Below are positions 1-64,000 of a stretch of DNA of 64,000 nucleotides, one piece after another. The notes beneath the pieces are model-generated. The model did no database searches, had not been told where the DNA came from, and worked only from the letters and a program-made list of their open reading frames with translations. The first letter of the stretch is position 1; each line of letters opens with the position of its first letter. Origin of the DNA: an uncultured Bacteroidia bacterium (GTDB lineage Bacteria > Bacteroidota > Bacteroidia > Bacteroidales > UBA932); the NCBI GenBank assembly GCA_902779765.1, contig CACZCQ010000007.1, positions 50,138 through 114,137 on the forward strand, written 5' to 3'. The position numbers and the translations under genes are program-made.

Positions 1-2
1 TC

Positions 3-2909
3 AAGGACCTGGAAGCCATGAAGAAGGTGGGGATAACCCGTGCCTTCATCGGGAACCAGGCCACCGACAACCTGCCTTACGGCAAAGTTGACCTGTTCTC
101 GGACGAGTGGTGGGATATCACCCGTCAGGCCATGAAGACCGCAACGGAACTGGACATCGAGCTAGGCATGTTCAACTGTCCGGGCTGGAGCCAGTCCGGG
201 GGACCGTGGATCACTCCTGAACAAAGCATGAAATATGTGGAGTTCAAGGAATGCAAGGTCACGGGAGAAGGGAACGACATCACCATAGATATTTCGGACA
301 TACCCCGGGACCGGATAGTATCAGTCATAGCTTACCCCGAGGTTGCCGGAGCTTCACAGACATGGACCGTCAAAACGAAGAACGGACTTCCTGCAAAGAA
401 GGAACTCAGGCTGGACAGTCCTTTCACAGTCAGGACCCTGTCGGTCCGATGCAACGGTAACGTACATACTCCCGTACGGCTGGAAACACTTGATGAACAA
501 GAGATTGTATCTTTCGATTTCGACCGCCACAACTCCGCCCTCAGCGTAGGTTTCAAGCCTTACTCCCCCTGGGTGGCGACAATTCCTGAAACCAACGCCC
601 CTGCCTACAACATAGTATTCGACAATCCTTCAGGACTTGACATCAACGTGACCCTGTCGGAGATTCCCGCGGTCGAACGGTATGCGGACAAGTCGCTGGC
701 AAAGGTATTCCAGGACCCCCTGCCCATGTGGGACTACTATATGTGGGACACCCCTGCCGAGGCCTCGGATTCAAGCCTGTATGTGGATCCGGAAAGGATA
801 GTGGACCTGACCGGGATGGTCAGGGACGGCAGGATCGAGTGGCAGGCGCCCGAGGGAAACTGGACGGTCCTTACGGCCTATATGAAATCTACCGGAGTCA
901 GGAATGCTCCCGCCGTCAAGGAAGGAACGGGGCTGGAGGTTGACAAGATCAACAGGAAATACATCGGAGAGCATTTCGATGCCTATATCGGCGAGATGAT
1001 CAGGAGGATTCCTGCCGAAGAACGCAAGACCTGGAAGGTCGTGGTCGAGGACAGTTACGAGACAGGCAGCCAGAACTGGACCGACGACATGGCTGAAGTA
1101 TTCAAGGAGACCTATGGCTATGACCCTATTCCATGGCTCCCTACGCTCAACGGAACCGTTGTAGGAAGCGTGGACCAGTCCGACCGCTTCCTCTGGGACC
1201 TGCGCCGCCTCATTGCGGACCGCGTGGCCTATGACTATGTGGCCGGCCTCAGGGAGGAATGCCATAAGCACGGCATGGAAAGCTGGCTGGAGAATTACGG
1301 ACACTGGGGATTCCCCGGGGAGTTCCTGATGTACGGAGGCCAGTCGGACCAGATTGCCGGCGAATACTGGAGCGAAGGAAATCTCGGAGACATCGAGAAC
1401 AGGGCTGCTTCATCCTGCGGACACACCTACGGCAAGAACAGGATCTGGGCGGAATCCTGTACCGCAGGAGGCCCTCAGTTCAACCGCTATCCCCGCCTCA
1501 TGAAGCAGCGCGTGGACAGATTCTTCTGCGAAGGGATCAACGCAACCCTTCTCCATCTTTACATCCAGCAGCCTGACGACAGGAAGCCGGGTCTCGACGC
1601 TTGGTTCGGTAACGAGTTCAACCGGAACAATTCCTGGTTCGACGGTATGGGAACCTTCGTGGAGTATCTGAGGCGCTGCAATTTCATGCTCCAGCAGGGT
1701 CGTTATGTTGCCGATGTGGCCTATTTCATCGGAGAGGATGTCCCCAAGATGACCGGAGTCTGCGACCCTCCCCTCCCGGAAGGATATTCATTCGACTACA
1801 TCAATGCAGAGATCCTGAAAGACCATGCAAGGGTTAAGAACGGCCGCCTTATACTTGACAGCGGCATGGAATACAGGGTACTCGTACTCCCCAAACAGGA
1901 GACAATGCGTCCCGAGATGCTGGAGAAGATACGCGGATTCGTCAAGGACGGCCTGGCTATCGTAGGTCCGGCTCCGCTCCGTTCACCGAGCATGCAGGAT
2001 TACGGCAAGGCTGATGAAAAGGTCAGGGAACTTGCTTCAGAGATCTGGAACGGTAGCGGAAAATTTGGTTCCGGGCGCGTATTCCCTGACGGAACTACCA
2101 TGGAATCAGTCCTTTCCGAGCTGAAGATATCTCCTGATTTCCAATATTCAGGAGACGGGAAACTGTTGTTCATCCACAGGAGCCTTGGCTCTGGCGGAGA
2201 TGTCTATTTCGTTTCCAACCAGGAGGACAAGCCCGTGGCGGCTACGGCCCGTTTCAGGACAAGTCCCGCCCTGAAGGCTGAACTTTGGAACCCCGTGACC
2301 GGAAAGACCTATGGAGTGGAAGCCGGTCCCGACGGGAGCATCAGGCTCAACCTGGACAGATTGGAAAGCGTATTCGTAGTGTTAAGGAAAAGAACCACTT
2401 CAGCATACGTCAGCTCAACCGTCGAAACCTGCGGTGTGGACAAGTCCTGGGAGGTGGATTTCGCCGAATCCGCTGGGAACCGCCCGTTCACCAGGACTTT
2501 CAAAACCCTTCAGGATTGGGCGAGCAGTGAAGATCCGGAGGTAAGGTTCTATTCCGGCAAGGCTACCTATACCAACACCTTCACCATCGGAGCGTCCTTC
2601 GCCAAGGAAGCGAAGGTTACGCTCGACCTCGGAGAGGTCATCGCTCTCGCAACGGTAAAGGTGAACGGAAAGGACGTCGGAGGAGTCTGGACATTCCCTT
2701 ATAGGCTTGATATCTCCGGATTGGTCGACACCGGGAAGAACACCCTGGAAGTGACCGTGTACAACAACTGGCGCAACCGTCTCATCGCCGATGAGAAACT
2801 CCCGAAGGAGAAGCGCCAGACCTGGACCAACATCCAGCCATGGAATGCAGAAGATGAACCGCAGGGTTCCGGATTGCTGGGACCTGTATCCATAACCGTA
2901 GAGTATTGA
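3..2909 (+). CDS. GH106-type alpha-L-rhamnosidase, 5' end cut by window
   Basis: The reading frame is open to the window edge (residues KDLEA precede the first Met), so the true start and signal peptide lie upstream. The family removes terminal alpha-L-rhamnose from plant cell-wall glycans such as rhamnogalacturonan, usually in the periplasm. Seen: the early segment LEAMKKVGITRAFIGN typical of GH106 near the N-terminus; a TIM-barrel-like middle with VVVEDSYETGSQNWT and later ENYGHWGFPGEF, carrying conserved acidic residues; and a C-terminal beta-sandwich (TLDLGEVIALATVKVNGK, then VYNNWRNRLIADE) as in galactose-binding-like domains. The GH78 gene starts 2 bases after its stop, so the two are probably co-transcribed. 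Which acidic residues are catalytic was not worked out. Family assignment is fairly firm; the exact substrate is not. Confidence 0.85.
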   Translation, partial: KDLEAMKKVGITRAFIGNQATDNLPYGKVDLFSDEWWDITRQAMKTATELDIELGMFNCPGWSQSGGPWITPEQSMKYVEFKECKVTGEGNDITIDISDIPRDRIVSVIAYPEVAGASQTWTVKTKNGLPAKKELRLDSPFTVRTLSVRCNGNVHTPVRLETLDEQEIVSFDFDRHNSALSVGFKPYSPWVATIPETNAPAYNIVFDNPSGLDINVTLSEIPAVERYADKSLAKVFQDPLPMWDYYMWDTPAEASDSSLYVDPERIVDLTGMVRDGRIEWQAPEGNWTVLTAYMKSTGVRNAPAVKEGTGLEVDKINRKYIGEHFDAYIGEMIRRIPAEERKTWKVVVEDSYETGSQNWTDDMAEVFKETYGYDPIPWLPTLNGTVVGSVDQSDRFLWDLRRLIADRVAYDYVAGLREECHKHGMESWLENYGHWGFPGEFLMYGGQSDQIAGEYWSEGNLGDIENRAASSCGHTYGKNRIWAESCTAGGPQFNRYPRLMKQRVDRFFCEGINATLLHLYIQQPDDRKPGLDAWFGNEFNRNNSWFDGMGTFVEYLRRCNFMLQQGRYVADVAYFIGEDVPKMTGVCDPPLPEGYSFDYINAEILKDHARVKNGRLILDSGMEYRVLVLPKQETMRPEMLEKIRGFVKDGLAIVGPAPLRSPSMQDYGKADEKVRELASEIWNGSGKFGSGRVFPDGTTMESVLSELKISPDFQYSGDGKLLFIHRSLGSGGDVYFVSNQEDKPVAATARFRTSPALKAELWNPVTGKTYGVEAGPDGSIRLNLDRLESVFVVLRKRTTSAYVSSTVETCGVDKSWEVDFAESAGNRPFTRTFKTLQDWASSEDPEVRFYSGKATYTNTFTIGASFAKEAKVTLDLGEVIALATVKVNGKDVGGVWTFPYRLDISGLVDTGKNTLEVTVYNNWRNRLIADEKLPKEKRQTWTNIQPWNAEDEPQGSGLLGPVSITVEY

Positions 2910-2911
2910 TA

Positions 2912-5302
2912 ATGAAGCATATTAATAGAATCAACCGTTATCTGGCCGTCTTGGCGGCATTCGCCTTGGCGGCTTGTTCGAGGCCGGTAAAGGATAATGT
3001 AACCACTGAACCGTTCGTTCCCGTCGAAGAGACGGTGGAGCAGAATACGACCGTCACTTCAATGGACGTGGAGTCTGGTTCTCCCAACCAGTGGATCGCT
3101 TTCAGGAAGGATCTGACACTGGAAGAGGTACCCGCCTCCGCCCCTGCCAGGATAGCCGTAGACAGCAAGTACTGGCTTTGGATCAATGGTGAACTGGCAG
3201 TATTCGAAGGACAGCTTAAGCGAGGCCCCAATCCTCACGGCAGTTATTTCGACGTGGTAGAACTGGCTCCTTACTTGAAGAAGGGTGAAAACAAGATAGC
3301 CCTTCTACTCTGGTATTTCGGAAAGGACGGTTTCTCCCACCTGGGCAGCGGAAAAGCCCAGATGTGGTTCGACTGCCCTGCCATCGGAGCGGTCAGCGAC
3401 GCCAGCTGGCTGTGCCGGACCCTTCCTGCATACGGAAAGGCCGACTGTCCCGAGCCGAATTACAGGCTCTCTGAGACCAGCATCTCTTTCGATGCACGTG
3501 AAGACATCGGGGACTGGCATACCGGAGAACCCGAAGGATTCGCTCCGGCAGTGGTGACGGAAAGTACCCTTGGTACCCTTCAGAGGCGTCCCATTCCATT
3601 CTGGAAAGACTACGGTATAAAGGAGGCCTCCTTTGAGACCCGCCCAGGCGAGGAGTGCGACACGGTCGTGGCGCGCCTGCCATACAATATGCAGATGACC
3701 CCCATCATCGCCGTGGAGTCGGACAAGGGTGGTCGCAGGATCCTCATCGAGACCGACCATGCAAAGGTCGGGGAGCAGTGCCTCAGGGCTGAATACATCA
3801 CCAAGGCCGGTACGCAGGAATACGAGTCCCTCGGCTGGCTCAACGGAATGAAGATCATCCTGACCGTCCAGCACGGTGCGAAGGTTACGGGAATAAAATA
3901 CCGCGAAACCGGCTACGACACCACTCCCGACGGAGTGTTCACCTGTGACGATCCTTTCTACAACAAGTTCTGGGAGAAGGGCCTGCGCACCATCTACGTC
4001 AACGCCAGGGACAATTTCTTCGATTGCCCCGAGCGGGAGAGAGGACAGTGGTGGGGAGACATCGTGACCATACTCGGAGAGAGTTTCTACACCTATTCCC
4101 CATCGCTCCACGCCTTGATCCGCAAGGGTATACGCGAGCTCTGCGACTGGCAGCGCCCGGATAACATCCTGTTCTCTCCCATACCCGGCAACTACGGGGT
4201 GGAACTTCCCTGCCAGATGCTTGCAGCCGTGGGCCGATACGGTTTCTGGACCTACTACATGAACACCGGAGACAAGGCCACCATCGAATATGTCTACCCT
4301 GCCGTAAGGAGATATCTGGACACTTACCATGTCGGCAAGGACGGCTTGCTCGAATGGCACGACGGAGACTGGAACTGGGGCGACTGGGGCGACAACATGG
4401 ACATGAGGCTCCTGCAGTCGATGTGGTATTGCCTTGCCCTGCAGGCAGTCTCGGACATGGCCGACGTCCTCGGCAATCCGAACGAGGGCGGTACCCTGTG
4501 GGAAAGGATGAACCAGCTGAAGGATGCTATCAACCGGGTTGCCTGGACAGGCACCTGCTACCGTCATCCTGATTATGAGGGTGAGACGGACGACAGGGTC
4601 CAGGCCCTTGCAGTCGTGGCCGGAATCGCCGGTCAGGACAAGTATGAGGCAATCTTCGAGACACTCAAGAAAGAAGAGCATGCCAGTCCCTACATGGAGA
4701 AATACATCATGGAGGCCCTCTTCTGCATAGGCCACGGGGACTATGCCCTCGAGCGCGAACGCAGACGCTACGATTTCATGGTCAACCACCCGGATTTCGA
4801 CACCCTTTTCGAAAACTGGAATGTCGGAGTCAACGGCGACTGGGACTGTGGTTCCGTAAACCACGCATGGAGCGGCGGTCCGCTGGCTGTCTTCCCTACA
4901 AAGATGTTCGGTGTCTACCCGACGGAGGCCGGCTGGAAACGATTCTCCGTGAGCCCCGACGAACACATATTCAATGACTGCAGCATTTCCTTCCCGACTG
5001 TCAAAGGCAAGGTTTCGGTATCCTTCAAGAGGGATGGTGAGAGAATCCTCCTGGACGTAGAGGTTCCCGAAGGCTCTTCAGCAGAAGTGAATGTCCCTTG
5101 GGCGCGTTTCCATAAGGATCTCGGTCCCGGCGTCCACAGCATGGACCTGGCAAACGGTCCTGTGGTCGAAAAGGGCAATTTCAAGTACCGGGACAAGAAC
5201 CAGCCGGTGGAGAAGCGCGTGAAGGACCTCCTCGGCCGCAATGCGGAAGAGAAAACCGCTGAAGGCAGGGTATATGTCAGCGGTGGCAATATATCTTCAT
5301 AA
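2912..5302 (+). CDS. GH78-type alpha-L-rhamnosidase lipoprotein
   Basis: A 796-residue protein. I chose ATG 2912 rather than the in-frame TTG at 2906 because it gives a clean lipoprotein signal (MKHINRINRYLAVLAAFALAACS, cleavage before Cys). The N-terminal half is beta-rich. The C-terminal half is an (alpha/alpha)6 toroid with the GH78 signature region DNFFDCPERERGQWWGD and the acidic stretch WHDGDWNWGDWGDN, followed by a beta-sandwich tail. GH78 enzymes release terminal alpha-L-rhamnose by inversion. It sits between a GH106 and a GH51 gene with only a few bases between them, so the three likely act together on an arabinose- and rhamnose-bearing plant polysaccharide. The lipidated form would be anchored in the periplasm or on the cell surface. 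Confidence 0.85.
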   Translation: MKHINRINRYLAVLAAFALAACSRPVKDNVTTEPFVPVEETVEQNTTVTSMDVESGSPNQWIAFRKDLTLEEVPASAPARIAVDSKYWLWINGELAVFEGQLKRGPNPHGSYFDVVELAPYLKKGENKIALLLWYFGKDGFSHLGSGKAQMWFDCPAIGAVSDASWLCRTLPAYGKADCPEPNYRLSETSISFDAREDIGDWHTGEPEGFAPAVVTESTLGTLQRRPIPFWKDYGIKEASFETRPGEECDTVVARLPYNMQMTPIIAVESDKGGRRILIETDHAKVGEQCLRAEYITKAGTQEYESLGWLNGMKIILTVQHGAKVTGIKYRETGYDTTPDGVFTCDDPFYNKFWEKGLRTIYVNARDNFFDCPERERGQWWGDIVTILGESFYTYSPSLHALIRKGIRELCDWQRPDNILFSPIPGNYGVELPCQMLAAVGRYGFWTYYMNTGDKATIEYVYPAVRRYLDTYHVGKDGLLEWHDGDWNWGDWGDNMDMRLLQSMWYCLALQAVSDMADVLGNPNEGGTLWERMNQLKDAINRVAWTGTCYRHPDYEGETDDRVQALAVVAGIAGQDKYEAIFETLKKEEHASPYMEKYIMEALFCIGHGDYALERERRRYDFMVNHPDFDTLFENWNVGVNGDWDCGSVNHAWSGGPLAVFPTKMFGVYPTEAGWKRFSVSPDEHIFNDCSISFPTVKGKVSVSFKRDGERILLDVEVPEGSSAEVNVPWARFHKDLGPGVHSMDLANGPVVEKGNFKYRDKNQPVEKRVKDLLGRNAEEKTAEGRVYVSGGNISS

Positions 5303-5305
5303 GGA

Positions 5306-6844
5306 ATGGACAGGAAATATAAACTGATATTGATATCCGTCCTGTTGCTCGCCATACGGCCGGTAACGGCACAGAATATCACACTCGTCAAGCCAGGGGC
5401 TGACAGGATCGAATTCAGCCCCATGATCTTCGGGCAGTTCATAGAGCACTTCGACCGGCAGGTTTACGGAGGCATATTCTGTCCCGGCAATCCTCTTTCA
5501 GACGAAGACGGTTTCCGAACCGATGTCATCGAGGCGATGAAGGAACTGAAGGTACCGATCGTCAGATGGCCCGGAGGATGTTTCGTATCCTCCTACCATT
5601 GGTACTACGGGGTAGGGCCTGACCGCCAGCCGGTCTTCGACAAGGCCTGGCAGGTGGAGGATCCCAACACTTTCGGGACTGACGAATTCGTCAAATGGTG
5701 CAGGAAGATAGGGTGCGAGCCCTTTATCTGCACCAATGCCGGCACAGGCACGATGGAGGAGATGAGCGACTGGGTGGAATACTGCAACCTGAATGTAGGG
5801 AAGTTCGGCCGCCAGAGGATCGCCAACGGATACCCCGAACCCCACGACGTCAGGTACTGGAGCATAGGCAACGAAAACTGGGGCGGACATGAACTGGGTG
5901 CCAAATCCGTACAGGAATGGGGTCCGCTCGTCCGCGAATCGGCCAAGTTGATGCTCTCTGCCGACAAGGACCTGAAACTGTTCGCAGCGGCTCTTCCTGA
6001 CAAGGACTGGACCCTCCCCCTGATCAGGACGGCCGGAAACTTTCTTGACTATGTATCCATCCATGGATACTGGGACTTCCTGGCCCATAATGACAATCCC
6101 AGCCCCTACCTCACCTGCATGATGAGGACGGACGGCCCTGAGAATGAAATCCTTAATACCATCGGCATCCTCCAGGAAGCAGGATTCGGAGACGGGAAGA
6201 TCAAGATAGCGTTCGACGAATGGAACCTCCGCGGATGGCATCACCCGTGGCATGGGAATTTCCGCAGGGGATTCGATATCGAGGCCAGGAAACGGAACGA
6301 CAGGGCTGCCACCTACACTATGGCGGATGCGGTCTTCGCTTCTTGTTTCCTGAATGCCTGCCTGAGACATTCGGATATTGTCGAGATAGCCTGTTTCTCT
6401 CCTATAGTCAATGCCAGGGGCGCGCTTTATGTCTATCCAGAAGGACTTGTGAAACGTACGACCTTCCACGTGCTATCAATGTACGCCAACCTTCTTCTGC
6501 CCGTCGTGGTGCCCACCGAAAACAAAGTGGAGTCCCTGACCGACGGAGAAGATTCGACGGAAGTCCTGGATATAGTACTCACATCGGACAGGGAGGGAAA
6601 GGCTTTCGTCTATGCGGTAGCCAACAAGGATCCCCTACGGGAACAGTCACTCACCCTGGATTTCAAGGGACTGGGCAAAAGCATACCCAGGATGGTGAAG
6701 GTCAAGGTCCTTTCCGGGAATTCCACGGACGACTACAATGACATTGACGCAGAAAGGGTGAAGCCCTGTGATGACACCCTCCAGGTCAGGAACGGCAAGG
6801 TATCCCTGCCTCCCCATTCAGTGGTTTTCATATTCATTGATTGA
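5306..6844 (+). CDS. GH51 alpha-L-arabinofuranosidase, secreted
   Basis: 512 residues, with a Sec signal peptide (about residues 1-22, ending VTAQ). The family cleaves terminal alpha-1,2/1,3/1,5-arabinofuranosyl groups from arabinan and arabinoxylan. Seen: FGQFIEHFDRQVYGGIF, RWPGGCFVSSYHW, the acid/base Glu at about 190 in SIGNENWGG, and the nucleophile Glu at about 305 in AFDEWNLRGWHH, then a C-terminal beta-sandwich. Length and motif order are normal for GH51. The start codon is 3 bases after the GH78 stop. It is the last enzyme of the left-edge glycan cluster; the regulator at 6903 follows after a gap containing a promoter-like box. Confidence 0.93.
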   Translation: MDRKYKLILISVLLLAIRPVTAQNITLVKPGADRIEFSPMIFGQFIEHFDRQVYGGIFCPGNPLSDEDGFRTDVIEAMKELKVPIVRWPGGCFVSSYHWYYGVGPDRQPVFDKAWQVEDPNTFGTDEFVKWCRKIGCEPFICTNAGTGTMEEMSDWVEYCNLNVGKFGRQRIANGYPEPHDVRYWSIGNENWGGHELGAKSVQEWGPLVRESAKLMLSADKDLKLFAAALPDKDWTLPLIRTAGNFLDYVSIHGYWDFLAHNDNPSPYLTCMMRTDGPENEILNTIGILQEAGFGDGKIKIAFDEWNLRGWHHPWHGNFRRGFDIEARKRNDRAATYTMADAVFASCFLNACLRHSDIVEIACFSPIVNARGALYVYPEGLVKRTTFHVLSMYANLLLPVVVPTENKVESLTDGEDSTEVLDIVLTSDREGKAFVYAVANKDPLREQSLTLDFKGLGKSIPRMVKVKVLSGNSTDDYNDIDAERVKPCDDTLQVRNGKVSLPPHSVVFIFID

Positions 6845-6877
6845 TGAAAGGAGATAAGAGGTCCCGGCCATTTTTAT

Positions 6878-6885
6878 TATATTTG
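6878..6885 (+). promoter_or_regulatory. Bacteroidota-type -7 box upstream of the XylR-like gene
   Basis: TATATTTG matches the TAnnTTTG consensus used by the Bacteroidota housekeeping sigma factor and lies 17 bases before the regulator's ATG. No clear TTTG -33 element is seen at the expected distance, so the call rests on one box. Confidence 0.5.
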
Positions 6886-6902
6886 TTTGATAATACAAGA
6901 TT

Positions 6903-8078
6903 ATGGCAAGACTCCTTCTGATGTCGGATTTCTCCGAATCCTACGCCAACCAGCTGCTTCAGGGAATAATGAGATACTCCCATGAACACGAACCCTGGGT
7001 GGTGTGCAAGATGCCGTTGTCCCTGCGCGACAGTGACAGGATGAACGAGGTTGTCGACTTTGCCGTAAGGTGGAAAGCAGATGCCATAATCGGCCAGTTC
7101 CGTCCTTCGGACGACCTTGACAGTTTCAAGAAACACGGAATAATCCCTATATGCCAGGACTTTCAGCAGAGCTTCCCTGGCCAGATCAATATCAAGGGAG
7201 ACTATGAGCTTGCCGGAAAGATCTGCGCTGACTATCTTATAGAGAAGCATCTGAAGAATTTCGGTTTCTTCGGCCTCAAGGGCATAGTCTGGTCAGACGA
7301 GAGGAGGAACGGATTCGTCGAAGAGATCCGCTCGAGGCTTCCCGATGCCACGATATCGATCCTGGAGAAAGAGAATATCAGCGAGGCGTGGTGGTATGAC
7401 CTGGACACCTTGACGGAATGGCTCGACTCGCTTCCTAAACCAGTAGCCATCTTCGCCTGTGACGACAACAGGGCCTACTATATCATCGAGGCCAGCAAGC
7501 AGTGTGGGGCCGGCAACCGGATTCCCAACGATATCCTGGTTCTCGGAGTGGACAACGACGAGTCCCTCTGCCAGCTTTGCGACCCCCAGCTTTCATCCTT
7601 GAACCAGGGTACGGAGGAAGCCGGATACAAGACTGCTAAGATGATTGACGAACTGCTCGCCATTCCGGCGGAGCAGCGTTTCGACAATGTCGATGACATA
7701 ACCGTCGAGCCCACGTTCATCACGACCCGGCGCTCTTCCGATGCCTTCATCCATGACAACCAGTACATCAGCAAGGTCATGTACTACATCAACAACAATC
7801 TTGGCAGCCATCTGTGCGTCAATGATATAGTCGCCCAGGTTCCGATGTCCAGACGCCTTCTCGAAAGCACCTTCAGGAAGGAAATGGGGTTGTCCATCTA
7901 CCAGTATATCCTCCAGGTCAGGACGGAGAAGATGAAGGACCTGATCATGAACGGCAGAAGCCCGCTGGAGGCTGCCGACGAACTCGGACTGGATTACAAG
8001 ATAATAGCCCGGAGTTTCAAGAAGATTACCGGCTTGACTCCCGGGGCATTCGCCAAACAACGGACGAAAGAACGATAG
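6903..8078 (+). CDS. XylR-type transcriptional regulator (LacI-like sensor plus AraC HTH)
   Basis: 391 residues. Roughly residues 1-275 form a periplasmic-binding-protein/LacI-like sensor without an N-terminal LacI HTH (starts MARLLLMSDFSESYANQLLQGI; later IFACDDNRAYYIIEAS and ILVLGVDNDE). Roughly 285-385 form an AraC-type double HTH (ISKVMYYINNNLGSHLCVND ... GLTPGAFAKQ). This is the architecture of E. coli XylR, which senses D-xylose; in gut Bacteroidota such hybrids control pentose and pectin-sugar loci. By position the likely ligand is a sugar released by the neighbouring GH51/GH78/GH106 enzymes (inference). It is cytoplasmic and was probably acquired or retained with the cluster. Confidence 0.88.
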   Translation: MARLLLMSDFSESYANQLLQGIMRYSHEHEPWVVCKMPLSLRDSDRMNEVVDFAVRWKADAIIGQFRPSDDLDSFKKHGIIPICQDFQQSFPGQINIKGDYELAGKICADYLIEKHLKNFGFFGLKGIVWSDERRNGFVEEIRSRLPDATISILEKENISEAWWYDLDTLTEWLDSLPKPVAIFACDDNRAYYIIEASKQCGAGNRIPNDILVLGVDNDESLCQLCDPQLSSLNQGTEEAGYKTAKMIDELLAIPAEQRFDNVDDITVEPTFITTRRSSDAFIHDNQYISKVMYYINNNLGSHLCVNDIVAQVPMSRRLLESTFRKEMGLSIYQYILQVRTEKMKDLIMNGRSPLEAADELGLDYKIIARSFKKITGLTPGAFAKQRTKER

Positions 8079-8096
8079 CTATACAATAACAACACT

Positions 8097-9662
8097 ATGA
8101 ATATGAAAACTAGATATCTATTTGTAGGACTGCTTGCACTGGTCGTGCTGGCATCCTGTAACAAAGGCGGCAATGACCCCCGTCTGGTGATTTTCACCTA
8201 TGACGGCCTGCGCTGGAGCGAGGTCTTCAAGGGTGCTGATTCCGTCTTGATAAACAATCCGAAATTCGTCAGCAACATCGAGGCGACGAAGGCTGCATAC
8301 TGGAGGGATACCCCGGAAGAGCGCCGTGAGGTCCTGATGCCCTTTATCTGGGAATATGCCTCAACCCACGGATATATGATCGGCAACAGGGACAAGGGTA
8401 GCAAGATACAGGTTGCCAACAGCAAGAGCTTCTCCTATCCGGGATACAGCGAAATGTTCTGCGGATATCCGGACGATGAAAGGGTTGACAACAATGACCC
8501 TAAGCCGAATCCCAACACCAGCGTGCTGGAAGTAGTCAACAGGGATCCCCGATACAAGGGCCACGTGATGATGTATTCTTCCTGGGAATCCATCAAGTAC
8601 GCCGTCAACAGCGACCGCGGAGGCTTCCCGGGCAGTTCCGCTTTCGATCCCGGTCTGTCCGACACCCCCGGGACGAAATTACTGGACCAGGTACAGGCAG
8701 GTATGCCCAAGCATATGGGTACCGGCGAACGCTGGGACAACTTCACCTTCGGATATGCGATGGAGACTATCAAAAAGGATCATCCCAAGGTGTTCTATGT
8801 AGGCTTCGGAGATACCGATGAAATAGCTCACGCCGGGACTTACGATGTCTACCTTGACGCGACCCGCTGGACGGACGGTTTCATCCGCAGCATCGTGGAA
8901 GCCTGCGAATCCGATCCTTTCTACAAGGGCAAGACGACATATATGCTCCTTTGCGACCACGGACGCGGACGCGGCAGCAAATGGACCGGTCACGGTGCGG
9001 ACCTCAGGGGTTCAGACGAGACCTTCTTCATCTGCTTCGGCAATGGTGTCCCCGTCCTCGGAGAGACTTCCAACAACGGACCTTTCTACAACAAGCAACT
9101 GGCCGCCACCATCGCAGACGTCCTTGGAGTCGATTTCACACCTGAAAACGGAGTAAAATGCGACCCTATAGATCCGGCGTTCTACAAGGAACCCGAAAAG
9201 CCGGAGGCCAAGGCCAGCTTCCCCGCCACCAATGCCGTCCCCAAAGGCAAGGGTCTGGCCTATACTTACACAGAAGGCAATTTCATGAGTGTAGGAGAGG
9301 CTGTCGCCGCTCCTGTCAAGGCAAAGGGTGTTACCCCGGTGTTCTCCACCGCGGCAAAGCTCAGGGAAGACCATTTCGGCTTCACGTTCAAGGGACTGGT
9401 CAAAATCGAGCAGGACGGACTTTACCTGCTGTCTTTCGCCACGGACGACGGAGCCAAGCTCTGGATTGACGGTCAGCTGATGTTCGACATCGACAGGGAC
9501 GGAGGCGGTTTTTCCGAATCCTGGATCAATCTTGGAGCAGGATACCACAGGATCGAGGTCCTTTACTTCGAGAACTATGGCGGCGAGACCCTGGAAGTCG
9601 GACTTGACGGCCCTGGAATCAGTGTGGAGAACCTGCCCGCAGAGATGCTGTTCCACGAATAG
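8097..9662 (+). CDS. Alkaline-phosphatase-superfamily lipoprotein with C-terminal PA14 domain
   Basis: 521 residues. A lipoprotein signal ends in LVVLASC with the lipidated Cys at 21. Residues about 30-350 resemble the type I phosphodiesterase/nucleotide pyrophosphatase branch of the alkaline phosphatase superfamily: VIFTYDGLRW (metal Asp near the start), GFGDTDEIAHAG, and LLCDHGRGRGSKWTGHG with His/Asp metal ligands. The C-terminal part, about 390-515, looks like a PA14 beta-barrel (YLLSFATDDGAKLWIDGQ, GYHRIEVLYFENYGG), a module that usually binds carbohydrate. Inference: a surface phosphodiesterase or phosphatase tethered to a glycan. Only 18 bases separate it from the regulator gene. The nucleophile residue was not confirmed, so it could be phosphatase-like rather than a phosphodiesterase. 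Confidence 0.75.
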   Translation: MNMKTRYLFVGLLALVVLASCNKGGNDPRLVIFTYDGLRWSEVFKGADSVLINNPKFVSNIEATKAAYWRDTPEERREVLMPFIWEYASTHGYMIGNRDKGSKIQVANSKSFSYPGYSEMFCGYPDDERVDNNDPKPNPNTSVLEVVNRDPRYKGHVMMYSSWESIKYAVNSDRGGFPGSSAFDPGLSDTPGTKLLDQVQAGMPKHMGTGERWDNFTFGYAMETIKKDHPKVFYVGFGDTDEIAHAGTYDVYLDATRWTDGFIRSIVEACESDPFYKGKTTYMLLCDHGRGRGSKWTGHGADLRGSDETFFICFGNGVPVLGETSNNGPFYNKQLAATIADVLGVDFTPENGVKCDPIDPAFYKEPEKPEAKASFPATNAVPKGKGLAYTYTEGNFMSVGEAVAAPVKAKGVTPVFSTAAKLREDHFGFTFKGLVKIEQDGLYLLSFATDDGAKLWIDGQLMFDIDRDGGGFSESWINLGAGYHRIEVLYFENYGGETLEVGLDGPGISVENLPAEMLFHE

Positions 9663-9679
9663 CATTGAAAAGAATTATC

Positions 9680-9687
9680 TATATTTG
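9680..9687 (+). promoter_or_regulatory. -7 box before the TM2/aro operon
   Basis: TATATTTG (TAnnTTTG consensus) lies 27 bases before the TM2 gene's ATG. It is the only good promoter candidate upstream of the seven closely packed genes that end in aroDA, so it may drive the whole unit. Confidence 0.5.
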
Positions 9688-9714
9688 TTCATTCGAAAAT
9701 CCAAATATCATTAT

Positions 9715-10140
9715 ATGATGAAAAAAGTATTTGTTATCCTGATTGCATTATTCGCAGTCGCAACTGCAGCCTCCGCTGCAAATTACAAACTCGACGACGA
9801 GGCCATCGACCTTGCTATCGAGAACGCAGTCGACGTGTCTCCTTTCGCAGTCATGTCAGAAACTGCCGCTGCCCTCCCTTCAGCACCGGCGACAACCATG
9901 ATTTCGGCTGATAAATCCCCCGTTGCTGCAATCCTGCTTACTTTCTTCCTCGGTGGCTTCGGTGTACATCGTCATTACATGGGCACCCGTCCCTGGATGT
10001 GGGCTATCTATACCTTCACAGTAGGAGGAATATTCGGTGTCGTCCCCTTCGTAGACTTCATCGTGGAGATAGTCGCCCTGGTCGAGGATAATTCCGTGGC
10101 CAGGTACTGCGGGAACACCTCATTCTTCATGTGGGGTTAA
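9715..10140 (+). CDS. TM2-domain membrane protein with signal peptide
   Basis: 141 residues from ATG 9715 (a second ATG follows at once). A Sec signal (MMKKVFVILIALFAVATAASA) is followed by a short extracytoplasmic segment and, from about residue 65, a TM2 domain: two hydrophobic helices around the conserved FFLGGFGVHRHYMG turn, then IPFVDFIVEIV-like sequence. TM2 domains are common in Bacteroidota membrane proteins; no reaction is known for this one. It opens a run of genes with gaps or overlaps of a few bases. The next two membrane-tail proteins (10855, 11771) have similar glycine-rich hydrophobic turns, suggesting a common membrane role. Confidence 0.8.
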   Translation: MMKKVFVILIALFAVATAASAANYKLDDEAIDLAIENAVDVSPFAVMSETAAALPSAPATTMISADKSPVAAILLTFFLGGFGVHRHYMGTRPWMWAIYTFTVGGIFGVVPFVDFIVEIVALVEDNSVARYCGNTSFFMWG

Positions 10141-10847
10141 TGGGACTGCGGATTCCAGTCATACTGGCAATCATTTCAATTTCCATCTCAGCCGCGGCCC
10201 AGAGACGGGTTGCGGCTGAAGTGGAAGTAAAAACCGTTCACCAGGGCAAGGTAACCACGGTCTCCAGCAAGGCGTTCTGCTCTTCTTCCGGAGAACTTAT
10301 ACAGGTTTTCAACTCGCCCTACACCTACTATACGGTTTCAAATCCCGACGGAGAATTCAAGTTATACATCCCCGGGAAAAACGAAGTCTATTCCAACCGG
10401 CGGGAAGATTTCAGCGACAAGGACAATATCCTCTATCTCTTCATATCCGGACATGCCGGCGATATGGGACTCGGCCTGTACGGCTACAGGCTTGCGAAGA
10501 CCGAGAACGAGGAAGGAGGCTTGATAAAAAGGACATACAAGCCCATCGCTCCAGGAAAGGGAGCGTCGAAGGTGGAACTGGTGCTTGAAAACTACCTTCC
10601 AATCTACCTGGCTTATTACAATGAAGGCGGGGCCGTGGTCAGCAGGACATATCTTTCGTCCTATGCCAGGATGCCCAATCTGGTGCTGCCCCAGCGGGTA
10701 ACATCCATCAATTACACTGCTAAGAAGGACTCCACCGTCGTACGCACGGTGTTCTCAAATATCAAGACTGACGGCAAGGACCCGATGTTCGAATTCCGCG
10801 TTCCAAAGGACGCAAAACCCACCGCCATATCTCCGGTGGGCAAATAA
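10140..10847 (+). CDS. Secreted protein of unknown function
   Basis: 235 residues from ATG 10140, which overlaps the preceding stop in a TAATG junction. An upstream GTG at 10131 is also in frame, but the ATG gives the better signal peptide (MGLRIPVILAIISISISAAAQ). The mature protein is beta-rich (EVEVKTVHQGKVTTVSSKAF, FNSPYTYYTVSNPDGEFKLY, VVRTVFSNIKTD), reminiscent of LolA/LolB-like lipoprotein-carrier folds, but no diagnostic motif is present. I do not recognise a family with certainty. Its tight coupling to the TM2 gene suggests a periplasmic partner of that protein. Confidence 0.65.
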   Translation: MGLRIPVILAIISISISAAAQRRVAAEVEVKTVHQGKVTTVSSKAFCSSSGELIQVFNSPYTYYTVSNPDGEFKLYIPGKNEVYSNRREDFSDKDNILYLFISGHAGDMGLGLYGYRLAKTENEEGGLIKRTYKPIAPGKGASKVELVLENYLPIYLAYYNEGGAVVSRTYLSSYARMPNLVLPQRVTSINYTAKKDSTVVRTVFSNIKTDGKDPMFEFRVPKDAKPTAISPVGK

Positions 10848-10854
10848 TCCAGTG

Positions 10855-11844
10855 ATGATCCGCAGGCTGACAGCAGTTCTGGCTCTGCTCCTGGCAGTCG
10901 TCCCCAACATAAGCGGACAGGCCCGGAAGATATTCTCTTTGCCTGACCGGATGATGTCATCTTCCCGTATCGGAAAGGTTTCCACCATTTCAGGGCCATC
11001 CGTTCCACTTCCGGATACTTCAAGGATATCTTTCCCCGAAGGAGGAAGCCGCTTCATCTCGGAGGACATCGGTTTCTATGAATATCTTTCCGGAGAAGGC
11101 ATGGATACAGACGCTGTCACACTCCTGCGCGGAAGATATGTTCCTTCGGACACCCTCGATTTCCTCAGGGGCAGGGAAATGTTCTCCACACGCAGATGGA
11201 CCCAGGCATCGGAACTGCTGGCAAGGATTCCATCCTATTCTGCCTATTGGACTGAATCATTTTTCCTTGATGTCAATTCGCTGGTATTCCTCGGGCAATA
11301 CGATTCAGCAGCATCAAAACATGTCACAGGAGAACATGCCTTCAGTCATTCCGAAGGTCCTTATAACGAGCTTTACGCCCAGCAGGGGGCCGGACTGGCC
11401 CTTCTCAGGAACGACAAAGGGAACTGGCTGCGGTACAGCGGCGCCTTTACATATTCGGACTACACGCTGGAGGAAAGCGAACGGATAATGTCGGAGATAG
11501 CCGGATCGAGGTTTTCCGGAAAGCAAAGACATGCAGGTGTCGCCGCTCTTCTGTCCGGAATCGTTCCGGGCGCCGGTAAGGTCTATGCCGGAAGGACTGG
11601 CGAAGGTGTCGCTTCATTCCTGACAGTCGGCTCGCTGGCCGCCATAACCGCGGAGAATTGGAACAAGCACGGATTCAAGGACTGGCGTACCATAGTGGCC
11701 GGAGGGCTGTGCGCCACTTTCTATCTTGGAAACATATACGGTAGTTATATTTCAGTAAGTATCGAAAAGGATGAACGGACGAAGGCTGAGGATTCCCTCA
11801 TTATCTATCATCTTCATATTCCTGTTCGCGGCAACTTCCGTTAA
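10855..11844 (+). CDS. Secreted protein with hydrophobic C-terminal DUF5683-like domain
   Basis: 329 residues from ATG 10855 (an in-frame GTG lies one codon before). A signal peptide of about 22 residues is followed by a helical, tetratricopeptide-like middle (SELLARIPSYSAYWTESFFL). From about residue 215 there is a hydrophobic tail with ALLSGIVPGAGKVYAGRTGE and more helices, the pattern of DUF5683-type domains in Bacteroidota (a Pro-Gly-x-Gly turn followed by YxGr..EG). The next gene has the same layout, so these are probably paralogues. Its last 74 bases overlap the start of that gene in another frame. Function unknown; the operon context points to the cell envelope. Confidence 0.65.
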   Translation: MIRRLTAVLALLLAVVPNISGQARKIFSLPDRMMSSSRIGKVSTISGPSVPLPDTSRISFPEGGSRFISEDIGFYEYLSGEGMDTDAVTLLRGRYVPSDTLDFLRGREMFSTRRWTQASELLARIPSYSAYWTESFFLDVNSLVFLGQYDSAASKHVTGEHAFSHSEGPYNELYAQQGAGLALLRNDKGNWLRYSGAFTYSDYTLEESERIMSEIAGSRFSGKQRHAGVAALLSGIVPGAGKVYAGRTGEGVASFLTVGSLAAITAENWNKHGFKDWRTIVAGGLCATFYLGNIYGSYISVSIEKDERTKAEDSLIIYHLHIPVRGNFR

Positions 11845-12598
11845 AGGACAGACCGCCGAAGGACTCGATGCACTGGAACAGGCGCTCCGGTGGGAAAAGG
11901 TCGTATTCACAAGTGAAGACCAGGACCGGATCAACGATGCCCTCCTCCAAAAAGCTGGTTGTTATGCAGCCGCCTCAATGCCGGAAGAAGCGCTCAGGAC
12001 CCTCGACCGGATACCGTTGTATATGCTGGACAAGGATGCCGCAGGGAAGGTTCTGCTGCTTAAGTCGGAATTATGCCGGGAAACCGGTGACTTCGGTGCC
12101 GCCCTGGGATACCTTGAGGAAAGCGGGAAGGCCGCTGATTTCCCCGAGAGATATGCCGTGCTCCTTGCCCTTGCAAGGCGGTATGAGGAATCCCTGGAGC
12201 AATCGCTCATATGCGCCGGAAACGACGTGACCCGGAGCAAGGCCGTGTCCAATCTCTTCCGGAAAGCTCCGGGACTGAAAAACGAGAGTACTGCAACCCT
12301 GCTGTCCTTTATACCTCCTTTGGGACAGATATACCTTGGGAAACCGGCGGAAGGCATCGCGTCGATGGCCTTGAATGCAGGTGCTGCAGGATTTACCGTG
12401 TGGCAGCTCATCGGACATAACTGGATAACGGGAATCCTGGGTGGCGGAATCCTCCTGAACGAAACTTTCCTGAAGGCCAATATGGCCAGGAATGTCTCCG
12501 GAGTGGAGGAAGCGAACCGGACCGCCGCAGAGGAATTTGCGCGTTCCCTTGAAAACCTGCTTGATTATCACTATATTCACGCAAGCAATAATCATTAG
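11771..12598 (+). CDS. Secreted protein, paralogue-like, with DUF5683-like tail
   Basis: 275 residues. ATG 11771 lies inside the preceding gene, giving a 74-base overlap. I keep this start because the overlapping part encodes a signal peptide (RIPSLSIIFIFLFAATSVKG) and no later Met would give one. The middle is helical and tetratricopeptide-like (EEALRTLDRIPLYMLDKDAA; GDFGAALGYLEESGK). The tail carries LLSFIPPLGQIYLGKPAEGI, matching the motif position of the preceding protein. Function unknown. It is likely translated by coupling with the upstream gene. Confidence 0.65.
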   Translation: MNGRRLRIPSLSIIFIFLFAATSVKGQTAEGLDALEQALRWEKVVFTSEDQDRINDALLQKAGCYAAASMPEEALRTLDRIPLYMLDKDAAGKVLLLKSELCRETGDFGAALGYLEESGKAADFPERYAVLLALARRYEESLEQSLICAGNDVTRSKAVSNLFRKAPGLKNESTATLLSFIPPLGQIYLGKPAEGIASMALNAGAAGFTVWQLIGHNWITGILGGGILLNETFLKANMARNVSGVEEANRTAAEEFARSLENLLDYHYIHASNNH

Positions 12599-12602
12599 GA
12601 CC

Positions 12603-13025
12603 ATGTATACATCAGTCAATGACGGCGACAGGTTCGTCATAAGCATAGACAATCACCAGGAGCTGGTTTCTGCACTGGCCGCATTCTGCAATGACCAGGG
12701 GATCCTGGCCGGAAAGGTCGACGGGATAGGAGCCGTCAACAGCGCCACGCTGAGATTCCTCGACCCCGCGACCAAGAAATATGTCGACAGGACCTTCGAC
12801 GAGCAGATGGAAATATCCAGCCTTGTGGGCAATATTTCCGAAAAGGACGGTAAACCATATCTCCATCTCCACGTAAACCTTGGAAGAAGGGACTATACCG
12901 TCGTTGGAGGCCACCTGCTCTGCTGCACGATCAACGGTGCCTGCGAACTCACCGTCACGAGACTGCACTGCAATCTCGGACGCCATTTCGATGAGGAAAC
13001 CGGCCTCAACCTGTACACACTTTAG
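12603..13025 (+). CDS. PPC/DUF296-domain protein
   Basis: 140 residues from ATG 12603, 4 bases after the preceding stop. The whole protein matches the PPC (PD1-like, DUF296) fold: FVISIDNHQELVSALAAFC, AGKVDGIGAVNSATLRF, the His motif YLHLHVNLG, and the glycine turn VVGGHLL. In plants the domain occurs in AT-hook DNA-binding proteins; stand-alone bacterial versions form trimers whose role is unclear, and a metal or ligand site near the His motif is plausible. It directly precedes aroB with a gap of 10 bases, but no link to aromatic biosynthesis is known to me. Confidence 0.85.
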   Translation: MYTSVNDGDRFVISIDNHQELVSALAAFCNDQGILAGKVDGIGAVNSATLRFLDPATKKYVDRTFDEQMEISSLVGNISEKDGKPYLHLHVNLGRRDYTVVGGHLLCCTINGACELTVTRLHCNLGRHFDEETGLNLYTL

Positions 13026-13035
13026 TCATCCAGCC

Positions 13036-14031
13036 TTGGAAGAAAGAATCAACATAGTCCACTGCCCGCTGGCAGAAGTCAAGGTTGACGGAAACTCCCC
13101 GGTGTTCATCGTTTGCGACCGGAATGTCCGCTACGTGGCTGACAGGATCGGCGTGAAGGCTAAGGGAATATTTGAAACCGACGCCACCGAACAGGCCAAG
13201 AACCTTGACACCGTGATAGCCATAGACCGATGGCTCATGGACCGGGGAGCCGACAGGGATGCTTTCGTACTTGGGATCGGAGGAGGAATAACCACCGATC
13301 TCACAGGCTTCGCGGCATCGATATACAAGAGGGGCGTACGCTTCGGATTCATACCCACGACCCTGCTGTCACAGGTCGATGCCGCTATCGGAGGAAAGAA
13401 CGGAGTGAACCTGGACTCATTCAAGAACATGATAGGTGTCATCCGCCAGCCAGAGGTGACATTCATCTGCCCTGAGCCCCTGGACACACTGCCGGAGCCG
13501 CAACTGCTGGCAGGAGCCGCGGAATTGCTCAAGACATTCATAATCCGGAACGAAAACGGACATTACGAGGAAACGGTAACTCTTCTATCCGGGAAAAAGT
13601 ATTCTGAGTTGGGCAAACTTATAGCCGCAGCTGCAGAAGTCAAGGCCGGAATCGTCGGGCGCGACCCCTATGAACACGGCGAAAGACGCCTCCTCAACCT
13701 CGGACATACCTTCGCCCACGCGATTGAAAAGATGTCGGATGAACGCATCTGTCACGGTGAAGCCGTGGGGATGGGAATGGTCCTGGCTGCAAGGCTATCA
13801 GAAAGACTTGGCCTGGCCGGCGAGGGATTCGCCGACAGGATCAAAGCGGACCTCAGGTCCTGCGGACTGCGTACCGGATGCCCGTTCAAGGCCGGAGACC
13901 TGGTCGGGGCCATGAAGAAAGACAAGAAAGCGGAAGGCGGCATCGTCCATTTCGTGCTTCCTCTCGGTATCGGGCATGTGGAAACCAGGGACCTGCAACC
14001 GGAAGAAGTGGCGATACTCCTGGAAAAATAA
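13036..14031 (+). CDS. aroB: 3-dehydroquinate synthase
   Basis: Second step of the shikimate pathway: DAHP to 3-dehydroquinate, NAD- and zinc-dependent. Seen: GIGGGITTDLTGFAAS (NAD-binding), PTTLLSQVDAAIGGKNGVN, the metal ligands Glu in AAELLK, His in LNLGHTFAHAIE and His in CHGEAVGMG. There is no ATG between the preceding stop and the conserved core. TTG 13036 (protein beginning LEERINIVHC, initiated as Met) is the only usual start codon that does not overlap the PPC gene, giving 331 residues, a little short for the family. A start inside the PPC gene would add about 50 residues unlike AroB. aroDA follows after 6 bases. Confidence 0.92.
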   Translation: MEERINIVHCPLAEVKVDGNSPVFIVCDRNVRYVADRIGVKAKGIFETDATEQAKNLDTVIAIDRWLMDRGADRDAFVLGIGGGITTDLTGFAASIYKRGVRFGFIPTTLLSQVDAAIGGKNGVNLDSFKNMIGVIRQPEVTFICPEPLDTLPEPQLLAGAAELLKTFIIRNENGHYEETVTLLSGKKYSELGKLIAAAAEVKAGIVGRDPYEHGERRLLNLGHTFAHAIEKMSDERICHGEAVGMGMVLAARLSERLGLAGEGFADRIKADLRSCGLRTGCPFKAGDLVGAMKKDKKAEGGIVHFVLPLGIGHVETRDLQPEEVAILLEK

Positions 14032-14037
14032 TCGACT

Positions 14038-16071
14038 ATGATCTGCACCACCATACAGGGCCATACCCTCGAAGAAATACTGGAAATACTTGAGAATCAC
14101 TCTCCCTTCGTCCGTATGGCTGAAATACGGATGGACCGCTGTCCTCTGGATACCGAAGCCATAGAAGAGCTGTTCTCGGAGTCAGATACCCCTCTTGTTG
14201 CGACCTGCAGGGTGGCCGGAGACGGAAGCTGGACATGGGAAGAAGCGGAGGCGAAGCTCACCAAGGCAATAGAGGCCGGAGCCGCTTTCGCCGACCTTGA
14301 GATCGAAGCTCCCAAAGAGGTAGGAAAAAGGATAAGGAGGGTTTGCAACGAATACGGTACCACCCTTATCCGTTCGTGCCATTTCTTCGATAATATGCCT
14401 TCGACTGAAACCTTGACAGAAACCGCGGAAAAATGCAGAAGGTTCGGCGGGGACATAGTCAAGGTCGTCGGAATGGCTGAGAACGAGGATGATGCGTCCA
14501 GGATTCTTTCCCTCTATGACGTCGAGGAATTCAAAGGAAAGCTCATAGCCTTTGCGATGGGTGAGGCCGGGAAGGACACCAGGCTGGAGTGTCTCAGAAG
14601 AGGTGCTCCATTCACATATTCAGCTCTTAATGCAACTGAAGCGGCAGCTCCGGGGCAATGGGAATACGGCAGGATGGAAGAGAAGGTCTTCGGAAAACGT
14701 CCGTCCATCGGGGGAAGCAACGTGCTTTCCGTTCCTGCTTCCAAGAGCTTCGCACAAAGAGCGATCATAGCCGCAGCACTCTGCAAGGGAGAATCCAGGC
14801 TGAACGGTTATTCCGGCTGTGGGGACAACGAATCCGCGATCGCAGTCGCGAAAAGGCTCGGGGCTGATGTCAGGGCAGAAGGATCGACATTGATCATAAA
14901 CGGATCCCCTTCTTCACCCATGGTGCTTGCCGACGACCCGGTATCCGTCGGAGAATCCGGCCTCCTGACCCGCCTGATGATTCCGATTCTCGCGGCCATC
15001 CAGTCCGGTTCGGAAACCGGAATATCAGGAGAAGGGACCCTGCTTCACCGGCCACTCAAAGGAGCGTCGGAAATCATGGCCAGGTTCGGCACCATACTAA
15101 GGCCGCTGGGAGCCAATGCTTCCGGAGATATCAAGGTGCCCCTGACCGTGCAGGGACCTTTACTGTCCGGTAAGGCCGATATTTCTGGCAAGGACGGGTC
15201 GCAGCTGATCTCGGGGCTTCTGATGGCCCTCCCGCTCCTCCCGGGAGATTCAACCATACATATCCATGATCCCAAGAGCATTCCATACATGTTCATTACG
15301 GTGGACGTGCTGCGTAAATTCGGTATCCGGATAGGCAGCGAGATGGAAGGCGACGAGGAGTTCATGGAGACGCAGGACTGGGGCCTGTGTACCGGAATAA
15401 CTTTCAAGATCAAGGGTGGTCAGGAATACAAGCCTGCAGAATTCGATATCGAGGGCGATTGGAGCGCTGCGGCCAACTTCCTGGTGGCCGGGGCACTGTT
15501 CGGTAAAGTCCAGCTTGAAGGCCTGGACACCACTTCCCTGCAGGCGGATATTTCAATAATGGATATCCTGATGGAAGCCGGAGCCAGCCTGTCCCAGACG
15601 GATTCCGGTGAGGCCAAGCCGGGTACCGGAATGATAACTGCCCAAAGAGCTCCGTTGAGAGCCTTCGAAACCGACCTGAACAATTGTCCGGACTTGTTCC
15701 CCATCGTTTCCGTACTGGCCGCTTTCTGTAACGGGACCAGCAGGATACAGGGATTCAGGAGGCTTGCCGGAAAGGAAAGCGACAGGGGGAAGGCAATCCT
15801 GGAGATGCTCGGTAAGATGGGTGTCGAAGCCTTCGCTGAAGGTGACGTGATGACGGTATCAGGGCAGACACTGGAAAGCAGGCTGCTGAACGGAAACTTG
15901 CTGAAAGGAGGAAATTATTCCTCTTCCAATGACCACAGGATGGCAATGGCCTTGACCGTGGCATCCCTTGGGGCGGACGGACCCGTAGTCATCGACGATA
16001 CCGCCTGCGTAGCCAAATCCTTCCCGGGATTCTTCGATACCTGGAAGGAAGCCCTTACTGCCCAAGGGTGA
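14038..16071 (+). CDS. aroDA: Fused type I 3-dehydroquinate dehydratase and EPSP synthase
   Basis: 677 residues joining two shikimate-pathway enzymes. Residues about 1-220 are type I dehydroquinase: MAEIRMDRC, IRSCHFF (catalytic His), GGDIVKVVGMA (Schiff-base Lys), AFAMGEAGKDTR. Residues about 225-677 are 5-enolpyruvylshikimate-3-phosphate synthase: VPASKSFAQR, GESGLLTR, NNCPDLFPIVSVLAAF with the catalytic Asp, AGKESDR, and SSSNDHRMAMAL. All the key motifs are present, so both halves look active. There is no stop or frame break at the junction (near VFGKRPSIGG), so this is one polypeptide. The two steps are not consecutive (AroE and AroK act between them). The 3' end overlaps the convergent gene at 16055 by 17 bases. 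Confidence 0.92.
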   Translation: MICTTIQGHTLEEILEILENHSPFVRMAEIRMDRCPLDTEAIEELFSESDTPLVATCRVAGDGSWTWEEAEAKLTKAIEAGAAFADLEIEAPKEVGKRIRRVCNEYGTTLIRSCHFFDNMPSTETLTETAEKCRRFGGDIVKVVGMAENEDDASRILSLYDVEEFKGKLIAFAMGEAGKDTRLECLRRGAPFTYSALNATEAAAPGQWEYGRMEEKVFGKRPSIGGSNVLSVPASKSFAQRAIIAAALCKGESRLNGYSGCGDNESAIAVAKRLGADVRAEGSTLIINGSPSSPMVLADDPVSVGESGLLTRLMIPILAAIQSGSETGISGEGTLLHRPLKGASEIMARFGTILRPLGANASGDIKVPLTVQGPLLSGKADISGKDGSQLISGLLMALPLLPGDSTIHIHDPKSIPYMFITVDVLRKFGIRIGSEMEGDEEFMETQDWGLCTGITFKIKGGQEYKPAEFDIEGDWSAAANFLVAGALFGKVQLEGLDTTSLQADISIMDILMEAGASLSQTDSGEAKPGTGMITAQRAPLRAFETDLNNCPDLFPIVSVLAAFCNGTSRIQGFRRLAGKESDRGKAILEMLGKMGVEAFAEGDVMTVSGQTLESRLLNGNLLKGGNYSSSNDHRMAMALTVASLGADGPVVIDDTACVAKSFPGFFDTWKEALTAQG

Positions 16072-18118
16072 TATCCCAATAGGAAGTACCTTTTTCCATA
16101 AGAGACAGGGTTGCGATTATCCAGCTCTGGATCCAGCCCGTCAGGGTGCTCTGGGCTCCCCAGCCTGCGTCGGCATTGGAGGCCCAATAGTCCCAGTTCC
16201 TGTAGTTGAAAGCCCGGAACCACGCTCCGTCCACACTCTTGTATTCATCGCTCCTGGCCTGGATCCTGACCAGGAACTCAGCCAGGGAATCCGCGGTTTT
16301 CCGGATTTCAGGATCATCAGTAGCACAGGCCGCTTCGTTCAGTCCGAAAACCGCGAAATTGCAGGTATAGAGCATGTCCGCCACGGGATCCCCGTTCCGG
16401 AAGATCAAGGGAGCCTCGCCACGGCCGTATTCTTCATTGCTGCGCTGTGAGCCATACTGTCCCTTGGAAGGGTCTCCCAATTCTTCGCGTATGGCTCCGC
16501 ACTCGACCTGGTTCCTGGCGATATCGGAAGCAACGAGTTTCAACCAGGCCAGATGCTCATCCGTAGGACTCACCCTGTACAGCCACGCCAGCGGAAGGAT
16601 CATCCTTCCCCTCTCCTGCTGTATTCCGTTGGTCCAGTGCCATTCATCGGGATATGCGGCCATGGTAAGGGATATCCCTTTCTCTGCAAGGTCCAGGTAT
16701 TTCCTGTCCCCGGTGTTTGCATACTGCCAGAGATAGCAGGCCCATATCCAGCTCTCATAATGAGGGTGAGGATTGATGATGTCCCTGTTCTGGTAATACT
16801 CCAGGCCGTTTTTCTGTATGTCCTGCTCGTGGAGCCTCGGCCCGCGGAAACCGTTCTTTCCGGTCGTAAGGTAGTTGGCATCTATGGCCTCTGCGATTTT
16901 CTGGTCCCATTTGTCAGTACCCAGGACCCGGCTTGTCTGGATGGTACCCAGGATCGACCTGGCGTTGTCGTCGCCGTAATAAACCCATTTGTGAGTATAT
17001 GCCCAGCCGAGAAGTCCGTATGTTGGGCTTTCCGGATCGTCACGCGGACCGTCCCGGAACTCTTTGAAGGAATAGTCGGAAAGACGCTCGGCAATATTCT
17101 TATATTCTTGATTGTCAAGTAGTTCTCCGGCAAGGGCGAAGGCCATTGCGGACTCTCCCTGGATGTCGTCCCTTATCCAGTACCTGTAGGCCTGGCGTCC
17201 GTCCTTGTATATTGCCGAGCAGTGACCTTCAAGGACTCCCAGGGTACCGTCACCGTTCTCCGCATCCGCCGGAAGCTCCGGTCCCACAGGCATCAGGCCA
17301 TCTCCCTGATAATGCATGAGCCAGGATTCCTTCCAGGACGGATGGATAAGGAAATGTCCGTTGAAAAACCATTCGATACCCTTCCGGACGGCCTGGACCC
17401 TGGCAGAAGCCGGCAGTTTTCCTTCCCTGGAATATGCCGGAGCGATCAGGGATGGCCAGGATTTGAATTCGACCTTGCTTCCTGTCAGGTCGGAAAGCAT
17501 TCCTTCCCAGAAAACCTTCCACTTGCTTTCAGGCATGAATCTCAGCCTTGCGAAATCACTGAGTTTGGAAGTGCTTATCCAAAGATTCCCGTCCTGCTTG
17601 AATACAAGTGGGCTGCTGGGAGTTCCTTCCAGTCCGAACTCGGCCTTGTCAAAACCGGCTACCCTGGCTATCACCATCACAGGATTCTCAGCCTCGGCCC
17701 GGTAATATACGCTCCTGTTGATGGTGAGCAGATCCATCGGAGACAGTCCGCCTATCGGAGAAGTCACCACGACCCTTTCCAGGTCGATCTCTTCCAGATC
17801 CGGTTCCCGACCGCCTTCACAGACCGCAAACTCGGCGAAAACGCGGAGACCTTTATCTTTCATTATCTCCATCTGGTCATTGGTGATGACCTGGGTCTTT
17901 TCAGGATATCCGCTTCCTAGCAGCAACACGGCCGACCCCTGTTTCGCATTCTCCAAAGCATCAGCAGAGGAATGGTATACCTTCAGCCTGAAACCTTCAG
18001 AACGCAGATGCCTCACAAGGTCGTTGTCTTCCCGGTCACAATGGACATAGATCCTGCTTCCGCATCCAACTGCAATGAGTGACACAAAAGCAAGGATCAG
18101 AATCTTGGTAATTCTCAT
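16055..18118 (-). CDS. Large lipoprotein with predicted helical-toroid domain, function unknown
   Basis: 687 residues. Lipoprotein signal MRITKILILAFVSLIAVGC. The N-terminal part (about 25-110) has alternating strands and helices (IYVHCDREDNDLVRHL, VLLLGSGYPEKTQVIT) like a small Rossmann or ThuA/glutamine-amidotransferase-like domain. The rest, from about 240, is rich in helix pairs with Trp/Tyr (ESAMAFALAGELLD, NPHPHYESWIWACYLWQYAN, ISLTMAAYPDEWHWTNGIQQ), as in six-hairpin glycosidases and lyases. I do not recognise the family or catalytic residues. It starts 2 bases after the ispE stop, so it is the last gene of the suf-ispE unit, an odd partner. Its 3' end overlaps aroDA tail to tail. Confidence 0.6.
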   Translation of the reverse strand: MRITKILILAFVSLIAVGCGSRIYVHCDREDNDLVRHLRSEGFRLKVYHSSADALENAKQGSAVLLLGSGYPEKTQVITNDQMEIMKDKGLRVFAEFAVCEGGREPDLEEIDLERVVVTSPIGGLSPMDLLTINRSVYYRAEAENPVMVIARVAGFDKAEFGLEGTPSSPLVFKQDGNLWISTSKLSDFARLRFMPESKWKVFWEGMLSDLTGSKVEFKSWPSLIAPAYSREGKLPASARVQAVRKGIEWFFNGHFLIHPSWKESWLMHYQGDGLMPVGPELPADAENGDGTLGVLEGHCSAIYKDGRQAYRYWIRDDIQGESAMAFALAGELLDNQEYKNIAERLSDYSFKEFRDGPRDDPESPTYGLLGWAYTHKWVYYGDDNARSILGTIQTSRVLGTDKWDQKIAEAIDANYLTTGKNGFRGPRLHEQDIQKNGLEYYQNRDIINPHPHYESWIWACYLWQYANTGDRKYLDLAEKGISLTMAAYPDEWHWTNGIQQERGRMILPLAWLYRVSPTDEHLAWLKLVASDIARNQVECGAIREELGDPSKGQYGSQRSNEEYGRGEAPLIFRNGDPVADMLYTCNFAVFGLNEAACATDDPEIRKTADSLAEFLVRIQARSDEYKSVDGAWFRAFNYRNWDYWASNADAGWGAQSTLTGWIQSWIIATLSLMEKGTSYWDITLGQ

Positions 18119-18120
18119 AT

Positions 18121-19086
18121 CTATTTCCTGTATAATGCAAATATCGCCGAGCCCGATCCGGACATGGCGGCATAGACTGCGCCGCTGTCGTAAAGGGACT
18201 GCTTGACGGCAGCCAATTCAGGATGCTTCCTGAAAACCGTAGCCTCGAAGTCATTCACCACCAATTCCTTCCATTCCTCCACCGGCTGCAATAAAGCATT
18301 CTTCAATCCAGTCGGAGGGACTACTGATGCCTTGGACGCCTCGCTTCGCTCGGCCCCACCGCTCGCTTCACTTCGTTCCGCTCCGGTCCCCCCTCTTAAC
18401 GTGCCGAGGGTGGCAGTGTCCCGGGCATCAGTAGTCCCTTCGACAGAATCTCGGGGAATGATACCATCGTAAGCCTCCTTGGTGGAGACGGATATGCCCT
18501 CGGGGACGAGGACCTTGACCTCGTAGCCGGAAAGGTCCAGATCGAAGGGTTCCAGGATTTCCCCGCGGCCTGTTCCGAACATCGGCCTGTTCCAGATGAA
18601 GAAAGCGCAGTCGCTGCCGAGCCTGGAAGCATATTCGGAAAGCTTCCCGTCCGAAAGTCCGAGGCAGCAAAGCTCATTGAGAGCCTTGAGCGTGAATGCC
18701 GCATCAGCCGATCCACCTCCGAGTCCTGCTCCCACCGGAGCCTTCTTTTCAAGGAATATCTTGACGGGAGGCAATTTGAAATCCTCGGCAAGCAGGTAGT
18801 ATGCTTTGGCACAGAGATCCTTTAGCGGATCCCAGTCTATCCCCTCTTCCCGGGCGATTGTGACCATCAGTTTCCCGTCCTCGGAAATGCCCTGGACCGG
18901 ATTATCACCGTATCTGGCAAAAAGGGCCGATGAAGTACGGCTGTAGTCGTCGCCGGAGATGACTTCCAGAGTGTCGCCGAACTCATGGCACGGGACGAAG
19001 AGCGTCTCGATGTCATGGTATCCGTCGGGCCGCTTGCGGATCACGTTCAGCCCGAAGTTCAGCTTCACATTTGTCCGGAGGATCAT
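18121..19086 (-). CDS. ispE: 4-diphosphocytidyl-2-C-methyl-D-erythritol kinase with an inserted repeat element
   Basis: Phosphorylates CDP-methylerythritol in the non-mevalonate isoprenoid pathway (cytoplasm). GHMP-kinase motifs: KLNFGLNVIRKRPDGYHDIE, the ATP loop PVGAGLGGGSADAAF, and the C-terminal SGSGSAIFAL. The protein is 321 residues, about 45 longer than usual. The excess is residues about 215-259, between GIIPRDSVEG and NALLQPVEEWKEL, where family members have a short loop. That stretch (LGTLRGGTGAERSEASGG and similar) is encoded by repeat copy A and is Gly/Ser/Glu/Arg-rich. All catalytic motifs lie outside it, so the enzyme may still work. The start overlaps the sufD stop by 4 bases. 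Confidence 0.93.
   Translation of the reverse strand: MILRTNVKLNFGLNVIRKRPDGYHDIETLFVPCHEFGDTLEVISGDDYSRTSSALFARYGDNPVQGISEDGKLMVTIAREEGIDWDPLKDLCAKAYYLLAEDFKLPPVKIFLEKKAPVGAGLGGGSADAAFTLKALNELCCLGLSDGKLSEYASRLGSDCAFFIWNRPMFGTGRGEILEPFDLDLSGYEVKVLVPEGISVSTKEAYDGIIPRDSVEGTTDARDTATLGTLRGGTGAERSEASGGAERSEASKASVVPPTGLKNALLQPVEEWKELVVNDFEATVFRKHPELAAVKQSLYDSGAVYAAMSGSGSAIFALYRK
18311..18444 (-). repeat. In-frame palindromic coding element, copy A (in ispE)
   Basis: 134 bp. On the minus strand: a 21-bp arm (18444-18424), 3-base spacer, 87-bp core (18420-18334), 2-base spacer, and the arm's inverted copy (18331-18311, 20/21 complementary). The core matches the core of copy B in queH at 83 of 87 positions by eye. 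Beyond the arms the complementarity stops at once on both sides. The core has one open frame on each strand; the one used encodes DTATLGTLRGGTGAERSEAS and a second AERSEAS unit. The arms bear no resemblance to those of copy B. Confidence 0.9.
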
Positions 19087-19703
19087 AAGGCTAAAGAACG
19101 GATGGCTTCTTCAATCCTCTGTACCAGGGCCTCATCTTCGATTCCATCCAGCACCGGAGCCACGAACGAAATCATCTGCAGCACCTTGGCCTCGTCCTCG
19201 GGGATGCCCCTGGACCTCATGTAGAACTGCTCGTCCTCATTGAGTTTTCCTACCGTCGCTCCGTGGGAACACTTGACGTCATCGGCATAGATTTCCAGCT
19301 GGGGTTTGGTATTCACGGAAGCCTCTTCGGTCAGGACTATGTTATGGTTCTCCTGATAGGCTTCGGTCTGCTGGGCATCAGGTGCGACTATGATCTTTCC
19401 GAAGAAAGCGCATTTGGCCGAACCGGAGGCGATGCCGTTGAAAAGCTGGCGGGAAGTACATCCTCCGACACGATGATTCATCGTGATTTCGAAGGTTACC
19501 TCATCGGTAGCTGAACTGAGATAAAGTCCCTTGAGGTTCACCTCGGCACCGGGACCTGTCAGGTCCACGGTCAGCGGAATCCTCGCGGAGATACCAGGAA
19601 ACACCAGGATCGTGACATCCAAGGACGTCCCGGCCTCCACCACGAATGATGAAGGTATCTCCTGTCCGGCCAGGTAGACCTTTTTAGAACTGCTCGAAGC
19701 CAT
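19083..19703 (-). CDS. sufD: Short SufD-family Fe-S assembly protein
   Basis: 206 residues from ATG 19703 (MASSSSKKVY), overlapping sufC by 20 bases; an earlier in-frame ATG at 19721 is possible. SufD, with SufB and SufC, forms the scaffold on which Fe-S clusters are built. The C-terminal beta-helix core is plain: VNTKPQLEIYADDVKCSHGA with the conserved His, then LNEDEQFYMRSRGI. SufD proteins are usually about 400-450 residues; here the N-terminal half is absent, and no separate gene for it is seen nearby. The remaining part contains the SufB-contacting region. There is no sign of a frameshift, and the preceding bases are occupied by sufC, so it appears to be a stable short form. Confidence 0.88.
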   Translation of the reverse strand: MASSSSKKVYLAGQEIPSSFVVEAGTSLDVTILVFPGISARIPLTVDLTGPGAEVNLKGLYLSSATDEVTFEITMNHRVGGCTSRQLFNGIASGSAKCAFFGKIIVAPDAQQTEAYQENHNIVLTEEASVNTKPQLEIYADDVKCSHGATVGKLNEDEQFYMRSRGIPEDEAKVLQMISFVAPVLDGIEDEALVQRIEEAIRSLAL

Positions 19704-20430
19704 CTTTTTCGATTTTGTCAATCAGTTCCCTGCCACCGTCTGCCACGATTCGACCGGCTTTCAGCACATGGACGGCGTCCGGCCTGACATATTCCAGAAG
19801 CTTCTGGTAATGGGTTATGACTATCGCCGACTTTTCGGGAGTATGGAGGGCGTTGACACCGTCTGCCACTATCTTCAGGGCATCCACGTCCAGTCCGCTG
19901 TCGGTCTCGTCCAGGATGGCGAGCACAGGATCGAGCATTGCCATCTGGAATATCTCGTTGCGCTTTTTCTCTCCTCCGGAAAAGCCCACGTTGACCTCCC
20001 TCTTCGCGAACTCGGGCTTCATCTGTACAAGGGCCATCTTCTCCTTCATGAGTTTCAGGAAGTCGCTTCCCTTGACGGGCTCGAGACCTTCAGCCTTGCG
20101 TTTGGAATTGATGGCCGTCTTCATGAAATTGGTTATCGTGACACCCGGTATCTCTATCGGATACTGGAAAGACAGGAATATACCTGCCCAAGCCCTTTCC
20201 TCCGGTTTCATCTCCAGAAGGTCCCTGCCCATGAACTCGATGGTGCCTGCGGTAACCTCATATCCGGGCTTTCCTGTAAGGATGGCGGAAAGAGTGCTCT
20301 TGCCGGCCCCGTTGGGTCCCATTATGGCGTGGATTTCTCCCCTTCCGATCTCGAGGTCGATTCCCTTCAGGATCTCCTTGTCACCTATTCCGGCGTGCAA
20401 GCCGCTTATTTTCAATAATATCTCAGACAT
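19684..20430 (-). CDS. sufC: SufC Fe-S assembly ATPase
   Basis: 248 residues from ATG 20430 (MSEILLKISGLHAGIGD); upstream in-frame codons belong to the pnuC tail. ABC-type ATPase that powers the SufBCD scaffold but does not move a substrate across a membrane. Seen: Walker A GPNGAGKST, the SufC-type signature GFSGGEKKRNEI, Walker B AILDETDSGLDVDAL, and the switch His in VITHYQKLLEYV. Length is normal. The gene lies 8 bases after the pnuC stop and overlaps sufD, so all four genes of the unit are likely translated from one message. Confidence 0.96.
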   Translation of the reverse strand: MSEILLKISGLHAGIGDKEILKGIDLEIGRGEIHAIMGPNGAGKSTLSAILTGKPGYEVTAGTIEFMGRDLLEMKPEERAWAGIFLSFQYPIEIPGVTITNFMKTAINSKRKAEGLEPVKGSDFLKLMKEKMALVQMKPEFAKREVNVGFSGGEKKRNEIFQMAMLDPVLAILDETDSGLDVDALKIVADGVNALHTPEKSAIVITHYQKLLEYVRPDAVHVLKAGRIVADGGRELIDKIEKDGFEQF

Positions 20431-20438
20431 TTCCTTCG

Positions 20439-21101
20439 TTATTTCCCGTCTCTGTAAAGTTTGAACCAAGTCCAGAGGGACCATATTCCATTTATCAGGT
20501 AGAGAGCGCTGACAATAGGCATGAATACGAGCCCTGCGCTCAGGTATAGAGTAATGTTAGCCGCGTTGACCACCAGCCACACGATCCAGCAGTCCCATTT
20601 CTTCTGTGCAGACAGGAACTGTGCAAGCAGGGTGAGCATCAGCACGAATGAATCCAGCCATGGTGTAGGATCCGGACTGAAGGTTCCGACTCCCCATCTG
20701 GTCCCAAGCTGGCTGAGGACATATCCCCAGACAGCACCGGCGGTAACGACGACGGTCAGCGCGATGCACCAGCCCCTCATGTCCAGCCTGCTGACCTTCA
20801 AGGCGGAGGCATCCTGGGAACTCCTTTCGTCTTCCTTGGGATGGGTCCATCTCCAATGGCCGAAGGCATTGATCGCAAAGGCTATCGGCTGAAGCAGCAT
20901 CGCCGAATAAAGGTGCCTCTGCCAGAACAGGATGAACAACAAGATATTGTACAGGTAACCCACCCAGAAATTGTACTTGTTGTTGCGGCCCGCCATGACC
21001 ACGCAGGTCAATCCGGCGATGACACCGAACAACTCCAGCCAGCTTACTCCGGCGCCTCCCAACGTAAAGGCTATATTGTTTATATCGAAAATATTCATCA
21101 T
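20439..21101 (-). CDS. pnuC: PnuC-family nicotinamide riboside transporter
   Basis: 220 residues, about seven hydrophobic helices. PnuC proteins facilitate uptake of nicotinamide riboside (or related vitamins) across the inner membrane. Family motifs: [20 protein letters not shown] near helix 2 and [19 protein letters not shown] with [19 protein letters not shown] near the end. The start codon overlaps the sufB stop (ATGATGA), and sufC begins 8 bases after its stop, so pnuC is embedded in the suf operon. PnuC paralogues can carry thiamine or riboflavin; no thiamine riboswitch is visible. A nicotinamide riboside substrate is the default inference. Confidence 0.88.
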
Positions 21102-22546
21102 CCAATCGATCCTTCAAGTGAAACCTGCAACAATTTGGTTGCTTCCACGGCGAACTCCATCGGAAGCCTGGAGAGAACTTCGTGCGCGTAGCCGTTGACG
21201 ATAAGGCCTACTGCATCTTCCGGATCAAGGCCCCTCTGGTTGCAATAGAACAACTGCTCGTCGCTGATCTTCGAGGTCGTGGCCTCGTGTTCGACAATCG
21301 CCGTGGGATTATGACTCTGGATATCAGGGAATGTGTGGGCTCCGCACTTGGAACCGATCAGAAGGCTGTCGCACTGGGAATAATTCCTTGCCCCTACCGC
21401 GCCGGAATTCATCCGGACCAAACCCCGGTAGCTGTTCTGGCTGTGGCCGGCCGAGATTCCCTTGCTCACGATGCGGCTCTTGGTTCCGCGTCCGATATGG
21501 ATCATCTTGGTTCCGGTGTCTGCCTGCTGGTAGTTGTTGGTCACCGCCACGGAATAGAACTCTGAAGAAGAATAATCCCCTTTCAGGATGGTGGAGGGAT
21601 ATTTCCACGTTACCGCGGAACCCGTCTCCACCTGGGTCCAGCTCAAGTGCGCTCCGCTGCCCTTGCATATTCCCCTCTTCGTCACCAGGTTAAGGATTCC
21701 GCCACGGCCCTGGGCGTCTCCCGGATACCAGTTCTGAACGGTCGAGTACTTGACATCAGCATCCTTCTCGACCACTATCTCCACCACGGCAGCATGGAGC
21801 TGGTTCTCATCGCGCATAGGGGCGGTGCAGCCTTCCATATAGCTCAGCGTGGATCCTTCCTCGGCAACTATCAGGGTCCTTTCGAACTGGCCGGTGCCGG
21901 CGGCATTGATCCGGAAATAGCTGGAAAGGTCCATCGGGCATTTCACGCCCTTTGGAATATAGCAGAAACTGCCGTCGCTGAATACTGCCGAATTGAGTGC
22001 GGCGAAGAAGTTGTCCCCTACGGGCACTACACTGGCGAGGTATTTCCTTACAAGGTCGGGGTGCTCCCGCACCGCTTCTGAGAAACTGCAGAAGATTATG
22101 CCTTTCTCCGCCAGAGAAGCCCTGAAAGTGGTAGCGACCGAAACGGAATCGAAGACAGCATCCACGGCAACCACACCCGCCAGGGCCTCGCGCTCACGGA
22201 CGGGTATTCCCAGTTTCTCGAAAGTCTCCTCCAGTTTCGGATCTATCTCCTTCGGCCTTTCGGAATCTTTCTTAGGTGCGGCGTAGTAGATAATGTCCTG
22301 GAAGTCGATTTCAGGAAGCTCGAGATGTCCCCATCGCGGCATCTCCATCTTCTGCCACTTCCTGAAAGCATCCAGTCGGAATTCCAGCAGCCAGTCAGGT
22401 TCATCCTTGAGGGTCGATATCATGCGTATGATATCCTCGTTCAGGCCCTTGGGAATGAAATCCTGCCGGATGTCCGTCACGAAACCCTCCTTGTATTCCT
22501 GACTGGTTATACCTTCTATTATCTTGTCTTCTTCTTTCTGGTCCAT
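21098..22546 (-). CDS. sufB: SufB Fe-S cluster scaffold protein
   Basis: 482 residues, normal length. SufB is the main scaffold subunit on which the nascent Fe-S cluster is built, in complex with SufC and SufD. Seen: [59 protein letters not shown] and the C-terminal [18 protein letters not shown]. First gene of the leftward suf unit; a promoter-like box lies 31 bases upstream. No SufS desulfurase or SufE/SufU follows within the unit, where Bacteroidota often carry sufS after sufD; here ispE takes that place. Confidence 0.96.
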
Positions 22547-22576
22547 CGTAAATAATCCGGCTCACGGCCGGTAATG

Positions 22577-22584
22577 CAAAGATA
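22577..22584 (-). promoter_or_regulatory. -7 box for the suf operon
   Basis: On the minus strand TATCTTTG matches TAnnTTTG and ends 30 bases before the sufB ATG. It lies back to back with the aroC promoter box in a 121-base divergent spacer. Confidence 0.55.
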
Positions 22585-22608
22585 ATCTATTTGTGACAAG
22601 CTTGAAAA

Positions 22609-22641
22609 TTTGCCACATAATTACAGAAAAGGTTATCTTTG
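22609..22641 (+). promoter_or_regulatory. -33/-7 promoter upstream of aroC
   Basis: TTTG at 22609-22612 and TATCTTTG at 22634-22641, separated by 21 bases: close to the Bacteroidota TTTG-N19-21-TAnnTTTG layout. The aroC ATG follows 26 bases later. This is the most complete promoter I see in the window. Confidence 0.6.
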
Positions 22642-22667
22642 TTATTGACGCAATTATTTCAGGGAAT

Positions 22668-23485
22668 ATGAATACGTTCGGAAGGAAATTCAGGGTACAG
22701 GTATTCGGCGAATCGCACGGCGAAGCCATCGGTGTCGTCATCGACGGGGTCAAGGCAGGCATGCCCCTGTGCAAGGAAGATTTCATGGAGGACATCCTCC
22801 GCCGCAAGAGCGGAGCCAAGGGATTCAGGAATATGAATACCCGGTCAGGAGATTATGATTCCCTGAAGGATGTCCCCCGTCCAGGGCACGCGGACTACAC
22901 CGCTGCCGTCAAGTTCGAAGGCTTCAACGATCCTCGTGGCGGCGGTCATTTCTCTGGGAGGATGACCCTGCCCGTAGTTGCCGCCGGAGTCATCGCAAAG
23001 AAACAGTGCGGATTCGCCTTTTCAGCCTGCCTGAAAGAGATAGGCGGCGAAAAGGACAGGGAAAAATGGCCGGACCTCCTCGCCATGACAGCCCGTGAGG
23101 GAGATTCACTTGGAGGAATTGTAGAGTGCCGGATTGACGGTGTTCCGGCAGGACTCGGCAATCCTTTCTTCGATTCGGTCGAATCCTTGATATCCCATGC
23201 CGTATTCTCCATCCCGGGAGTCCGTGGAATAGAATTCGGAGACGGTTTCGAGGCGGCCCGGATGAAGGGCTCCGAGCATAATGATGCATTCCCTTTACTC
23301 CGATTGTGTTCCGTGTGGCATTCAAGCCAACATCCAGCATCGCCAAGACCCAGAATACCCTCAACATAAAGACCGGAGAAACCGTCAGCCTCAACGTACC
23401 GGGCCGGCACGACGTCTGTTTCGCCCTGCGTACTCCGGTTATCGTAGAAGCAATGGCGGCCATAGTCCTGGCCGATCTGACCTAA
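22668..23485 (+). pseudogene. aroC: Chorismate synthase gene with three missing segments, one out of frame
   Basis: The product family converts EPSP to chorismate (FMN-dependent). The start MNTFGRKFRVQVFGESHGEA and HFSGRMTLPVVAAGVIAKK are typical. Three conserved stretches are absent compared with family members: about 30 residues between RRKSGAKG and FRNMNTRSGDY (normally the TTxRKE...SG.F.G.TTG segment); about 20-27 residues after SACLKEIGG (a region that varies in length); and about 20-25 residues after GSEHNDAF, where the NxxGGI.GGI.NG loop should be. The third gap also shifts the frame: the remainder (PFTPIVFRVAFKPTSSI ... VEAMAAIVLADLT) is read in another frame and ends at 23485. Read in the first frame, the protein stops at 23369. 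The remaining codons are undamaged, implying a recent event or an assembly fault. Confidence 0.85.
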
Positions 23486-23535
23486 CCGTTCGAAGGATTG
23501 GGCCGTGAGATGTAACTGATTTATTAATTAAGTGA

Positions 23536-23561
23536 CAGTAAGTTGCGTCTCACGCTTACTG
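23536..23561. terminator. Possible hairpin between convergent aroC and trpB
   Basis: CAGTAAG (23536-23542) and CTTACTG (23555-23561) form a 7-bp stem with a 12-base loop. A second inverted pair, CGTGAGA (23504-23510) and TCTCACG (23548-23554), competes with it. There is no clear T-run, and the hairpin overlaps the last codons of trpB. A bidirectional terminator is possible but weakly supported. Confidence 0.25.
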
Positions 23562-24923
23562 CTGGTTCAAAGCGTCTGCGGACTTGATGTATTTGGCCAG
23601 ATCTTCGTCAGAGACATGGTAGTTGCTCATCTCACCGGAGAAGTACTGGTCATATGCACTCATATCCACGAATCCGTGACCTGAGAGGTTGAAGAGTATG
23701 GTCTTGGCCTCGCCGGTTTCCTTGCACTTGAGAGCCTCGTTGACAGTGGCGGCAATTGCGTGGCAGGATTCAGGAGCGGGGATAATTCCTTCTGTCTGGG
23801 CAAACAGCACACCTGCCTTGAATGAATCGAGCTGCTCGATATCGACTGCTTCCATGAAGCCGTCCTTCATAAGCTGGGACATGATGACACCGGCTCCGTG
23901 GTAGCGGAGACCTCCTGCGTGGATGGTCGCCGGCTTGAACGTATGGCCAAGGGTGTACATAGGGAGCAGAGGAGTGAGTCCGGACTCGTCGCCGAAATCA
24001 TATTCGAATTTTCCACGGGTCAGCTTCGGGCAGGAATACGGTTCCGCTGCAATGAAGCGGGTCTTCTTTCCTTCCTTGATGTTGTGACGCATGAACGGAT
24101 AGGCGATCCCGCTAAAGTTGGATCCGCCGCCGAAGCAGGCGATGACGATGTCGGGATATTCACCGGCAAGTTCCATCTGCTTCTCGGCCTCCAGACCGAT
24201 GATCGACTGGTGCAGGCAGACATGGTTGAGCACGGAGCCGAGCGTATATTTGCAGTTCGGGGTGGTGACAGCAAGCTCGATAGCCTCGGAGATGGCGCAG
24301 CCAAGGGAGCCCTGGTCATTGGGATTGACGGTAAGGATGTCCTTTCCGGCACGGGTTGACATGGAAGGAGAAGGGGTGATCGCAGCCCCGAAGGTCTGCA
24401 TGATCGAACGGCGGTAAGGCTTCTGGTTGTAGCTGACCTTCACCATGTACACGGCGCAGTCAAGTCCGAACTTCTTTGCCGCATAGCTCAGGGCACCTCC
24501 CCATTGTCCGGCACCGGTCTCCGTGGTGATGTTGGTGATTCCCTGCTTCTTGGCGTAATATGCCTGGGCAAGGGCGGAATTCAGCTTGTGGCTTCCGGCG
24601 GGAGATACGCTCTCATTCTTGAAATAGATATGGGCAGGGGTGCCAAGGGCCTCCTCAAGTTCATAAGCCCTCACGAGCGGAGTACAGCGGTAAGCGGCAT
24701 ACTGCTCACGCACTTCTTCGGGGATAGGGATCCACTCGTCGGTCTGGTTGAGTTCCTGGTCGGCGCACTCCTTACAGAAGATAGGATAAAGGTCCTCCGG
24801 GCTCAGAGGCTGACGTGTTCCGGGATGAAGGAAAGGCAGGGGCTTGTTGGGCATGATTGCCTGGATGTTGAAAAAATGCGTAGGAATCTCCGATTCCGGT
24901 AGCAAGAACTTTTTCTGTCTCAT
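23556..24923 (-). CDS. trpB: Tryptophan synthase beta chain, TrpB2 type
   Basis: 455 residues. Joins indole and serine to give tryptophan using pyridoxal phosphate. Seen: NESVSPAGSHKLNSALAQAY with the PLP Lys, TETGAGQWGGALSYAAKKFG, the phosphate loop CFGGGSNFSGIA, and SGHGFVDMSAYDQY. The length (about 455 rather than about 395), the N-terminal extension and the active-site sequence place it in the TrpB2 branch, often found without TrpA; no trpA is seen here. The 5' leader carries a tryptophan attenuator, independent support for its role in tryptophan supply. The gene stands alone apart from the upstream sdhC. Confidence 0.95.
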   Translation of the reverse strand: MRQKKFLLPESEIPTHFFNIQAIMPNKPLPFLHPGTRQPLSPEDLYPIFCKECADQELNQTDEWIPIPEEVREQYAAYRCTPLVRAYELEEALGTPAHIYFKNESVSPAGSHKLNSALAQAYYAKKQGITNITTETGAGQWGGALSYAAKKFGLDCAVYMVKVSYNQKPYRRSIMQTFGAAITPSPSMSTRAGKDILTVNPNDQGSLGCAISEAIELAVTTPNCKYTLGSVLNHVCLHQSIIGLEAEKQMELAGEYPDIVIACFGGGSNFSGIAYPFMRHNIKEGKKTRFIAAEPYSCPKLTRGKFEYDFGDESGLTPLLPMYTLGHTFKPATIHAGGLRYHGAGVIMSQLMKDGFMEAVDIEQLDSFKAGVLFAQTEGIIPAPESCHAIAATVNEALKCKETGEAKTILFNLSGHGFVDMSAYDQYFSGEMSNYHVSDEDLAKYIKSADALNQQ

Positions 24924-24966
24924 TGCTGTTCGTTGTTATTGGGTTAATAATTAATAATTGTCACAT

Positions 24967-25058
24967 AAAAAAGGTGGCGCGCTGTAAGTCAGCGTGCCAC
25001 CTGTATCTTGCTTTAATGGTAACTACGACGGACGACTTACAGCCTTTCAACTGCAAGT
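24967..25058 (-). promoter_or_regulatory. Tryptophan attenuator (terminator/antiterminator) before trpB
   Basis: On the RNA-like minus strand: segment 1 ACUUGCAG (25058-25051) can pair with segment 2 CUGUAAGU, a perfect 8 bp counting G-U. Segment 2 GCUGUAAGUC (25043-25034) is exactly complementary over 10 bases to segment 3 GACUUACAGC (24990-24981). Segments 3 and 4 form the terminator: GGUGGCACGCUG (25001-24990), a 5-base loop and CAGCGCGCCACC (24984-24973), 12 positions with one A-C mismatch, followed by six U (24972-24967). The leader's stop codon (25049-25047) sits 3 bases before segment 2, so a ribosome finishing the peptide would mask segment 2 and allow termination. One stalled at the Trp codons would leave 2:3 free. 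This is the classical ribosome-mediated layout. Confidence 0.88.
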
Positions 25059-25091
25059 GCGCCACCAGAAATTGTTGTTCGTAGTTCTCAT
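25047..25091 (-). CDS. trpL: Trp leader peptide with adjacent Trp codons
   Basis: A 14-codon reading frame, MRTTNNNFWWRTCS, with two neighbouring Trp codons (UGG UGG) at positions 9-10. Tandem codons for the rarest amino acid, followed within 15 bases by a stop and then the alternating hairpins, is the hallmark of trp leader peptides. It begins 41 bases after the sdhC stop and ends 123 bases before the trpB start. The encoded peptide has no expected function beyond timing the ribosome. Confidence 0.88.
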   Translation of the reverse strand: MRTTNNNFWWRTCS

Positions 25092-25132
25092 TCTATCGCA
25101 AATATGGATAAAAAATTTATAAAAACAAATAT

Positions 25133-25864
25133 TTATCCGATAATTCCGTTTGCATGAAGGAAGGCGTTGACCGCTGTCGCCACGAAGAGGAAGACAATCA
25201 AGGAGGCCACGATGGCGCCGATAACCTTGAGTCTCTTGAACCATACCTGGTTGTCCCAGCCGACGGTCTGGAACATGCTCCAGAAGCCGTGGCAGAGGTG
25301 GAGCCAGATTGCGGCGAACCATATCAGGTAGATTACAAGCATCCACCACTTGCCGAAGGTCGCGCAGAGGAGATAATAAGGATTATTCTCGAAATCCCCG
25401 ATGCCGAACATTTCAGGAAGCTGCATCTTGGCCCAGAAATGGGACAGATGGAAGAACAGGATTCCAAGGATGACGATTCCGAGGACGAACATGTTCTTGG
25501 CTGCCCAAGAATCGGCGGCGGCTACGCTCTGTGCCTCGTAACGCTTGAGACCACCACGAGCCTTGATGTTCTTCACGGAAATGATGATTCCGTAAAGGAT
25601 ATGGATGAAGAGGCCGAGGGCAAGTATGGGAACCATGATGTCGATGAAGGTCGTGGACATGAAGTCGCACCCAAGCTTGAACAGGCCGTCTCCGGCGGAG
25701 AACAATTTTTCGTCAGCTGCAACTGCACCGAATTTTCCGGTGAACGAGTCGATGACGGAGAAGAAATTGATTGTGCCGTGAAGCAGGAGGAAAAGTACGA
25801 GGAAAGCCCCGCTGACAGCTTGAATAAGCTTCCTGCCGATCGAATAATGGAAAGCGTTAGGCAT
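25133..25864 (-). CDS. sdhC: Succinate dehydrogenase/fumarate reductase cytochrome b subunit, without sdhAB
   Basis: 243 residues, five hydrophobic helices. Membrane anchor of the Bacteroidota-type succinate:quinone oxidoreductase, carrying haem and the quinone site. Seen: YSIGRKLIQAVSGAFLVLFL, LLLHGTINFF, GILFFHLSHFWAKMQ and WLHLCHGFWSMFQTVGW, with four or more His positioned for two haems. In this phylum sdhC normally leads an sdhC-sdhA-sdhB operon. Here its stop is followed after 41 bases by the Trp leader and trpB, and no flavoprotein or iron-sulfur subunit is in the window. It begins 21 bases after the tRNA-Met 3' end, so the tRNAs, sdhC and trpB may share a transcript. Confidence 0.9.
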   Translation of the reverse strand: MPNAFHYSIGRKLIQAVSGAFLVLFLLLHGTINFFSVIDSFTGKFGAVAADEKLFSAGDGLFKLGCDFMSTTFIDIMVPILALGLFIHILYGIIISVKNIKARGGLKRYEAQSVAAADSWAAKNMFVLGIVILGILFFHLSHFWAKMQLPEMFGIGDFENNPYYLLCATFGKWWMLVIYLIWFAAIWLHLCHGFWSMFQTVGWDNQVWFKRLKVIGAIVASLIVFLFVATAVNAFLHANGIIG

Positions 25865-25885
25865 TATCGTAAAGATTTGTGGTAG

Positions 25886-25959
25886 TAGCGGGGGTGGGGC
25901 ATGATCCCACGACCTCCGGATTATGAATCCGACGCTCTAGCCAGCTGAGCTACCCCGCC
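25886..25959 (-). tRNA. tRNA-Met (CAU), elongator type
   Basis: 74 nt with a full cloverleaf: acceptor GGCGGGG/CCCCGCU, D-arm AGCUCAGCUGGCUAGAGC, anticodon stem-loop CGGAUUCAUAAUCCG with CAU, and a GUGGG/CCCAC T-stem. The first base pair is G-U rather than the C-A mismatch of initiator tRNAs, so it is an elongator. A CAU anticodon could also be the lysidine-modified tRNA-Ile2, but the sequence resembles elongator Met of Bacteroides. CCA is not encoded. Confidence 0.9.
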
Positions 25960-26013
25960 ATCATTATATTTAAAAAGCACGGAACGCTTGATGGCAAACG
26001 CCCGTGCCTTAAG

Positions 26014-26084
26014 TTGAGATAGAAGGATTCGAACCCTCACTGACAGAGCCAGAATCTGTAGTGCTACCATTACACCATATCTCA
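26014..26084 (-). tRNA. tRNA-Gln (CUG)
   Basis: 71 nt: acceptor UGAGAUA/UAUCUCA, short D-arm with GGUGUAAUGGUAGC, anticodon stem ACAGA/UCUGU around the loop UUCUGGC (anticodon CUG), and T-loop GGUUCGAAUCC. It lies 54 bases upstream of tRNA-Met on the same strand. CCA is not encoded. Confidence 0.9.
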
Positions 26085-26161
26085 ATGGTTCTTCCCGTGG
26101 TGTTCAAAACACTTCGGGACTGCAAAAATAGAGATTTATCCTGAATCCGCAAAATAATTCG

Positions 26162-26692
26162 CTATTTTTTCCTGGCACCCTTTGCCTTTAGCATGACCGA
26201 TGCCCAGACCTCGCAACCTTCGCCACGGCCCACGAAACCAAGGTGCTCCGTGGTGGTGGCCTTGACGCTTACCTGTGACTTGTCGATGCGCATGATACCG
26301 GCGAGAGTCTCCCTCATCCGGTCTATGTACGGCCTCAGTTTCGGTTCCTGCAACGCAATGGTTATATCCACATTCTCGATCGCATAGCGTCCACCTTTGT
26401 TGAGTTTCCTGTCTCCAAGGAATGAGACCACTTCCGCAAGCAGCTTCTTGCTGTCGATTCCCTTGTATTTCGGATCGCTGTCCGGGAAGTGCTGTCCGAT
26501 GTCACCAAGGGCAGCAGCCCCAAGGAGGGCATCGCAGAGGGCATGGATCGCCACATCTCCGTCGGAATGGGCGACGAACCCCTTCTCTGACGGGATATTG
26601 ACACCACACAGCCACATCGGAAGTCCTTCCTTCAAGGCGTGGACATCATAACCGTTGCCGACCCTGACACTGCTAGAATACAACCAACTCAT
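26162..26692 (-). CDS. ispF: 2-C-methyl-D-erythritol 2,4-cyclodiphosphate synthase
   Basis: 176 residues. Cyclises CDP-methylerythritol phosphate, the product of IspE, in the non-mevalonate isoprenoid pathway; a zinc-dependent trimer. Seen: the metal ligands in GNGYDVHAL, AHSDGDVAIHALCDALLGAA, the loop DIGQHFPDSDPKYKGIDS, and the C-terminal VKATTTEHLGFVGRGEG. Length is slightly above the usual 158-165 because of the N-terminal segment before RVGNGYDVH. ispE is 7 kb away, so the pathway genes are not clustered here. A TAATTTTG box at 26722-26715 on the same strand may be its promoter. Confidence 0.96.
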   Translation of the reverse strand: MSWLYSSSVRVGNGYDVHALKEGLPMWLCGVNIPSEKGFVAHSDGDVAIHALCDALLGAAALGDIGQHFPDSDPKYKGIDSKKLLAEVVSFLGDRKLNKGGRYAIENVDITIALQEPKLRPYIDRMRETLAGIMRIDKSQVSVKATTTEHLGFVGRGEGCEVWASVMLKAKGARKK

Positions 26693-26736
26693 ATTGAAAT
26701 AACGTCTGTCCTGGCAAAATTAAGAAAACAAATCGG

Positions 26737-26744
26737 TATATTTG
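26737..26744 (+). promoter_or_regulatory. -7 box immediately before the DAACS symporter gene
   Basis: TATATTTG ends only 7 bases before ATG 26752. If transcription begins the usual few bases downstream, the message would have almost no 5' leader. Confidence 0.5.
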
Positions 26745-26751
26745 TAGTATC

Positions 26752-27951
26752 ATGAAAGATTACGGCCAGACTCTCTTACTCCTGCTCGGCGTAGCCATCG
26801 GTGCTGTCTGCGGTCTCATTTTCGGGCCCGGAGCATCACTGGTCAGACCCATCGGAGAAATGTTCCTGAACCTGATGTTCGTGCTGGTCATTCCACTGGT
26901 ATTCTTCAGCATCGCCTCTTCCGTTAAGCGCATGACGGATGAAAGGAAAGTCTGGAGAGTCCTGGGATGGTCCATACTGGTCTTTTTCATCACATCCGTA
27001 GTCGCCGGCGTCCTTACCTGGCTTGTCTGCGAGTTCTGGAACCCCCTGGGGCAGTTCGCCACAAAGATCCCCCCTGAGAGATCCGGAGTAGCCGGCCTTG
27101 CCTTGGCCGGAAAATCCTTCCTGCAGACGGTGGAGAATCTCTTCACGGTAGGAGACCTGCATCATTTGCTGACCCGCGAGAACTTGCTTCCCCTCATCGT
27201 ATTCTCCGCTTTCTTCGGGGCCGCCACATCGCTTTGCGGGAAGAAGGGAGAGCCCATGTCGAACCTTCTCGACAGCGGCATGTCAGTGATGATGGGATTC
27301 ATGAGGCTGCTTATGTATGCGGCTCCCATCTGCCTTGGATGTTATTTCGCCGACCTTGTCGGCAACCTGGGAGGACAGTTCCTGGGAAGCTACCTCAACA
27401 GCCTCCTCATCTTGGTCGCGGTATCTATATTCCTGTATTTCGGAGTCAATTCCCTCTACATTTTCCTTGCCGGCGGAAAGAAGCTTCTGGGCTCTTACTG
27501 GGGCAGCATTGCAGGTCCTTCCCTTATGGCGATATCCACCTGCTCTAGTGCCGCCACCATCCCTTCAGGAATCGAAGCCGTCAAGAGGATGGGTGCCAAT
27601 GACACCATCGCAGAGTCCGTAATCCCCTTGGGAATAAACATACACAAGGACGGGTCGGTTGTCTCAGGCGTGCTGAAGACCATCTTCGTGGTGGCGTTCT
27701 TCGGCCTGACGGGCTATGGCTGCCCTGAGATAGTGGGGATAGCCATCCTCACCAGTATAGTCGTGGGAGCGGTTCCCGTGGGAGGAATGACCGGAGAGAT
27801 CCTGATATGTTCAATCCTCGGCGTGGATGCCGGATTCGCCGCGACCCTTCTGGTGATAAGCACATTGGTAGATATTCCGGCGACCCTGATAAATACGGCT
27901 GACAATATCGTCAGTGCAGTCTGGGTCGACAAGCTCTGCAGGAAATCATGA
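26752..27951 (+). CDS. Dicarboxylate/amino acid:cation symporter (DAACS family)
   Basis: 399 residues with about eight helices and two re-entrant loops. Family members take up dicarboxylates, glutamate/aspartate or serine/threonine with Na+ or H+. Seen: MFLNLMFVLVIPLVFFSIAS, the serine-rich re-entrant loop STCSSAATIPSGIEAVKRMG, the NIHKDGSVVSGV stretch at the position of the NMDG motif, and GGMTGEILICSILGVDAG. The usual NMDGT is replaced by NIHKDGS, so the substrate cannot be read directly. metX overlaps its stop by 4 bases (ATGA); this pairing suggests uptake of an amino acid or dicarboxylate linked to methionine metabolism, an inference only. Confidence 0.88.
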   Translation: MKDYGQTLLLLLGVAIGAVCGLIFGPGASLVRPIGEMFLNLMFVLVIPLVFFSIASSVKRMTDERKVWRVLGWSILVFFITSVVAGVLTWLVCEFWNPLGQFATKIPPERSGVAGLALAGKSFLQTVENLFTVGDLHHLLTRENLLPLIVFSAFFGAATSLCGKKGEPMSNLLDSGMSVMMGFMRLLMYAAPICLGCYFADLVGNLGGQFLGSYLNSLLILVAVSIFLYFGVNSLYIFLAGGKKLLGSYWGSIAGPSLMAISTCSSAATIPSGIEAVKRMGANDTIAESVIPLGINIHKDGSVVSGVLKTIFVVAFFGLTGYGCPEIVGIAILTSIVVGAVPVGGMTGEILICSILGVDAGFAATLLVISTLVDIPATLINTADNIVSAVWVDKLCRKS

Positions 27952-28967
27952 TCAAGCATATATACAGACATCAAGGTCCTTTCAGCTTCGAGGCGGGAGG
28001 AAGCATCGATAATCTGGAAGTCGTATACCATACATCCCCCTGGGAATATACCCCCGGAAAAAAAGTAATCTGGCTGTGCCACGCGCTTACCGCTTCTTCC
28101 GATGCGGAAGGCGAATGGTGGCCTGCTCTGGTTGGACCCGGAAAAACCATTGACACCGACAGGTACTACGTCATCTGTGCGAATGTACTGGGCTCCGCAT
28201 GCGGATCTTCCGGACCGGCTTCCGTCAACCCCAAGACCAGGAAACCTTATTTCTTCGATTTCCCGAAGGTTACGGTACACGACACTGTCCGGGCCTTTGA
28301 CCTTCTGCGCGAACATCTGGGAATCAAGAATATAGACATGATAGTCAGTACCTCGATGGGTGGTTTCATGACCTTCGACTGGCTGGCCTGGAAGCCGGAG
28401 CTGTTCACCGGCAAGGTCTTCTTCATCGCCACCGGTGCCAGGGTTACCCCATGGCTCACGGGCTTCAATTCCGCGATGAAGATGGCCCTGTATGCCGATC
28501 CAACCTTCAAGGAACACAAGAGCCTGAAAGGAGGGATGGACGGTCTCAAGGCAGCCAGGACCATCGCATTGCTGACCTATCGTTGCGAGGAAGGACTGTT
28601 CAAGCAGGAAGAAGATTCTCCCGACGTGATGTTCGCAGACAAGGCCGGCTCCTATTACCGCCATCAGAGTTCTAAATTCGTCAAGGACTGGGATGCATAT
28701 TCATACCTTTACGTCTGCGACGAAGTGGACAGTAATAATGTAGGACGCGGGCGTGGCGGCGTTGAAAAGGTCCTCAATGCGATCAAGGCCGACTGTACCT
28801 TCGTCTGCATGTCCTCGGATGAACTCTTCCCTCCCGAGGATATGAAACCCTGGTCCGAGATGATTCCGGGAGCCAGGTATTTCCAAATAGAAACGCCCTA
28901 CGGCCATGACGGTTTCCTTATCGAAACCGAAGCCATAGGGCGCATACTCGCACCTGCTTTGCCTTAG
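27948..28967 (+). CDS. metX: Homoserine O-acetyltransferase family alpha/beta-hydrolase
   Basis: 339 residues. MetX acylates homoserine at the first committed step of methionine biosynthesis. Seen: the oxyanion region WLCHALTASSDAEGEWW, NVLGSACGSSGPASVNP, the nucleophile elbow VSTSMGGFMTFDW, and the C-terminal catalytic His in YGHDGFLIE. The elbow reads STSMGG rather than the common GGSMGG, with a Ser still at the nucleophile place. Some members of the family use succinyl-CoA or act on serine, so the acyl donor and acceptor are inferred. It overlaps the symporter gene by 4 bases and, tail to tail, the dipeptidase gene by 4 bases. Confidence 0.85.
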   Translation: MIKHIYRHQGPFSFEAGGSIDNLEVVYHTSPWEYTPGKKVIWLCHALTASSDAEGEWWPALVGPGKTIDTDRYYVICANVLGSACGSSGPASVNPKTRKPYFFDFPKVTVHDTVRAFDLLREHLGIKNIDMIVSTSMGGFMTFDWLAWKPELFTGKVFFIATGARVTPWLTGFNSAMKMALYADPTFKEHKSLKGGMDGLKAARTIALLTYRCEEGLFKQEEDSPDVMFADKAGSYYRHQSSKFVKDWDAYSYLYVCDEVDSNNVGRGRGGVEKVLNAIKADCTFVCMSSDELFPPEDMKPWSEMIPGARYFQIETPYGHDGFLIETEAIGRILAPALP

Positions 28968-30517
28968 AAGCCGCGGCCGTGCTTCATCCAGAGGTCTTCC
29001 TCCAGCTTTTTCCAAAGGTCTGCGGCAGCTTTGTAAATCTTTGCCGTGTAGGCGTTCAGATTCTCCGTGGAAGGATTCTTCTCAACTTCAGGAAGTCCCT
29101 CGAAACCAAGGTCTTCGATGGTTTGTACATCCTTCATCACCCTTTCCTTGTTGGTCTGCCAGGCAACCGTTGCAAGACGGTTCGGCCTTCGGAAAGTCCA
29201 TAGCGCCCCATCGGGAACATAGCGGCGCATGCCGCAGGTATCGAATGCCGCAGGAAGCTCGGTAGTTCCGCTGAAAATCGGGAAGCGGGGGCTCTCTCCG
29301 GGATTGTCAAGGGCATACCAGCAGATTCCTCCTACCTGATCCGGAAGCCAGTCGCGTGCCTGGATAACGGTTGAGTGTGAACACCAGGCGACGGCAAGGG
29401 TCCTGGTGAATTCGACGGTTCCGGGAGCAATGGTATTGAGCATATTCCTGGTGTCGGTAGTGAGCCAGGGATTGGCCACGGGACTCACTGTCTTGGTGGC
29501 AGGCTGGTCTCCCTTAGCAGGTACTTCCACCAGCACATTCTTGGTCATGTCGAATTCAAGCCCCTCATAGGTTCCGCGCAGGATCTCCATGACCTTCCTC
29601 ACATCCACCTTCTCGTCCGGCTTGACGGAGAAAGGAAGCTCGGGAGCATCATAGGAAAGGTGAAGCGAAGGGGCCAGGGTGCTGAGGGCCACGAACTCCC
29701 TCTCCTTGAAATTCCTGCCGTCACCGTAGGAACTGTGGTAGGCCTTCCAGAACACGAAGTCACCCTGACCGTCCCAGAGGCCGTATTCCCTGGCCACCGC
29801 TTCGACATTGTCGGATGCCATGAAATAATCCTTGTTCTTCCTGTCGATCCTGCCGATCCTGGGGATGTTTGCAGAAATGGCGACTTCATCATCGGGCACT
29901 CTCTGGGCGGCCCAAACGGCACCGACCTTACCCCGGCCGCAGCCAAGGATCTCGAAGAACCAGGCCTCTTTCTTGTCGATCACGGTAATGCATTCGCCTC
30001 CGTCGGCATAGCCGTATTTCTCGGCCAGCTCTCCCATCATCCGGACGGCGTCGCGGGCATTGTCGCAGCGCTGGAGGGCTATCCTCTGAAGTTCTTCGAT
30101 CAGGAACATGCTGCTACCGTTCCGTAGGGTGTCAGGACCGCTGAACGTGGTCTCGCCCATCGCCACCTGCTTCTCGTTCATGCAGGGATAGGCAGTGTTG
30201 AGATAGGCATAGGTATGACGTGCCTGCGGTATCTGTCCTGCATAACGGACGCCGGTGGTATCTCCGTCGAAAGCCGTCCTGCGGGTGTTCTTGAATATGT
30301 CCACCATTTCCTTGCGGCCATGGTCGGCAGCAGGGACGACCTTTATCCAGGTACGTGAGACCCCGTCGCAGGTGTGGGACGTTATGACCGAACCGTCGGC
30401 AGAGGCAAGACGGCCCACTACCAGGCTGGTACATTCATCCCTTGAATACTCATCATCCTGTCCCCAGGCCGAGAACACGCAGCAAAGGGCTACGGCACAC
30501 ACTATGAATCTTTTCAT
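28964..30517 (-). CDS. C69-family dipeptidase, secreted
   Basis: 517 residues with a signal peptide (cleavage after AWGQ, about residue 20). C69 peptidases are N-terminal-nucleophile hydrolases that split dipeptides; the Cys at about 29 in SRDECTSLVVG is the likely nucleophile. Further family motifs: RLASADGSVITSHTCDG, YGYADGGECITVIDKKEAWF and GRIDRKNKDYFMASDNVEAV. As the Cys is not the mature N-terminus after signal removal, a short propeptide may be trimmed. Probable role: finishing digestion of peptides in the periplasm. The downstream end overlaps metX by 4 bases. Confidence 0.92.
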   Translation of the reverse strand: MKRFIVCAVALCCVFSAWGQDDEYSRDECTSLVVGRLASADGSVITSHTCDGVSRTWIKVVPAADHGRKEMVDIFKNTRRTAFDGDTTGVRYAGQIPQARHTYAYLNTAYPCMNEKQVAMGETTFSGPDTLRNGSSMFLIEELQRIALQRCDNARDAVRMMGELAEKYGYADGGECITVIDKKEAWFFEILGCGRGKVGAVWAAQRVPDDEVAISANIPRIGRIDRKNKDYFMASDNVEAVAREYGLWDGQGDFVFWKAYHSSYGDGRNFKEREFVALSTLAPSLHLSYDAPELPFSVKPDEKVDVRKVMEILRGTYEGLEFDMTKNVLVEVPAKGDQPATKTVSPVANPWLTTDTRNMLNTIAPGTVEFTRTLAVAWCSHSTVIQARDWLPDQVGGICWYALDNPGESPRFPIFSGTTELPAAFDTCGMRRYVPDGALWTFRRPNRLATVAWQTNKERVMKDVQTIEDLGFEGLPEVEKNPSTENLNAYTAKIYKAAADLWKKLEEDLWMKHGRGF

Positions 30518-30546
30518 AACCGATATTCAAAGTAACTTATTATCAA

Positions 30547-32400
30547 CTATTTGGAAAACAGTTCAAGGATATATGATCCCCTGGCCGGCACATGGAGCCT
30601 GTCCCCGAGGTCGAAGACCTTGCCGGTGACCACATCCTTACCGGAATCAAAACCTCCGGTCACGTCAGAATACCTGGACATGTCGATGTCCACATCCCTG
30701 TCTGTTCCGCTGAGGATGACCAGGACCGTTTCTTCCCCGCTCCGGCGGGCATAGACATAACAATTGCCGTATTGGGCCAATGGCGCATACTGCGTCATGG
30801 TCCCGGAGGTTACGGCCCTGGAAGTCTTCCTCCAGGTAAGTATCTTCTGCATGTAGGAATATGCCTCCTGCTCCTCTGGAGTCCTTCCTTCCCTGATGAA
30901 CACGCTCCTAGGATCTCCCGGCCATCCGCCCGGCATGTCCTTGCGTATCGCTCCGTCACCCTGGGCCTTGGTGGCCTTGAACAGGAGTTCAGTGCCATAA
31001 TAGACCTGGGGGATTCCGCGGGTAGTGAGCAGGAAGGCTATTCCCTGCTTGTATCGGTTCAGGCCTTCGTCCTCGACGCGGGAGAAGCGGCCCAGGTCGT
31101 GATTGTCCAGGAATACGAGCACGTTGGACGGATCCGGATACAGGAAATCGTTGGCCATCGAGACATAGATGTTGAACAGTCCTTTCGCCGCACCGTCATC
31201 TGACCGGCTCTCCTGGGTGAATGCTTCCGGTGCGATGAAGGCCAGGTTGAAGTCCATCACGCTCTTGAGGTGGGAATCATATTCCTTGTTCAGGACGCTT
31301 CCTGCCTGCCACCAGGCCGGGAATCCGCTTCCGACGGGATACCATGTTTCACCGGTGATGTTGAATTCGGGATATTCCTCCATTGTCTCCTTGCACCATC
31401 TGGCCGCGAAAATGGGATCCATGTAAGGATGGGTGTCCTGGCGGACTCCGTCGATCCTGGCATATTCAATCCACCAGATGCAGTTCTGGATGAGATAGTT
31501 GGCAACGAGCGGATTCCTGTGGTTCAAGTCCGGCATCCCCCTGTTGAACCACCCGTCGGAGAAGAGTTTCCGCTCGGAAGGAGCAGCATGCGGATCGACC
31601 GCAGTCCATTTGTTGTGGCTGGTTCCCACGAAGGTGTTGTCGAAGTTCAGCCAGTCCCCACAAGGAAGGTCGTTCATCCACCAATGGGCGCCGCCGCAGT
31701 GATTGAATATCATGTCCATCACGACCTTCATTCCGTTGTCATGGGCCTTCCGGATGAAAGCGATATATTCTTCCATGGTTCCGAAACGGGGGTCCACCGA
31801 ATAATAGTCGGTAATTGCGTAGCCGTGATAGGTCCTTGCGGAATTCTCCTGGACCGGATTGAGCCAGATGGTCGTGATTCCGAGGTCCTTGATGTAGTCG
31901 AGATGGTCGGATACGCCCTTGATGTCGCCGCCGTGGCGGCCGCCGTCGCGAGTCCTGTCAGGGTTGGCCCCTCCGATGGTATCGTTGGAAGGGTCGCCGT
32001 TGGCAAACCGGTCAGGAGTGATGAGATAAAGGACGTCTTCCGGTCCGAAGCCCATGGCTCCGGGCTCGGTGTCCCTCTCCTTCAGTTCATACTGCCGTAC
32101 GGTCTTCTGCCCGTCCTGTTCGAATATTATGTCGAAGGTTCCCGGTTTGGCCTTTGAAGATATCTCGAGATTGATGAAAAGGTAGTTGGAGTTCTCGGGC
32201 CTGATGATTTCTCCGATGGTTATTCCTTTTTGTTTCAGGGACACCTTCGCGCTGCCTATATCCTTGCCGTGGACCAGGAGCTGCAGCGAATGGTTTTTCA
32301 TGCCGACCCACCAGAAAGGCGGTTCGATCCTGTCTATCTCCGCAGCGTATGCCGATACAAGGAAGCAAAGGCCTGCGAAGATGGAAAGCATCTTTTTCAT
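30547..32400 (-). CDS. GH13 cyclomaltodextrinase/neopullulanase-like enzyme, secreted
   Basis: 617 residues with a signal peptide (MKKMLSIFAGLCFLVSAYA). The N-terminal beta domain (IEPPFWWVGMKNHSLQLLVH) is the cyclomaltodextrinase-type N-domain. The GH13 barrel has region I DMIFNH, region II GVRQDTHPYM (nucleophile Asp), region III ITGETW (acid/base Glu) and region IV FLDNHD. The substrate would be alpha-glucans or cyclodextrins in the periplasm, as for SusA of Bacteroides. Region II has Gln before the nucleophile where Ile, Leu or Met is usual. No SusC/SusD genes adjoin it. The S41 gene lies 6 bases upstream. Confidence 0.92.
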   Translation of the reverse strand: MKKMLSIFAGLCFLVSAYAAEIDRIEPPFWWVGMKNHSLQLLVHGKDIGSAKVSLKQKGITIGEIIRPENSNYLFINLEISSKAKPGTFDIIFEQDGQKTVRQYELKERDTEPGAMGFGPEDVLYLITPDRFANGDPSNDTIGGANPDRTRDGGRHGGDIKGVSDHLDYIKDLGITTIWLNPVQENSARTYHGYAITDYYSVDPRFGTMEEYIAFIRKAHDNGMKVVMDMIFNHCGGAHWWMNDLPCGDWLNFDNTFVGTSHNKWTAVDPHAAPSERKLFSDGWFNRGMPDLNHRNPLVANYLIQNCIWWIEYARIDGVRQDTHPYMDPIFAARWCKETMEEYPEFNITGETWYPVGSGFPAWWQAGSVLNKEYDSHLKSVMDFNLAFIAPEAFTQESRSDDGAAKGLFNIYVSMANDFLYPDPSNVLVFLDNHDLGRFSRVEDEGLNRYKQGIAFLLTTRGIPQVYYGTELLFKATKAQGDGAIRKDMPGGWPGDPRSVFIREGRTPEEQEAYSYMQKILTWRKTSRAVTSGTMTQYAPLAQYGNCYVYARRSGEETVLVILSGTDRDVDIDMSRYSDVTGGFDSGKDVVTGKVFDLGDRLHVPARGSYILELFSK

Positions 32401-32406
32401 AACCGG

Positions 32407-34278
32407 CTAATTGGATTTATCCTTGACCATCTGTCCGACCCTTTCGATATCGTAGAAACGTCTGTAGTTCTTGACAGACATCTTCGTATTGTTGGGGCCT
32501 TCGAGTTCTACCTTGTCATCGTTGGCGATCGGGATGTCGGGGGCGATTCCGGCATCGATATTCTCACCGGCAAGGGTATTGAGCCTGGCCCTGAACGATG
32601 AGATCTGGAAGCAGAAACCGTCGGCTGTACACATCGCCTGGATGGCGCAGCTTCCGCCTCCCGAGGTCTCTCCAACCACAGGCACTCCGGCGTCCTTGAG
32701 CATCGAGGGGAAGAGGTTTCCACAGGAGAAGGACACGTTGGAGGAAAGTACCGCGAAGTTGAGATTGTAATGGACATCCTTGTCCTTCTCATCGAAAACA
32801 CCGTCGAAATTCCTGTCGACCTCGTATTCGACAAGGGCCCTCTGGCCGGTCAGGGGGTTGTCGTGGCAGAGATAGCTCTTGTCCATGATGAGTGATGTCA
32901 TGGCCATGACGATATCGGCCGATCCGCCTCCGTTGGAGGTGATGTCGACAATGAAGTTCTCCACCTCCGGGTCAGCCTCCGCCTTGTTCAGGGCGTCGAG
33001 GAATATGACCATGGAGTCTCCATTGTTGTCCTTGATGTTCGGCTTCGGCCCCTTCCCGGCATAATATGCGTTCCAGGCATCCTCGGCCCTTGTATTGAAC
33101 GAGTTGAACACACAGACAGCCGTGTTGCCTCTCTTGATGTAGGTGTCCTGGGTACCATAGCACTCGGGACGCTGCTGGCGGACCGCCATGACATCCATGG
33201 AGCGGTTACCCATGCTGGCGCGGCCGTCCCTGATGGCATTCATGACATCGGAATGCTTCTCCTGGATACCGCGTACGGCGGTGAGAAGGTCCTCGTATTT
33301 GGAACGGTCGCGTCCCATGGCTGATGAAATATCCATGGAGGTGTGGCCGTCGTAGTAAAGGGCGTTCAACCCTGCCATTCCGACGAAGTATTCCGCCAGA
33401 TCGGTGGATTTGAGAAGCTTCTTGATGGCGGGTCCTGCCGCCAGGTCCTCTTCAAGGGTCCTGTCCATTCCTTTGGCCTTCAATGTCCCATCAAGGGCGA
33501 CGCGGCCGGGATGGCCGTAGAAATGGTCCATAGCGAAGCAAAGTTCCCTGTAGGCGAATTCGGCCATGGACTCCGAACGGGTCTTCCTGGAAAGGAGGAC
33601 ATTGTTGTACTCGGGGTCTATCCTTGCAAGGCTTATCTCATTGACGGAAGTATTTGCGACTACCTTCTCACCATTGAATCCGGCATGGTGATAGAAGAGG
33701 TCCGAATACATGTCAGCCAGAGTGGCGAAGGGGAAATAGACCGTCCCCTTTCCGTCGGCGTGGATATCTATTCCGTATTTCGCGAAATCCAGGGTGACCG
33801 TGGAAGTCGCCGGAGTATACCGGATGCTCTTGTAGCGGACGAAGGGCATCCCGTCATAATAGACGTTGGCCATACCGGGCTGGAGAAGGCCCATCATATT
33901 CGTGAACGCATCGAAATCAGAGGAAACGAAAACATCCTTGTTGACGTTCACCACCGCCTTTGCGTCTCCGTTCGCTAGGGTATATTCACCGACTCCGGTG
34001 TGGGTCACCGTCATCGTAGAGCCGGGAAGGACTATCGACTGGAAATCAGCCGCCGAGATGTAGGCAACATCGGGAAGGTCATTGTAGAAACGCAGGGTGA
34101 CCTCTCCGTCCGGAGCGACCTTTGTCACGACCGGGACTGTCTTCTCCGTGTAAGCTCCGCCGTCTGGCTGGTCATCAGCTACCGCGCGACGGGTTGAAAC
34201 TGCCTTGGGACCGCATGATGAAACGATCATCATGGCAGCCATGATGGGGATGATGTAAGTTCTGTTTATCATGATCAT
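32407..34278 (-). CDS. S41-family peptidase lipoprotein
   Basis: 623 residues with a lipoprotein signal (MAAMMIVSSCGPKA). The C-terminal half is a tail-specific-protease-like S41 domain: FIVDITSNGGGSADIVMAM, AVLSSNVSFSCGNLFPSML at the nucleophile Ser position, and VVGETSGGGSC. The N-terminal half (to about 330) is beta-rich and not recognised; no clear PDZ domain was found. S41 peptidases of this kind in Bacteroidota are periplasmic or surface proteins of unclear substrate. The catalytic Lys was not identified. A good promoter box lies 25 bases upstream. Confidence 0.82.
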   Translation of the reverse strand: MIMINRTYIIPIMAAMMIVSSCGPKAVSTRRAVADDQPDGGAYTEKTVPVVTKVAPDGEVTLRFYNDLPDVAYISAADFQSIVLPGSTMTVTHTGVGEYTLANGDAKAVVNVNKDVFVSSDFDAFTNMMGLLQPGMANVYYDGMPFVRYKSIRYTPATSTVTLDFAKYGIDIHADGKGTVYFPFATLADMYSDLFYHHAGFNGEKVVANTSVNEISLARIDPEYNNVLLSRKTRSESMAEFAYRELCFAMDHFYGHPGRVALDGTLKAKGMDRTLEEDLAAGPAIKKLLKSTDLAEYFVGMAGLNALYYDGHTSMDISSAMGRDRSKYEDLLTAVRGIQEKHSDVMNAIRDGRASMGNRSMDVMAVRQQRPECYGTQDTYIKRGNTAVCVFNSFNTRAEDAWNAYYAGKGPKPNIKDNNGDSMVIFLDALNKAEADPEVENFIVDITSNGGGSADIVMAMTSLIMDKSYLCHDNPLTGQRALVEYEVDRNFDGVFDEKDKDVHYNLNFAVLSSNVSFSCGNLFPSMLKDAGVPVVGETSGGGSCAIQAMCTADGFCFQISSFRARLNTLAGENIDAGIAPDIPIANDDKVELEGPNNTKMSVKNYRRFYDIERVGQMVKDKSN

Positions 34279-34303
34279 TATATTGAAAATGCCGATTGAT
34301 TTT

Positions 34304-34311
34304 CAAATATA
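34304..34311 (-). promoter_or_regulatory. -7 box for the S41 peptidase gene
   Basis: On the minus strand TATATTTG (TAnnTTTG) ends 25 bases before ATG 34278, in the 44-base gap after the tolC-like gene. Confidence 0.5.
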
Positions 34312-34322
34312 ATGATGTTTTT

Positions 34323-35642
34323 TCAGAACTCCAGCGGCCGTCCGCGGTAGAAGTCAAGGAGTTTTGCGGAGTAAAGGTATTCGTAGCGGGAACGGACAAG
34401 GTTGGATTCGGCCTCGAGCCAGGAATCGCGGGCCTCGTTGAATTCGGTGATATTCGACTTGCCGTTTTCATACTTGGCTTTCATCAGCTCGAAGGACTCC
34501 CTTGCGCTTTCCTTGGCATCTTCGCTTGAACGGTATCTGTCGGCTGCCGCTACGGCATTGTAATAAGCCTGCTGGATCTCCTTGTAGAGGGTCTTCTTGG
34601 TATTCTCAAGCTGGAGCATCTGGTTGGTCCTGGACAATTCGGCCAGCCTGACCTGGTTCCGGTTCTGGAATCCCGAGAAGATGGGAACGCTGAGGGAAAT
34701 GCCAAGGTACTGGCTGAAATTGTGCTTGACCTGTTCCATGAAAGTCGCAGAAGGAGCACTGCTCATCGTATAGTAGTTCGTTCCGAGTCCTCCGTTGGCG
34801 CTTATGGAAGGAAGGAATGCTCCCTTCGCTCCCTTGATCGTAAAATCGGAAGCATCCAGGCGGAACATCGCCGCCTTTATGGCAGGCTTGTTCTCGACCG
34901 CCTCGGCATATATGTCCTCCGGGTTGCCGAGCAGGATTCCGTCGATGGGGACGGACGGCCTGACAATGCTGAACCCCTCGGGATTCGGCAGTTCGAGCAA
35001 CTGCGAGAGGTCCAGCAGGGACAGGTTCAGGTTGTTTCTCGCCTGGGTGGCCGAAAGCCTGCTCTGACCGAGTGCAGCCTTCTGCTGGGCCAGCTGGGCA
35101 GGGGAAGCCTTTCCGTTCTCCAGCATCGCCGAGAGCCGTTCGACCTGAAGGGAATCTATTCCGACCTGGTTCAGAGCCACGTCCAGCAATTCCATATTGT
35201 AGAGAATCTGCACATAGGCCTGCGCCACTGACACGCTCATGTCTTCCCTTGCCTTCTCAAGCTCCGCCGTAGTGGCCTGGAGATTCAGTTCCCCTTCCTT
35301 TATACTGTTCCTGATCCGGAATCCCTGGAAGACAGGTACTGCTGTGCCCAATGATATTCCGGTGCTGGTAGTATTCGTGTTGGAGTATGTATTGTCGGCG
35401 GTAAGTCCACGGCCGAACGAGAAATTCTCACTCGTGCTTCCGCTCACCTGGGGCAGCCTGCTTCCTTTGGTGGTCTCAAGCTGGATTTCCTGCTGTTTCA
35501 CCTGGAGATCCTGCTGCTTCAGGGTGATGTTGTTATCCTGGGCATGACGGATGCATTCCGCCAAAGTCCAGGGGCCGCTGTGGTTCTGGCCGAAAGCGGC
35601 CCCTGCCAAAAAAACGGTTATGAGTAAAAAATATCTTTTCAT
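34323..35642 (-). CDS. TolC-family outer-membrane efflux protein
   Basis: 439 residues with a signal peptide (MKRYFLLITVFLAGAAFG). Repeated long amphipathic helices (EKAREDMSVSVAQAYVQILY; QAYYNAVAAADRYRSSEDAK) and strand segments (SGSTSENFSFGRGL; SANGGLGTNYYT) give the usual two-repeat outer-membrane channel-tunnel. The ATG overlaps the stop of the adaptor gene (TAATG). It completes the exporter encoded by 34323-40005; the trans-envelope channel links to the periplasmic adaptor. Substrate unknown. Confidence 0.92.
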   Translation of the reverse strand: MKRYFLLITVFLAGAAFGQNHSGPWTLAECIRHAQDNNITLKQQDLQVKQQEIQLETTKGSRLPQVSGSTSENFSFGRGLTADNTYSNTNTTSTGISLGTAVPVFQGFRIRNSIKEGELNLQATTAELEKAREDMSVSVAQAYVQILYNMELLDVALNQVGIDSLQVERLSAMLENGKASPAQLAQQKAALGQSRLSATQARNNLNLSLLDLSQLLELPNPEGFSIVRPSVPIDGILLGNPEDIYAEAVENKPAIKAAMFRLDASDFTIKGAKGAFLPSISANGGLGTNYYTMSSAPSATFMEQVKHNFSQYLGISLSVPIFSGFQNRNQVRLAELSRTNQMLQLENTKKTLYKEIQQAYYNAVAAADRYRSSEDAKESARESFELMKAKYENGKSNITEFNEARDSWLEAESNLVRSRYEYLYSAKLLDFYRGRPLEF

Positions 35643-36736
35643 TATTTCTTTTCGATTATCTGGTTGCCGCGGACCTTGTCACCCTGTTTGAGACCTGACT
35701 TGATCTCGATGTTGATCCCGTCTGAAAGTCCGGTCACGACAGGGGTCTTCTCATATTTCTTCTCGCCCTTGACAAGGTAGACGAAAGACGAGTCCCCTTC
35801 GAACGCCAGGGCGCTTTCGGGAATCGAGAGCACTCCGTCCACTCCTTCAAGCCTGATCTCGGCATTGGCGCTGTATCCGGAACGGACGGTCACGCTGTCA
35901 GGAACGGTAAGGGCAGCCTTGATCTCGAACTCGTTGGTGCCGTTCTTTTCCTGTGCCTTCGGGGATATGAATTCCATGACCGCATCCAGCTGGACATCCT
36001 TCAGGGCTCCGACAGTTATCGTCATCGGAACGCCTTCCTTGACACGTCCGACTTCGGTCTCGTCGATGAATCCGTCGAAGATCAGGTCTCCCATATTCGC
36101 CACGGTGGCAATGGTGGTTCCGTCATTGAATGTATTGCTCTGCGTCACTGAATTACCGACCTTCACGGGAATGTCAAGGATCAGTCCGGAAATGGTCGAA
36201 CGGATCAGCGTCGAGCTGGACTTGGCATTGCTCCTGGACACTCCGTCGCGGACGACCTCCAGGGTTTCGATTGCGGCGGCCTTCTCCTCCTTTGCCTGGT
36301 CAAGTGCCTGGCGTACCTGGTCGTATTCCTCGGCACTGACGAGATTCTTGTCGAACAGGGCCTTTTCGCGGTCATAGTTGGTCTGAGCCTGCTTGAGATT
36401 GATCTCAGCAAGACGTACGCGGGACTGCGCGGAGCTCAGGGAACTCATCTCGGGGATGACCTTGACCTTTGCGATGACCTCTCCCTCAGTGACTTTTTCA
36501 CCGGCGACCTTGTAAAGCTCGGAGATGATGCCGCTTATCTGGGGCTTGATGTTGACCTCGTCACGCGGGATGATCTTTCCGGTCACGACAGAAGTCTTGT
36601 GGATATCCTTCACCGTGGCCTCCAGGTGCTCGTACTTGATTTCTTTAGGCCTGGAATTCTTCCAAAGGGCCACGAAGGTGCCGATAAATACCAGGGCGAC
36701 CAGCGCCAGGATGATGTACTTAAGGTTCTTTTTCAT
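35642..36736 (-). CDS. MacA/HlyD-type periplasmic adaptor
   Basis: 364 residues, with one N-terminal membrane anchor (YIILALVALVFIGTFVALW). Domains: a lipoyl half-motif around VVTGKIIPRDEVNIKPQISG, a coiled-coil hairpin at about 105-175 (SSAQSRVRLAEINLKQAQTN), a second lipoyl half (STISGLILDIPVKVGNSV), and beta-barrel and membrane-proximal domains. Like MacA, it should bridge the inner-membrane permeases and the TolC-like channel. It follows the permease genes by 12 bases. Confidence 0.92.
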   Translation of the reverse strand: MKKNLKYIILALVALVFIGTFVALWKNSRPKEIKYEHLEATVKDIHKTSVVTGKIIPRDEVNIKPQISGIISELYKVAGEKVTEGEVIAKVKVIPEMSSLSSAQSRVRLAEINLKQAQTNYDREKALFDKNLVSAEEYDQVRQALDQAKEEKAAAIETLEVVRDGVSRSNAKSSSTLIRSTISGLILDIPVKVGNSVTQSNTFNDGTTIATVANMGDLIFDGFIDETEVGRVKEGVPMTITVGALKDVQLDAVMEFISPKAQEKNGTNEFEIKAALTVPDSVTVRSGYSANAEIRLEGVDGVLSIPESALAFEGDSSFVYLVKGEKKYEKTPVVTGLSDGINIEIKSGLKQGDKVRGNQIIEKK

Positions 36737-36748
36737 ATCTGTTTATTT

Positions 36749-37999
36749 TTATTCTTCTCTCATTGCATCAACGGGTTTGATTTCCATTGCCCGAAGGGCG
36801 GGAGCCAATCCTGCAAGGACACCGAGCACGACCAGGAGCAACAGGACGGCTATCCCGGTCCAGAAGCCGATCTGGAAGGATATCGGGTCTCCGATATCAG
36901 GAAGGCTGGATACTATGTTGCCTGCTCCCCACAGGATCAATACGGAAAACAGTATTCCGAACATTCCGGCAAGGATGGTAAGTCCGATGCTTTCTGTGAT
37001 GATCTGGGAAAGGATCATCTTAGGCGTTGCGCCGATTGCCCGGCGGATGCCAATCTCCGTGGTGCGCTCCTTGACTGTTACCATCATGATGTTGGACACT
37101 CCTATGGCTCCGGCCAGAAGGGTACCGAGGCCGACCAGGATGACCAGGATATTGACTCCCTTGAACAGGTTGTCCACAATCTTGAATATCTTCTTGGTGT
37201 CCAGCATCATTATGGCGTTATTATCGTCAGGAGCTATGCTGTGGCGCCTTGAAAGGACGCTCTTTACCTTCTCCTGAGCCAAATCAGAATCTGCTCCTTC
37301 CTTGAGGGTCATACAGATAATTTCGAATTTGCCGCCCCTGTTGTTCAACTTGTTCATGAGCTGATAGGGAATGACGACGCTCTGGTTGGGACTGCCGTTG
37401 ATGTTTATTCCCGAATTGCGGTCGTCGACACCGATGATCTGGAAATACGAGTCCTTGACTTTTATGTACTCTCCGGTCGGGTCTCCTCCTTCGGGAAACA
37501 GGTTGGAATACACCCTTTTGCCTATCACACAGACCTTTCTCTCCTGCTCGCAGTCCACCTCATTGATCCAGCGGCCGTAGAGCATCTTAGGGGTTTCTAC
37601 CCGGGCATATTCATAGGACAGTCCCTTCAGGATTCCGGAGTAGGTGTTTTCCTTGTAAGACATTCCCTGTCCCCAGTCGGAATCCATCATGGTCACAACA
37701 TCCGTTTCCGGGACAAGCGTCTTTATGGCTTCGATATCCGTCCTGTCAAGATACCAGGTCCTGTCCCTCTTGAATCCTCCGTAAGGTTTTGATGTCTTGT
37801 TGCATCCTACTATCACCGCATTGGAAGTAAAGCCTCCGAAGTTCTGGTTAAGTATTGACTTCAGGCCGTCGCCGCCTCCGAGCATGATCAGGAGCATGAA
37901 TATCCCCCAGAATATTCCGAAGCCGGTAAGCAGGGTCCGGCTGCGGTTGCGTGCCAGGGTGTCAACTATTTCCTTGTATCTGTCAATGTCGAATCTCAT
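36749..37999 (-). CDS. MacB-type ABC permease, second of two
   Basis: 416 residues: one N-terminal helix (RTLLTGFGIFWGIFMLLIML), a large periplasmic MacB core domain (about 45-280), then three helices in the FtsX-like domain (ILVILVGLGTLLAGAIGVSN, MMVTVKERTTEIGIRRAIGA). The ATPase is a separate protein, unlike E. coli MacB. It probably pairs with the permease at 38012, with which it shares layout but not close sequence, to form a heterodimer. Confidence 0.9.
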   Translation of the reverse strand: MRFDIDRYKEIVDTLARNRSRTLLTGFGIFWGIFMLLIMLGGGDGLKSILNQNFGGFTSNAVIVGCNKTSKPYGGFKRDRTWYLDRTDIEAIKTLVPETDVVTMMDSDWGQGMSYKENTYSGILKGLSYEYARVETPKMLYGRWINEVDCEQERKVCVIGKRVYSNLFPEGGDPTGEYIKVKDSYFQIIGVDDRNSGININGSPNQSVVIPYQLMNKLNNRGGKFEIICMTLKEGADSDLAQEKVKSVLSRRHSIAPDDNNAIMMLDTKKIFKIVDNLFKGVNILVILVGLGTLLAGAIGVSNIMMVTVKERTTEIGIRRAIGATPKMILSQIITESIGLTILAGMFGILFSVLILWGAGNIVSSLPDIGDPISFQIGFWTGIAVLLLLVVLGVLAGLAPALRAMEIKPVDAMREE

Positions 38000-38011
38000 G
38001 GCTCCTTCCTC

Positions 38012-39274
38012 CTACTTTTCCGCCCTCAGGGCTTCTATCGGACGCACCCTTGCACCCTTCCAGGCAGGAATGATCCCCGCAATGGTTCCGGCAACGATCA
38101 GAAGCAGCGTCGCCTCGATCGCGACATCGAAACCGACTCCGATGTTCTTGAATATGTACATCTGCATTATCCCTATGTCCATCGGGTGGGAGCCGATTGT
38201 CTTGTCGAGGGCGAAGTCCGCCACCATTCCTATCACCATTCCGATGTAGCCGAAGAATGCCGTGATTACCACGCTCTCGACAACGATAAGCTTCATTATG
38301 GACATAGGCTTGGCTCCCAGCGCCTTGCGGATACCGAACTCGTGGATCCTTTCCTTGACGGTGATGAGCATGATGTTCGACACCCCCACGATACCGCTGA
38401 GGAGAGTCAGGAATCCGAGGATCCAGAGAGCCGTGCGCATGATGCGGATAGCTTTGCTGACTTCCTGGTTGTTAAGGTAATAGTTGCTCAGGAAGGTGGT
38501 CCTGGTATCCTCCGGATCCGTGCCGTGGAAGATGTTCATAGCCCTCTTGTAGTTCTTTTCGAATTCTTCGTTGGCCTCCTTGGTCTCCAGGTCATGGAAT
38601 TCCATCGTGATCCTGCTGAGCCAGGCTCCCTCCGTGCGCATAGTCTTGGCCGTCGAATAAGGGATGTAGGAATTGTGCCCCCATGATTGCTCCTCCGCCT
38701 CGACGATGCCTATCACCTTGAACGGAATGTTGCCCATGTTGATATGGCGGCCCAGGATCTTTGAATAGTCCTTGTCGTCGCCGAGCAACTGAGTCGCGGC
38801 ATTATTGTCAATGACTATATGCTTGCTCTGGTCGTTTATGTCGCTTTTGTTGATGAACCTTCCGGCCACCATACTGAGTCTCCAGACATCCTTGAGCTGG
38901 GGATCGACCCCCATGATAAAGGACGAAAGCGCCTCCTTTCCCAAACTCAACGTGTCAGAGAATTCGAGGCTTCCGTAAGCCCTGTCTATCTTCTCGCTGA
39001 ACTGTTCCGAGAAAGCGATGTCCCGGTCATTGAAACGGATCAACGTGTTTTCCTTTATTCCGTTATAGGGTTTGCTGGTGGATCCGGGATAGACGGCGAT
39101 TATATTCTGGACGGTGTCCATGGCGTTGTTCATCAACGCATTCATAAGGCCGTTGCCCGTTCCCAGAAGCACTATGATGATTATTATTCCCCAGCTTACC
39201 GCAAAACCGGTAAGGGCGGTGCGCAGCTTGTTCTGCCGCAAGGTGCTCCATATTTCCGAAAAAAGATCCAGCAT
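38012..39274 (-). CDS. MacB-type ABC permease, first of two
   Basis: 420 residues, the same architecture as the downstream permease: N-terminal helix (LRTALTGFAVSWGIIIIIVL), periplasmic domain, and C-terminal FtsX domain with LLSGIVGVSNIMLITVKERI followed by HEFGIRKALGAKP. It lies between the ATPase gene (8-base gap) and the other permease (12 bases). Confidence 0.9.
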   Translation of the reverse strand: MLDLFSEIWSTLRQNKLRTALTGFAVSWGIIIIIVLLGTGNGLMNALMNNAMDTVQNIIAVYPGSTSKPYNGIKENTLIRFNDRDIAFSEQFSEKIDRAYGSLEFSDTLSLGKEALSSFIMGVDPQLKDVWRLSMVAGRFINKSDINDQSKHIVIDNNAATQLLGDDKDYSKILGRHINMGNIPFKVIGIVEAEEQSWGHNSYIPYSTAKTMRTEGAWLSRITMEFHDLETKEANEEFEKNYKRAMNIFHGTDPEDTRTTFLSNYYLNNQEVSKAIRIMRTALWILGFLTLLSGIVGVSNIMLITVKERIHEFGIRKALGAKPMSIMKLIVVESVVITAFFGYIGMVIGMVADFALDKTIGSHPMDIGIMQMYIFKNIGVGFDVAIEATLLLIVAGTIAGIIPAWKGARVRPIEALRAEK

Positions 39275-39282
39275 GGTCCCGT

Positions 39283-40005
39283 CTATTTGAGCATTCCTTC
39301 GCTTCCAAACCTTACGGAATCGTGGGCACGGTTCTCTTCAATCTGGCCGATGACTCCGTCCTTGATATGGATAATCCTGTTGGTGTAATTTGCAACACCG
39401 CTTTCGTGGGTAACGACTATTATGGTGAGTTTTTCCTTTTCGTTGAGCTCCTTGAGAAGGTCCATGATTTCGATTGAAGTCTTGGAGTCAAGGGCTCCCG
39501 TCGGCTCGTCGGCCAGGATAATGTCAGGTTTCGTCACAAGGGCCCTGGCGATGGCAACCCTCTGCTTCTGTCCTCCGGACATTTCGTTAGGGTAGTGCCC
39601 CGCCCAATCCTTGAGGCCGAGACGCTCGATGTATTCCATGGCCATTTCGTGGCGCTTGTGGCGGCTCACTCCCTGATAGAACAGGGGAAGTTCGACATTT
39701 TCGACCGCCGTCTTGAATCCTATGAGATTATAAGACTGGAATATGAATCCGATCATCTTGTTCCTGTACTCGGCAGCCTTGGATTCCGTCAGGTTCCAGA
39801 TAAGCTTGCCGTTGATCCTGTATTCTCCCGAATCGTAGTTGTCCAGGATGCCGAGGATGTTGAGGAGGGTGGACTTGCCGGATCCTGAGGCGCCCATGAT
39901 GGACACGAACTCGCCTCTTTCTATATTGAGGTTTATCCCCTTCAGTACATGCAGCGGCTGTGCTCCGAAATATGTCTTGTTGACGTCTTTAAGCTCGATC
40001 AGCAT
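39283..40005 (-). CDS. LolD/MacB-type ABC transporter ATPase
   Basis: 240 residues. Walker A GASGSGKST, Q-loop GFIFQSYNLIGF, signature EMSGGQKQRVAIARAL, Walker B ILADEPTGALDSKTS and the switch His in VVTHESGVAN identify the MacB/LolD/FtsE class, which drives mechanotransmission rather than moving substrate through its own membrane domain. First gene of the five-gene exporter operon, with a promoter box 48 bases upstream. Confidence 0.94.
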   Translation of the reverse strand: MLIELKDVNKTYFGAQPLHVLKGINLNIERGEFVSIMGASGSGKSTLLNILGILDNYDSGEYRINGKLIWNLTESKAAEYRNKMIGFIFQSYNLIGFKTAVENVELPLFYQGVSRHKRHEMAMEYIERLGLKDWAGHYPNEMSGGQKQRVAIARALVTKPDIILADEPTGALDSKTSIEIMDLLKELNEKEKLTIIVVTHESGVANYTNRIIHIKDGVIGQIEENRAHDSVRFGSEGMLK

Positions 40006-40052
40006 ACGTTGTGTCTATTTGTTATTCGGTGTATTATTAAACTAATACACTG

Positions 40053-40060
40053 CAAAGATA
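40053..40060 (-). promoter_or_regulatory. -7 box for the exporter operon
   Basis: On the minus strand TATCTTTG lies 48 bases before the ATPase ATG, in the 202-base divergent spacer with queH. On the plus strand the same spacer has only the weaker TATCTTAG at about 40188-40195, close to the queH start. Nothing else is recognised in the spacer. Confidence 0.5.
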
Positions 40061-40207
40061 CGGATGTTTTTCAATAATGCAACATTTTGTGCGAAAAAAT
40101 CGTACCAAGGCCATATTATAGACGTAATAATATGTGAAATGTAACGTAGGGCAAAGGACGGGTCTCGGCATTTACTGAAATAATAGGTATCTTAGCAGTA
40201 TTGAATA

Positions 40208-40975
40208 ATGGTAATGGAGCATTTCGAGGGATGTACTTTCAAGCCGGAGATTCCGGAAGGCTGCGATCTTTCAAAGGACCGCATCCTGCTCCATTGCTGC
40301 TGCGGACCGTGCTCCACGGCCATCCTGGAATGGATGGTTACGGAGGGACTCCGTCCCGGGGTTTTCTTCAGCAACTCCAACATAGTCCCATTCGAAGAAT
40401 ATGTGAAACGACGCGACGAACTCGCCCGCTACGCCTCCTCCTTCGGACTGGAAGTCATCGATGATGAATATGACCACGAGGCCTGGCTGGAATATGTCAG
40501 GAGCCGGTCCCTGAATGAGATCGAAGGACCCGAACGCGGTCCCCGCTGCCAGGCATGCTTCGAGTTCAGGCTCCGCCGGGCTGCTGAATATGCCGTCTCG
40601 CACGGCTATTCCATTCTCACGACGACTCTCGCCTCTTCCCGCTGGAAAGACCTCCGCCAGGTCAATGACGCCGGATATCATGCCGTTAGTTCCGTGTCCG
40701 GAGAGGGTATACCCCCAGAGGACACTGCCACCCTCGGCACGTTAAGAGGGGGAACCGGAGCGGAACGCAGTGAAGCGAGCGGTGGGGTCGAGCGAAGCGA
40801 GACGTCCTTCGGGGGTATACCCTCTCCGGACCTGGCAAATGGACAAAGACTGCTTTGGTGGCCGCAGAACTGGCGGAAGGGCGGACTGCAAGAGCGCAGG
40901 AACTTCCTGATCAAGTCCTGCGCCCTCTATAACCAAACCTGGTGCGGCTGCGAATTCAGCCACAGGATTATTTGA
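40208..40975 (+). CDS. queH: Epoxyqueuosine reductase QueH with an inserted repeat element
   Basis: 255 residues from ATG 40208 (a second ATG at 40214). QueH reduces epoxyqueuosine to queuosine in tRNA using Fe-S and metal sites. Conserved cysteines: LLHCCCGPCST (Cys 30-32 and 35), RCQACFEFRL and WCGCEFSH; also TTTLASSRWKDLRQVNDAG and NWRKGGLQERR. Between DAGYHAVSS and LLWWPQNWRKGG, where family members have a short linker, lie about 45 extra residues (about 164-208), encoded by repeat copy B and containing the same GTGAERSEASGG sequence as IspE. All cysteines lie outside it, so activity may be kept. Confidence 0.93.
   Translation: MVMEHFEGCTFKPEIPEGCDLSKDRILLHCCCGPCSTAILEWMVTEGLRPGVFFSNSNIVPFEEYVKRRDELARYASSFGLEVIDDEYDHEAWLEYVRSRSLNEIEGPERGPRCQACFEFRLRRAAEYAVSHGYSILTTTLASSRWKDLRQVNDAGYHAVSSVSGEGIPPEDTATLGTLRGGTGAERSEASGGVERSETSFGGIPSPDLANGQRLLWWPQNWRKGGLQERRNFLIKSCALYNQTWCGCEFSHRII
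40696..40831 (+). repeat. In-frame palindromic coding element, copy B (in queH)
   Basis: 136 bp: arm 40696-40716, 4-base spacer, 87-bp core 40721-40807, 3-base spacer, inverted arm 40811-40831. The arms are perfectly complementary over 21 bp and the match stops at the next base on both sides, the same arm length as copy A. The arm sequence (beginning GTCCGGAGAGGG) is unrelated to copy A's apart from the first three bases. The core is read in the same frame as in ispE, oriented with the host gene in both cases. Within it, AERSEAS/VERSETS is an imperfect 24-base direct duplication. Confidence 0.9.
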
Positions 40976-40984
40976 AACGCTTCA

Positions 40985-41962
40985 TTAGAGCTTGCAGCGC
41001 TCGACTCCTTCGAAAGTGATCTTTACCGGTTCGATCAGGCCGTCCTTGTCGAAATGCATCTCGTCGATGCATACGACACGGTTGTTTCCGTCACGGGAAC
41101 CGAGCGGATGCCGGTGATAGACTATGAACCACTTGTCCTTCCTTTTATTGTAGATGACAGAATGGTGCCCGGCCCCGGTTCCCACTTCCGGGTCCTGCTG
41201 CAGAATCTTGCCGATCCTCTTGAACGGTCCGAGAGGATTGTCGGCTATCGCATAGGCAACGCAATAGTTCGGTCCTGTCCATCCTCCCTCAGACCACATG
41301 AAATAATACTTTCCGTCTTTCAGGAACATGAACGGACCCTCGACATAGTTCTCCGGAGTGATCTCCTTGAACAATGTGCCGTCATCGAACGGAACGAGTC
41401 CGGTAAAGTCGTCGTTCAACTTGCAGACGTTGCAATGTCTCCAGCCGCCGTAATACATATACCAGGTCCCGTCCTTGTCCTGGAACACGAACTGGTCGAT
41501 CGGCTGTGCCCCGTTGATGACCTCGTCTATGAGCGGTTTGCCGAGCAGGTCCTTGTAGGGTCCCTCCGGACGGTCCGCAACGGCGACGCCTATACCTCCT
41601 TCCCCTTTCTCGTGCATATCATTGCCTCCGAAGAAGAGGTAATAGGACTTGTCCTTATGAACTATGGCCGGCGCCCACATGGCCTGCCATACCCATTTCA
41701 CCTCGTTATTGTCGATGATGCGTTCGTGCTTCGTCCAATTGACAAGGTCCCTGGAAGAGAAAGCGTCCAGGTAAGTCTGCTGCTTGTAAGGGAGGGATGC
41801 CGTAGGGAAAATCCAGTATTCTTTCCCGAAAACGGCTCCTTCAGGATCGGCGTACTGCCCCGGAAAAACAGGGTTGCCGGAGCGCCGTGCGGTCGAACAA
41901 CCGACTGACAACAGTGCCACAAGTGCACAAAGGAAAGCGATAACGGTCTTTTTCATATTCAA
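40985..41962 (-). CDS. GH43-family glycoside hydrolase lipoprotein
   Basis: 325 residues with a lipoprotein signal (LCALVALLSVGC). Five-bladed propeller family acting on arabinan, xylan or galactan side chains. Seen: FPGQYADPEGAVFGKEYW (base Asp), RPEGPYKDLLGKPLI with IDQFVFQDKDGTWYMYYGG (modulating Asp), NYVEGPFMFLKDGKYYFMWS (acid Glu), and GHHSVIYNKRKDKWFIVYHR. No extra binding module. The substrate cannot be told from the sequence. The next gene upstream ends 6 bases away, so the two are co-transcribed. Confidence 0.92.
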   Translation of the reverse strand: MNMKKTVIAFLCALVALLSVGCSTARRSGNPVFPGQYADPEGAVFGKEYWIFPTASLPYKQQTYLDAFSSRDLVNWTKHERIIDNNEVKWVWQAMWAPAIVHKDKSYYLFFGGNDMHEKGEGGIGVAVADRPEGPYKDLLGKPLIDEVINGAQPIDQFVFQDKDGTWYMYYGGWRHCNVCKLNDDFTGLVPFDDGTLFKEITPENYVEGPFMFLKDGKYYFMWSEGGWTGPNYCVAYAIADNPLGPFKRIGKILQQDPEVGTGAGHHSVIYNKRKDKWFIVYHRHPLGSRDGNNRVVCIDEMHFDKDGLIEPVKITFEGVERCKL

Positions 41963-41968
41963 TCAAAT

Positions 41969-44008
41969 TCAAATTTCTTCTCCCATTTCAATAAAACGTG
42001 CCCCGGCATTCAGGAAGTGTGCGGTTATCCAGAAAACCGTCCAGCTCTCGACATATCCTCCCCGCATCCTGATCGTGTCTACGACACCTCCGTGCTGGGC
42101 GAAATTGGTATGCTGGAGCTGCTCTCCCTGGCTGCCGAACGCGTCAGTTAGCTGGAAGCAGCTGCGATACATCACCTTTGAGAGTTTCACGAGCCGGTCG
42201 TCTCCGAGATACCGCCCCATCTTACATACTTCCGGAGCAAAGAAGACCCCGTATACATCGATATGCTGGTTCTGCGGAGACACTACCGTCCAACCCGTGG
42301 TCATGACACCGTGGTCGGCCATCCTTCCGGCAGGGAACGCAATATCCCAGACAACTGTATAGCTCAGGCAGACATCCATGGCGTGCTTGGCCCATTCGAG
42401 ATACTTGCTGTCCGAGAATCTTTCGTAACAAGTCAGGAAACCCTGGAAGGCCGCCCAGGCCCCTTCCTTGTCCTCGCAGGTGGCATCCAGCGTTCCTCCC
42501 CAGTAGCACCCGTCCATTTCGAGATGCCTGGAGGCAAACTCCCCGGCCGCTTTCTCGGCAGCCCGGCGGTATTTCCTGACACCGAAAAGGTCGCTTGCGA
42601 TAGCCAGTGGAGCGATATAGAATCCTTCGGCTGTGGACCTTGGATTCCATTCCTTGGATAGGATCCGGTCCGAGGCTCCGTCACATGCCTTACGGAGGAA
42701 TGCTTCCCATTTAGTAATATCATATCCACCCGACTTCCTGGCGGCCTCGATTGCCTTGGCGAAGTCATACATCGCCTGGCCGCAGGATACCGGATCTCCC
42801 TGGTCCCATTTTCCTGTCAGGCAATCATACCTCACCGTGAATATCCCGTCTTCCTTGAATTGCGCTCCGGTAAGGAAATCCAGGCTTTCCTGGACCAGAC
42901 CGTGAACCGAGGGATCTTCCAGGCGGTCGGAAAGAACCTGAAGGGCATATCCAGGAGAATCCGCCTGTCCGCACCACCCCATCACTATGTCTTTCCTTTG
43001 GTAGCGCGGGTCATACATGTCGAAACCGGCGGATTTCCCGTCTTGCATCCATCGGGAAAGGGCGAGCCGGTATTTGGCCTCGATGATCTCATCGAAGGGG
43101 GTGAACCTGTCCGCATCATATGGTCTGTACCGGTCGAGGGAATGATAGACCGGCCGTTGGAATCCGGTACCCGGACGGTCAATCCCGTACAGGTCTACGA
43201 AAAATTCCTTTTCTATGACACGCCCCGGCTCCATGTATATATAAGTGTCTGGATATTCCACCGGTCTGGTCTGCAAGGCCTTGACCACGCTCCTGCGGCC
43301 ATTGTAACCAACTGGACCGGAATACATCACAATTTCAGTCAATCCATCCCCGGCTTCGGCTCCGAATGACCACCACAGGTCGGGAACGACTGCCCCGCGG
43401 ACAGGTGAAGGGACAACGTGCACAGCCGCAGCGTGCAGGGCTGAACGGTTCTCGAGCATAAGGAATGGCATGGGGTACCTGTGGTCTTCGAATATCGCGA
43501 ATTCCCCTGGAGCACCGTTCCAGACCGGAACCCGTCTCGGGTCGACGGATGCTCCGTTCTTGTTGCCGTAATAGACTATACCTGGGGCAAAGAGAGAAAG
43601 ACCGTTCCCCTTCTCCTGAAGCCTGACGGACAGCGTTACGTTATGCAGGGTATCCTTCCCCGTCCACTCGAAACGCCTGACACATCGTACAAGGCCTTCC
43701 CCGGTCAGGGTATATGAGTCAGCCAACTCCATGCGGCCCGGTCCGATATCCATTGAGCCTCTCAGGACCGTCCATCGTCCGGAAGTCTCGACCTTGACCG
43801 GAGCGGCATGCTTCCATCCGCTCATCCAGCCGTCCTTCCAATCCGTAGCGACCGACCACAGGCCTTCCGAAGGAGTACGGAGAGTATCCTTCCCGTCCGT
43901 GAAAACCACCCTTCCTTCCGAAACCTCGAATCTGGTCTGGGCGCACAACGGAACTCCCGACGCTACCAGAACCACCAGCAGCGTCAATATTCCCGGATGC
44001 CGTTTCAC
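41969..44008 (-). CDS. Secreted protein with predicted helical-toroid domain, probable polysaccharide-active enzyme
   Basis: 679 residues from GTG 44008, which gives a signal peptide (KRHPGILTLLVVLVASGVPLCAQ) and does not overlap the small gene before it. Earlier in-frame codons would not. The N-terminal 260 residues are beta-sandwich-like (SVATDWKDGWMSGWKHAAPV). The remainder looks like an (alpha/alpha)n barrel (VMGWCGQADSPGYALQVL, GAWAAFQGFLTCYERF, VVSPQNQHIDVYGVFFAPEV). I do not recognise the family. Linked to a GH43 gene, it is probably a glycosidase or lyase. Confidence 0.65.
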   Translation of the reverse strand: MKRHPGILTLLVVLVASGVPLCAQTRFEVSEGRVVFTDGKDTLRTPSEGLWSVATDWKDGWMSGWKHAAPVKVETSGRWTVLRGSMDIGPGRMELADSYTLTGEGLVRCVRRFEWTGKDTLHNVTLSVRLQEKGNGLSLFAPGIVYYGNKNGASVDPRRVPVWNGAPGEFAIFEDHRYPMPFLMLENRSALHAAAVHVVPSPVRGAVVPDLWWSFGAEAGDGLTEIVMYSGPVGYNGRRSVVKALQTRPVEYPDTYIYMEPGRVIEKEFFVDLYGIDRPGTGFQRPVYHSLDRYRPYDADRFTPFDEIIEAKYRLALSRWMQDGKSAGFDMYDPRYQRKDIVMGWCGQADSPGYALQVLSDRLEDPSVHGLVQESLDFLTGAQFKEDGIFTVRYDCLTGKWDQGDPVSCGQAMYDFAKAIEAARKSGGYDITKWEAFLRKACDGASDRILSKEWNPRSTAEGFYIAPLAIASDLFGVRKYRRAAEKAAGEFASRHLEMDGCYWGGTLDATCEDKEGAWAAFQGFLTCYERFSDSKYLEWAKHAMDVCLSYTVVWDIAFPAGRMADHGVMTTGWTVVSPQNQHIDVYGVFFAPEVCKMGRYLGDDRLVKLSKVMYRSCFQLTDAFGSQGEQLQHTNFAQHGGVVDTIRMRGGYVESWTVFWITAHFLNAGARFIEMGEEI

Positions 44009-44018
44009 CTGGACCGCC

Positions 44019-44204
44019 TTATTTGAACCACTCGGTGATATGGTCCTTTGCCCAAAGGAAATAGACAAGGAGACCGACCCAGCTGGTCAGGAGCACGATA
44101 ACGGTGCAGATGATCTTACCGACAGTGGAGATAGGTTTCTTGAAAATGTCGAGAACCGCCAGAACGGCCAGAACAATACCGACGATATACAGAATCTTAC
44201 CCAT
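44019..44204 (-). CDS. Small PLDc_N-like membrane protein
   Basis: 61 residues from ATG 44204. Two hydrophobic helices (ILYIVGIVLAVLAVLDIF and IICTVIVLLTSWVGLLVYFLW) with the linker KKPISTVGK, matching the phospholipase D N-terminal-like (PLDc_N) two-helix domain that occurs alone in many bacteria. No reaction is known for stand-alone versions. The longer reading frame to 44270 would run into the divergent spacer. Confidence 0.7.
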   Translation of the reverse strand: MGKILYIVGIVLAVLAVLDIFKKPISTVGKIICTVIVLLTSWVGLLVYFLWAKDHITEWFK

Positions 44205-44273
44205 GATGTAATTGATTTTCCAACAATATAAGGATTTTTTCGCGATCTTTGCTCTATCCAATCTCGCCATATC

Positions 44274-45545
44274 ATGAAAAAACTGGTCATCCTTTCCATC
44301 ATAACCCTATGTCTGTTCGGATGCAGGCAGGAGAAGGAGAAAAAAGCCGTTTACATCATCATCGACGGAGTTCCAGCCGACATCATCGAAAGGCTGGACC
44401 TTCCGGCAATACGGGAAATCTCATCCAGGGGCGCTTATGGCAGGAGCTACGTGGGCGGAACGGTCGGACGCTACGACCAGACTCCGACGATCTCCGCGGT
44501 AGGCTACACGGACCTGCTGACTTCCACCTGGGTCAACAAGCACAATGTTCCAGGCAACAGCAACCTGAGTCCGAACTATAACTACTGGACCATATTCAGG
44601 ATTGCAAAGGAGCAGAAGAAGGAGGTCAAGACCGGTCTCTTCTCTAGCTGGATCGACAACAGGACAGTCCTGCTCGGGGAAGGAAAGCCTGAGACCGGAA
44701 ACCTCAGGATAGATTATGTGTACGACGGGTACGAACTGGACACTGCCGCCTTCCCTAAGAAAGAATATGACCTCAACATACTTGACGTCGATGAACACGT
44801 GTCAAAGGAAGCCGCCGAATGCATCAGGGAGAATGCCCCCGACCTCAGCTGGGTATACCTATGGTACACCGATGACGCAGGTCATTATTTCGGAAACGGG
44901 GAGGCCCTGGACGAATCCGTGCGCATAGCCGACAGGCAGGTCGGAAGGGTTTGGGAAGCAGTGAAATACCGCCAAGAGAATTTCAACGAAGACTGGATGA
45001 TAGTCGTGACTACAGACCACGGAAGGGACTTCAAGGGATATGGACACGGAGGCCAGTCCGAGAGGGAAAGGGTCACCTGGGTGGCCACGAACCAGAAGGT
45101 CAACGAAAGGATGACGTCCGGAAAGTCGGCCATTGTGGACATCGCTCCCTCGATAAGCCGTTTCCTTGGATTCGAGATCCCGCGCGATGTCCTTTGGGAA
45201 CAGGACGGGATTCCGTTCATCGGGAAGGTGGACATAATGGAGATGGACATACTTCCATACGACAACTCCGTGGACCTGAACTGGGAATGCCTCGACGGCA
45301 AGGCTATGGTGAAGGTCTGGGCCGCAGCGGACAACAAGTTCAGGGAAGGCGGGAAGGATGAATGGATCGATGTCGGCTATGTCCCGGCAAAGGCGGAGAC
45401 TTTCCGGGTGGATTTGACTTCCCTCCCGGAATCGAAGTTCTACAAATTCGTTCTCGAGACTCCAAACACTACACTGAACCGCTGGTACTCTATAACCAAA
45501 GACAAATACACGAATTTCAAGTTCCCGGTAGCATATTCACATTGA
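44274..45545 (+). CDS. Alkaline-phosphatase-superfamily lipoprotein
   Basis: 423 residues, signal MKKLVILSIITLCLFGC. Seen: YIIIDGVPADIIERLDLP (first metal Asp), a Thr-rich SAVGYTDLLTSTWVNKH at the nucleophile region, YLWYTDDAGHYFGNG, and VVTTDHGRDFKGYGHGG with metal ligands. Similar to type I phosphodiesterase/nucleotide pyrophosphatase proteins. The next gene starts one base after its stop and encodes an HAD phosphatase lipoprotein, so the two likely act in series on one exported or environmental phosphate compound (inference). Confidence 0.8.
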   Translation: MKKLVILSIITLCLFGCRQEKEKKAVYIIIDGVPADIIERLDLPAIREISSRGAYGRSYVGGTVGRYDQTPTISAVGYTDLLTSTWVNKHNVPGNSNLSPNYNYWTIFRIAKEQKKEVKTGLFSSWIDNRTVLLGEGKPETGNLRIDYVYDGYELDTAAFPKKEYDLNILDVDEHVSKEAAECIRENAPDLSWVYLWYTDDAGHYFGNGEALDESVRIADRQVGRVWEAVKYRQENFNEDWMIVVTTDHGRDFKGYGHGGQSERERVTWVATNQKVNERMTSGKSAIVDIAPSISRFLGFEIPRDVLWEQDGIPFIGKVDIMEMDILPYDNSVDLNWECLDGKAMVKVWAAADNKFREGGKDEWIDVGYVPAKAETFRVDLTSLPESKFYKFVLETPNTTLNRWYSITKDKYTNFKFPVAYSH

Positions 45546-45546
45546 C

Positions 45547-46917
45547 ATGAAGAAAACAGCCTTATTAGCATTGTCCGTCCTTCTGCTGGCAGGATGCGGC
45601 AGGAAAGAAGAACCGGTACGCCTGGAACTCCCCGGCTGGGCGGATGATGTAAGGACCGGAATCAACGATTTCCTGAGCCTTTACGGTGAAGGAGGAAGGA
45701 AGCACCACGACGGGACCTATGTCGTGTTCGACTTCGACAATACCACAAGCATCTTCGATATCCAGTATCAGATGGTCCCTTTCCAGCCAATGGTCATGGC
45801 GTTCGACATCGTCCCGGAAGAGATGGGAAACATCCTTTCCCAGGACCTTACCCGGATGGACATCTGCTCTGAATGGATAGAGGACATCTGTTGGGATTAT
45901 TCGTACCTGTACAAGAATTACGGTCCCTTCACGGCCGAAGGTCTGGCCCCTTCCGACACTGCCGCTATCCACAAGGATCCATCCTGGCTGGACTTCGCCA
46001 CCAAGATGTACGGACTCTACAATCTTGTCTATCAAATCGAACCTACCGAAGTGTGCATCTCATGGCTGACTTCGTGGTTCCACGGAATGACGGACGACCA
46101 GATCTATGCACTTTCAAAGGCTTCCCACGAAAAATTCAAGGATGTGGAAACTTCCATTGTGAACTGGGGAGGCGAAAGACCCTGCTCCTGGACCAGCGGG
46201 ATATCTGTAACCGATGAGTTGAAGGAACTATGGAAGGCATTGAAGGAAAGCGGAATAGATATTTGGGTATGCTCGGGATCACAACTTGAACAAGTGAGGG
46301 CGGCGGTCGATGTTTTCGGACTTCACGAGTGGTGCACCGGAATCCTTGCCGTGCCAACCAAATATGATTCTTCCTCGGCCGGCTACCTTGCCCTGCCGGA
46401 CGGAAAATGGCAGAGGGATACCGTGGAGACAAGGAGTTTCACCTGGAACAAGGGAAAGGTTACTGCCATCGAGAACGCCCTGGTCCCCCGCTATGGACAC
46501 GGACCTGAAGCCGGATTCATGGACAGCGGCGGGGATTTCCATTTCTGTACTGAATTCTCGACACTCAAAATGGTTGTCTGCTTCAACACTGCCGATAAGA
46601 ATGAGCGTGACGGAGCCGGCCTGGTTGCGGAGACCGCACTCTATGAAAGGGATGTCCTTGGATATGACCTGAAGAAGGCGAACAAGGCGGGAGACACTTT
46701 CTACGTCCTCCAGGGAAGGAATGAGAACGGCATGCGCAGCCTCATTCCGTCAAATGCGACCATAAAATACGGTACTTCGGAAGAACGACTTTTCAAGAGC
46801 GAAGCCAACATGGCTTTCCTGGATTCGCTCAAGGCGGCTAAACCTTCGGTAAAGGACATCCTGGACAGGAACGCCCTCGGAAGGATCGACGGTTTTACGG
46901 GCTATCATTCAAGATAG
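45547..46917 (+). CDS. HAD-superfamily phosphatase lipoprotein
   Basis: 456 residues, signal MKKTALLALSVLLLAGC. HAD motifs in order: I VVFDFDNTTSIFD (nucleophile Asp about 62 and Asp about 64), II VCSGSQLEQVRAA, III Lys in NKGKVTAIENAL, IV MDSGGDFHFCTEF. The cap region between motifs I and II is long and helical. Periplasmic HAD phosphatases anchored by lipid are less common than cytoplasmic ones. It follows the phosphodiesterase lipoprotein gene by one base. Substrate unknown; the fold branch resembles phosphoserine phosphatase-like proteins. Confidence 0.82.
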   Translation: MKKTALLALSVLLLAGCGRKEEPVRLELPGWADDVRTGINDFLSLYGEGGRKHHDGTYVVFDFDNTTSIFDIQYQMVPFQPMVMAFDIVPEEMGNILSQDLTRMDICSEWIEDICWDYSYLYKNYGPFTAEGLAPSDTAAIHKDPSWLDFATKMYGLYNLVYQIEPTEVCISWLTSWFHGMTDDQIYALSKASHEKFKDVETSIVNWGGERPCSWTSGISVTDELKELWKALKESGIDIWVCSGSQLEQVRAAVDVFGLHEWCTGILAVPTKYDSSSAGYLALPDGKWQRDTVETRSFTWNKGKVTAIENALVPRYGHGPEAGFMDSGGDFHFCTEFSTLKMVVCFNTADKNERDGAGLVAETALYERDVLGYDLKKANKAGDTFYVLQGRNENGMRSLIPSNATIKYGTSEERLFKSEANMAFLDSLKAAKPSVKDILDRNALGRIDGFTGYHSR

Positions 46918-46919
46918 CG

Positions 46920-48392
46920 TCAATCCATCTCTTCGACAGGAATCTCCCAATCGTCGGTCCTGAAAGGAACGACAGGCTGGCCCAATGTGGTCTTCAGGTT
47001 GGTTTCCGAATAATTGTTGAAGCAGTATCGCACGGCCACCGGCTCCTTGACCCCGTCCGCCCAGACCTCGACCTGGTTGTCGGACCAGAGGATCCTGGCA
47101 TTTGCAGGACGGAACTTACGGTCTGCTCCGGCTATCTCGAATCCCTTGACGGAACGCACCACCTGCCCCTGGCCGTCTATCCAGCTGAAGCTTCTCGGAT
47201 CGGACTGGTCGTTAGGGGCGCAGAGGTTGTTGAATGAGATTACCGCCCTGCCGTCCTTTACCTCCATCGACTTGTAGGTCGGAGCGTCTGCGGGCACGCC
47301 TGGTATGCCGTAATCCCTTGAAAGGGCAAGCCACGCCAGTCTCTCCCCGACCGAAAGCTTGTCCGGCTCGTGGATCAAGGAATACATACCCACGTCGGTA
47401 GTGCTCGCCATCGCGCAGTATGGTACCATCGTCGTAGCCTTGATCTGGTTCTCCACCAGCATGGCCGACCTGCGTTTCTCCGCCCCACTGTAGCGATACG
47501 GAGCTATCTGGGTAATGTAGAATGGCATCTTTTCGTCACCCCAAGCTTCGCGCCACTGGCGGATCATTTCAGCCTGCATGTCGGCATATTCCTTCCAGTT
47601 GTTGCGGTTGGACTCGCCCTGATACCAGATGAAACCCTTTGCCGTGTAGTTGGTTACAGGCGCCACCATTCCATTGTAGAGGACGGAACAAGGCAGATAG
47701 TCTTCATTCCAGTTCTCACGGATATATTCCTCGTCGACCCCCAGCTTGGCATTGGATTCCGGAGACATCCAGGCCTCTATGTTGGTTCCGCCCCAGTTGG
47801 TCGTTATCAGGCCTATGGGCACCCCGAGATACTGGTTGAGGCAGCGGCCGAAGAAATAACCCACGGCGCTGAAGGCTCCGACGGTTGCCGGATCCGGACA
47901 AAGCCATTCTCCGACACAGTCTTCCCTGGGGACATCGGTTGAATCCCTGGCCACGGTGAACAGCCTGATGTCGGGATAAAGCCTTGCATCGCGCATCGTC
48001 TCGGCTGCATTGATGCAAGGTTGGCCGAGGAATCCCTGGACCGGCATCTCCATATTGGACTGTCCGGAGCATATCCAGACTTCGCCCAGGAGGATATTGC
48101 AGAGCCTGATTTTCTTCCCGTCGGAAATCCTGATGGTATAGGGGCCTCCGGCATCCTTAGTAGCCACTTTAACCAACCATCTGCCGTCAGCGTCCGAACG
48201 GACCCTATAGGTCTTGCGGTTCCATGAAGTCTTGACCCTTACCGTTTTGTTCGGCTTGGCCCATCCCCATAGATTGACCTGGGAATTGCGCTGGAGTACC
48301 ATGTTGTCTCCCAGGACAGAGGGCAGGCGGATTTCCGCCTTCACCAAGACGGTTCCTGCAAGCAAAGACAGGATGATAAGAAGCTTTTTCAT
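46920..48392 (-). CDS. Sialate O-acetylesterase-family enzyme, secreted
   Basis: 490 residues with a signal peptide (MKKLLIILSLLAGTVLVKA). SGNH hydrolase, DUF303 type: GEVWICSGQSNMEMPVQGF (nucleophile Ser), NWGGTNIEAWMSPES, FIWYQGESNRNNW. An N-terminal beta domain precedes it and a small beta tail follows. Family members deacetylate sialic acids or acetylated plant sugars. The ATG overlaps the stop of the GH110-like gene (TAATG). The pairing with GH110 and the next hydrolase fits host-glycan trimming, but plant-glycan acetylesterases look the same. Confidence 0.87.
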   Translation of the reverse strand: MKKLLIILSLLAGTVLVKAEIRLPSVLGDNMVLQRNSQVNLWGWAKPNKTVRVKTSWNRKTYRVRSDADGRWLVKVATKDAGGPYTIRISDGKKIRLCNILLGEVWICSGQSNMEMPVQGFLGQPCINAAETMRDARLYPDIRLFTVARDSTDVPREDCVGEWLCPDPATVGAFSAVGYFFGRCLNQYLGVPIGLITTNWGGTNIEAWMSPESNAKLGVDEEYIRENWNEDYLPCSVLYNGMVAPVTNYTAKGFIWYQGESNRNNWKEYADMQAEMIRQWREAWGDEKMPFYITQIAPYRYSGAEKRRSAMLVENQIKATTMVPYCAMASTTDVGMYSLIHEPDKLSVGERLAWLALSRDYGIPGVPADAPTYKSMEVKDGRAVISFNNLCAPNDQSDPRSFSWIDGQGQVVRSVKGFEIAGADRKFRPANARILWSDNQVEVWADGVKEPVAVRYCFNNYSETNLKTTLGQPVVPFRTDDWEIPVEEMD

Positions 48393-50107
48393 TATTCCTC
48401 AACCTTTACATTGTCACAATCATTGAAAACAAACCTCTCTCCGGGGTTGCCGAAGGCGGGATAATCTGCGTCGGTAAACTCTATCCTGTTGTTCCTGAAG
48501 GTGAATCCGTCCACGCAGTAGAGATTGACGATCCTGTGGTCAAAGCCCTTGAAGACATTGTTCTCGACCAGGATGTTCTTGTGGTAGCGGGAATGTTCCC
48601 TGTCCGCAATTCCGCTTCCTACGGCTATCACGGCGCTTCCCCAGGTTGCCGAGCCATACATGCAGTTGTCGAATACGTTATCCCTGATGACAACGTCCCT
48701 GACTCCGGACTGCTCGTACCAATAACGTCCGTCTCCCTCGAAGAGGATGGCGGTGCCGGGGCTGTGGAAGGTGTTCTTCTCTATCACCACCTTGCCACGG
48801 GAACCTATCAGCAGACCCCTCGCGCGGTTGTTGCCGATATAGCAGCCGCTGATGAGCACGTCAGGATAAGCATCATCCTCCGCCACTACGTCACCAGGCT
48901 TGGTTTTGTCTGTAAGATCCCCTTCGAACGTTACTTCCGCATATTCAGAGTTGAGATATTCAACTCCTTTGACCTTCATCCTGGAATATGTCTCCATGGT
49001 ACGGCTGTCGACAAGTTCGAGTGTCATCCCGGGTTTGATGAACTCAATACCGTACTGTCCGCTGTTGCGCCAGCGGAGAAGCAGCCTGTTCCCGGAGAGA
49101 ACCTTTTCGACGGCCATATACCAGCCGTGGACATTGGTGGCGTCATCCTTCTGGCCTCGGAAGATGCAGTCGACCATACGGATGTAACCCTTGCAGTTGA
49201 CGAAATGGGTTGCATCCGCCGATATGCTGATCACCCTGTCGGAGCCTGGGGTCGGTTCCACATCCATCCTCAACAGTTCTATGTCCTTGGAACTCTGGGC
49301 TATGACTCCCATTCCGCAACAGTTGTAAAGCTTTACGTCGACGAGGTTGAATCCGTCGCAGTCTAGAAGCGTGAAGGCAGGATTATTACGGTATGAAGCC
49401 CCGAATGCCATAACATTGCCTACCGTTCCGTCACCGTAGTCGTCACGGTGGAAACGGTATCTTCCGGGACCGACTTCCTCGGCCTGGGAAGACTCGGTCC
49501 AGATCCAGTAATCGTGGACGTGGTAGGCCACCTCCTTCCGGACAGGATCGAATTCCAACAGGCTGGAGTAGGGATAGGTCTCATTGTTCTCATCCCTGAA
49601 GACCAGATTCCCTTCCCTGAAAGTCATGTTATAGTGCTCCGGGAACTGGACCTCGAAGAAGCCCTTCCCTACGGTTGTTATCCTGCCCTCGGAAACGAAA
49701 GCCCTCTTGAAATCTATCGTCAGGTCCTTGACGGTTATTCCCGAGCAACGCTCCAGGTTGAACGGGGATATGTGTCCGGAGAACATCAGTACCGTCCCGT
49801 TGCCTTCGACGGTGAAATCCTTTACATCCTGCAGCTGGAAGGCGATCCGCTTCATCGAAGGATCGTTGTTGCTGATGTACTGGTATTCCTCGAAAGCCTG
49901 CGCGGGCTTGATGTTCAGGGTATCTCCCGGAAGCACAAGGGTGGTGGCCTTCTTGGTTGCACAGTCGGCCAATGCAGCCCTGATGGCCGGCATTGCATCC
50001 TCCGAAGAAGATTCGTCGAGATAGTCCTTAAGATAGACTGTTGTGTCCGGGGCCGAACATGCACTCGCAGCCAGGGCCAGGACAAGAAGTTTCCGGAATA
50101 TCTTCAT
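48392..50107 (-). CDS. Parallel beta-helix lipoprotein, GH110-like alpha-galactosidase
   Basis: 571 residues, lipoprotein signal LLVLALAASAC. Right-handed beta-helix with repeated turns (RCSGITVKDLTIDFKRAF, VLISGCYIGNNRARGLLIGS, VVIRDNVFDNCMYG). The segment QKDDATNVHGWYMAVEKVL matches the DDxTNVHG region of GH110 alpha-1,3-galactosidases, known for removing blood-group B galactose from mucin and related glycans. Other beta-helix enzymes (GH28-like, polysaccharide lyases) remain possible. Between two other secreted hydrolases in one operon. Confidence 0.72.
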   Translation of the reverse strand: MKIFRKLLVLALAASACSAPDTTVYLKDYLDESSSEDAMPAIRAALADCATKKATTLVLPGDTLNIKPAQAFEEYQYISNNDPSMKRIAFQLQDVKDFTVEGNGTVLMFSGHISPFNLERCSGITVKDLTIDFKRAFVSEGRITTVGKGFFEVQFPEHYNMTFREGNLVFRDENNETYPYSSLLEFDPVRKEVAYHVHDYWIWTESSQAEEVGPGRYRFHRDDYGDGTVGNVMAFGASYRNNPAFTLLDCDGFNLVDVKLYNCCGMGVIAQSSKDIELLRMDVEPTPGSDRVISISADATHFVNCKGYIRMVDCIFRGQKDDATNVHGWYMAVEKVLSGNRLLLRWRNSGQYGIEFIKPGMTLELVDSRTMETYSRMKVKGVEYLNSEYAEVTFEGDLTDKTKPGDVVAEDDAYPDVLISGCYIGNNRARGLLIGSRGKVVIEKNTFHSPGTAILFEGDGRYWYEQSGVRDVVIRDNVFDNCMYGSATWGSAVIAVGSGIADREHSRYHKNILVENNVFKGFDHRIVNLYCVDGFTFRNNRIEFTDADYPAFGNPGERFVFNDCDNVKVEE

Positions 50108-50118
50108 ATTGTTTCAGA

Positions 50119-52149
50119 TTACAATTTCACCTCTATCGGAGCTCCTTCCGCCGCCTTGTAAGACTTGACGGAACCTGAAGCGTGGTCGGTAATCCTGACC
50201 ACCAGTCCTTTCGCTCCCCTTTCGGCTTCTATGTCGAAATCAGTCCCGAAAGCCTTTATGTGACGCAGGGCAATACGGTCCCATCCGTCGGCAAGGCGTG
50301 GTGTCAGGCGGAAGCTGCCCAGGCCCGTAGGGCGCAAACCGAACATACCTTCAATGACGGCCCTGCAGTAAAGCCCGCTTTCAGCGGAAAGATGCCTTTG
50401 GGAACCTTCCGGCCAGGCCTCGATGGGATAGGGAACGTGGGTTCCTAGAAGACGCCTTTCCGAATAGCTGTGCATCAGCCTGTCGGCCGTCGCAATGTCT
50501 CCGGCAATGTAGATCCCCCTTAGTGTGTAAAGAGTGGAACGGTCCCAGAAAGTCTCGCTTCCCTGCTCGGTCAGGACACCGTCGTCAGTCAAAAGCATGG
50601 GAGACGTGAGGGCGGCTATGGTGCCCTCCTCACGACCCTTTATTCCCACTATCAAAGGCATGCAGATCCAGGAACGAAGGACGGTGTTCCCATCGTAGTA
50701 ACGGTAGGTGTGATAACCCTGGATATCCGCCCCGAAATAATCCTCGATTGCCTTGGCAAGCCTTTCCGCCCTCTTCCGGTAACCGGCGGCGACAGACGTT
50801 CCCTTACCCAGGCTCTTTGCAAGCATTGCCGAAGAAAGGAGGGCATCGTAGTAAAGGGTAGACGTGCAGAGATTCGCTTCCCCGGCCGGGAACCTGCCTT
50901 CGAGTTCATCGCTGTCGGAACGCACGACACCGGCACCGTTGAGCTGGCGCCGGCAATATTCAAGGCACCAGGTAATCAATGGCCACAGTTTCTCGGCCTC
51001 GGCCCTGTCGCCGCGGGCAAGGGCATAGCGGGAAGCCCCGTGGGCGATCATTGCGGCGTCACCGCGGTCACCGGCACCGTCCCAAATATCTATCCCCTCT
51101 GCTATAATGGAACTCGGGATGGGCTTGAATCCATCATTCATGAAGCGGGCGAAATGCAGATATGAGTTAAGGGCCGACTCGTTTCCGACACCGTAGCCCA
51201 GGAACGGGAAGAACGGATTGATGTATTCCGCCTGGTCGTTCGCCCAGATGGCAGCGTAATAGGATTCTCCGCCAGGGCCGTGCATGAAACCTCCCTTAGT
51301 CTTGTATATGCTCTCGCTGGCGCGGATCTTTGCGAAGCGGAATTCGCGGTCTATCACGTCATCAGGAGTGTCCAGCACCAGGCTGGAATCCCAGCTTCCG
51401 ACCAAGGCCCGCCTGGCAGCATACTCCGCATCCAGATCGGGATCAATCGGTTTTCCGGAGGCCTTGTATGCCTGGAAGCACGCTCCGAAACGGACGGTTT
51501 CCCCCGGCTCCAGGACAAAGGTTCCGGTTCCTTTCAAGTCGGCCCTGATGACATAGACACCGTCTACTCCTTTTTCCGCGAGAGTCCTGAACGACTGGGA
51601 ATAATCAGGGATATAAACGGTGACCGGACGTTCAGAAATGTTTTCAAGCGTGTACGTCTCACCCAGCAAGGGTTTATCGACGGAAGGGAAGATAAAGCGC
51701 GTCAGTTCCACGGACGGCTTTAGAGCGGTTCCTGTTCCAAGGCCGATGTTAGCCTTTCCGACAGCGAAGGAACTGACCACCTTGATGAAACCGTTGATCT
51801 CAACCTCCTTGACTTTCTCCAGTTTGAGGGAAAGCCCGTTGATGCTTACAAGCGACGGGATATCCGTCCCTATCCTGTGCATCAGGCTGGCGTGGGTATT
51901 GTTCGGAACCGTTCGCAGCATTGGAAAGACGAGCGACCTTTCCTCGGTGAAACGACCGTCCGCTTCCACTCCCCAGCGGATGACGGAAGACATCATCTGT
52001 CCGCTCATTTCGATGTGGTCGTAATATGGAAGCTGTGTCCCGGCCGGATCCAGCTTGATGCCTCCGTCAGGGGAAAGGGTCCAAGTAGGGGCGGCCTGGA
52101 CGACCAGCTGGACAAGAGACAGCAGAACTAATGCAAACGGTTTTCTCAT
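50119..52149 (-). CDS. Secreted six-hairpin glycosidase-like protein
   Basis: 676 residues with a signal peptide (LVLLSLVQLVVQAAP). Beta-sandwich N-terminal part (to about 265), then an (alpha/alpha)6 barrel: YYAAIWANDQAEYINPFFPF, IDIWDGAGDRGDAAMIAHGA, SETFWDRSTLYTLRGI and EAWPEGSQRHLSAESGLYCR, closing with a small beta domain. The acidic pairs in WANDQAEY and in DIWDGAGDRGD are candidate catalytic sites. It resembles GH78/GH36/GH94-type architectures without matching one clearly. First of three co-directed hydrolase genes. Confidence 0.72.
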   Translation of the reverse strand: MRKPFALVLLSLVQLVVQAAPTWTLSPDGGIKLDPAGTQLPYYDHIEMSGQMMSSVIRWGVEADGRFTEERSLVFPMLRTVPNNTHASLMHRIGTDIPSLVSINGLSLKLEKVKEVEINGFIKVVSSFAVGKANIGLGTGTALKPSVELTRFIFPSVDKPLLGETYTLENISERPVTVYIPDYSQSFRTLAEKGVDGVYVIRADLKGTGTFVLEPGETVRFGACFQAYKASGKPIDPDLDAEYAARRALVGSWDSSLVLDTPDDVIDREFRFAKIRASESIYKTKGGFMHGPGGESYYAAIWANDQAEYINPFFPFLGYGVGNESALNSYLHFARFMNDGFKPIPSSIIAEGIDIWDGAGDRGDAAMIAHGASRYALARGDRAEAEKLWPLITWCLEYCRRQLNGAGVVRSDSDELEGRFPAGEANLCTSTLYYDALLSSAMLAKSLGKGTSVAAGYRKRAERLAKAIEDYFGADIQGYHTYRYYDGNTVLRSWICMPLIVGIKGREEGTIAALTSPMLLTDDGVLTEQGSETFWDRSTLYTLRGIYIAGDIATADRLMHSYSERRLLGTHVPYPIEAWPEGSQRHLSAESGLYCRAVIEGMFGLRPTGLGSFRLTPRLADGWDRIALRHIKAFGTDFDIEAERGAKGLVVRITDHASGSVKSYKAAEGAPIEVKL

Positions 52150-52159
52150 ATCTTGGTTT

Positions 52160-53521
52160 TTATCCGATAAGACCGGAGATGAATATAGCCGCTATGGTGA
52201 TCGGAGTCACATATTTGATGAGGAAATAGAGTACCGGGAATATCTTGCCGTTGAGCTTCAGCAGCCCCCCGTTCGTAAGTTCATCCCGGACGGATTCCTT
52301 ATCCATCTTCCACCCGACGAATATGCTGAACAACAACGCTCCAAGGGTCATCAGATAATTGGAGCAGAGCTTGTCGCAGAAATTGAATACGGTGTTGCCT
52401 GCCAACTTGAATCCAGCCAGCGGTCCGAAAGACAGGGAGCAGAGGACTCCTATTACCAGACAGATGGCAAATATGCCGAGAGTGGCCTTCCCTCTCGAAA
52501 CCTTCTTCTCCTCAACCATATAAGCTACTCCGACTTCCATCATGGATATGGATGATGTCAAGGCGGCCACCAGGATGGTAAGGAAGAACAGTATCGCGAT
52601 GACGGCACTGATTATCCGGCCGCCGGCACCCATCTTGGCAAAGATGAATGGAAGGGTTTCGAAGACAAGCCCGGGACCGGCCGCCGGTGCTATCCCTGCG
52701 GCAAAGACAGCCGGCATGACCGCAAAACCGGCCAGGATTGCGAAGAGCATGTCGAACATGGCCGTTCCGGCTCCCGAAGCGATCAGGTCCTCTTCTTTCC
52801 TGACGTAGGAAGAATAGATCAGCATGGTTCCCACACCGAGGGAAAGCGAGAAGAAGCTTTGTCCGAGGGCGGCGGAAAAGGCATCTCCTGTCAGCTTGGA
52901 GAAATCAGGCCTGACCAGGTACCTGACCCCTTCAGAAGATCCCGGGAGGGTTATGGAATATGCCGCTATCACCAGGATCAGCACGAAGAGGACCGGCATC
53001 GAAATCTTGCTGAACCTCTCTATACCTTTCTTGACCCCGGAGAATATGATGAACGCCGTCAATCCAAGGAAAGTCAGGGTGCAGGCGATCGGTCCCCATG
53101 CGGAAGAAGAGAACTCGGAGAACATACCCGTCACCGCTTCCGCGTTCTCAGGCCTGAAACTCAAGGTCAAGGCCTTGAACAGGAAGGCGAGGGACCATCC
53201 TCCTACCACGCTGTAATATGACAGGATGATCACCGGAGTAACGATGGTCAGGAGTCCGAGCCACTTCCAGCCGGTCCCGGGAGCAAGGGTTCCCATCGCC
53301 CCGAAAGTATTCTGATGGGTCCTCCTGCCGATGACGGCTTCTGAAAGGAGGATCGGCAGGGAAAGCATGAAACAACAGACGATGTATATCAGTATGAACG
53401 CAGCTCCGCCATATTCCCCGACAATGTAGGGGAAGCGCCAGATGTTGCCCAGGCCTATGGCCGAACCGGCCATGGCCATGATAACCGCCGCGCGGCTGCC
53501 GAAATGCTCCCTGTTCGTCAT
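52160..53521 (-). CDS. Neurotransmitter:sodium symporter family transporter, second of two
   Basis: 453 residues, about 11-12 helices. NSS/SNF proteins import amino acids or amines with Na+. Seen: the family start AMAGSAIGLGNIWRFPYIVG (unwound helix 1), LLSEAVIGRRTHQN, and the helix 6 region SLSLGVGTMLIYSSYVRKEE. Overlaps the stop of the preceding paralogue by 4 bases. Substrate cannot be told from the sequence. Confidence 0.94.
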   Translation of the reverse strand: MTNREHFGSRAAVIMAMAGSAIGLGNIWRFPYIVGEYGGAAFILIYIVCCFMLSLPILLSEAVIGRRTHQNTFGAMGTLAPGTGWKWLGLLTIVTPVIILSYYSVVGGWSLAFLFKALTLSFRPENAEAVTGMFSEFSSSAWGPIACTLTFLGLTAFIIFSGVKKGIERFSKISMPVLFVLILVIAAYSITLPGSSEGVRYLVRPDFSKLTGDAFSAALGQSFFSLSLGVGTMLIYSSYVRKEEDLIASGAGTAMFDMLFAILAGFAVMPAVFAAGIAPAAGPGLVFETLPFIFAKMGAGGRIISAVIAILFFLTILVAALTSSISMMEVGVAYMVEEKKVSRGKATLGIFAICLVIGVLCSLSFGPLAGFKLAGNTVFNFCDKLCSNYLMTLGALLFSIFVGWKMDKESVRDELTNGGLLKLNGKIFPVLYFLIKYVTPITIAAIFISGLIG

Positions 53522-54807
53522 AATACCAGATTGGTTATGAATATAGTGATGACCGTAATCGGTGCGACATAACGTACCAGGAAAAAGAACACCTCGAATA
53601 TTCCGTTGTTCAGTTTTCCGTGGTTGGTAATCTCATCACGCACATCCTCCTTCTTCATCTTCCAACCCACGAAAAGGACGACCAGCAACACCCCGGCCGT
53701 CAGGAGGAAATTGGAAGAGAACGCGTCTACCTTGCCGAACACCTCGATGGAGAATACGCTGGCCAGGCCGAGAAGCCAGGTGACGGCGAAAATCACCAGA
53801 CAGGCCGTGGACCTTTTGAAATTCTTCTCCTCGACCAGATATGCGACACCGACCTCGATGAGCGAAATGCTGGAAGTCATGGCAGCGACTATCACGGAAA
53901 AGAAGAAAAGGGCGGCGACACAGGTGGCAAGGAAAGGAGAGGAGGCGCCCATCCCGGTAAAAACGTGAGGAAGGGTCTGGTAAACCAGTCCGGGACCGCT
54001 GCTCGGGGCTATGCCGGCGGAGAAAACGGCCGGCATGATGGCAAAGCCTGCAAGGACGGAGAACATCAGTGCGGCAAGGACGGTGCCTACACCCGAAGCC
54101 ACCAGATTCTCATCCTTGTGAATATAGGAGGAATAGGTGATCACAATTCCCATTCCCAGGGACATGGCATAAAAACTCTGGCCGAGAGCGAAGGCGAATG
54201 TCCTGCCGGTAATCTTGGAAAAATCCGGCTTGACAAGGTAGTCTACTCCCTTTTCCGCCCCGGGCATATTCAAGGCATAAACCATGATGAGCACGATCAG
54301 GACGAACAGGAGAGGAATTGAAATCTTGTTGAATTTTTCTATTCCCGCCTTCACTCCGAAAGCCACGATCCCGGCCGACAGGCCCAGGAATATGGTATTG
54401 AAAAGTAGCGGAGTCCAGCCGGAAGGACGGAACTCTCCGAAATCCAGGGAGAAGGATTTCAGGAAGTACTCTATGGACCACCCTCCTACAATGCTGTAAT
54501 AGGAAACGATGATGGTCGGGGTTATGACACTCAGGTAGCCAAGCACCGTCCAAAAGCTCCGCGGAGCGAGCTGGTTCATCGCTCCGATGGCATTGGAATG
54601 TGTCCTCCTGCCGATGACAGCCTCGGTCAGGAATATCGGGAAGGACAGTATGAAGGAGCATAGGATATAGACCAGGATGAATGCCGCACCTCCATACTCT
54701 CCAACCATATAGGGGAAGCGCCAGATGTTGCCGAGGCCTATGGCAGATCCGGCCATGGCCATGATGACGGCAATCCGTCCGCCGAAATGTTCTCTTTTTG
54801 TCGTCAT
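53518..54807 (-). CDS. Neurotransmitter:sodium symporter family transporter, first of two
   Basis: 429 residues, same family and clearly paralogous to the next gene: AMAGSAIGLGNIWRFPYMVG, FLTEAVIGRRTHSN, MSLGMGIVITYSSYIHKDEN. The tandem pair probably arose by duplication, and the divergence in the middle suggests different substrates or hetero-assembly. Starts 7 bases after the DHFR stop, inside a long leftward run of genes. Confidence 0.94.
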   Translation of the reverse strand: MTTKREHFGGRIAVIMAMAGSAIGLGNIWRFPYMVGEYGGAAFILVYILCSFILSFPIFLTEAVIGRRTHSNAIGAMNQLAPRSFWTVLGYLSVITPTIIVSYYSIVGGWSIEYFLKSFSLDFGEFRPSGWTPLLFNTIFLGLSAGIVAFGVKAGIEKFNKISIPLLFVLIVLIMVYALNMPGAEKGVDYLVKPDFSKITGRTFAFALGQSFYAMSLGMGIVITYSSYIHKDENLVASGVGTVLAALMFSVLAGFAIMPAVFSAGIAPSSGPGLVYQTLPHVFTGMGASSPFLATCVAALFFFSVIVAAMTSSISLIEVGVAYLVEEKNFKRSTACLVIFAVTWLLGLASVFSIEVFGKVDAFSSNFLLTAGVLLVVLFVGWKMKKEDVRDEITNHGKLNNGIFEVFFFLVRYVAPITVITIFITNLVL

Positions 54808-54814
54808 AAGTTCG

Positions 54815-55324
54815 TTATCGCCTTGTGTAGATTGTGAATTCGTAGCCGTAACCGGTCTCGGGATCGATGGCCACCGGGGTAGTGGACTCGACCTTCCATA
54901 TTTCGGGATCGATCACAGGAAAGAACGTGTCCGCATCCTCAATCGTAGCATGTACATGGGTAATGTAGAGTTTGTCAGCCGTCGGCAGCGCCTGGCGATA
55001 TGTCTCCCCTCCACCCATCACGAACACTTTCCCGGATCCTGAGCCTGTCGAAGTGTCCACCATTGAATACGCCTCTTCCAGGCTTCCCGCCACTTTCACC
55101 CCTTCCGGCTTGTCGGGCCAAGGGAATATCGAAATGACCACATTGTCTCTCTTGGGAAGCGGTTTCCCTCCGATAGACTGGAATGTCATCCATCCCATGA
55201 CAACCGGACAACCGGTAGTGGTCTGGCGGAAATACTTCATATCCTCCGCGATATGCCAAAGCAGGGCGTTGGCCTTACCGATCGCGCGGTTGTCGGCTAT
55301 TGCGACTATTATGCACTTTTCCAT
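54815..55324 (-). CDS. folA: Dihydrofolate reductase
   Basis: 169 residues from ATG 55324 (MEKCIIVAIADNRAIG); the longer frame to 55372 runs into thyA. Reduces dihydrofolate produced by thymidylate synthase. Seen: NALLWHIAEDMKYFRQTT, MGWMTFQSIGGKPLPKRDNV, VFVMGGGETYRQALP and LYITHVHA. Around residues 89-97 the gene reads DTSTGSGSG, where the minus strand holds CTTCGACAGGCTCAGG (55053-55038), a motif that I recall as dispersed in many bacterial genomes; other DHFRs have a short acidic loop there. Follows thyA by 14 bases. Confidence 0.95.
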   Translation of the reverse strand: MEKCIIVAIADNRAIGKANALLWHIAEDMKYFRQTTTGCPVVMGWMTFQSIGGKPLPKRDNVVISIFPWPDKPEGVKVAGSLEEAYSMVDTSTGSGSGKVFVMGGGETYRQALPTADKLYITHVHATIEDADTFFPVIDPEIWKVESTTPVAIDPETGYGYEFTIYTRR

Positions 55325-55338
55325 ATTCAGAATTGTTT

Positions 55339-56133
55339 TTATACTGCGACAGGTGCCTTGATGGCAGGCCATGGATCATACCCTTCAAGGGAGAAATCCT
55401 CGTATTTGAAATCGAAGACGGACTTCACGTCCGGATTCAGGACCATCCGGGGCAGGGAGCGCGGCTCCCTTGACAGCTGCTCTCGAACCTGGTCGAAATG
55501 GTTCAGATAGATATGGGTGTCACCGGTTGTATGTACGAACTCTCCCGGCTTCAGACCGCATACCTGGGCTATCATCATGGTAAGCAGGGCGTATGATGCG
55601 ATATTGAACGGAACACCCAGGAATGTGTCTGCACTACGCTGGTAAAGCTGGCAGGAGAGCTTCCCCTCGGCGACATAGAACTGGAAGAGGCAATGACATG
55701 GAGGAAGGGCCATCCTGTCGACCTCTCCGGGATTCCATGCACTGACCATCATCCTGCGCGAATCAGGATTGTTCCGTATCATGTCTATTACCTGTGAAAG
55801 CTGGTCGATCGAACGGCCGTCCGGAGAAGGCCAGGAACGCCACTGGTGGCCGTATACAGGTCCGAGGTCTCCGTTCTCGTCGGCCCACTCATCCCAGATC
55901 GTGACTCCGTGATCCTTCAGGAACTTTATGTTGGTGTCGCCTGAGATGAACCAGAGCAGTTCATAGATGATCGACTTCAGATGTACCTTCTTGGTGGTCA
56001 GCAGAGGAAAGCCTTCAGAGAGGTCGAATCTCATCTGATGGCCGAATACCGACTTGGTGCCGACTCCGGTGCGGTCTTTCTTGACCACTCCTTCATCCAT
56101 TATCCTTCTTAGCAGGTCCAGATACTGTTTCAT
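55339..56133 (-). CDS. thyA: Thymidylate synthase
   Basis: 264 residues, the standard length. Methylates dUMP with methylene-tetrahydrofolate, yielding dihydrofolate for the next gene's product. Seen: [20 protein letters not shown], the catalytic Cys in [31 protein letters not shown], and [14 protein letters not shown]. Its start overlaps the galM stop by 4 bases. Confidence 0.98.
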
Positions 56134-57179
56134 ACAACTGAGAATTGCCAGATTATCGCTTCCTCAAAGGTCTCTCCGGGCCTCAGGACGGTGGTGGGAT
56201 ATTCAGGTTTGTTGGGAGAATCAGGGCAGTGCTGGCACTCGATCGCAACTCCCTCATAATCGAAATAGCTGCGGCCGCACTTGGCGACAGGACAACCTGC
56301 CAGCCAGTTACCGGTGTAGATCTGGACTGCGGGCTGGGTGGTGAACACCTCCAGCAGGCGTCCGCTCTCCGGTGCGTGCAGTTTCGCGGCAGCCTGAAGC
56401 TGTCCGGGCTCGTAGCCGTTGATCATGAAGCAGTTGTCATATCCCTTGCCATATTTCAGCGCGGGGAAATCAGCCTTGATCTCGGCGCCTATCTTCTTGA
56501 ACTCCTGGAAATCCATCGGTGTCCCTGCCACAGGGTCCGGCTCTCCGAGAGGGATGAGGGTCTCGTCCGTCGGAAGATAGACGGAAGCGTTAAGTTTCAG
56601 TTCGTGGCCGAGGATATCCCCGTTACCTTCTCCGTTGAGGTTGAAGTAGGCGTGGTTGGTAAGGTTGACCACCGTCGCCTTGTCTGCCTGTGCCGTGAAA
56701 GTAAGCCTGAGGGCATTGTCTTCTCCCCATTCATACCTGGCAACTACCTTGAGGTTCCCGGGATAACCGGCTTCACCGTCTTCGGAAAAATACATGAACT
56801 CGACTGCGTCTCCGTCTATGCGGCTTTCCCATACCTTGTTCTGGAATCCCTGGGGGCCTCCATGCAGGTGGTTGGGGCCGTTGTTGACCGGAAGGGTGTA
56901 TTCTTCGCCATCAAGGGAGAACTTGCCGAGAGCAATCCTGTTGGCGTACCTTCCGGGGCACTTCCCGGAACAAGGACCGTCGGCGAAATAACTCATCGGA
57001 TCAGGATAACCAAGGACGACGTCGGCAAGCTTGCCGTCCTTGTCCGGTACTACGATGGAGACGATGGCCGCTCCGACGCTGGTAAGTCGTACGAAAGCTC
57101 CGCTCTCGTTCTTGACAGTGTAAAGGAGGATTTCCTCTCCCTCAGGGGTCTTGCCCCAGATTTCCTTTTTGATTTTCAT
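56130..57179 (-). CDS. galM: Aldose 1-epimerase (mutarotase)
   Basis: 349 residues from ATG 57179 ([16 protein letters not shown]); the longer frame begins in the preceding gene. Interconverts alpha and beta anomers of hexoses. Seen: [18 protein letters not shown], the catalytic His in [16 protein letters not shown], and the catalytic Glu in [15 protein letters not shown]. No signal peptide, so cytoplasmic. galK lies 6.6 kb away at the right edge. Confidence 0.95.
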
Positions 57180-57186
57180 ATCGTTC

Positions 57187-58206
57187 CTATCTGATTTTTT
57201 CCAAATACTGTATGATTCTTTCTTCAGGAGCATCCTTCAGCACTACATTCTTCTCCGAATCCAGAAGATATAAGGATGGTATCGCTCTCACATTGTACTT
57301 GACCCCGCTGCGTATCGAATAATCCTGGTCATATCCGCTGTACCAGGAAGCAGGATAATCCTTCGCCAATGCCTTCCATTCTGTTATGTCGCGGTCTATG
57401 TACACATTGACAACCGCCAGTTTCCCATCGCTGATCAAGGTTTGCAGAACCTTGTTCCCTTCAATCTTTTCCATGATTTCCTTGCAGGCGTGACAACCCG
57501 GATTCGAAAAGAAAAGCAAGGTATGTCCGGCCTTTATGCCGTGGAGGTTATGACGGCGGCCCTTGAGGTCGGTGAATGAAAAGTCCGCGGCAGGGGTGCC
57601 TGCACGGTTGATGGAGCACATCGAGGCGTCGTATGAATATGCCTGTTTCATGTCTTCGGAAACAAGGTCGGACACTGAAAGGCCGGAGACATACGGCAGG
57701 TAAAGGTCTTCGTCACGATACGGTGAGTTGGGATCGTACAGGAATTTCGGAACCATTTTCTCGAAGAATCCGAAAACATTTGAAGAATCATTCTCCTTGC
57801 CGAACCGCTCTACGCTGTTGAACAGACCGGACATGGCTTTCGTCGCAAAATCCCTGCTGCAGTTCTTTTCAAGCAAGGCCGCATACATCCCGAAAGCCTT
57901 CTCAACCTCAAGGTTCCTTACCCCGTTGACCAAAGACGAATCACAAGGATAAGACTTGCCGAGAAATGCGTCCCAGAAATGCGTGGCTATATATTCATAA
58001 GACTCGTTTGCGTCGGTTATCATCGACGGAACCGTGGGCATGGGAGGAAAACTCCGTTCGACAGGGGCACCGGCACCCTTGTCCTTCTTCCCATCGCAGG
58101 CGGGAAAAAGGACCACCACGAAAGCCAGGAGCAGGATGCAGGAAAACATTGAAGCCAGGAAGGACCTCAACCCGCGTTGCACCAGGATATTAAAGCTTTC
58201 CGGCAT
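57187..58206 (-). CDS. Thioredoxin-like lipoprotein with DUF5106-like N-terminal region
   Basis: 339 residues. The signal ends FVVVLFPACDGK. ATG 58149 (MFSCILLLAF) would also give a good lipoprotein signal and may be the true start, giving 320 residues. The helical N-terminal region (to about 205) resembles DUF5106. The C-terminal thioredoxin-like domain has FFSNPGCHACKEIMEKIEG (CxxC active site) and cis-Pro in VRAIPSLYLLDSEKN. Probable periplasmic thiol-disulfide oxidoreductase, like the ResA/TlpA type, with an unknown client. Confidence 0.85.
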   Translation of the reverse strand: MPESFNILVQRGLRSFLASMFSCILLLAFVVVLFPACDGKKDKGAGAPVERSFPPMPTVPSMITDANESYEYIATHFWDAFLGKSYPCDSSLVNGVRNLEVEKAFGMYAALLEKNCSRDFATKAMSGLFNSVERFGKENDSSNVFGFFEKMVPKFLYDPNSPYRDEDLYLPYVSGLSVSDLVSEDMKQAYSYDASMCSINRAGTPAADFSFTDLKGRRHNLHGIKAGHTLLFFSNPGCHACKEIMEKIEGNKVLQTLISDGKLAVVNVYIDRDITEWKALAKDYPASWYSGYDQDYSIRSGVKYNVRAIPSLYLLDSEKNVVLKDAPEERIIQYLEKIR

Positions 58207-58267
58207 GGGTTTTCAAAAGTACATTCTTACAAATTTACAAAATATAATGAGTAACTTCGCAATTGAA

Positions 58268-61200
58268 ATGAAGCGAATCCTGTCAGTCCTGTTACTTATC
58301 CTGGCATATTCCTCCGCAAGCGCCCAGTTCCTTGTCGGAGGAGGTGACCCCCCGGGCGTCCGATGGATGAAGATGGATACTCCCGAGTTCAGGATAATAT
58401 ACCCGGCCGGAGAAGATTCGCTTGCCAGGGTATACGGTTCCCTTATGGAGAATGCCAGGATTGCTGTCAGCCGGTCCTCGGGACTGCTGGTAGGAAAGAA
58501 CTACAAATCCCGCCTTCCGGTAGTCCTTCACAGTTTCCACACTACATCGAATGCTTCGGTTGCCTGGGCTCCGAAAAGGATGGATATCTATACCGTCAAG
58601 GACCCGTATTCCCCCACCCCCATACCTTGGGAAAAACTGCTCGCCCTCCACGAGGGAAGGCATGCCGCCCAGATGCAGGCCGGGATCGAAGGGCCTTACA
58701 GGGTTTTCCATTACCTAGTTGGAGAGATGTTCGCCGGTGCCTTCGCCGGCATATTTCCGGGCCCGGTTTTCCTGGAAGGGGATGCCGTCGTGACCGAGAC
58801 CGCCCTGTCCGCATCCGGAAGAGGCCGGCAGGCTTCCTTCCTTTCCTATATGATGCCGGCGTTCGATTCAGGAGATTTCCGTGATTACTGGCAATGGTCG
58901 TTCGGGTCAAACAGGTATTACGCCCCTGACTACTACAGGTCCGGTTACATACTGATATCCGGAGCTCGTGTGTTTTTCGACGCCCCCCTGTTCACAAAGG
59001 ATTATTTCGACAGGATCAAGGGCGGGGGCCTTCTGTTCAACCTCCAGAAGACCATGAAAACGGTCAGCGGAATGAACTTCAACACCGCCTACAGGACGAT
59101 TGAAGAAAGTTTCCGTTGTCTTTGGAATGAAGACGCCCTCTCAAGGGGACCGTTCATTCAGGCACGGCAGGTAACCCCCCAACCTTGGAGACATACCGAC
59201 TACCGGGGTTCCGTCGTGGCGGACGGTTCAGGAATATGGTCGACCAGATCAGGACTTACCAGCCCTGGTAGCCTGGTGCTGACCGGAACCGACGGCAAGA
59301 CCTTGTATTCAAGGGCGATGTCGCCAGGGACCGGCTCCCTGTCCTATGACAAGACCGGGAACCGGGTATGGTGGTCCGAGTCTGTCCCCCATTGGAGATG
59401 GCCGCTTGGCGGCAGCTCAAGGATCAGGTACATCGATGCCGCAAACCCCGGCAAAGTCCATGACCTGACAAAGACGGGGCGTTATTTCAATCCGTCAGTT
59501 TCCTCTGACGGGAAAATGGTCAGCGCAACAGAATATCCTTCTACTGGAGGAAGCAGGATCGTAATCCTCAACAGTACGGACGGACATGCGGAAAGAATAG
59601 TCCAAGCTCCGGATTCACTGCAAATCACTGAAACCGCCTGGGTTGGAGACAGGCTCTTCGCCGCCGGTCTCTCAAACAGTGGCATGGGTATATATGAACT
59701 TCCTGTCGACGGTCCGGAAGGCAGTTCGTCCATAGGTTGTATCCTCGGTCCCCGGCCGGTTGAAGTGTCAACGCTCCGGACCTTCGATGCCGCACAGGGA
59801 CCAGCGTTATCCTTCGTCTGCGACCGTTCGGGAGTCAATGAATTCCATATACTTGACGTCAGTACAGGAACCCTCACCCAGGCCACTTCCACGCGGTACG
59901 GAATCCACAGCCCTGCATTCGATTCACGGACGGACACCTTGTATTACAGTTCCCTGGCTCCGTCGGACAATCCCGGTTCATACAGGCAGGGGAATATGAT
60001 CTATGCCACGGCGCTGGGAGACCTTCCGATGAAGGTGGTTTCCTTTGACGACCTTGCATCCTACAGGGTCGCCGACGCCCTTTCCAGACAGGAAAGGGAA
60101 CTCGCCGGAATAGTCCCGGACGTATCATCCGGAGTCCATGGAACAACCTTTTCCGAACCCCGCAGATTCCATAAGGTTATCCCTACGATACATTCCTGGG
60201 CTCCCTTCTATTTCAATTACGACAATGTAGACAATCTCAGCGGGGATGAATATTACAATGCCGCTTCACTTGGCGCCACCGTCATGTTCCAGAATCTGAC
60301 CGGAGACGGTTATGGTTTCCTGGGATACAGCGCCCACGAAGATCCCGACCGTCCGGAAGGATCGGGAGCGTGGAGGCATTCTGCCCACTTCAAATATCTA
60401 TATACCGGGTTCCTTCCCGCGGTGGAGGTATCTGCAGACCTTGGCGACAAGGCCGCTGCGTACATATTCAGGGTACAGCAGCATGACAGTACAAATGATA
60501 AATATACGATCCAGACATACCGCGACAAGGAGAACAGACCATATTTCGAGGGAACTGCAAGGGTTTACCTGCCGGTCAACCTCAGTTCCGGAGGTTATTC
60601 CAGGGGTATAGTGCCACAGGTCAGGTTCAAGTATACCAACGACTTTTTCAACGACAAGATAAGCCTTCAGGAGATAATCCAGGACGGGGACAAAAAGATC
60701 AGCAAGGAAACGGGTTCCCTGAACATCAACCATTCCTCCAGGCTCCTTACCCTGGATTTCTCTGTCAGGGGATATGTGCTCCGGGACAAGGCGAAGGCCC
60801 AGGTATATCCAAGGCTGGGCATAGGCGCGGAAGCCGGCTTCCATGCCAGGCCGGGCCATTCCTATTCCTTCAGCAACACGGCATATCTCTATACTTACGG
60901 ATACCTTCCCGGCATTCTGGAGAACCAGGGCATCAAGCTCTCGGCGGCAATAGGCTCCGACATAGGAGGCGGGGAATACAGTTATCCGGACACGCCTGTA
61001 TCCTTCATCCCCAGAGGTTTTGCAGACACCAACCTGAGGAGCATCGGAAACACCTGCGCCCCGACAAGGCTGAAACTGTCCTTCGATTATGCCATCCCGT
61101 TCCTCAACCTGGACTGGTCCGGACTGAGTCCGATGGTATATGTAATGAATATGGAAATAACTCCATTCGTGGATTATTCCTACCATAAGTTCAAGTATTT

Positions 61201-61417
61201 CAACGACTTCTTTGTCAACAGGCAGAAGATAGAGTCCGCAAGCCTGGCCAGCGTCGGGGCCGACCTGGTCCTGAACCTGGGGAATCTGTTCTGGCTGCCT
61301 TACGGGTCCAGGCTTGGAGTGCGGTACGCCTGGAACACATGGGACAGAATAAACGGTTTCAACGTCAAGGGACTTGACCACCATTACTTCGGCGCCATAT
61401 TCAGCGTCTCTATGTGA
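58268..61417 (+). CDS. Large secreted protein: zinc-protease motif, beta-propeller and outer-membrane barrel
   Basis: 1,049 residues from ATG 58268 (signal MKRILSVLLLILAYSSASAQ); ATG 58247 is an alternative. Residues about 30-350 resemble gluzincin peptidases: LALHEGRHAAQ (HExxH at 128-132) and, about 38 residues later, VFLEGDAVVTE with Glu at about 170 as third zinc ligand. Residues about 380-690 have WD/TolB-like blades (PSVSSDGKMVSATEYPSTGG, DTLYYSSLAPSDNPG). From about 720, alternating amphipathic strands run to the end (GVRYAWNTWDRINGF, HHYFGAIFSVSM), as in an outer-membrane barrel. I know no named family. Inference: a surface or periplasmic-facing protease held by its own barrel. Confidence 0.7.
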   Translation: MKRILSVLLLILAYSSASAQFLVGGGDPPGVRWMKMDTPEFRIIYPAGEDSLARVYGSLMENARIAVSRSSGLLVGKNYKSRLPVVLHSFHTTSNASVAWAPKRMDIYTVKDPYSPTPIPWEKLLALHEGRHAAQMQAGIEGPYRVFHYLVGEMFAGAFAGIFPGPVFLEGDAVVTETALSASGRGRQASFLSYMMPAFDSGDFRDYWQWSFGSNRYYAPDYYRSGYILISGARVFFDAPLFTKDYFDRIKGGGLLFNLQKTMKTVSGMNFNTAYRTIEESFRCLWNEDALSRGPFIQARQVTPQPWRHTDYRGSVVADGSGIWSTRSGLTSPGSLVLTGTDGKTLYSRAMSPGTGSLSYDKTGNRVWWSESVPHWRWPLGGSSRIRYIDAANPGKVHDLTKTGRYFNPSVSSDGKMVSATEYPSTGGSRIVILNSTDGHAERIVQAPDSLQITETAWVGDRLFAAGLSNSGMGIYELPVDGPEGSSSIGCILGPRPVEVSTLRTFDAAQGPALSFVCDRSGVNEFHILDVSTGTLTQATSTRYGIHSPAFDSRTDTLYYSSLAPSDNPGSYRQGNMIYATALGDLPMKVVSFDDLASYRVADALSRQERELAGIVPDVSSGVHGTTFSEPRRFHKVIPTIHSWAPFYFNYDNVDNLSGDEYYNAASLGATVMFQNLTGDGYGFLGYSAHEDPDRPEGSGAWRHSAHFKYLYTGFLPAVEVSADLGDKAAAYIFRVQQHDSTNDKYTIQTYRDKENRPYFEGTARVYLPVNLSSGGYSRGIVPQVRFKYTNDFFNDKISLQEIIQDGDKKISKETGSLNINHSSRLLTLDFSVRGYVLRDKAKAQVYPRLGIGAEAGFHARPGHSYSFSNTAYLYTYGYLPGILENQGIKLSAAIGSDIGGGEYSYPDTPVSFIPRGFADTNLRSIGNTCAPTRLKLSFDYAIPFLNLDWSGLSPMVYVMNMEITPFVDYSYHKFKYFNDFFVNRQKIESASLASVGADLVLNLGNLFWLPYGSRLGVRYAWNTWDRINGFNVKGLDHHYFGAIFSVSM

Positions 61418-61426
61418 TTTTTTTTA

Positions 61427-61434
61427 TATATTTG
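61427..61434 (+). promoter_or_regulatory. -7 box upstream of the YeiH-type gene
   Basis: TATATTTG (TAnnTTTG consensus) within a T-rich stretch, ending 34 bases before ATG 61469. Confidence 0.5.
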
Positions 61435-61468
61435 TCAATTAGTAGAACATTTTACTAATCCTATATTC

Positions 61469-62821
61469 ATGGAAAAAACAAAGACCGTCCCCGCTTTCTG
61501 GGGCAAGGAGGACTGGCAGGCTATCTGGATCGGTTTCATAATCATCCTTCTCGCTTGCATAGCAGTCCTGACAAAGGCGTTCGATCTTTCAGCAGTCAAG
61601 TTCTCCACGTGGGCAGTCGGTGAAGCCGCTGCAACGAAAGCTGTTCCGCTTGCACAGCAGCTTGGTGCCTGGGCCTTCTGGCGTAAGCTCATCGTCACCG
61701 TAATCGTGCTGGGAACCCTCTTCACCCTGGGAGTCAAACTGCAGGGCCAGAGCGTCAAGAAATACATCCCGGCCTTCCTGGGATTGTTCGTCATCGCTTT
61801 GGTAGTCCGCTTCGTAAGTGCGGAATTCACCCTCAACCGTTATCTTGAATGGGCTTTCTGGGCTCTTCTCATCGGCCTCCTGATATCCAATACAGTCGGA
61901 GTCCCGGACTGGCTCAAACCAGCCATCAAGACCGAATTCTACATCAAGACCGGACTCGTCATCATGGGTTTCTCCGTCCTGTTCTCGAACATCGCGAAGT
62001 TCGGACTCTATGGACTCGGAATCGCATGGATCGTCACCCCTGTCGTCATCCTGTTCATGTGGTGGCTCGGAACCAAGGTACTGAAGATTGACAACAAACC
62101 ACTGGTCATCACGCTTGCTTCAGCCACTTCCGTCTGCGGAACTTCGGCGGCTATCGCCACCGGCGCCGCTTCGGGAGCAAAGAAGGACGACCTTTCCATC
62201 GCCATCTCCATCTCCATCATATTCACGATCCTCATGATGGTCTTCGAGCCTATGATCATCAAGGCGGCCGGCATGACCCAGCTGATGGGAGGTGCCCTCA
62301 TCGGAGGTACGGTAGACTCCACAGGAGCCGTTGTCCTGGCAGGTAACGCCCTCGGTCCCGAGGCAGAACAGGCGGCGGTCCTCGTAAAGAGCATCCAGAA
62401 TATCCTTATCGGATTCATCGCATTCTTCGTGGCCGTATTCTTCGCCACAAGGGTCGACAAGTCTTCCGACAAGAAAGTCGGTGCAGGTGAGATCTGGAAC
62501 CGCTTCCCGAAGTTCATCCTCGGTTTCTTCGCGGCTTCCTTGATCGCTTCCTTCATCCTTCAGCCGCTCTGCGGTTCCGGCTCTGTCAAGGAGATCAACA
62601 CCGTGCTCGACCAGTACAAGAACTGGGCTTTCGTGCTCGCCTTCACGAGCATCGGCCTTGACACCAACTTCAAGGAGATCGCAAAGCAGATGCAGGGCGG
62701 AAAGGTGCTTTGGCTCTATGTCATCGGCCAGGTATTCAACATCGCTCTCACCCTCTTCGCCGTCTGGTTCCTCCTGTCCGGCGTAGTGTTCGACATTCCG
62801 GTCCTCGACCTTTACAAATAG
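61469..62821 (+). CDS. YeiH/UPF0324-family membrane transporter
   Basis: 450 residues, about 12 helices. The family is annotated as putative sulfate or anion exporters. Seen: FYIKTGLVIMGFSVLFSNI, the conserved ATSVCGTSAAIATGAA loop, FEPMIIKAAGMTQLMGGALI, GGTVDSTGAVVLAG and LAFTSIGLDTNFKEI. The protein is about 100 residues longer than E. coli YeiH (about 350) because of the extra N-terminal helices. Its stop overlaps the next gene's start. Confidence 0.85.
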   Translation: MEKTKTVPAFWGKEDWQAIWIGFIIILLACIAVLTKAFDLSAVKFSTWAVGEAAATKAVPLAQQLGAWAFWRKLIVTVIVLGTLFTLGVKLQGQSVKKYIPAFLGLFVIALVVRFVSAEFTLNRYLEWAFWALLIGLLISNTVGVPDWLKPAIKTEFYIKTGLVIMGFSVLFSNIAKFGLYGLGIAWIVTPVVILFMWWLGTKVLKIDNKPLVITLASATSVCGTSAAIATGAASGAKKDDLSIAISISIIFTILMMVFEPMIIKAAGMTQLMGGALIGGTVDSTGAVVLAGNALGPEAEQAAVLVKSIQNILIGFIAFFVAVFFATRVDKSSDKKVGAGEIWNRFPKFILGFFAASLIASFILQPLCGSGSVKEINTVLDQYKNWAFVLAFTSIGLDTNFKEIAKQMQGGKVLWLYVIGQVFNIALTLFAVWFLLSGVVFDIPVLDLYK

Positions 62822-63102
62822 TGGGATCCGGCAAGGTAAAAGCATCCAAGGTGGTCACCATCGCAGCGGTGGTGGCCATTTTGGCTTGTGCCTTGTGGAT
62901 AATGGCAAACAAGATGGGCCTTGTCGCCGGTTATGACTTCGGAGCCGGGGCCTATTACTATACGGATATCCCCGGATATGAGGATATCTTCAGGGACGAT
63001 GTCTACAAGACCTCCGTCCCTTATTGGGTACATGTTGTGCTCTTTCTTGCCTGGGGATGGCTCATGTACCGGCTATGGATATGGATCGATAAGCGGAAAT
63101 AA
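62821..63102 (+). CDS. Small membrane protein coupled to the YeiH-type transporter
   Basis: 93 residues from GTG 62821, overlapping the transporter's stop (TAGTG); no ATG is near. Two helices: VVTIAAVVAILACALWIMA and VHVVLFLAWGWLMYRLWIWI, with an extracytoplasmic loop containing GAGAYYYTDIPGYEDIF. I do not recognise the family. The stop-start coupling suggests a partner or subunit of the transporter. CpXC protein follows directly. Confidence 0.7.
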   Translation: MGSGKVKASKVVTIAAVVAILACALWIMANKMGLVAGYDFGAGAYYYTDIPGYEDIFRDDVYKTSVPYWVHVVLFLAWGWLMYRLWIWIDKRK

Positions 63103-63753
63103 ATGGAAACCAAGATGTTGGCATCCTGTTCTTCTTGCGGATGCACCAAGGAAATAACCGCATACGGCGGAATCAACGTCGGTGAAAGGCCGGAACTCAA
63201 ATCCCGGGTGAAGGACGGTTCTCTCTTCGTATGGGAGTGCCCTTCCTGCGGTGCTGCGAACCTCGCCGCATATCAGACCATATATCACGATCCGAACGAA
63301 AGGTTATTGATCTGGCTGCTTCCGGAAGGTACGATTCCTGAAGCCCAGGTGGAAGCCATCGGCCGCCAGATCGAGGCTTCTTCGGATTTCCCCGAAGGAT
63401 ATGTATTCCGGAGGGTCGGGGACGTCGGTTCCCTTATCGAGAAGGTCAATATCTTCGACGCCGGACTTGACGATACCGTCATGGAACTCTGCAAGTATGT
63501 CACCAAGATGGAAATGTCCGAAAAGGACCCTGGAAAGGCGATTTCAGGCGCATCCTTGAAATTCTACAGGACAGACGGTCCGGACAACGACATCGAGTTC
63601 TCCTATCCGGCGGACGGCAGGATGCAAGGCCTGCGCATCGGCTTCAATGTATACGGAGATTGCGCCGGAATACTCCGACGCAATCCTTCGATGAAGCCTT
63701 CTCCGGGCTTCTCTGTAGTGGACCAGGCCTGGATAGCCCGGTTCTTCAGATAG
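63103..63753 (+). CDS. CpXC-domain protein
   Basis: 216 residues, starting right after the preceding stop. The N-terminal half has paired Cys motifs (SCSSCGCTKEIT and ECPSCGAANLA) as in CpXC, likely a zinc site. The middle (LLIWLLPEGTIPEAQVEAI, FDAGLDDTVMELCKYV) matches the rest of that domain. Function unknown; cytoplasmic. Confidence 0.82.
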   Translation: METKMLASCSSCGCTKEITAYGGINVGERPELKSRVKDGSLFVWECPSCGAANLAAYQTIYHDPNERLLIWLLPEGTIPEAQVEAIGRQIEASSDFPEGYVFRRVGDVGSLIEKVNIFDAGLDDTVMELCKYVTKMEMSEKDPGKAISGASLKFYRTDGPDNDIEFSYPADGRMQGLRIGFNVYGDCAGILRRNPSMKPSPGFSVVDQAWIARFFR

Positions 63754-63754
63754 A

Positions 63755-64000
63755 TTATTCCACCTTCCTGGCTCCGTCACTGATCACGACGTTGTAAATC
63801 TTCACGTCGTGGCCGAACTTGGCGGGGAACTGCTCCTTGACGGCGGCGATGAAACCGTCGTAGAGTTCCTCTTTGACAAGGTTGATGGTGCAACCTCCGA
63901 ATCCCCCGCCCATTACGCGGGAACCGGTGACATCGCACTTGCGGGCCAGCTTGTTGAGGAAGTCGAGTTCAGGGCAGCTCACTTCATAGAGCTTGCTCAT
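63755..64000 (-). CDS. galK: Galactokinase, C-terminal part only
   Basis: 81 residues in the window; the gene continues past the right edge, and the Met at the edge is internal. Phosphorylates galactose at C1 (Leloir pathway). Seen: YEVSCPELDFLNKLARK and the GHMP motif 3 GSRVMGGGFGGCTINLV. Convergent with the CpXC gene, one base apart. Confidence 0.93.
   Translation of the reverse strand: MSKLYEVSCPELDFLNKLARKCDVTGSRVMGGGFGGCTINLVKEELYDGFIAAVKEQFPAKFGHDVKIYNVVISDGARKVE

Follow-up and report, generated by a model that had tools for sequence, protein, structure and literature searches.

A palindrome of 134 bp (18311-18444) lay in frame within the coding sequence of ispE, and a second copy of the same element lay within queH, in the window (the whole stretch of 64,000 nucleotides analysed here, from an uncultured Bacteroidia bacterium; features in Table 1). 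Pfam recognised the N and C domains of GHMP kinases in the ispE ORF, one on each side of the element, and the QueH domain in the queH ORF. The arms of the ispE element were complementary at 20 of 21 positions, and the repeat search extended the pair to 32 nt (84%); the queH arms were complementary at 21 of 21 positions and unrelated in sequence to those of ispE. Between the arms, the cores of ispE (18334-18421) and queH (40720-40807) were inverted copies in the window, 95% identical over 88 nt. The in-frame palindrome in ispE, the core common to both genes and the differing arms, self-complementary in each pair, had been described in an earlier note made from the sequence alone, and all three were borne out. 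Folded as RNA, as that note had suggested, the element was stabler than its shuffles (-70.1 vs. a mean of -47.8, sd 3.64, 200 shuffles; z -6.13), and this value, together with the 19 places in the genome described below, excludes a chance origin.

The IspE loop bearing the element was 43 residues longer than in an element-free relative (69 vs. 26 in G079), and the QueH loop 49 residues longer (82 vs. 33 in G017), where the earlier note had put the addition to IspE at about 45 residues. These gains, of about 129 and 147 nt, approach the full elements with both arms (134 and 136 nt respectively), so that neither arm appears to be native. The element was missing from queH in G017 and G065, and several relatives within the genus had a short ispE loop without it; the outcome that would have spoken for a native loop, the same stretch at the same place in ispE orthologues, did not occur in this comparison within the genus.

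Two side observations were made. The queH loop of two other genomes carried other repeat-like inserts rich in GGCCGG (L082 in G072, L091 in G008), and this variable loop may be an insertion hot spot. Elsewhere in the window, two 300-nt stretches (53156-53455 and 54439-54738), 1283 bp apart, were 70% identical and are perhaps tandem paralogous genes.

Table 1. Features of the two element copies in the window, and locus lists for the second palindromic family and the RNA-modifying hosts.
Feature	Position or locus	Strand	Remark
ispE coding sequence, 321 aa, element in frame	18121-19086	-	Pfam GHMP_kinases_N at residues 92-165, GHMP_kinases_C at 269-319
Stem 5' arm on coding strand, private to site	18424-18444	-	20/21 complementary to 18311-18331
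Inner stem 5' side, GGAC	18418-18421	-	Pairs with GTCC 18334-18337
Pseudoknot stem 1 5' side, ACTGCC	18412-18417	-	Two variable pairs 96.5% Watson-Crick across copies
Pseudoknot loop segment CCCTC	18406-18410	-	Pairs with GAGGG 18391-18395
Pseudoknot stem 1 3' side, GGCACGT	18399-18405	-	Helix counted in covariation analysis
Pseudoknot stem 2 3' side, GAGGG	18391-18395	-	Loop-to-tract pattern count
Variable hairpin P3, ACCG...CGGT	18358-18387	-	Covariation helix; sequence and length vary among copies
Variable hairpin P4, GCC..GGC with tandem G.A mismatches	18338-18354	-	Covariation helix
Inner stem 3' side, GTCC	18334-18337	-	Read from sequence
Stem 3' arm, private to site	18311-18331	-	Read from sequence
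queH coding sequence, 255 aa, second copy	40208-40975	+	Pfam
Second element copy, in queH	40696-40831	+	Same head, unrelated arms (40696-40716, 40811-40831)
Second palindromic family	L325, L328, L339, L209, L296, L307, L053, L069		
RNA-modifying hosts	L002, L005, L015, L129, L169, window 40208-40975		

Distribution of the family and its host genes

All or part of the core was found by blastn with the ispE element at 19 places in the 2.48 Mb genome (itself included), and a covariance model of the head built from 51 sequences (R1) located 20 copies there. Extending the search to related genomes, as the earlier note had proposed, gave the R1 head in 49 of the 61 genomes of the genus (own genome included), with 0 to 37 copies in each. 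Of 198 genomes drawn from across the order, 3 had a match to R1 at an E-value of 1e-6; besides the own genome, these belonged to one other genus of the same family and to one other family. One per-genome search scored 40 candidates for each genome, and the lack of a match in it does not mean absence. The head pattern was present in at least 118 stretches of bacterial genome contigs and, among the matches listed, the loci fetched were titled Bacteroidales, Bacteroidia or Rikenellaceae, many of them from ruminant gut. Plasmid and phage collections gave no match at an E-value of 1e-5; three matches in viral contigs, where the rest of the element was absent from the adjoining sequence, look like chance. 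Elements were approximately 110-150 bp long, with a conserved head of approximately 60-90 nt, and as palindromes of 100-150 bp repeated across a genome they resemble the palindromic elements of Rickettsia (RPE). Two genomes, G087 and G088, were 97% identical at one locus, yet the flanks of 14 G088 elements gave only two matches in G087; this pattern suggests a misbinned contig, and the two were dropped as a close pair for comparison.

A mechanical ORF test placed 74 of 140 copies inside long ORFs, the other 66 being intergenic or uncertain. The core was in the sense of the gene in 43 of the 74 and in the opposite sense in 31; the common orientation reported for ispE and queH was therefore correct for these two genes but not in general. 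Ten hand-chosen ORFs spanning an element were identified as ksgA/rsmA, an rsmF-like gene, an argD-like gene, 2-oxoacid dehydrogenase E2, purD, an RlmB-like methylase, GH92, GH3, truB and trmO. As in RPE-like repeats, in-frame copies in conserved genes were found alongside intergenic ones. RNA-modifying enzymes made up 6 of the 12 identified hosts (ksgA, rsmF-like, RlmB-like, truB, trmO and queH) in this small, hand-chosen sample, and this share may reflect chance or tolerance. The ispE element probably belongs to a family of short, non-autonomous mobile palindromes whose copies come mainly from a single large genus of Bacteroidales.

A candidate for the mover was sought among Y1 transposases (Y1_Tnp, PF01797; matches at an E-value of 0.001 in the same 61 genomes as the R1 survey). 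The domain was found in 43 of 49 element-bearing and 3 of 12 element-free genomes (Fisher p 4.5e-5) and, among the 25 genomes at least 90% complete, in all 15 with at least five copies vs. 4 of the other 10 (p 0.0012), although the genomes of one genus are not independent. A RAYT-type Y1 transposase that acts on single-stranded hairpins and moves a REP-like element would fit this association as well as the bias of arm mismatches to one strand described below. However, Y1_Tnp was absent from six element-bearing genomes, e.g. G014 (14 copies) and G031 (6 copies), both incomplete; at a completeness of 95% or more, G022 and G030 had 2 and 1 copies without it. The element was present in only one of 20 fetched Y1 gene neighbourhoods (L352), where the gene has AT-rich hairpins of its own; relatives of the L352 protein were not found in the element-rich genomes G016 and G027, and the element lacks the GTAG/CGTC end tag. 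Such a mover is thus considered unlikely, and the association is a lead only. At L352 (2429-3394), a Y1 transposase gene of the genome of the window, the hairpins were of the AAAATGCGTAG..CTACGCATTTT type and lay on both sides of the gene; they are likely the REP-like repeats of the Y1 gene itself.

Arms and head of the element

The arms flanking the copies of the own genome were mutually complementary and, by eye, site-specific in nearly all. Long complementary arms (score of at least 30) were present in 177 of 196 distinct copies. Among genome-contig copies, 119 of 122 had enough flank to be measured, and the complementarity score exceeded 20 in 117 of these, the two failures being a copy that is truncated and another that lies at the end of a contig; for 605 positions drawn at random from the same loci the median was 13, with 49, 30, 28, 25 and 25 as the five best. 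The number of matched positions ranged from about 12 to 41 per copy, so that arms ending at exactly 21 bp, as had been noted for ispE and queH, are not a general rule. A logo of 82 arms showed a strong inner AAACC/GGTTT, a weak base bias to approximately 21-23 nt and little beyond, with neither a conserved tetranucleotide nor a GTAG/CGTC tag at the arm ends. The identical termini of a MITE were not common to all copies, and inspection by eye of sites where the element is present or missing, few of them clean empty sites, showed no direct target-site duplication. The proposal that coding palindromes form one family whose arms are mostly specific to the site, unlike a MITE with shared ends, is in this way supported by copies genome- and genus-wide, and identical arms in all copies, the outcome that would have contradicted it, did not occur.

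Identical heads of 59-70 nt can stand on unrelated outer arms. In 60 pairs of copies with unlike flanks and at most two head differences (two of them orthologous, L052/L307 and L219/L308), 52 pairs shared six or fewer inner bases of the left arm, 23 of them exactly three. Longer stretches were also seen: L007 and L008 of the own genome had 14 arm bases in common and then nothing, and some subfamilies, e.g. L125/L139, shared up to about 20 nt, so that part of the data is explained by arms that were inherited and then changed with compensation. Conversion between loci might account for the near-identical heads. At orthologous sites, the 24 pairs with homologous arms in the same orientation had 461 unchanged arm positions, 37 changed on both sides with pairing kept, 27 changed on one side and 10 changed on both sides without pairing; compensated changes thus made up half of all changed positions (37 of 74). 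The arms of L113/L272 and L136/L208 were unchanged though the flanks differed by 10-13%, which makes fast drift a poor explanation; the arms would be better explained if stems arose anew at insertion or if old palindromes exchanged their heads.

An ordinary old MITE, with terminal repeats that drifted apart under compensation and no new stem at insertion, would agree with the weak composition common to the arms, with the compensated half of the changed positions and with the 20 nt or so common to some copies, but not with identical heads on unrelated outer arms or with arms that stayed constant while their flanks diverged. We give this reading, like that of a Y1 mover, a small chance. Two further candidates were rejected: insertion into terminators, as some intergenic arms were terminator-like, yet the lean to T on the left and to A on the right outside the arms is the opposite of a terminator when read in the orientation of the head; and equal lengths of shared arm on both sides as a sign of head swapping, which are a consequence of self-complementarity.

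Mismatches within the arms were strand-biased (G.T 72 vs. A.C 39, p 0.002; G.A 87 vs. T.C 2, the G.A count being partly inherited within subfamilies), which points to one folded strand under selection rather than to the sole action of template switching. Covariation in the head indicated an H-type pseudoknot and additional helices. In an alignment of 51 copies (A1), in which the stem base, pseudoknot stem 1 and two hairpins were counted, 98.9% of the cells were paired (84.8% when shuffled, 36-59% when slid) and double changes numbered 152 vs. 38 in shuffles; pairs with a double change (9 vs. 7.8) and further pair types (21 vs. 22.6) showed no excess over shuffles. Pseudoknot stem 2 (CCCTC/GAGGG, loop to tract) was invariant in A1. 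Over the fetched loci, with some copies counted more than once, the loop was complementary to the tract in 278 of 282 pattern matches (TC:GA 262, GT:AC 11, GC:GC 4, AC:GT 1; 4 not complementary), and the two further variable pairs of stem 1 comprised four pair types. In the RNAalifold structure used in R1, the CCCTC/GAGGG helix takes the place of pseudoknot stem 1; this model served only to locate copies, and the structure was counted apart. One divergent subfamily (L332, G086:C149) had a pseudoknot loop CCCGT pairing with ACGGG and a longer stem 1.

These features would suit a functional structured RNA spread by duplication, either a ribozyme or a cis-regulator, whose core is conserved while compensatory selection acts on a variable basal stem: there was covariation in several helices and in the pseudoknot, the mismatches favoured G.T over A.C and G.A over T.C, and folding was stable. 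Its orientation to the host gene was nevertheless mixed (43 vs. 31, n=74) and differed between related species at the same site, in-frame copies lay within many unrelated enzymes, the copy number varied from 0 to 37 per genome inside one genus, and Rfam 15 had no family for the window copy, with only weak chance-like scores, or for seven sampled loci. This explanation is improbable. The idea of a selected RNA stem around a fixed core may hold for the head, given the covariation and the strand-biased mismatches; since copies lie in both orientations to their genes and flip, the element is unlikely to act within the mRNA of its host gene. Stem changes that compensate each other are commonly taken as proof of RNA function; here they also occurred in coding copies that are in frame, in both orientations, and this calls for caution in drawing that inference.

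Orthologous sites and inversion of the head

All fetched copies that fitted the head pattern were compared where both flanks matched, giving 95 orthologous pairs that share members and are not independent. The arms were homologous in 36 pairs (24 in the same orientation, 12 flipped), unaligned in 56 (25 same, 31 flipped) and partially aligned in 3. With homologous arms, 1 of 10 pairs was flipped at a flank identity of at least 88%, 6 of 13 at 80-88% and 5 of 13 below 80%; with unaligned arms the corresponding values were 5 of 5, 8 of 17 and 18 of 34. Unaligned orthologous arms may result from re-insertion, replacement or fast divergence, and the flipped state of all five such pairs at 88% or more is not predicted by the mechanism proposed below.

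The clearest flip was that of L118 with respect to L136 and L208, in which flanks and outer arms were alike, the head and the inner-arm mismatches were inverted as a block, and one arm position had a compensated change. The same was seen for L297 and L305, where the head and the inner-arm mismatches were inverted together between similar flanks and outer arms. This second pair comes from G017 and G086, two related species with flank matches of about 85-96%, in which L297/L305 and L321/L338 were flipped with recognisable arms, other loci were flipped with unaligned arms and others had the same orientation. At ispE, the own genome and G086 agreed, and G072 was flipped with homologous arms; G017 and L119 carried another type of arms and were flipped with respect to each other, L213 had a third type, and G065 retained half an element. 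We infer insertion, flip and excision events here from single assemblies of the species concerned; homogenised arms and inverted spacers, the pattern expected of template switching, were present between assemblies.

Invertons of gut bacteria lie between inverted repeats, and a site-specific recombinase acting on the arms as inverted sites and flipping the head, for phase variation or recoding, would account for heads found in both orientations at orthologous sites, between species and not within one population, including genes with a frame open both ways; but the arms have little in common beyond the inner AAACC/GGTTT adjoining the head and their internal dyad is weak (mean 2.87 vs. 2.54 shuffled), so that no common recombinase site was seen and arms as two-fold recombinase sites were rejected, and one flip in ten pairs with homologous arms at a flank identity of at least 88% is slow for a switch, which makes this the least probable of the explanations considered.

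In the comparison of G017 and G086, the element was missing from one of the two species at six sites, where the ancestral state is uncertain. Neither arm was present in the element-free relative at L290/L324, and L304/L329 and L308/L330, weakly aligned, had no clear matching arm at the element-free site; one of the mechanisms suggested earlier, in which the insertion makes an inverted copy of the flank, found no support at these element-free sites. Outer pieces of the arms were retained at L298/L326 and L314/L331, which look like deletions, and the element-free site of L299/L327 had an imperfect 12-bp hairpin resembling the outer arms that could be a relic or an insertion target.

A second palindromic family, with a head around TTAGGCCGTACTCAGCCGCAGC...GCGGCCGGG, also had site-specific arms and coding copies (15 distinct occurrences in the fetched loci), so that palindromes with private arms extend beyond one sequence family. 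It was present in a different ispE loop of G017, G065 and G086, and at three sites (L295/L325, L303/L328 and L283/L339) another palindromic family, with site-specific arms of its own, stood in the related species where the first species had the ispE-type element. Such occupation of one site by different palindromic families lies outside every step of the mechanism described next.

Proposed mechanism and known systems

Taken together, the copies likely form a mobile family in which the palindrome itself drives the upkeep of the arms and the inversion of the head. The moving unit would be the head with a few inner pairs of the stem, and a fresh stem would be formed or captured at each insertion. 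Template switching of the DNA polymerase between the arms would then keep them complementary and invert the head. Within genes, only inserts in frame, free of stops and in a tolerant loop would persist, which would account for the extra peptide in IspE and QueH. That stems arise anew at each insertion, by whatever route, is a conjecture with somewhat less in its favour than against it; that a mobile pseudoknotted head makes or captures its complementary stem at each landing site, by hairpin-primed or hairpin-templated synthesis at the target, is put forward more tentatively.

Arm changes were often paired and heads were flipped, and as these are the two published marks of template switching, this process is proposed for the upkeep. 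Upkeep and inversion can be explained by template switching during replication; the candidate mover and the origin of the stems fall outside that account. Hairpin-templated synthesis, the second mechanism of the earlier note, is consequently the best fit for the upkeep and leaves the origin of the stem aside, and the interpretation given in that note was, as a whole, partly supported.

If such a head does make or capture its stem at each landing site, this would be a mode of DNA transposition that yields a site-specific palindrome, and later flips would recode the host protein from the other strand. The copies show that conserved enzymes of gut bacteria carry inserted peptides which inversion can rewrite. 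With about 200 sampled copies of one head on many stems, the origin of stems, inversion by template switching and arm conversion could be measured in bacteria.

A dispersed family of palindromes with a pseudoknotted head and private stems was not found described in the literature searched, mostly without subscription papers. The nearest in behaviour are the palindromic elements of Rickettsia and Wolbachia (RPE/WPE), repeats of 100-150 bp that are intergenic or in frame in conserved genes, with peptides in solvent-exposed parts of the protein and with orthologues that may hold different RPE groups close together (PMC3767692, PMC2229807). They belong to a different phylum, were compared by description only and, in the parts of those accounts available, are mentioned without site-specific arms, a pseudoknotted head or flipped orthologues.

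Y1 transposases are believed to mobilise the short palindromes known as REPs, some of which are intragenic (PMC3733652); REPs are 20-40 bp long with a GTAG/CGTC tag and family-specific stems, whereas the ispE element is about 134 bp long, has mostly private stems and has no such tag. Invertible stretches are reported to be common in gut bacteria (PMC11892184). The ispE-type element differs from these invertons in its dispersed common head and in that no common recombinase site was seen.

When replication switches template between inverted repeats, the arms become homogenised and the spacer is inverted, in coding sequences as well (PMC8604942); template switching also creates and maintains hairpins (PMC8794818). 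As far as the consulted sections of these papers go, they concern individual repeats, whereas the Bacteroidales copies form a dispersed family and have a single conserved head in common. In the mitochondria of Nematomorpha, genes contain perfect inverted repeats, many of them species-specific, for which repeat conversion by template switching has been proposed (PMC6649704); those arms encode conserved native protein and a shared mobile head is not mentioned in the portion of the paper seen, and the Bacteroidales family differs in both respects. Palindromes inserted in genes are therefore known, and the new twist is a shared head on stems private to each site, flipped between species.
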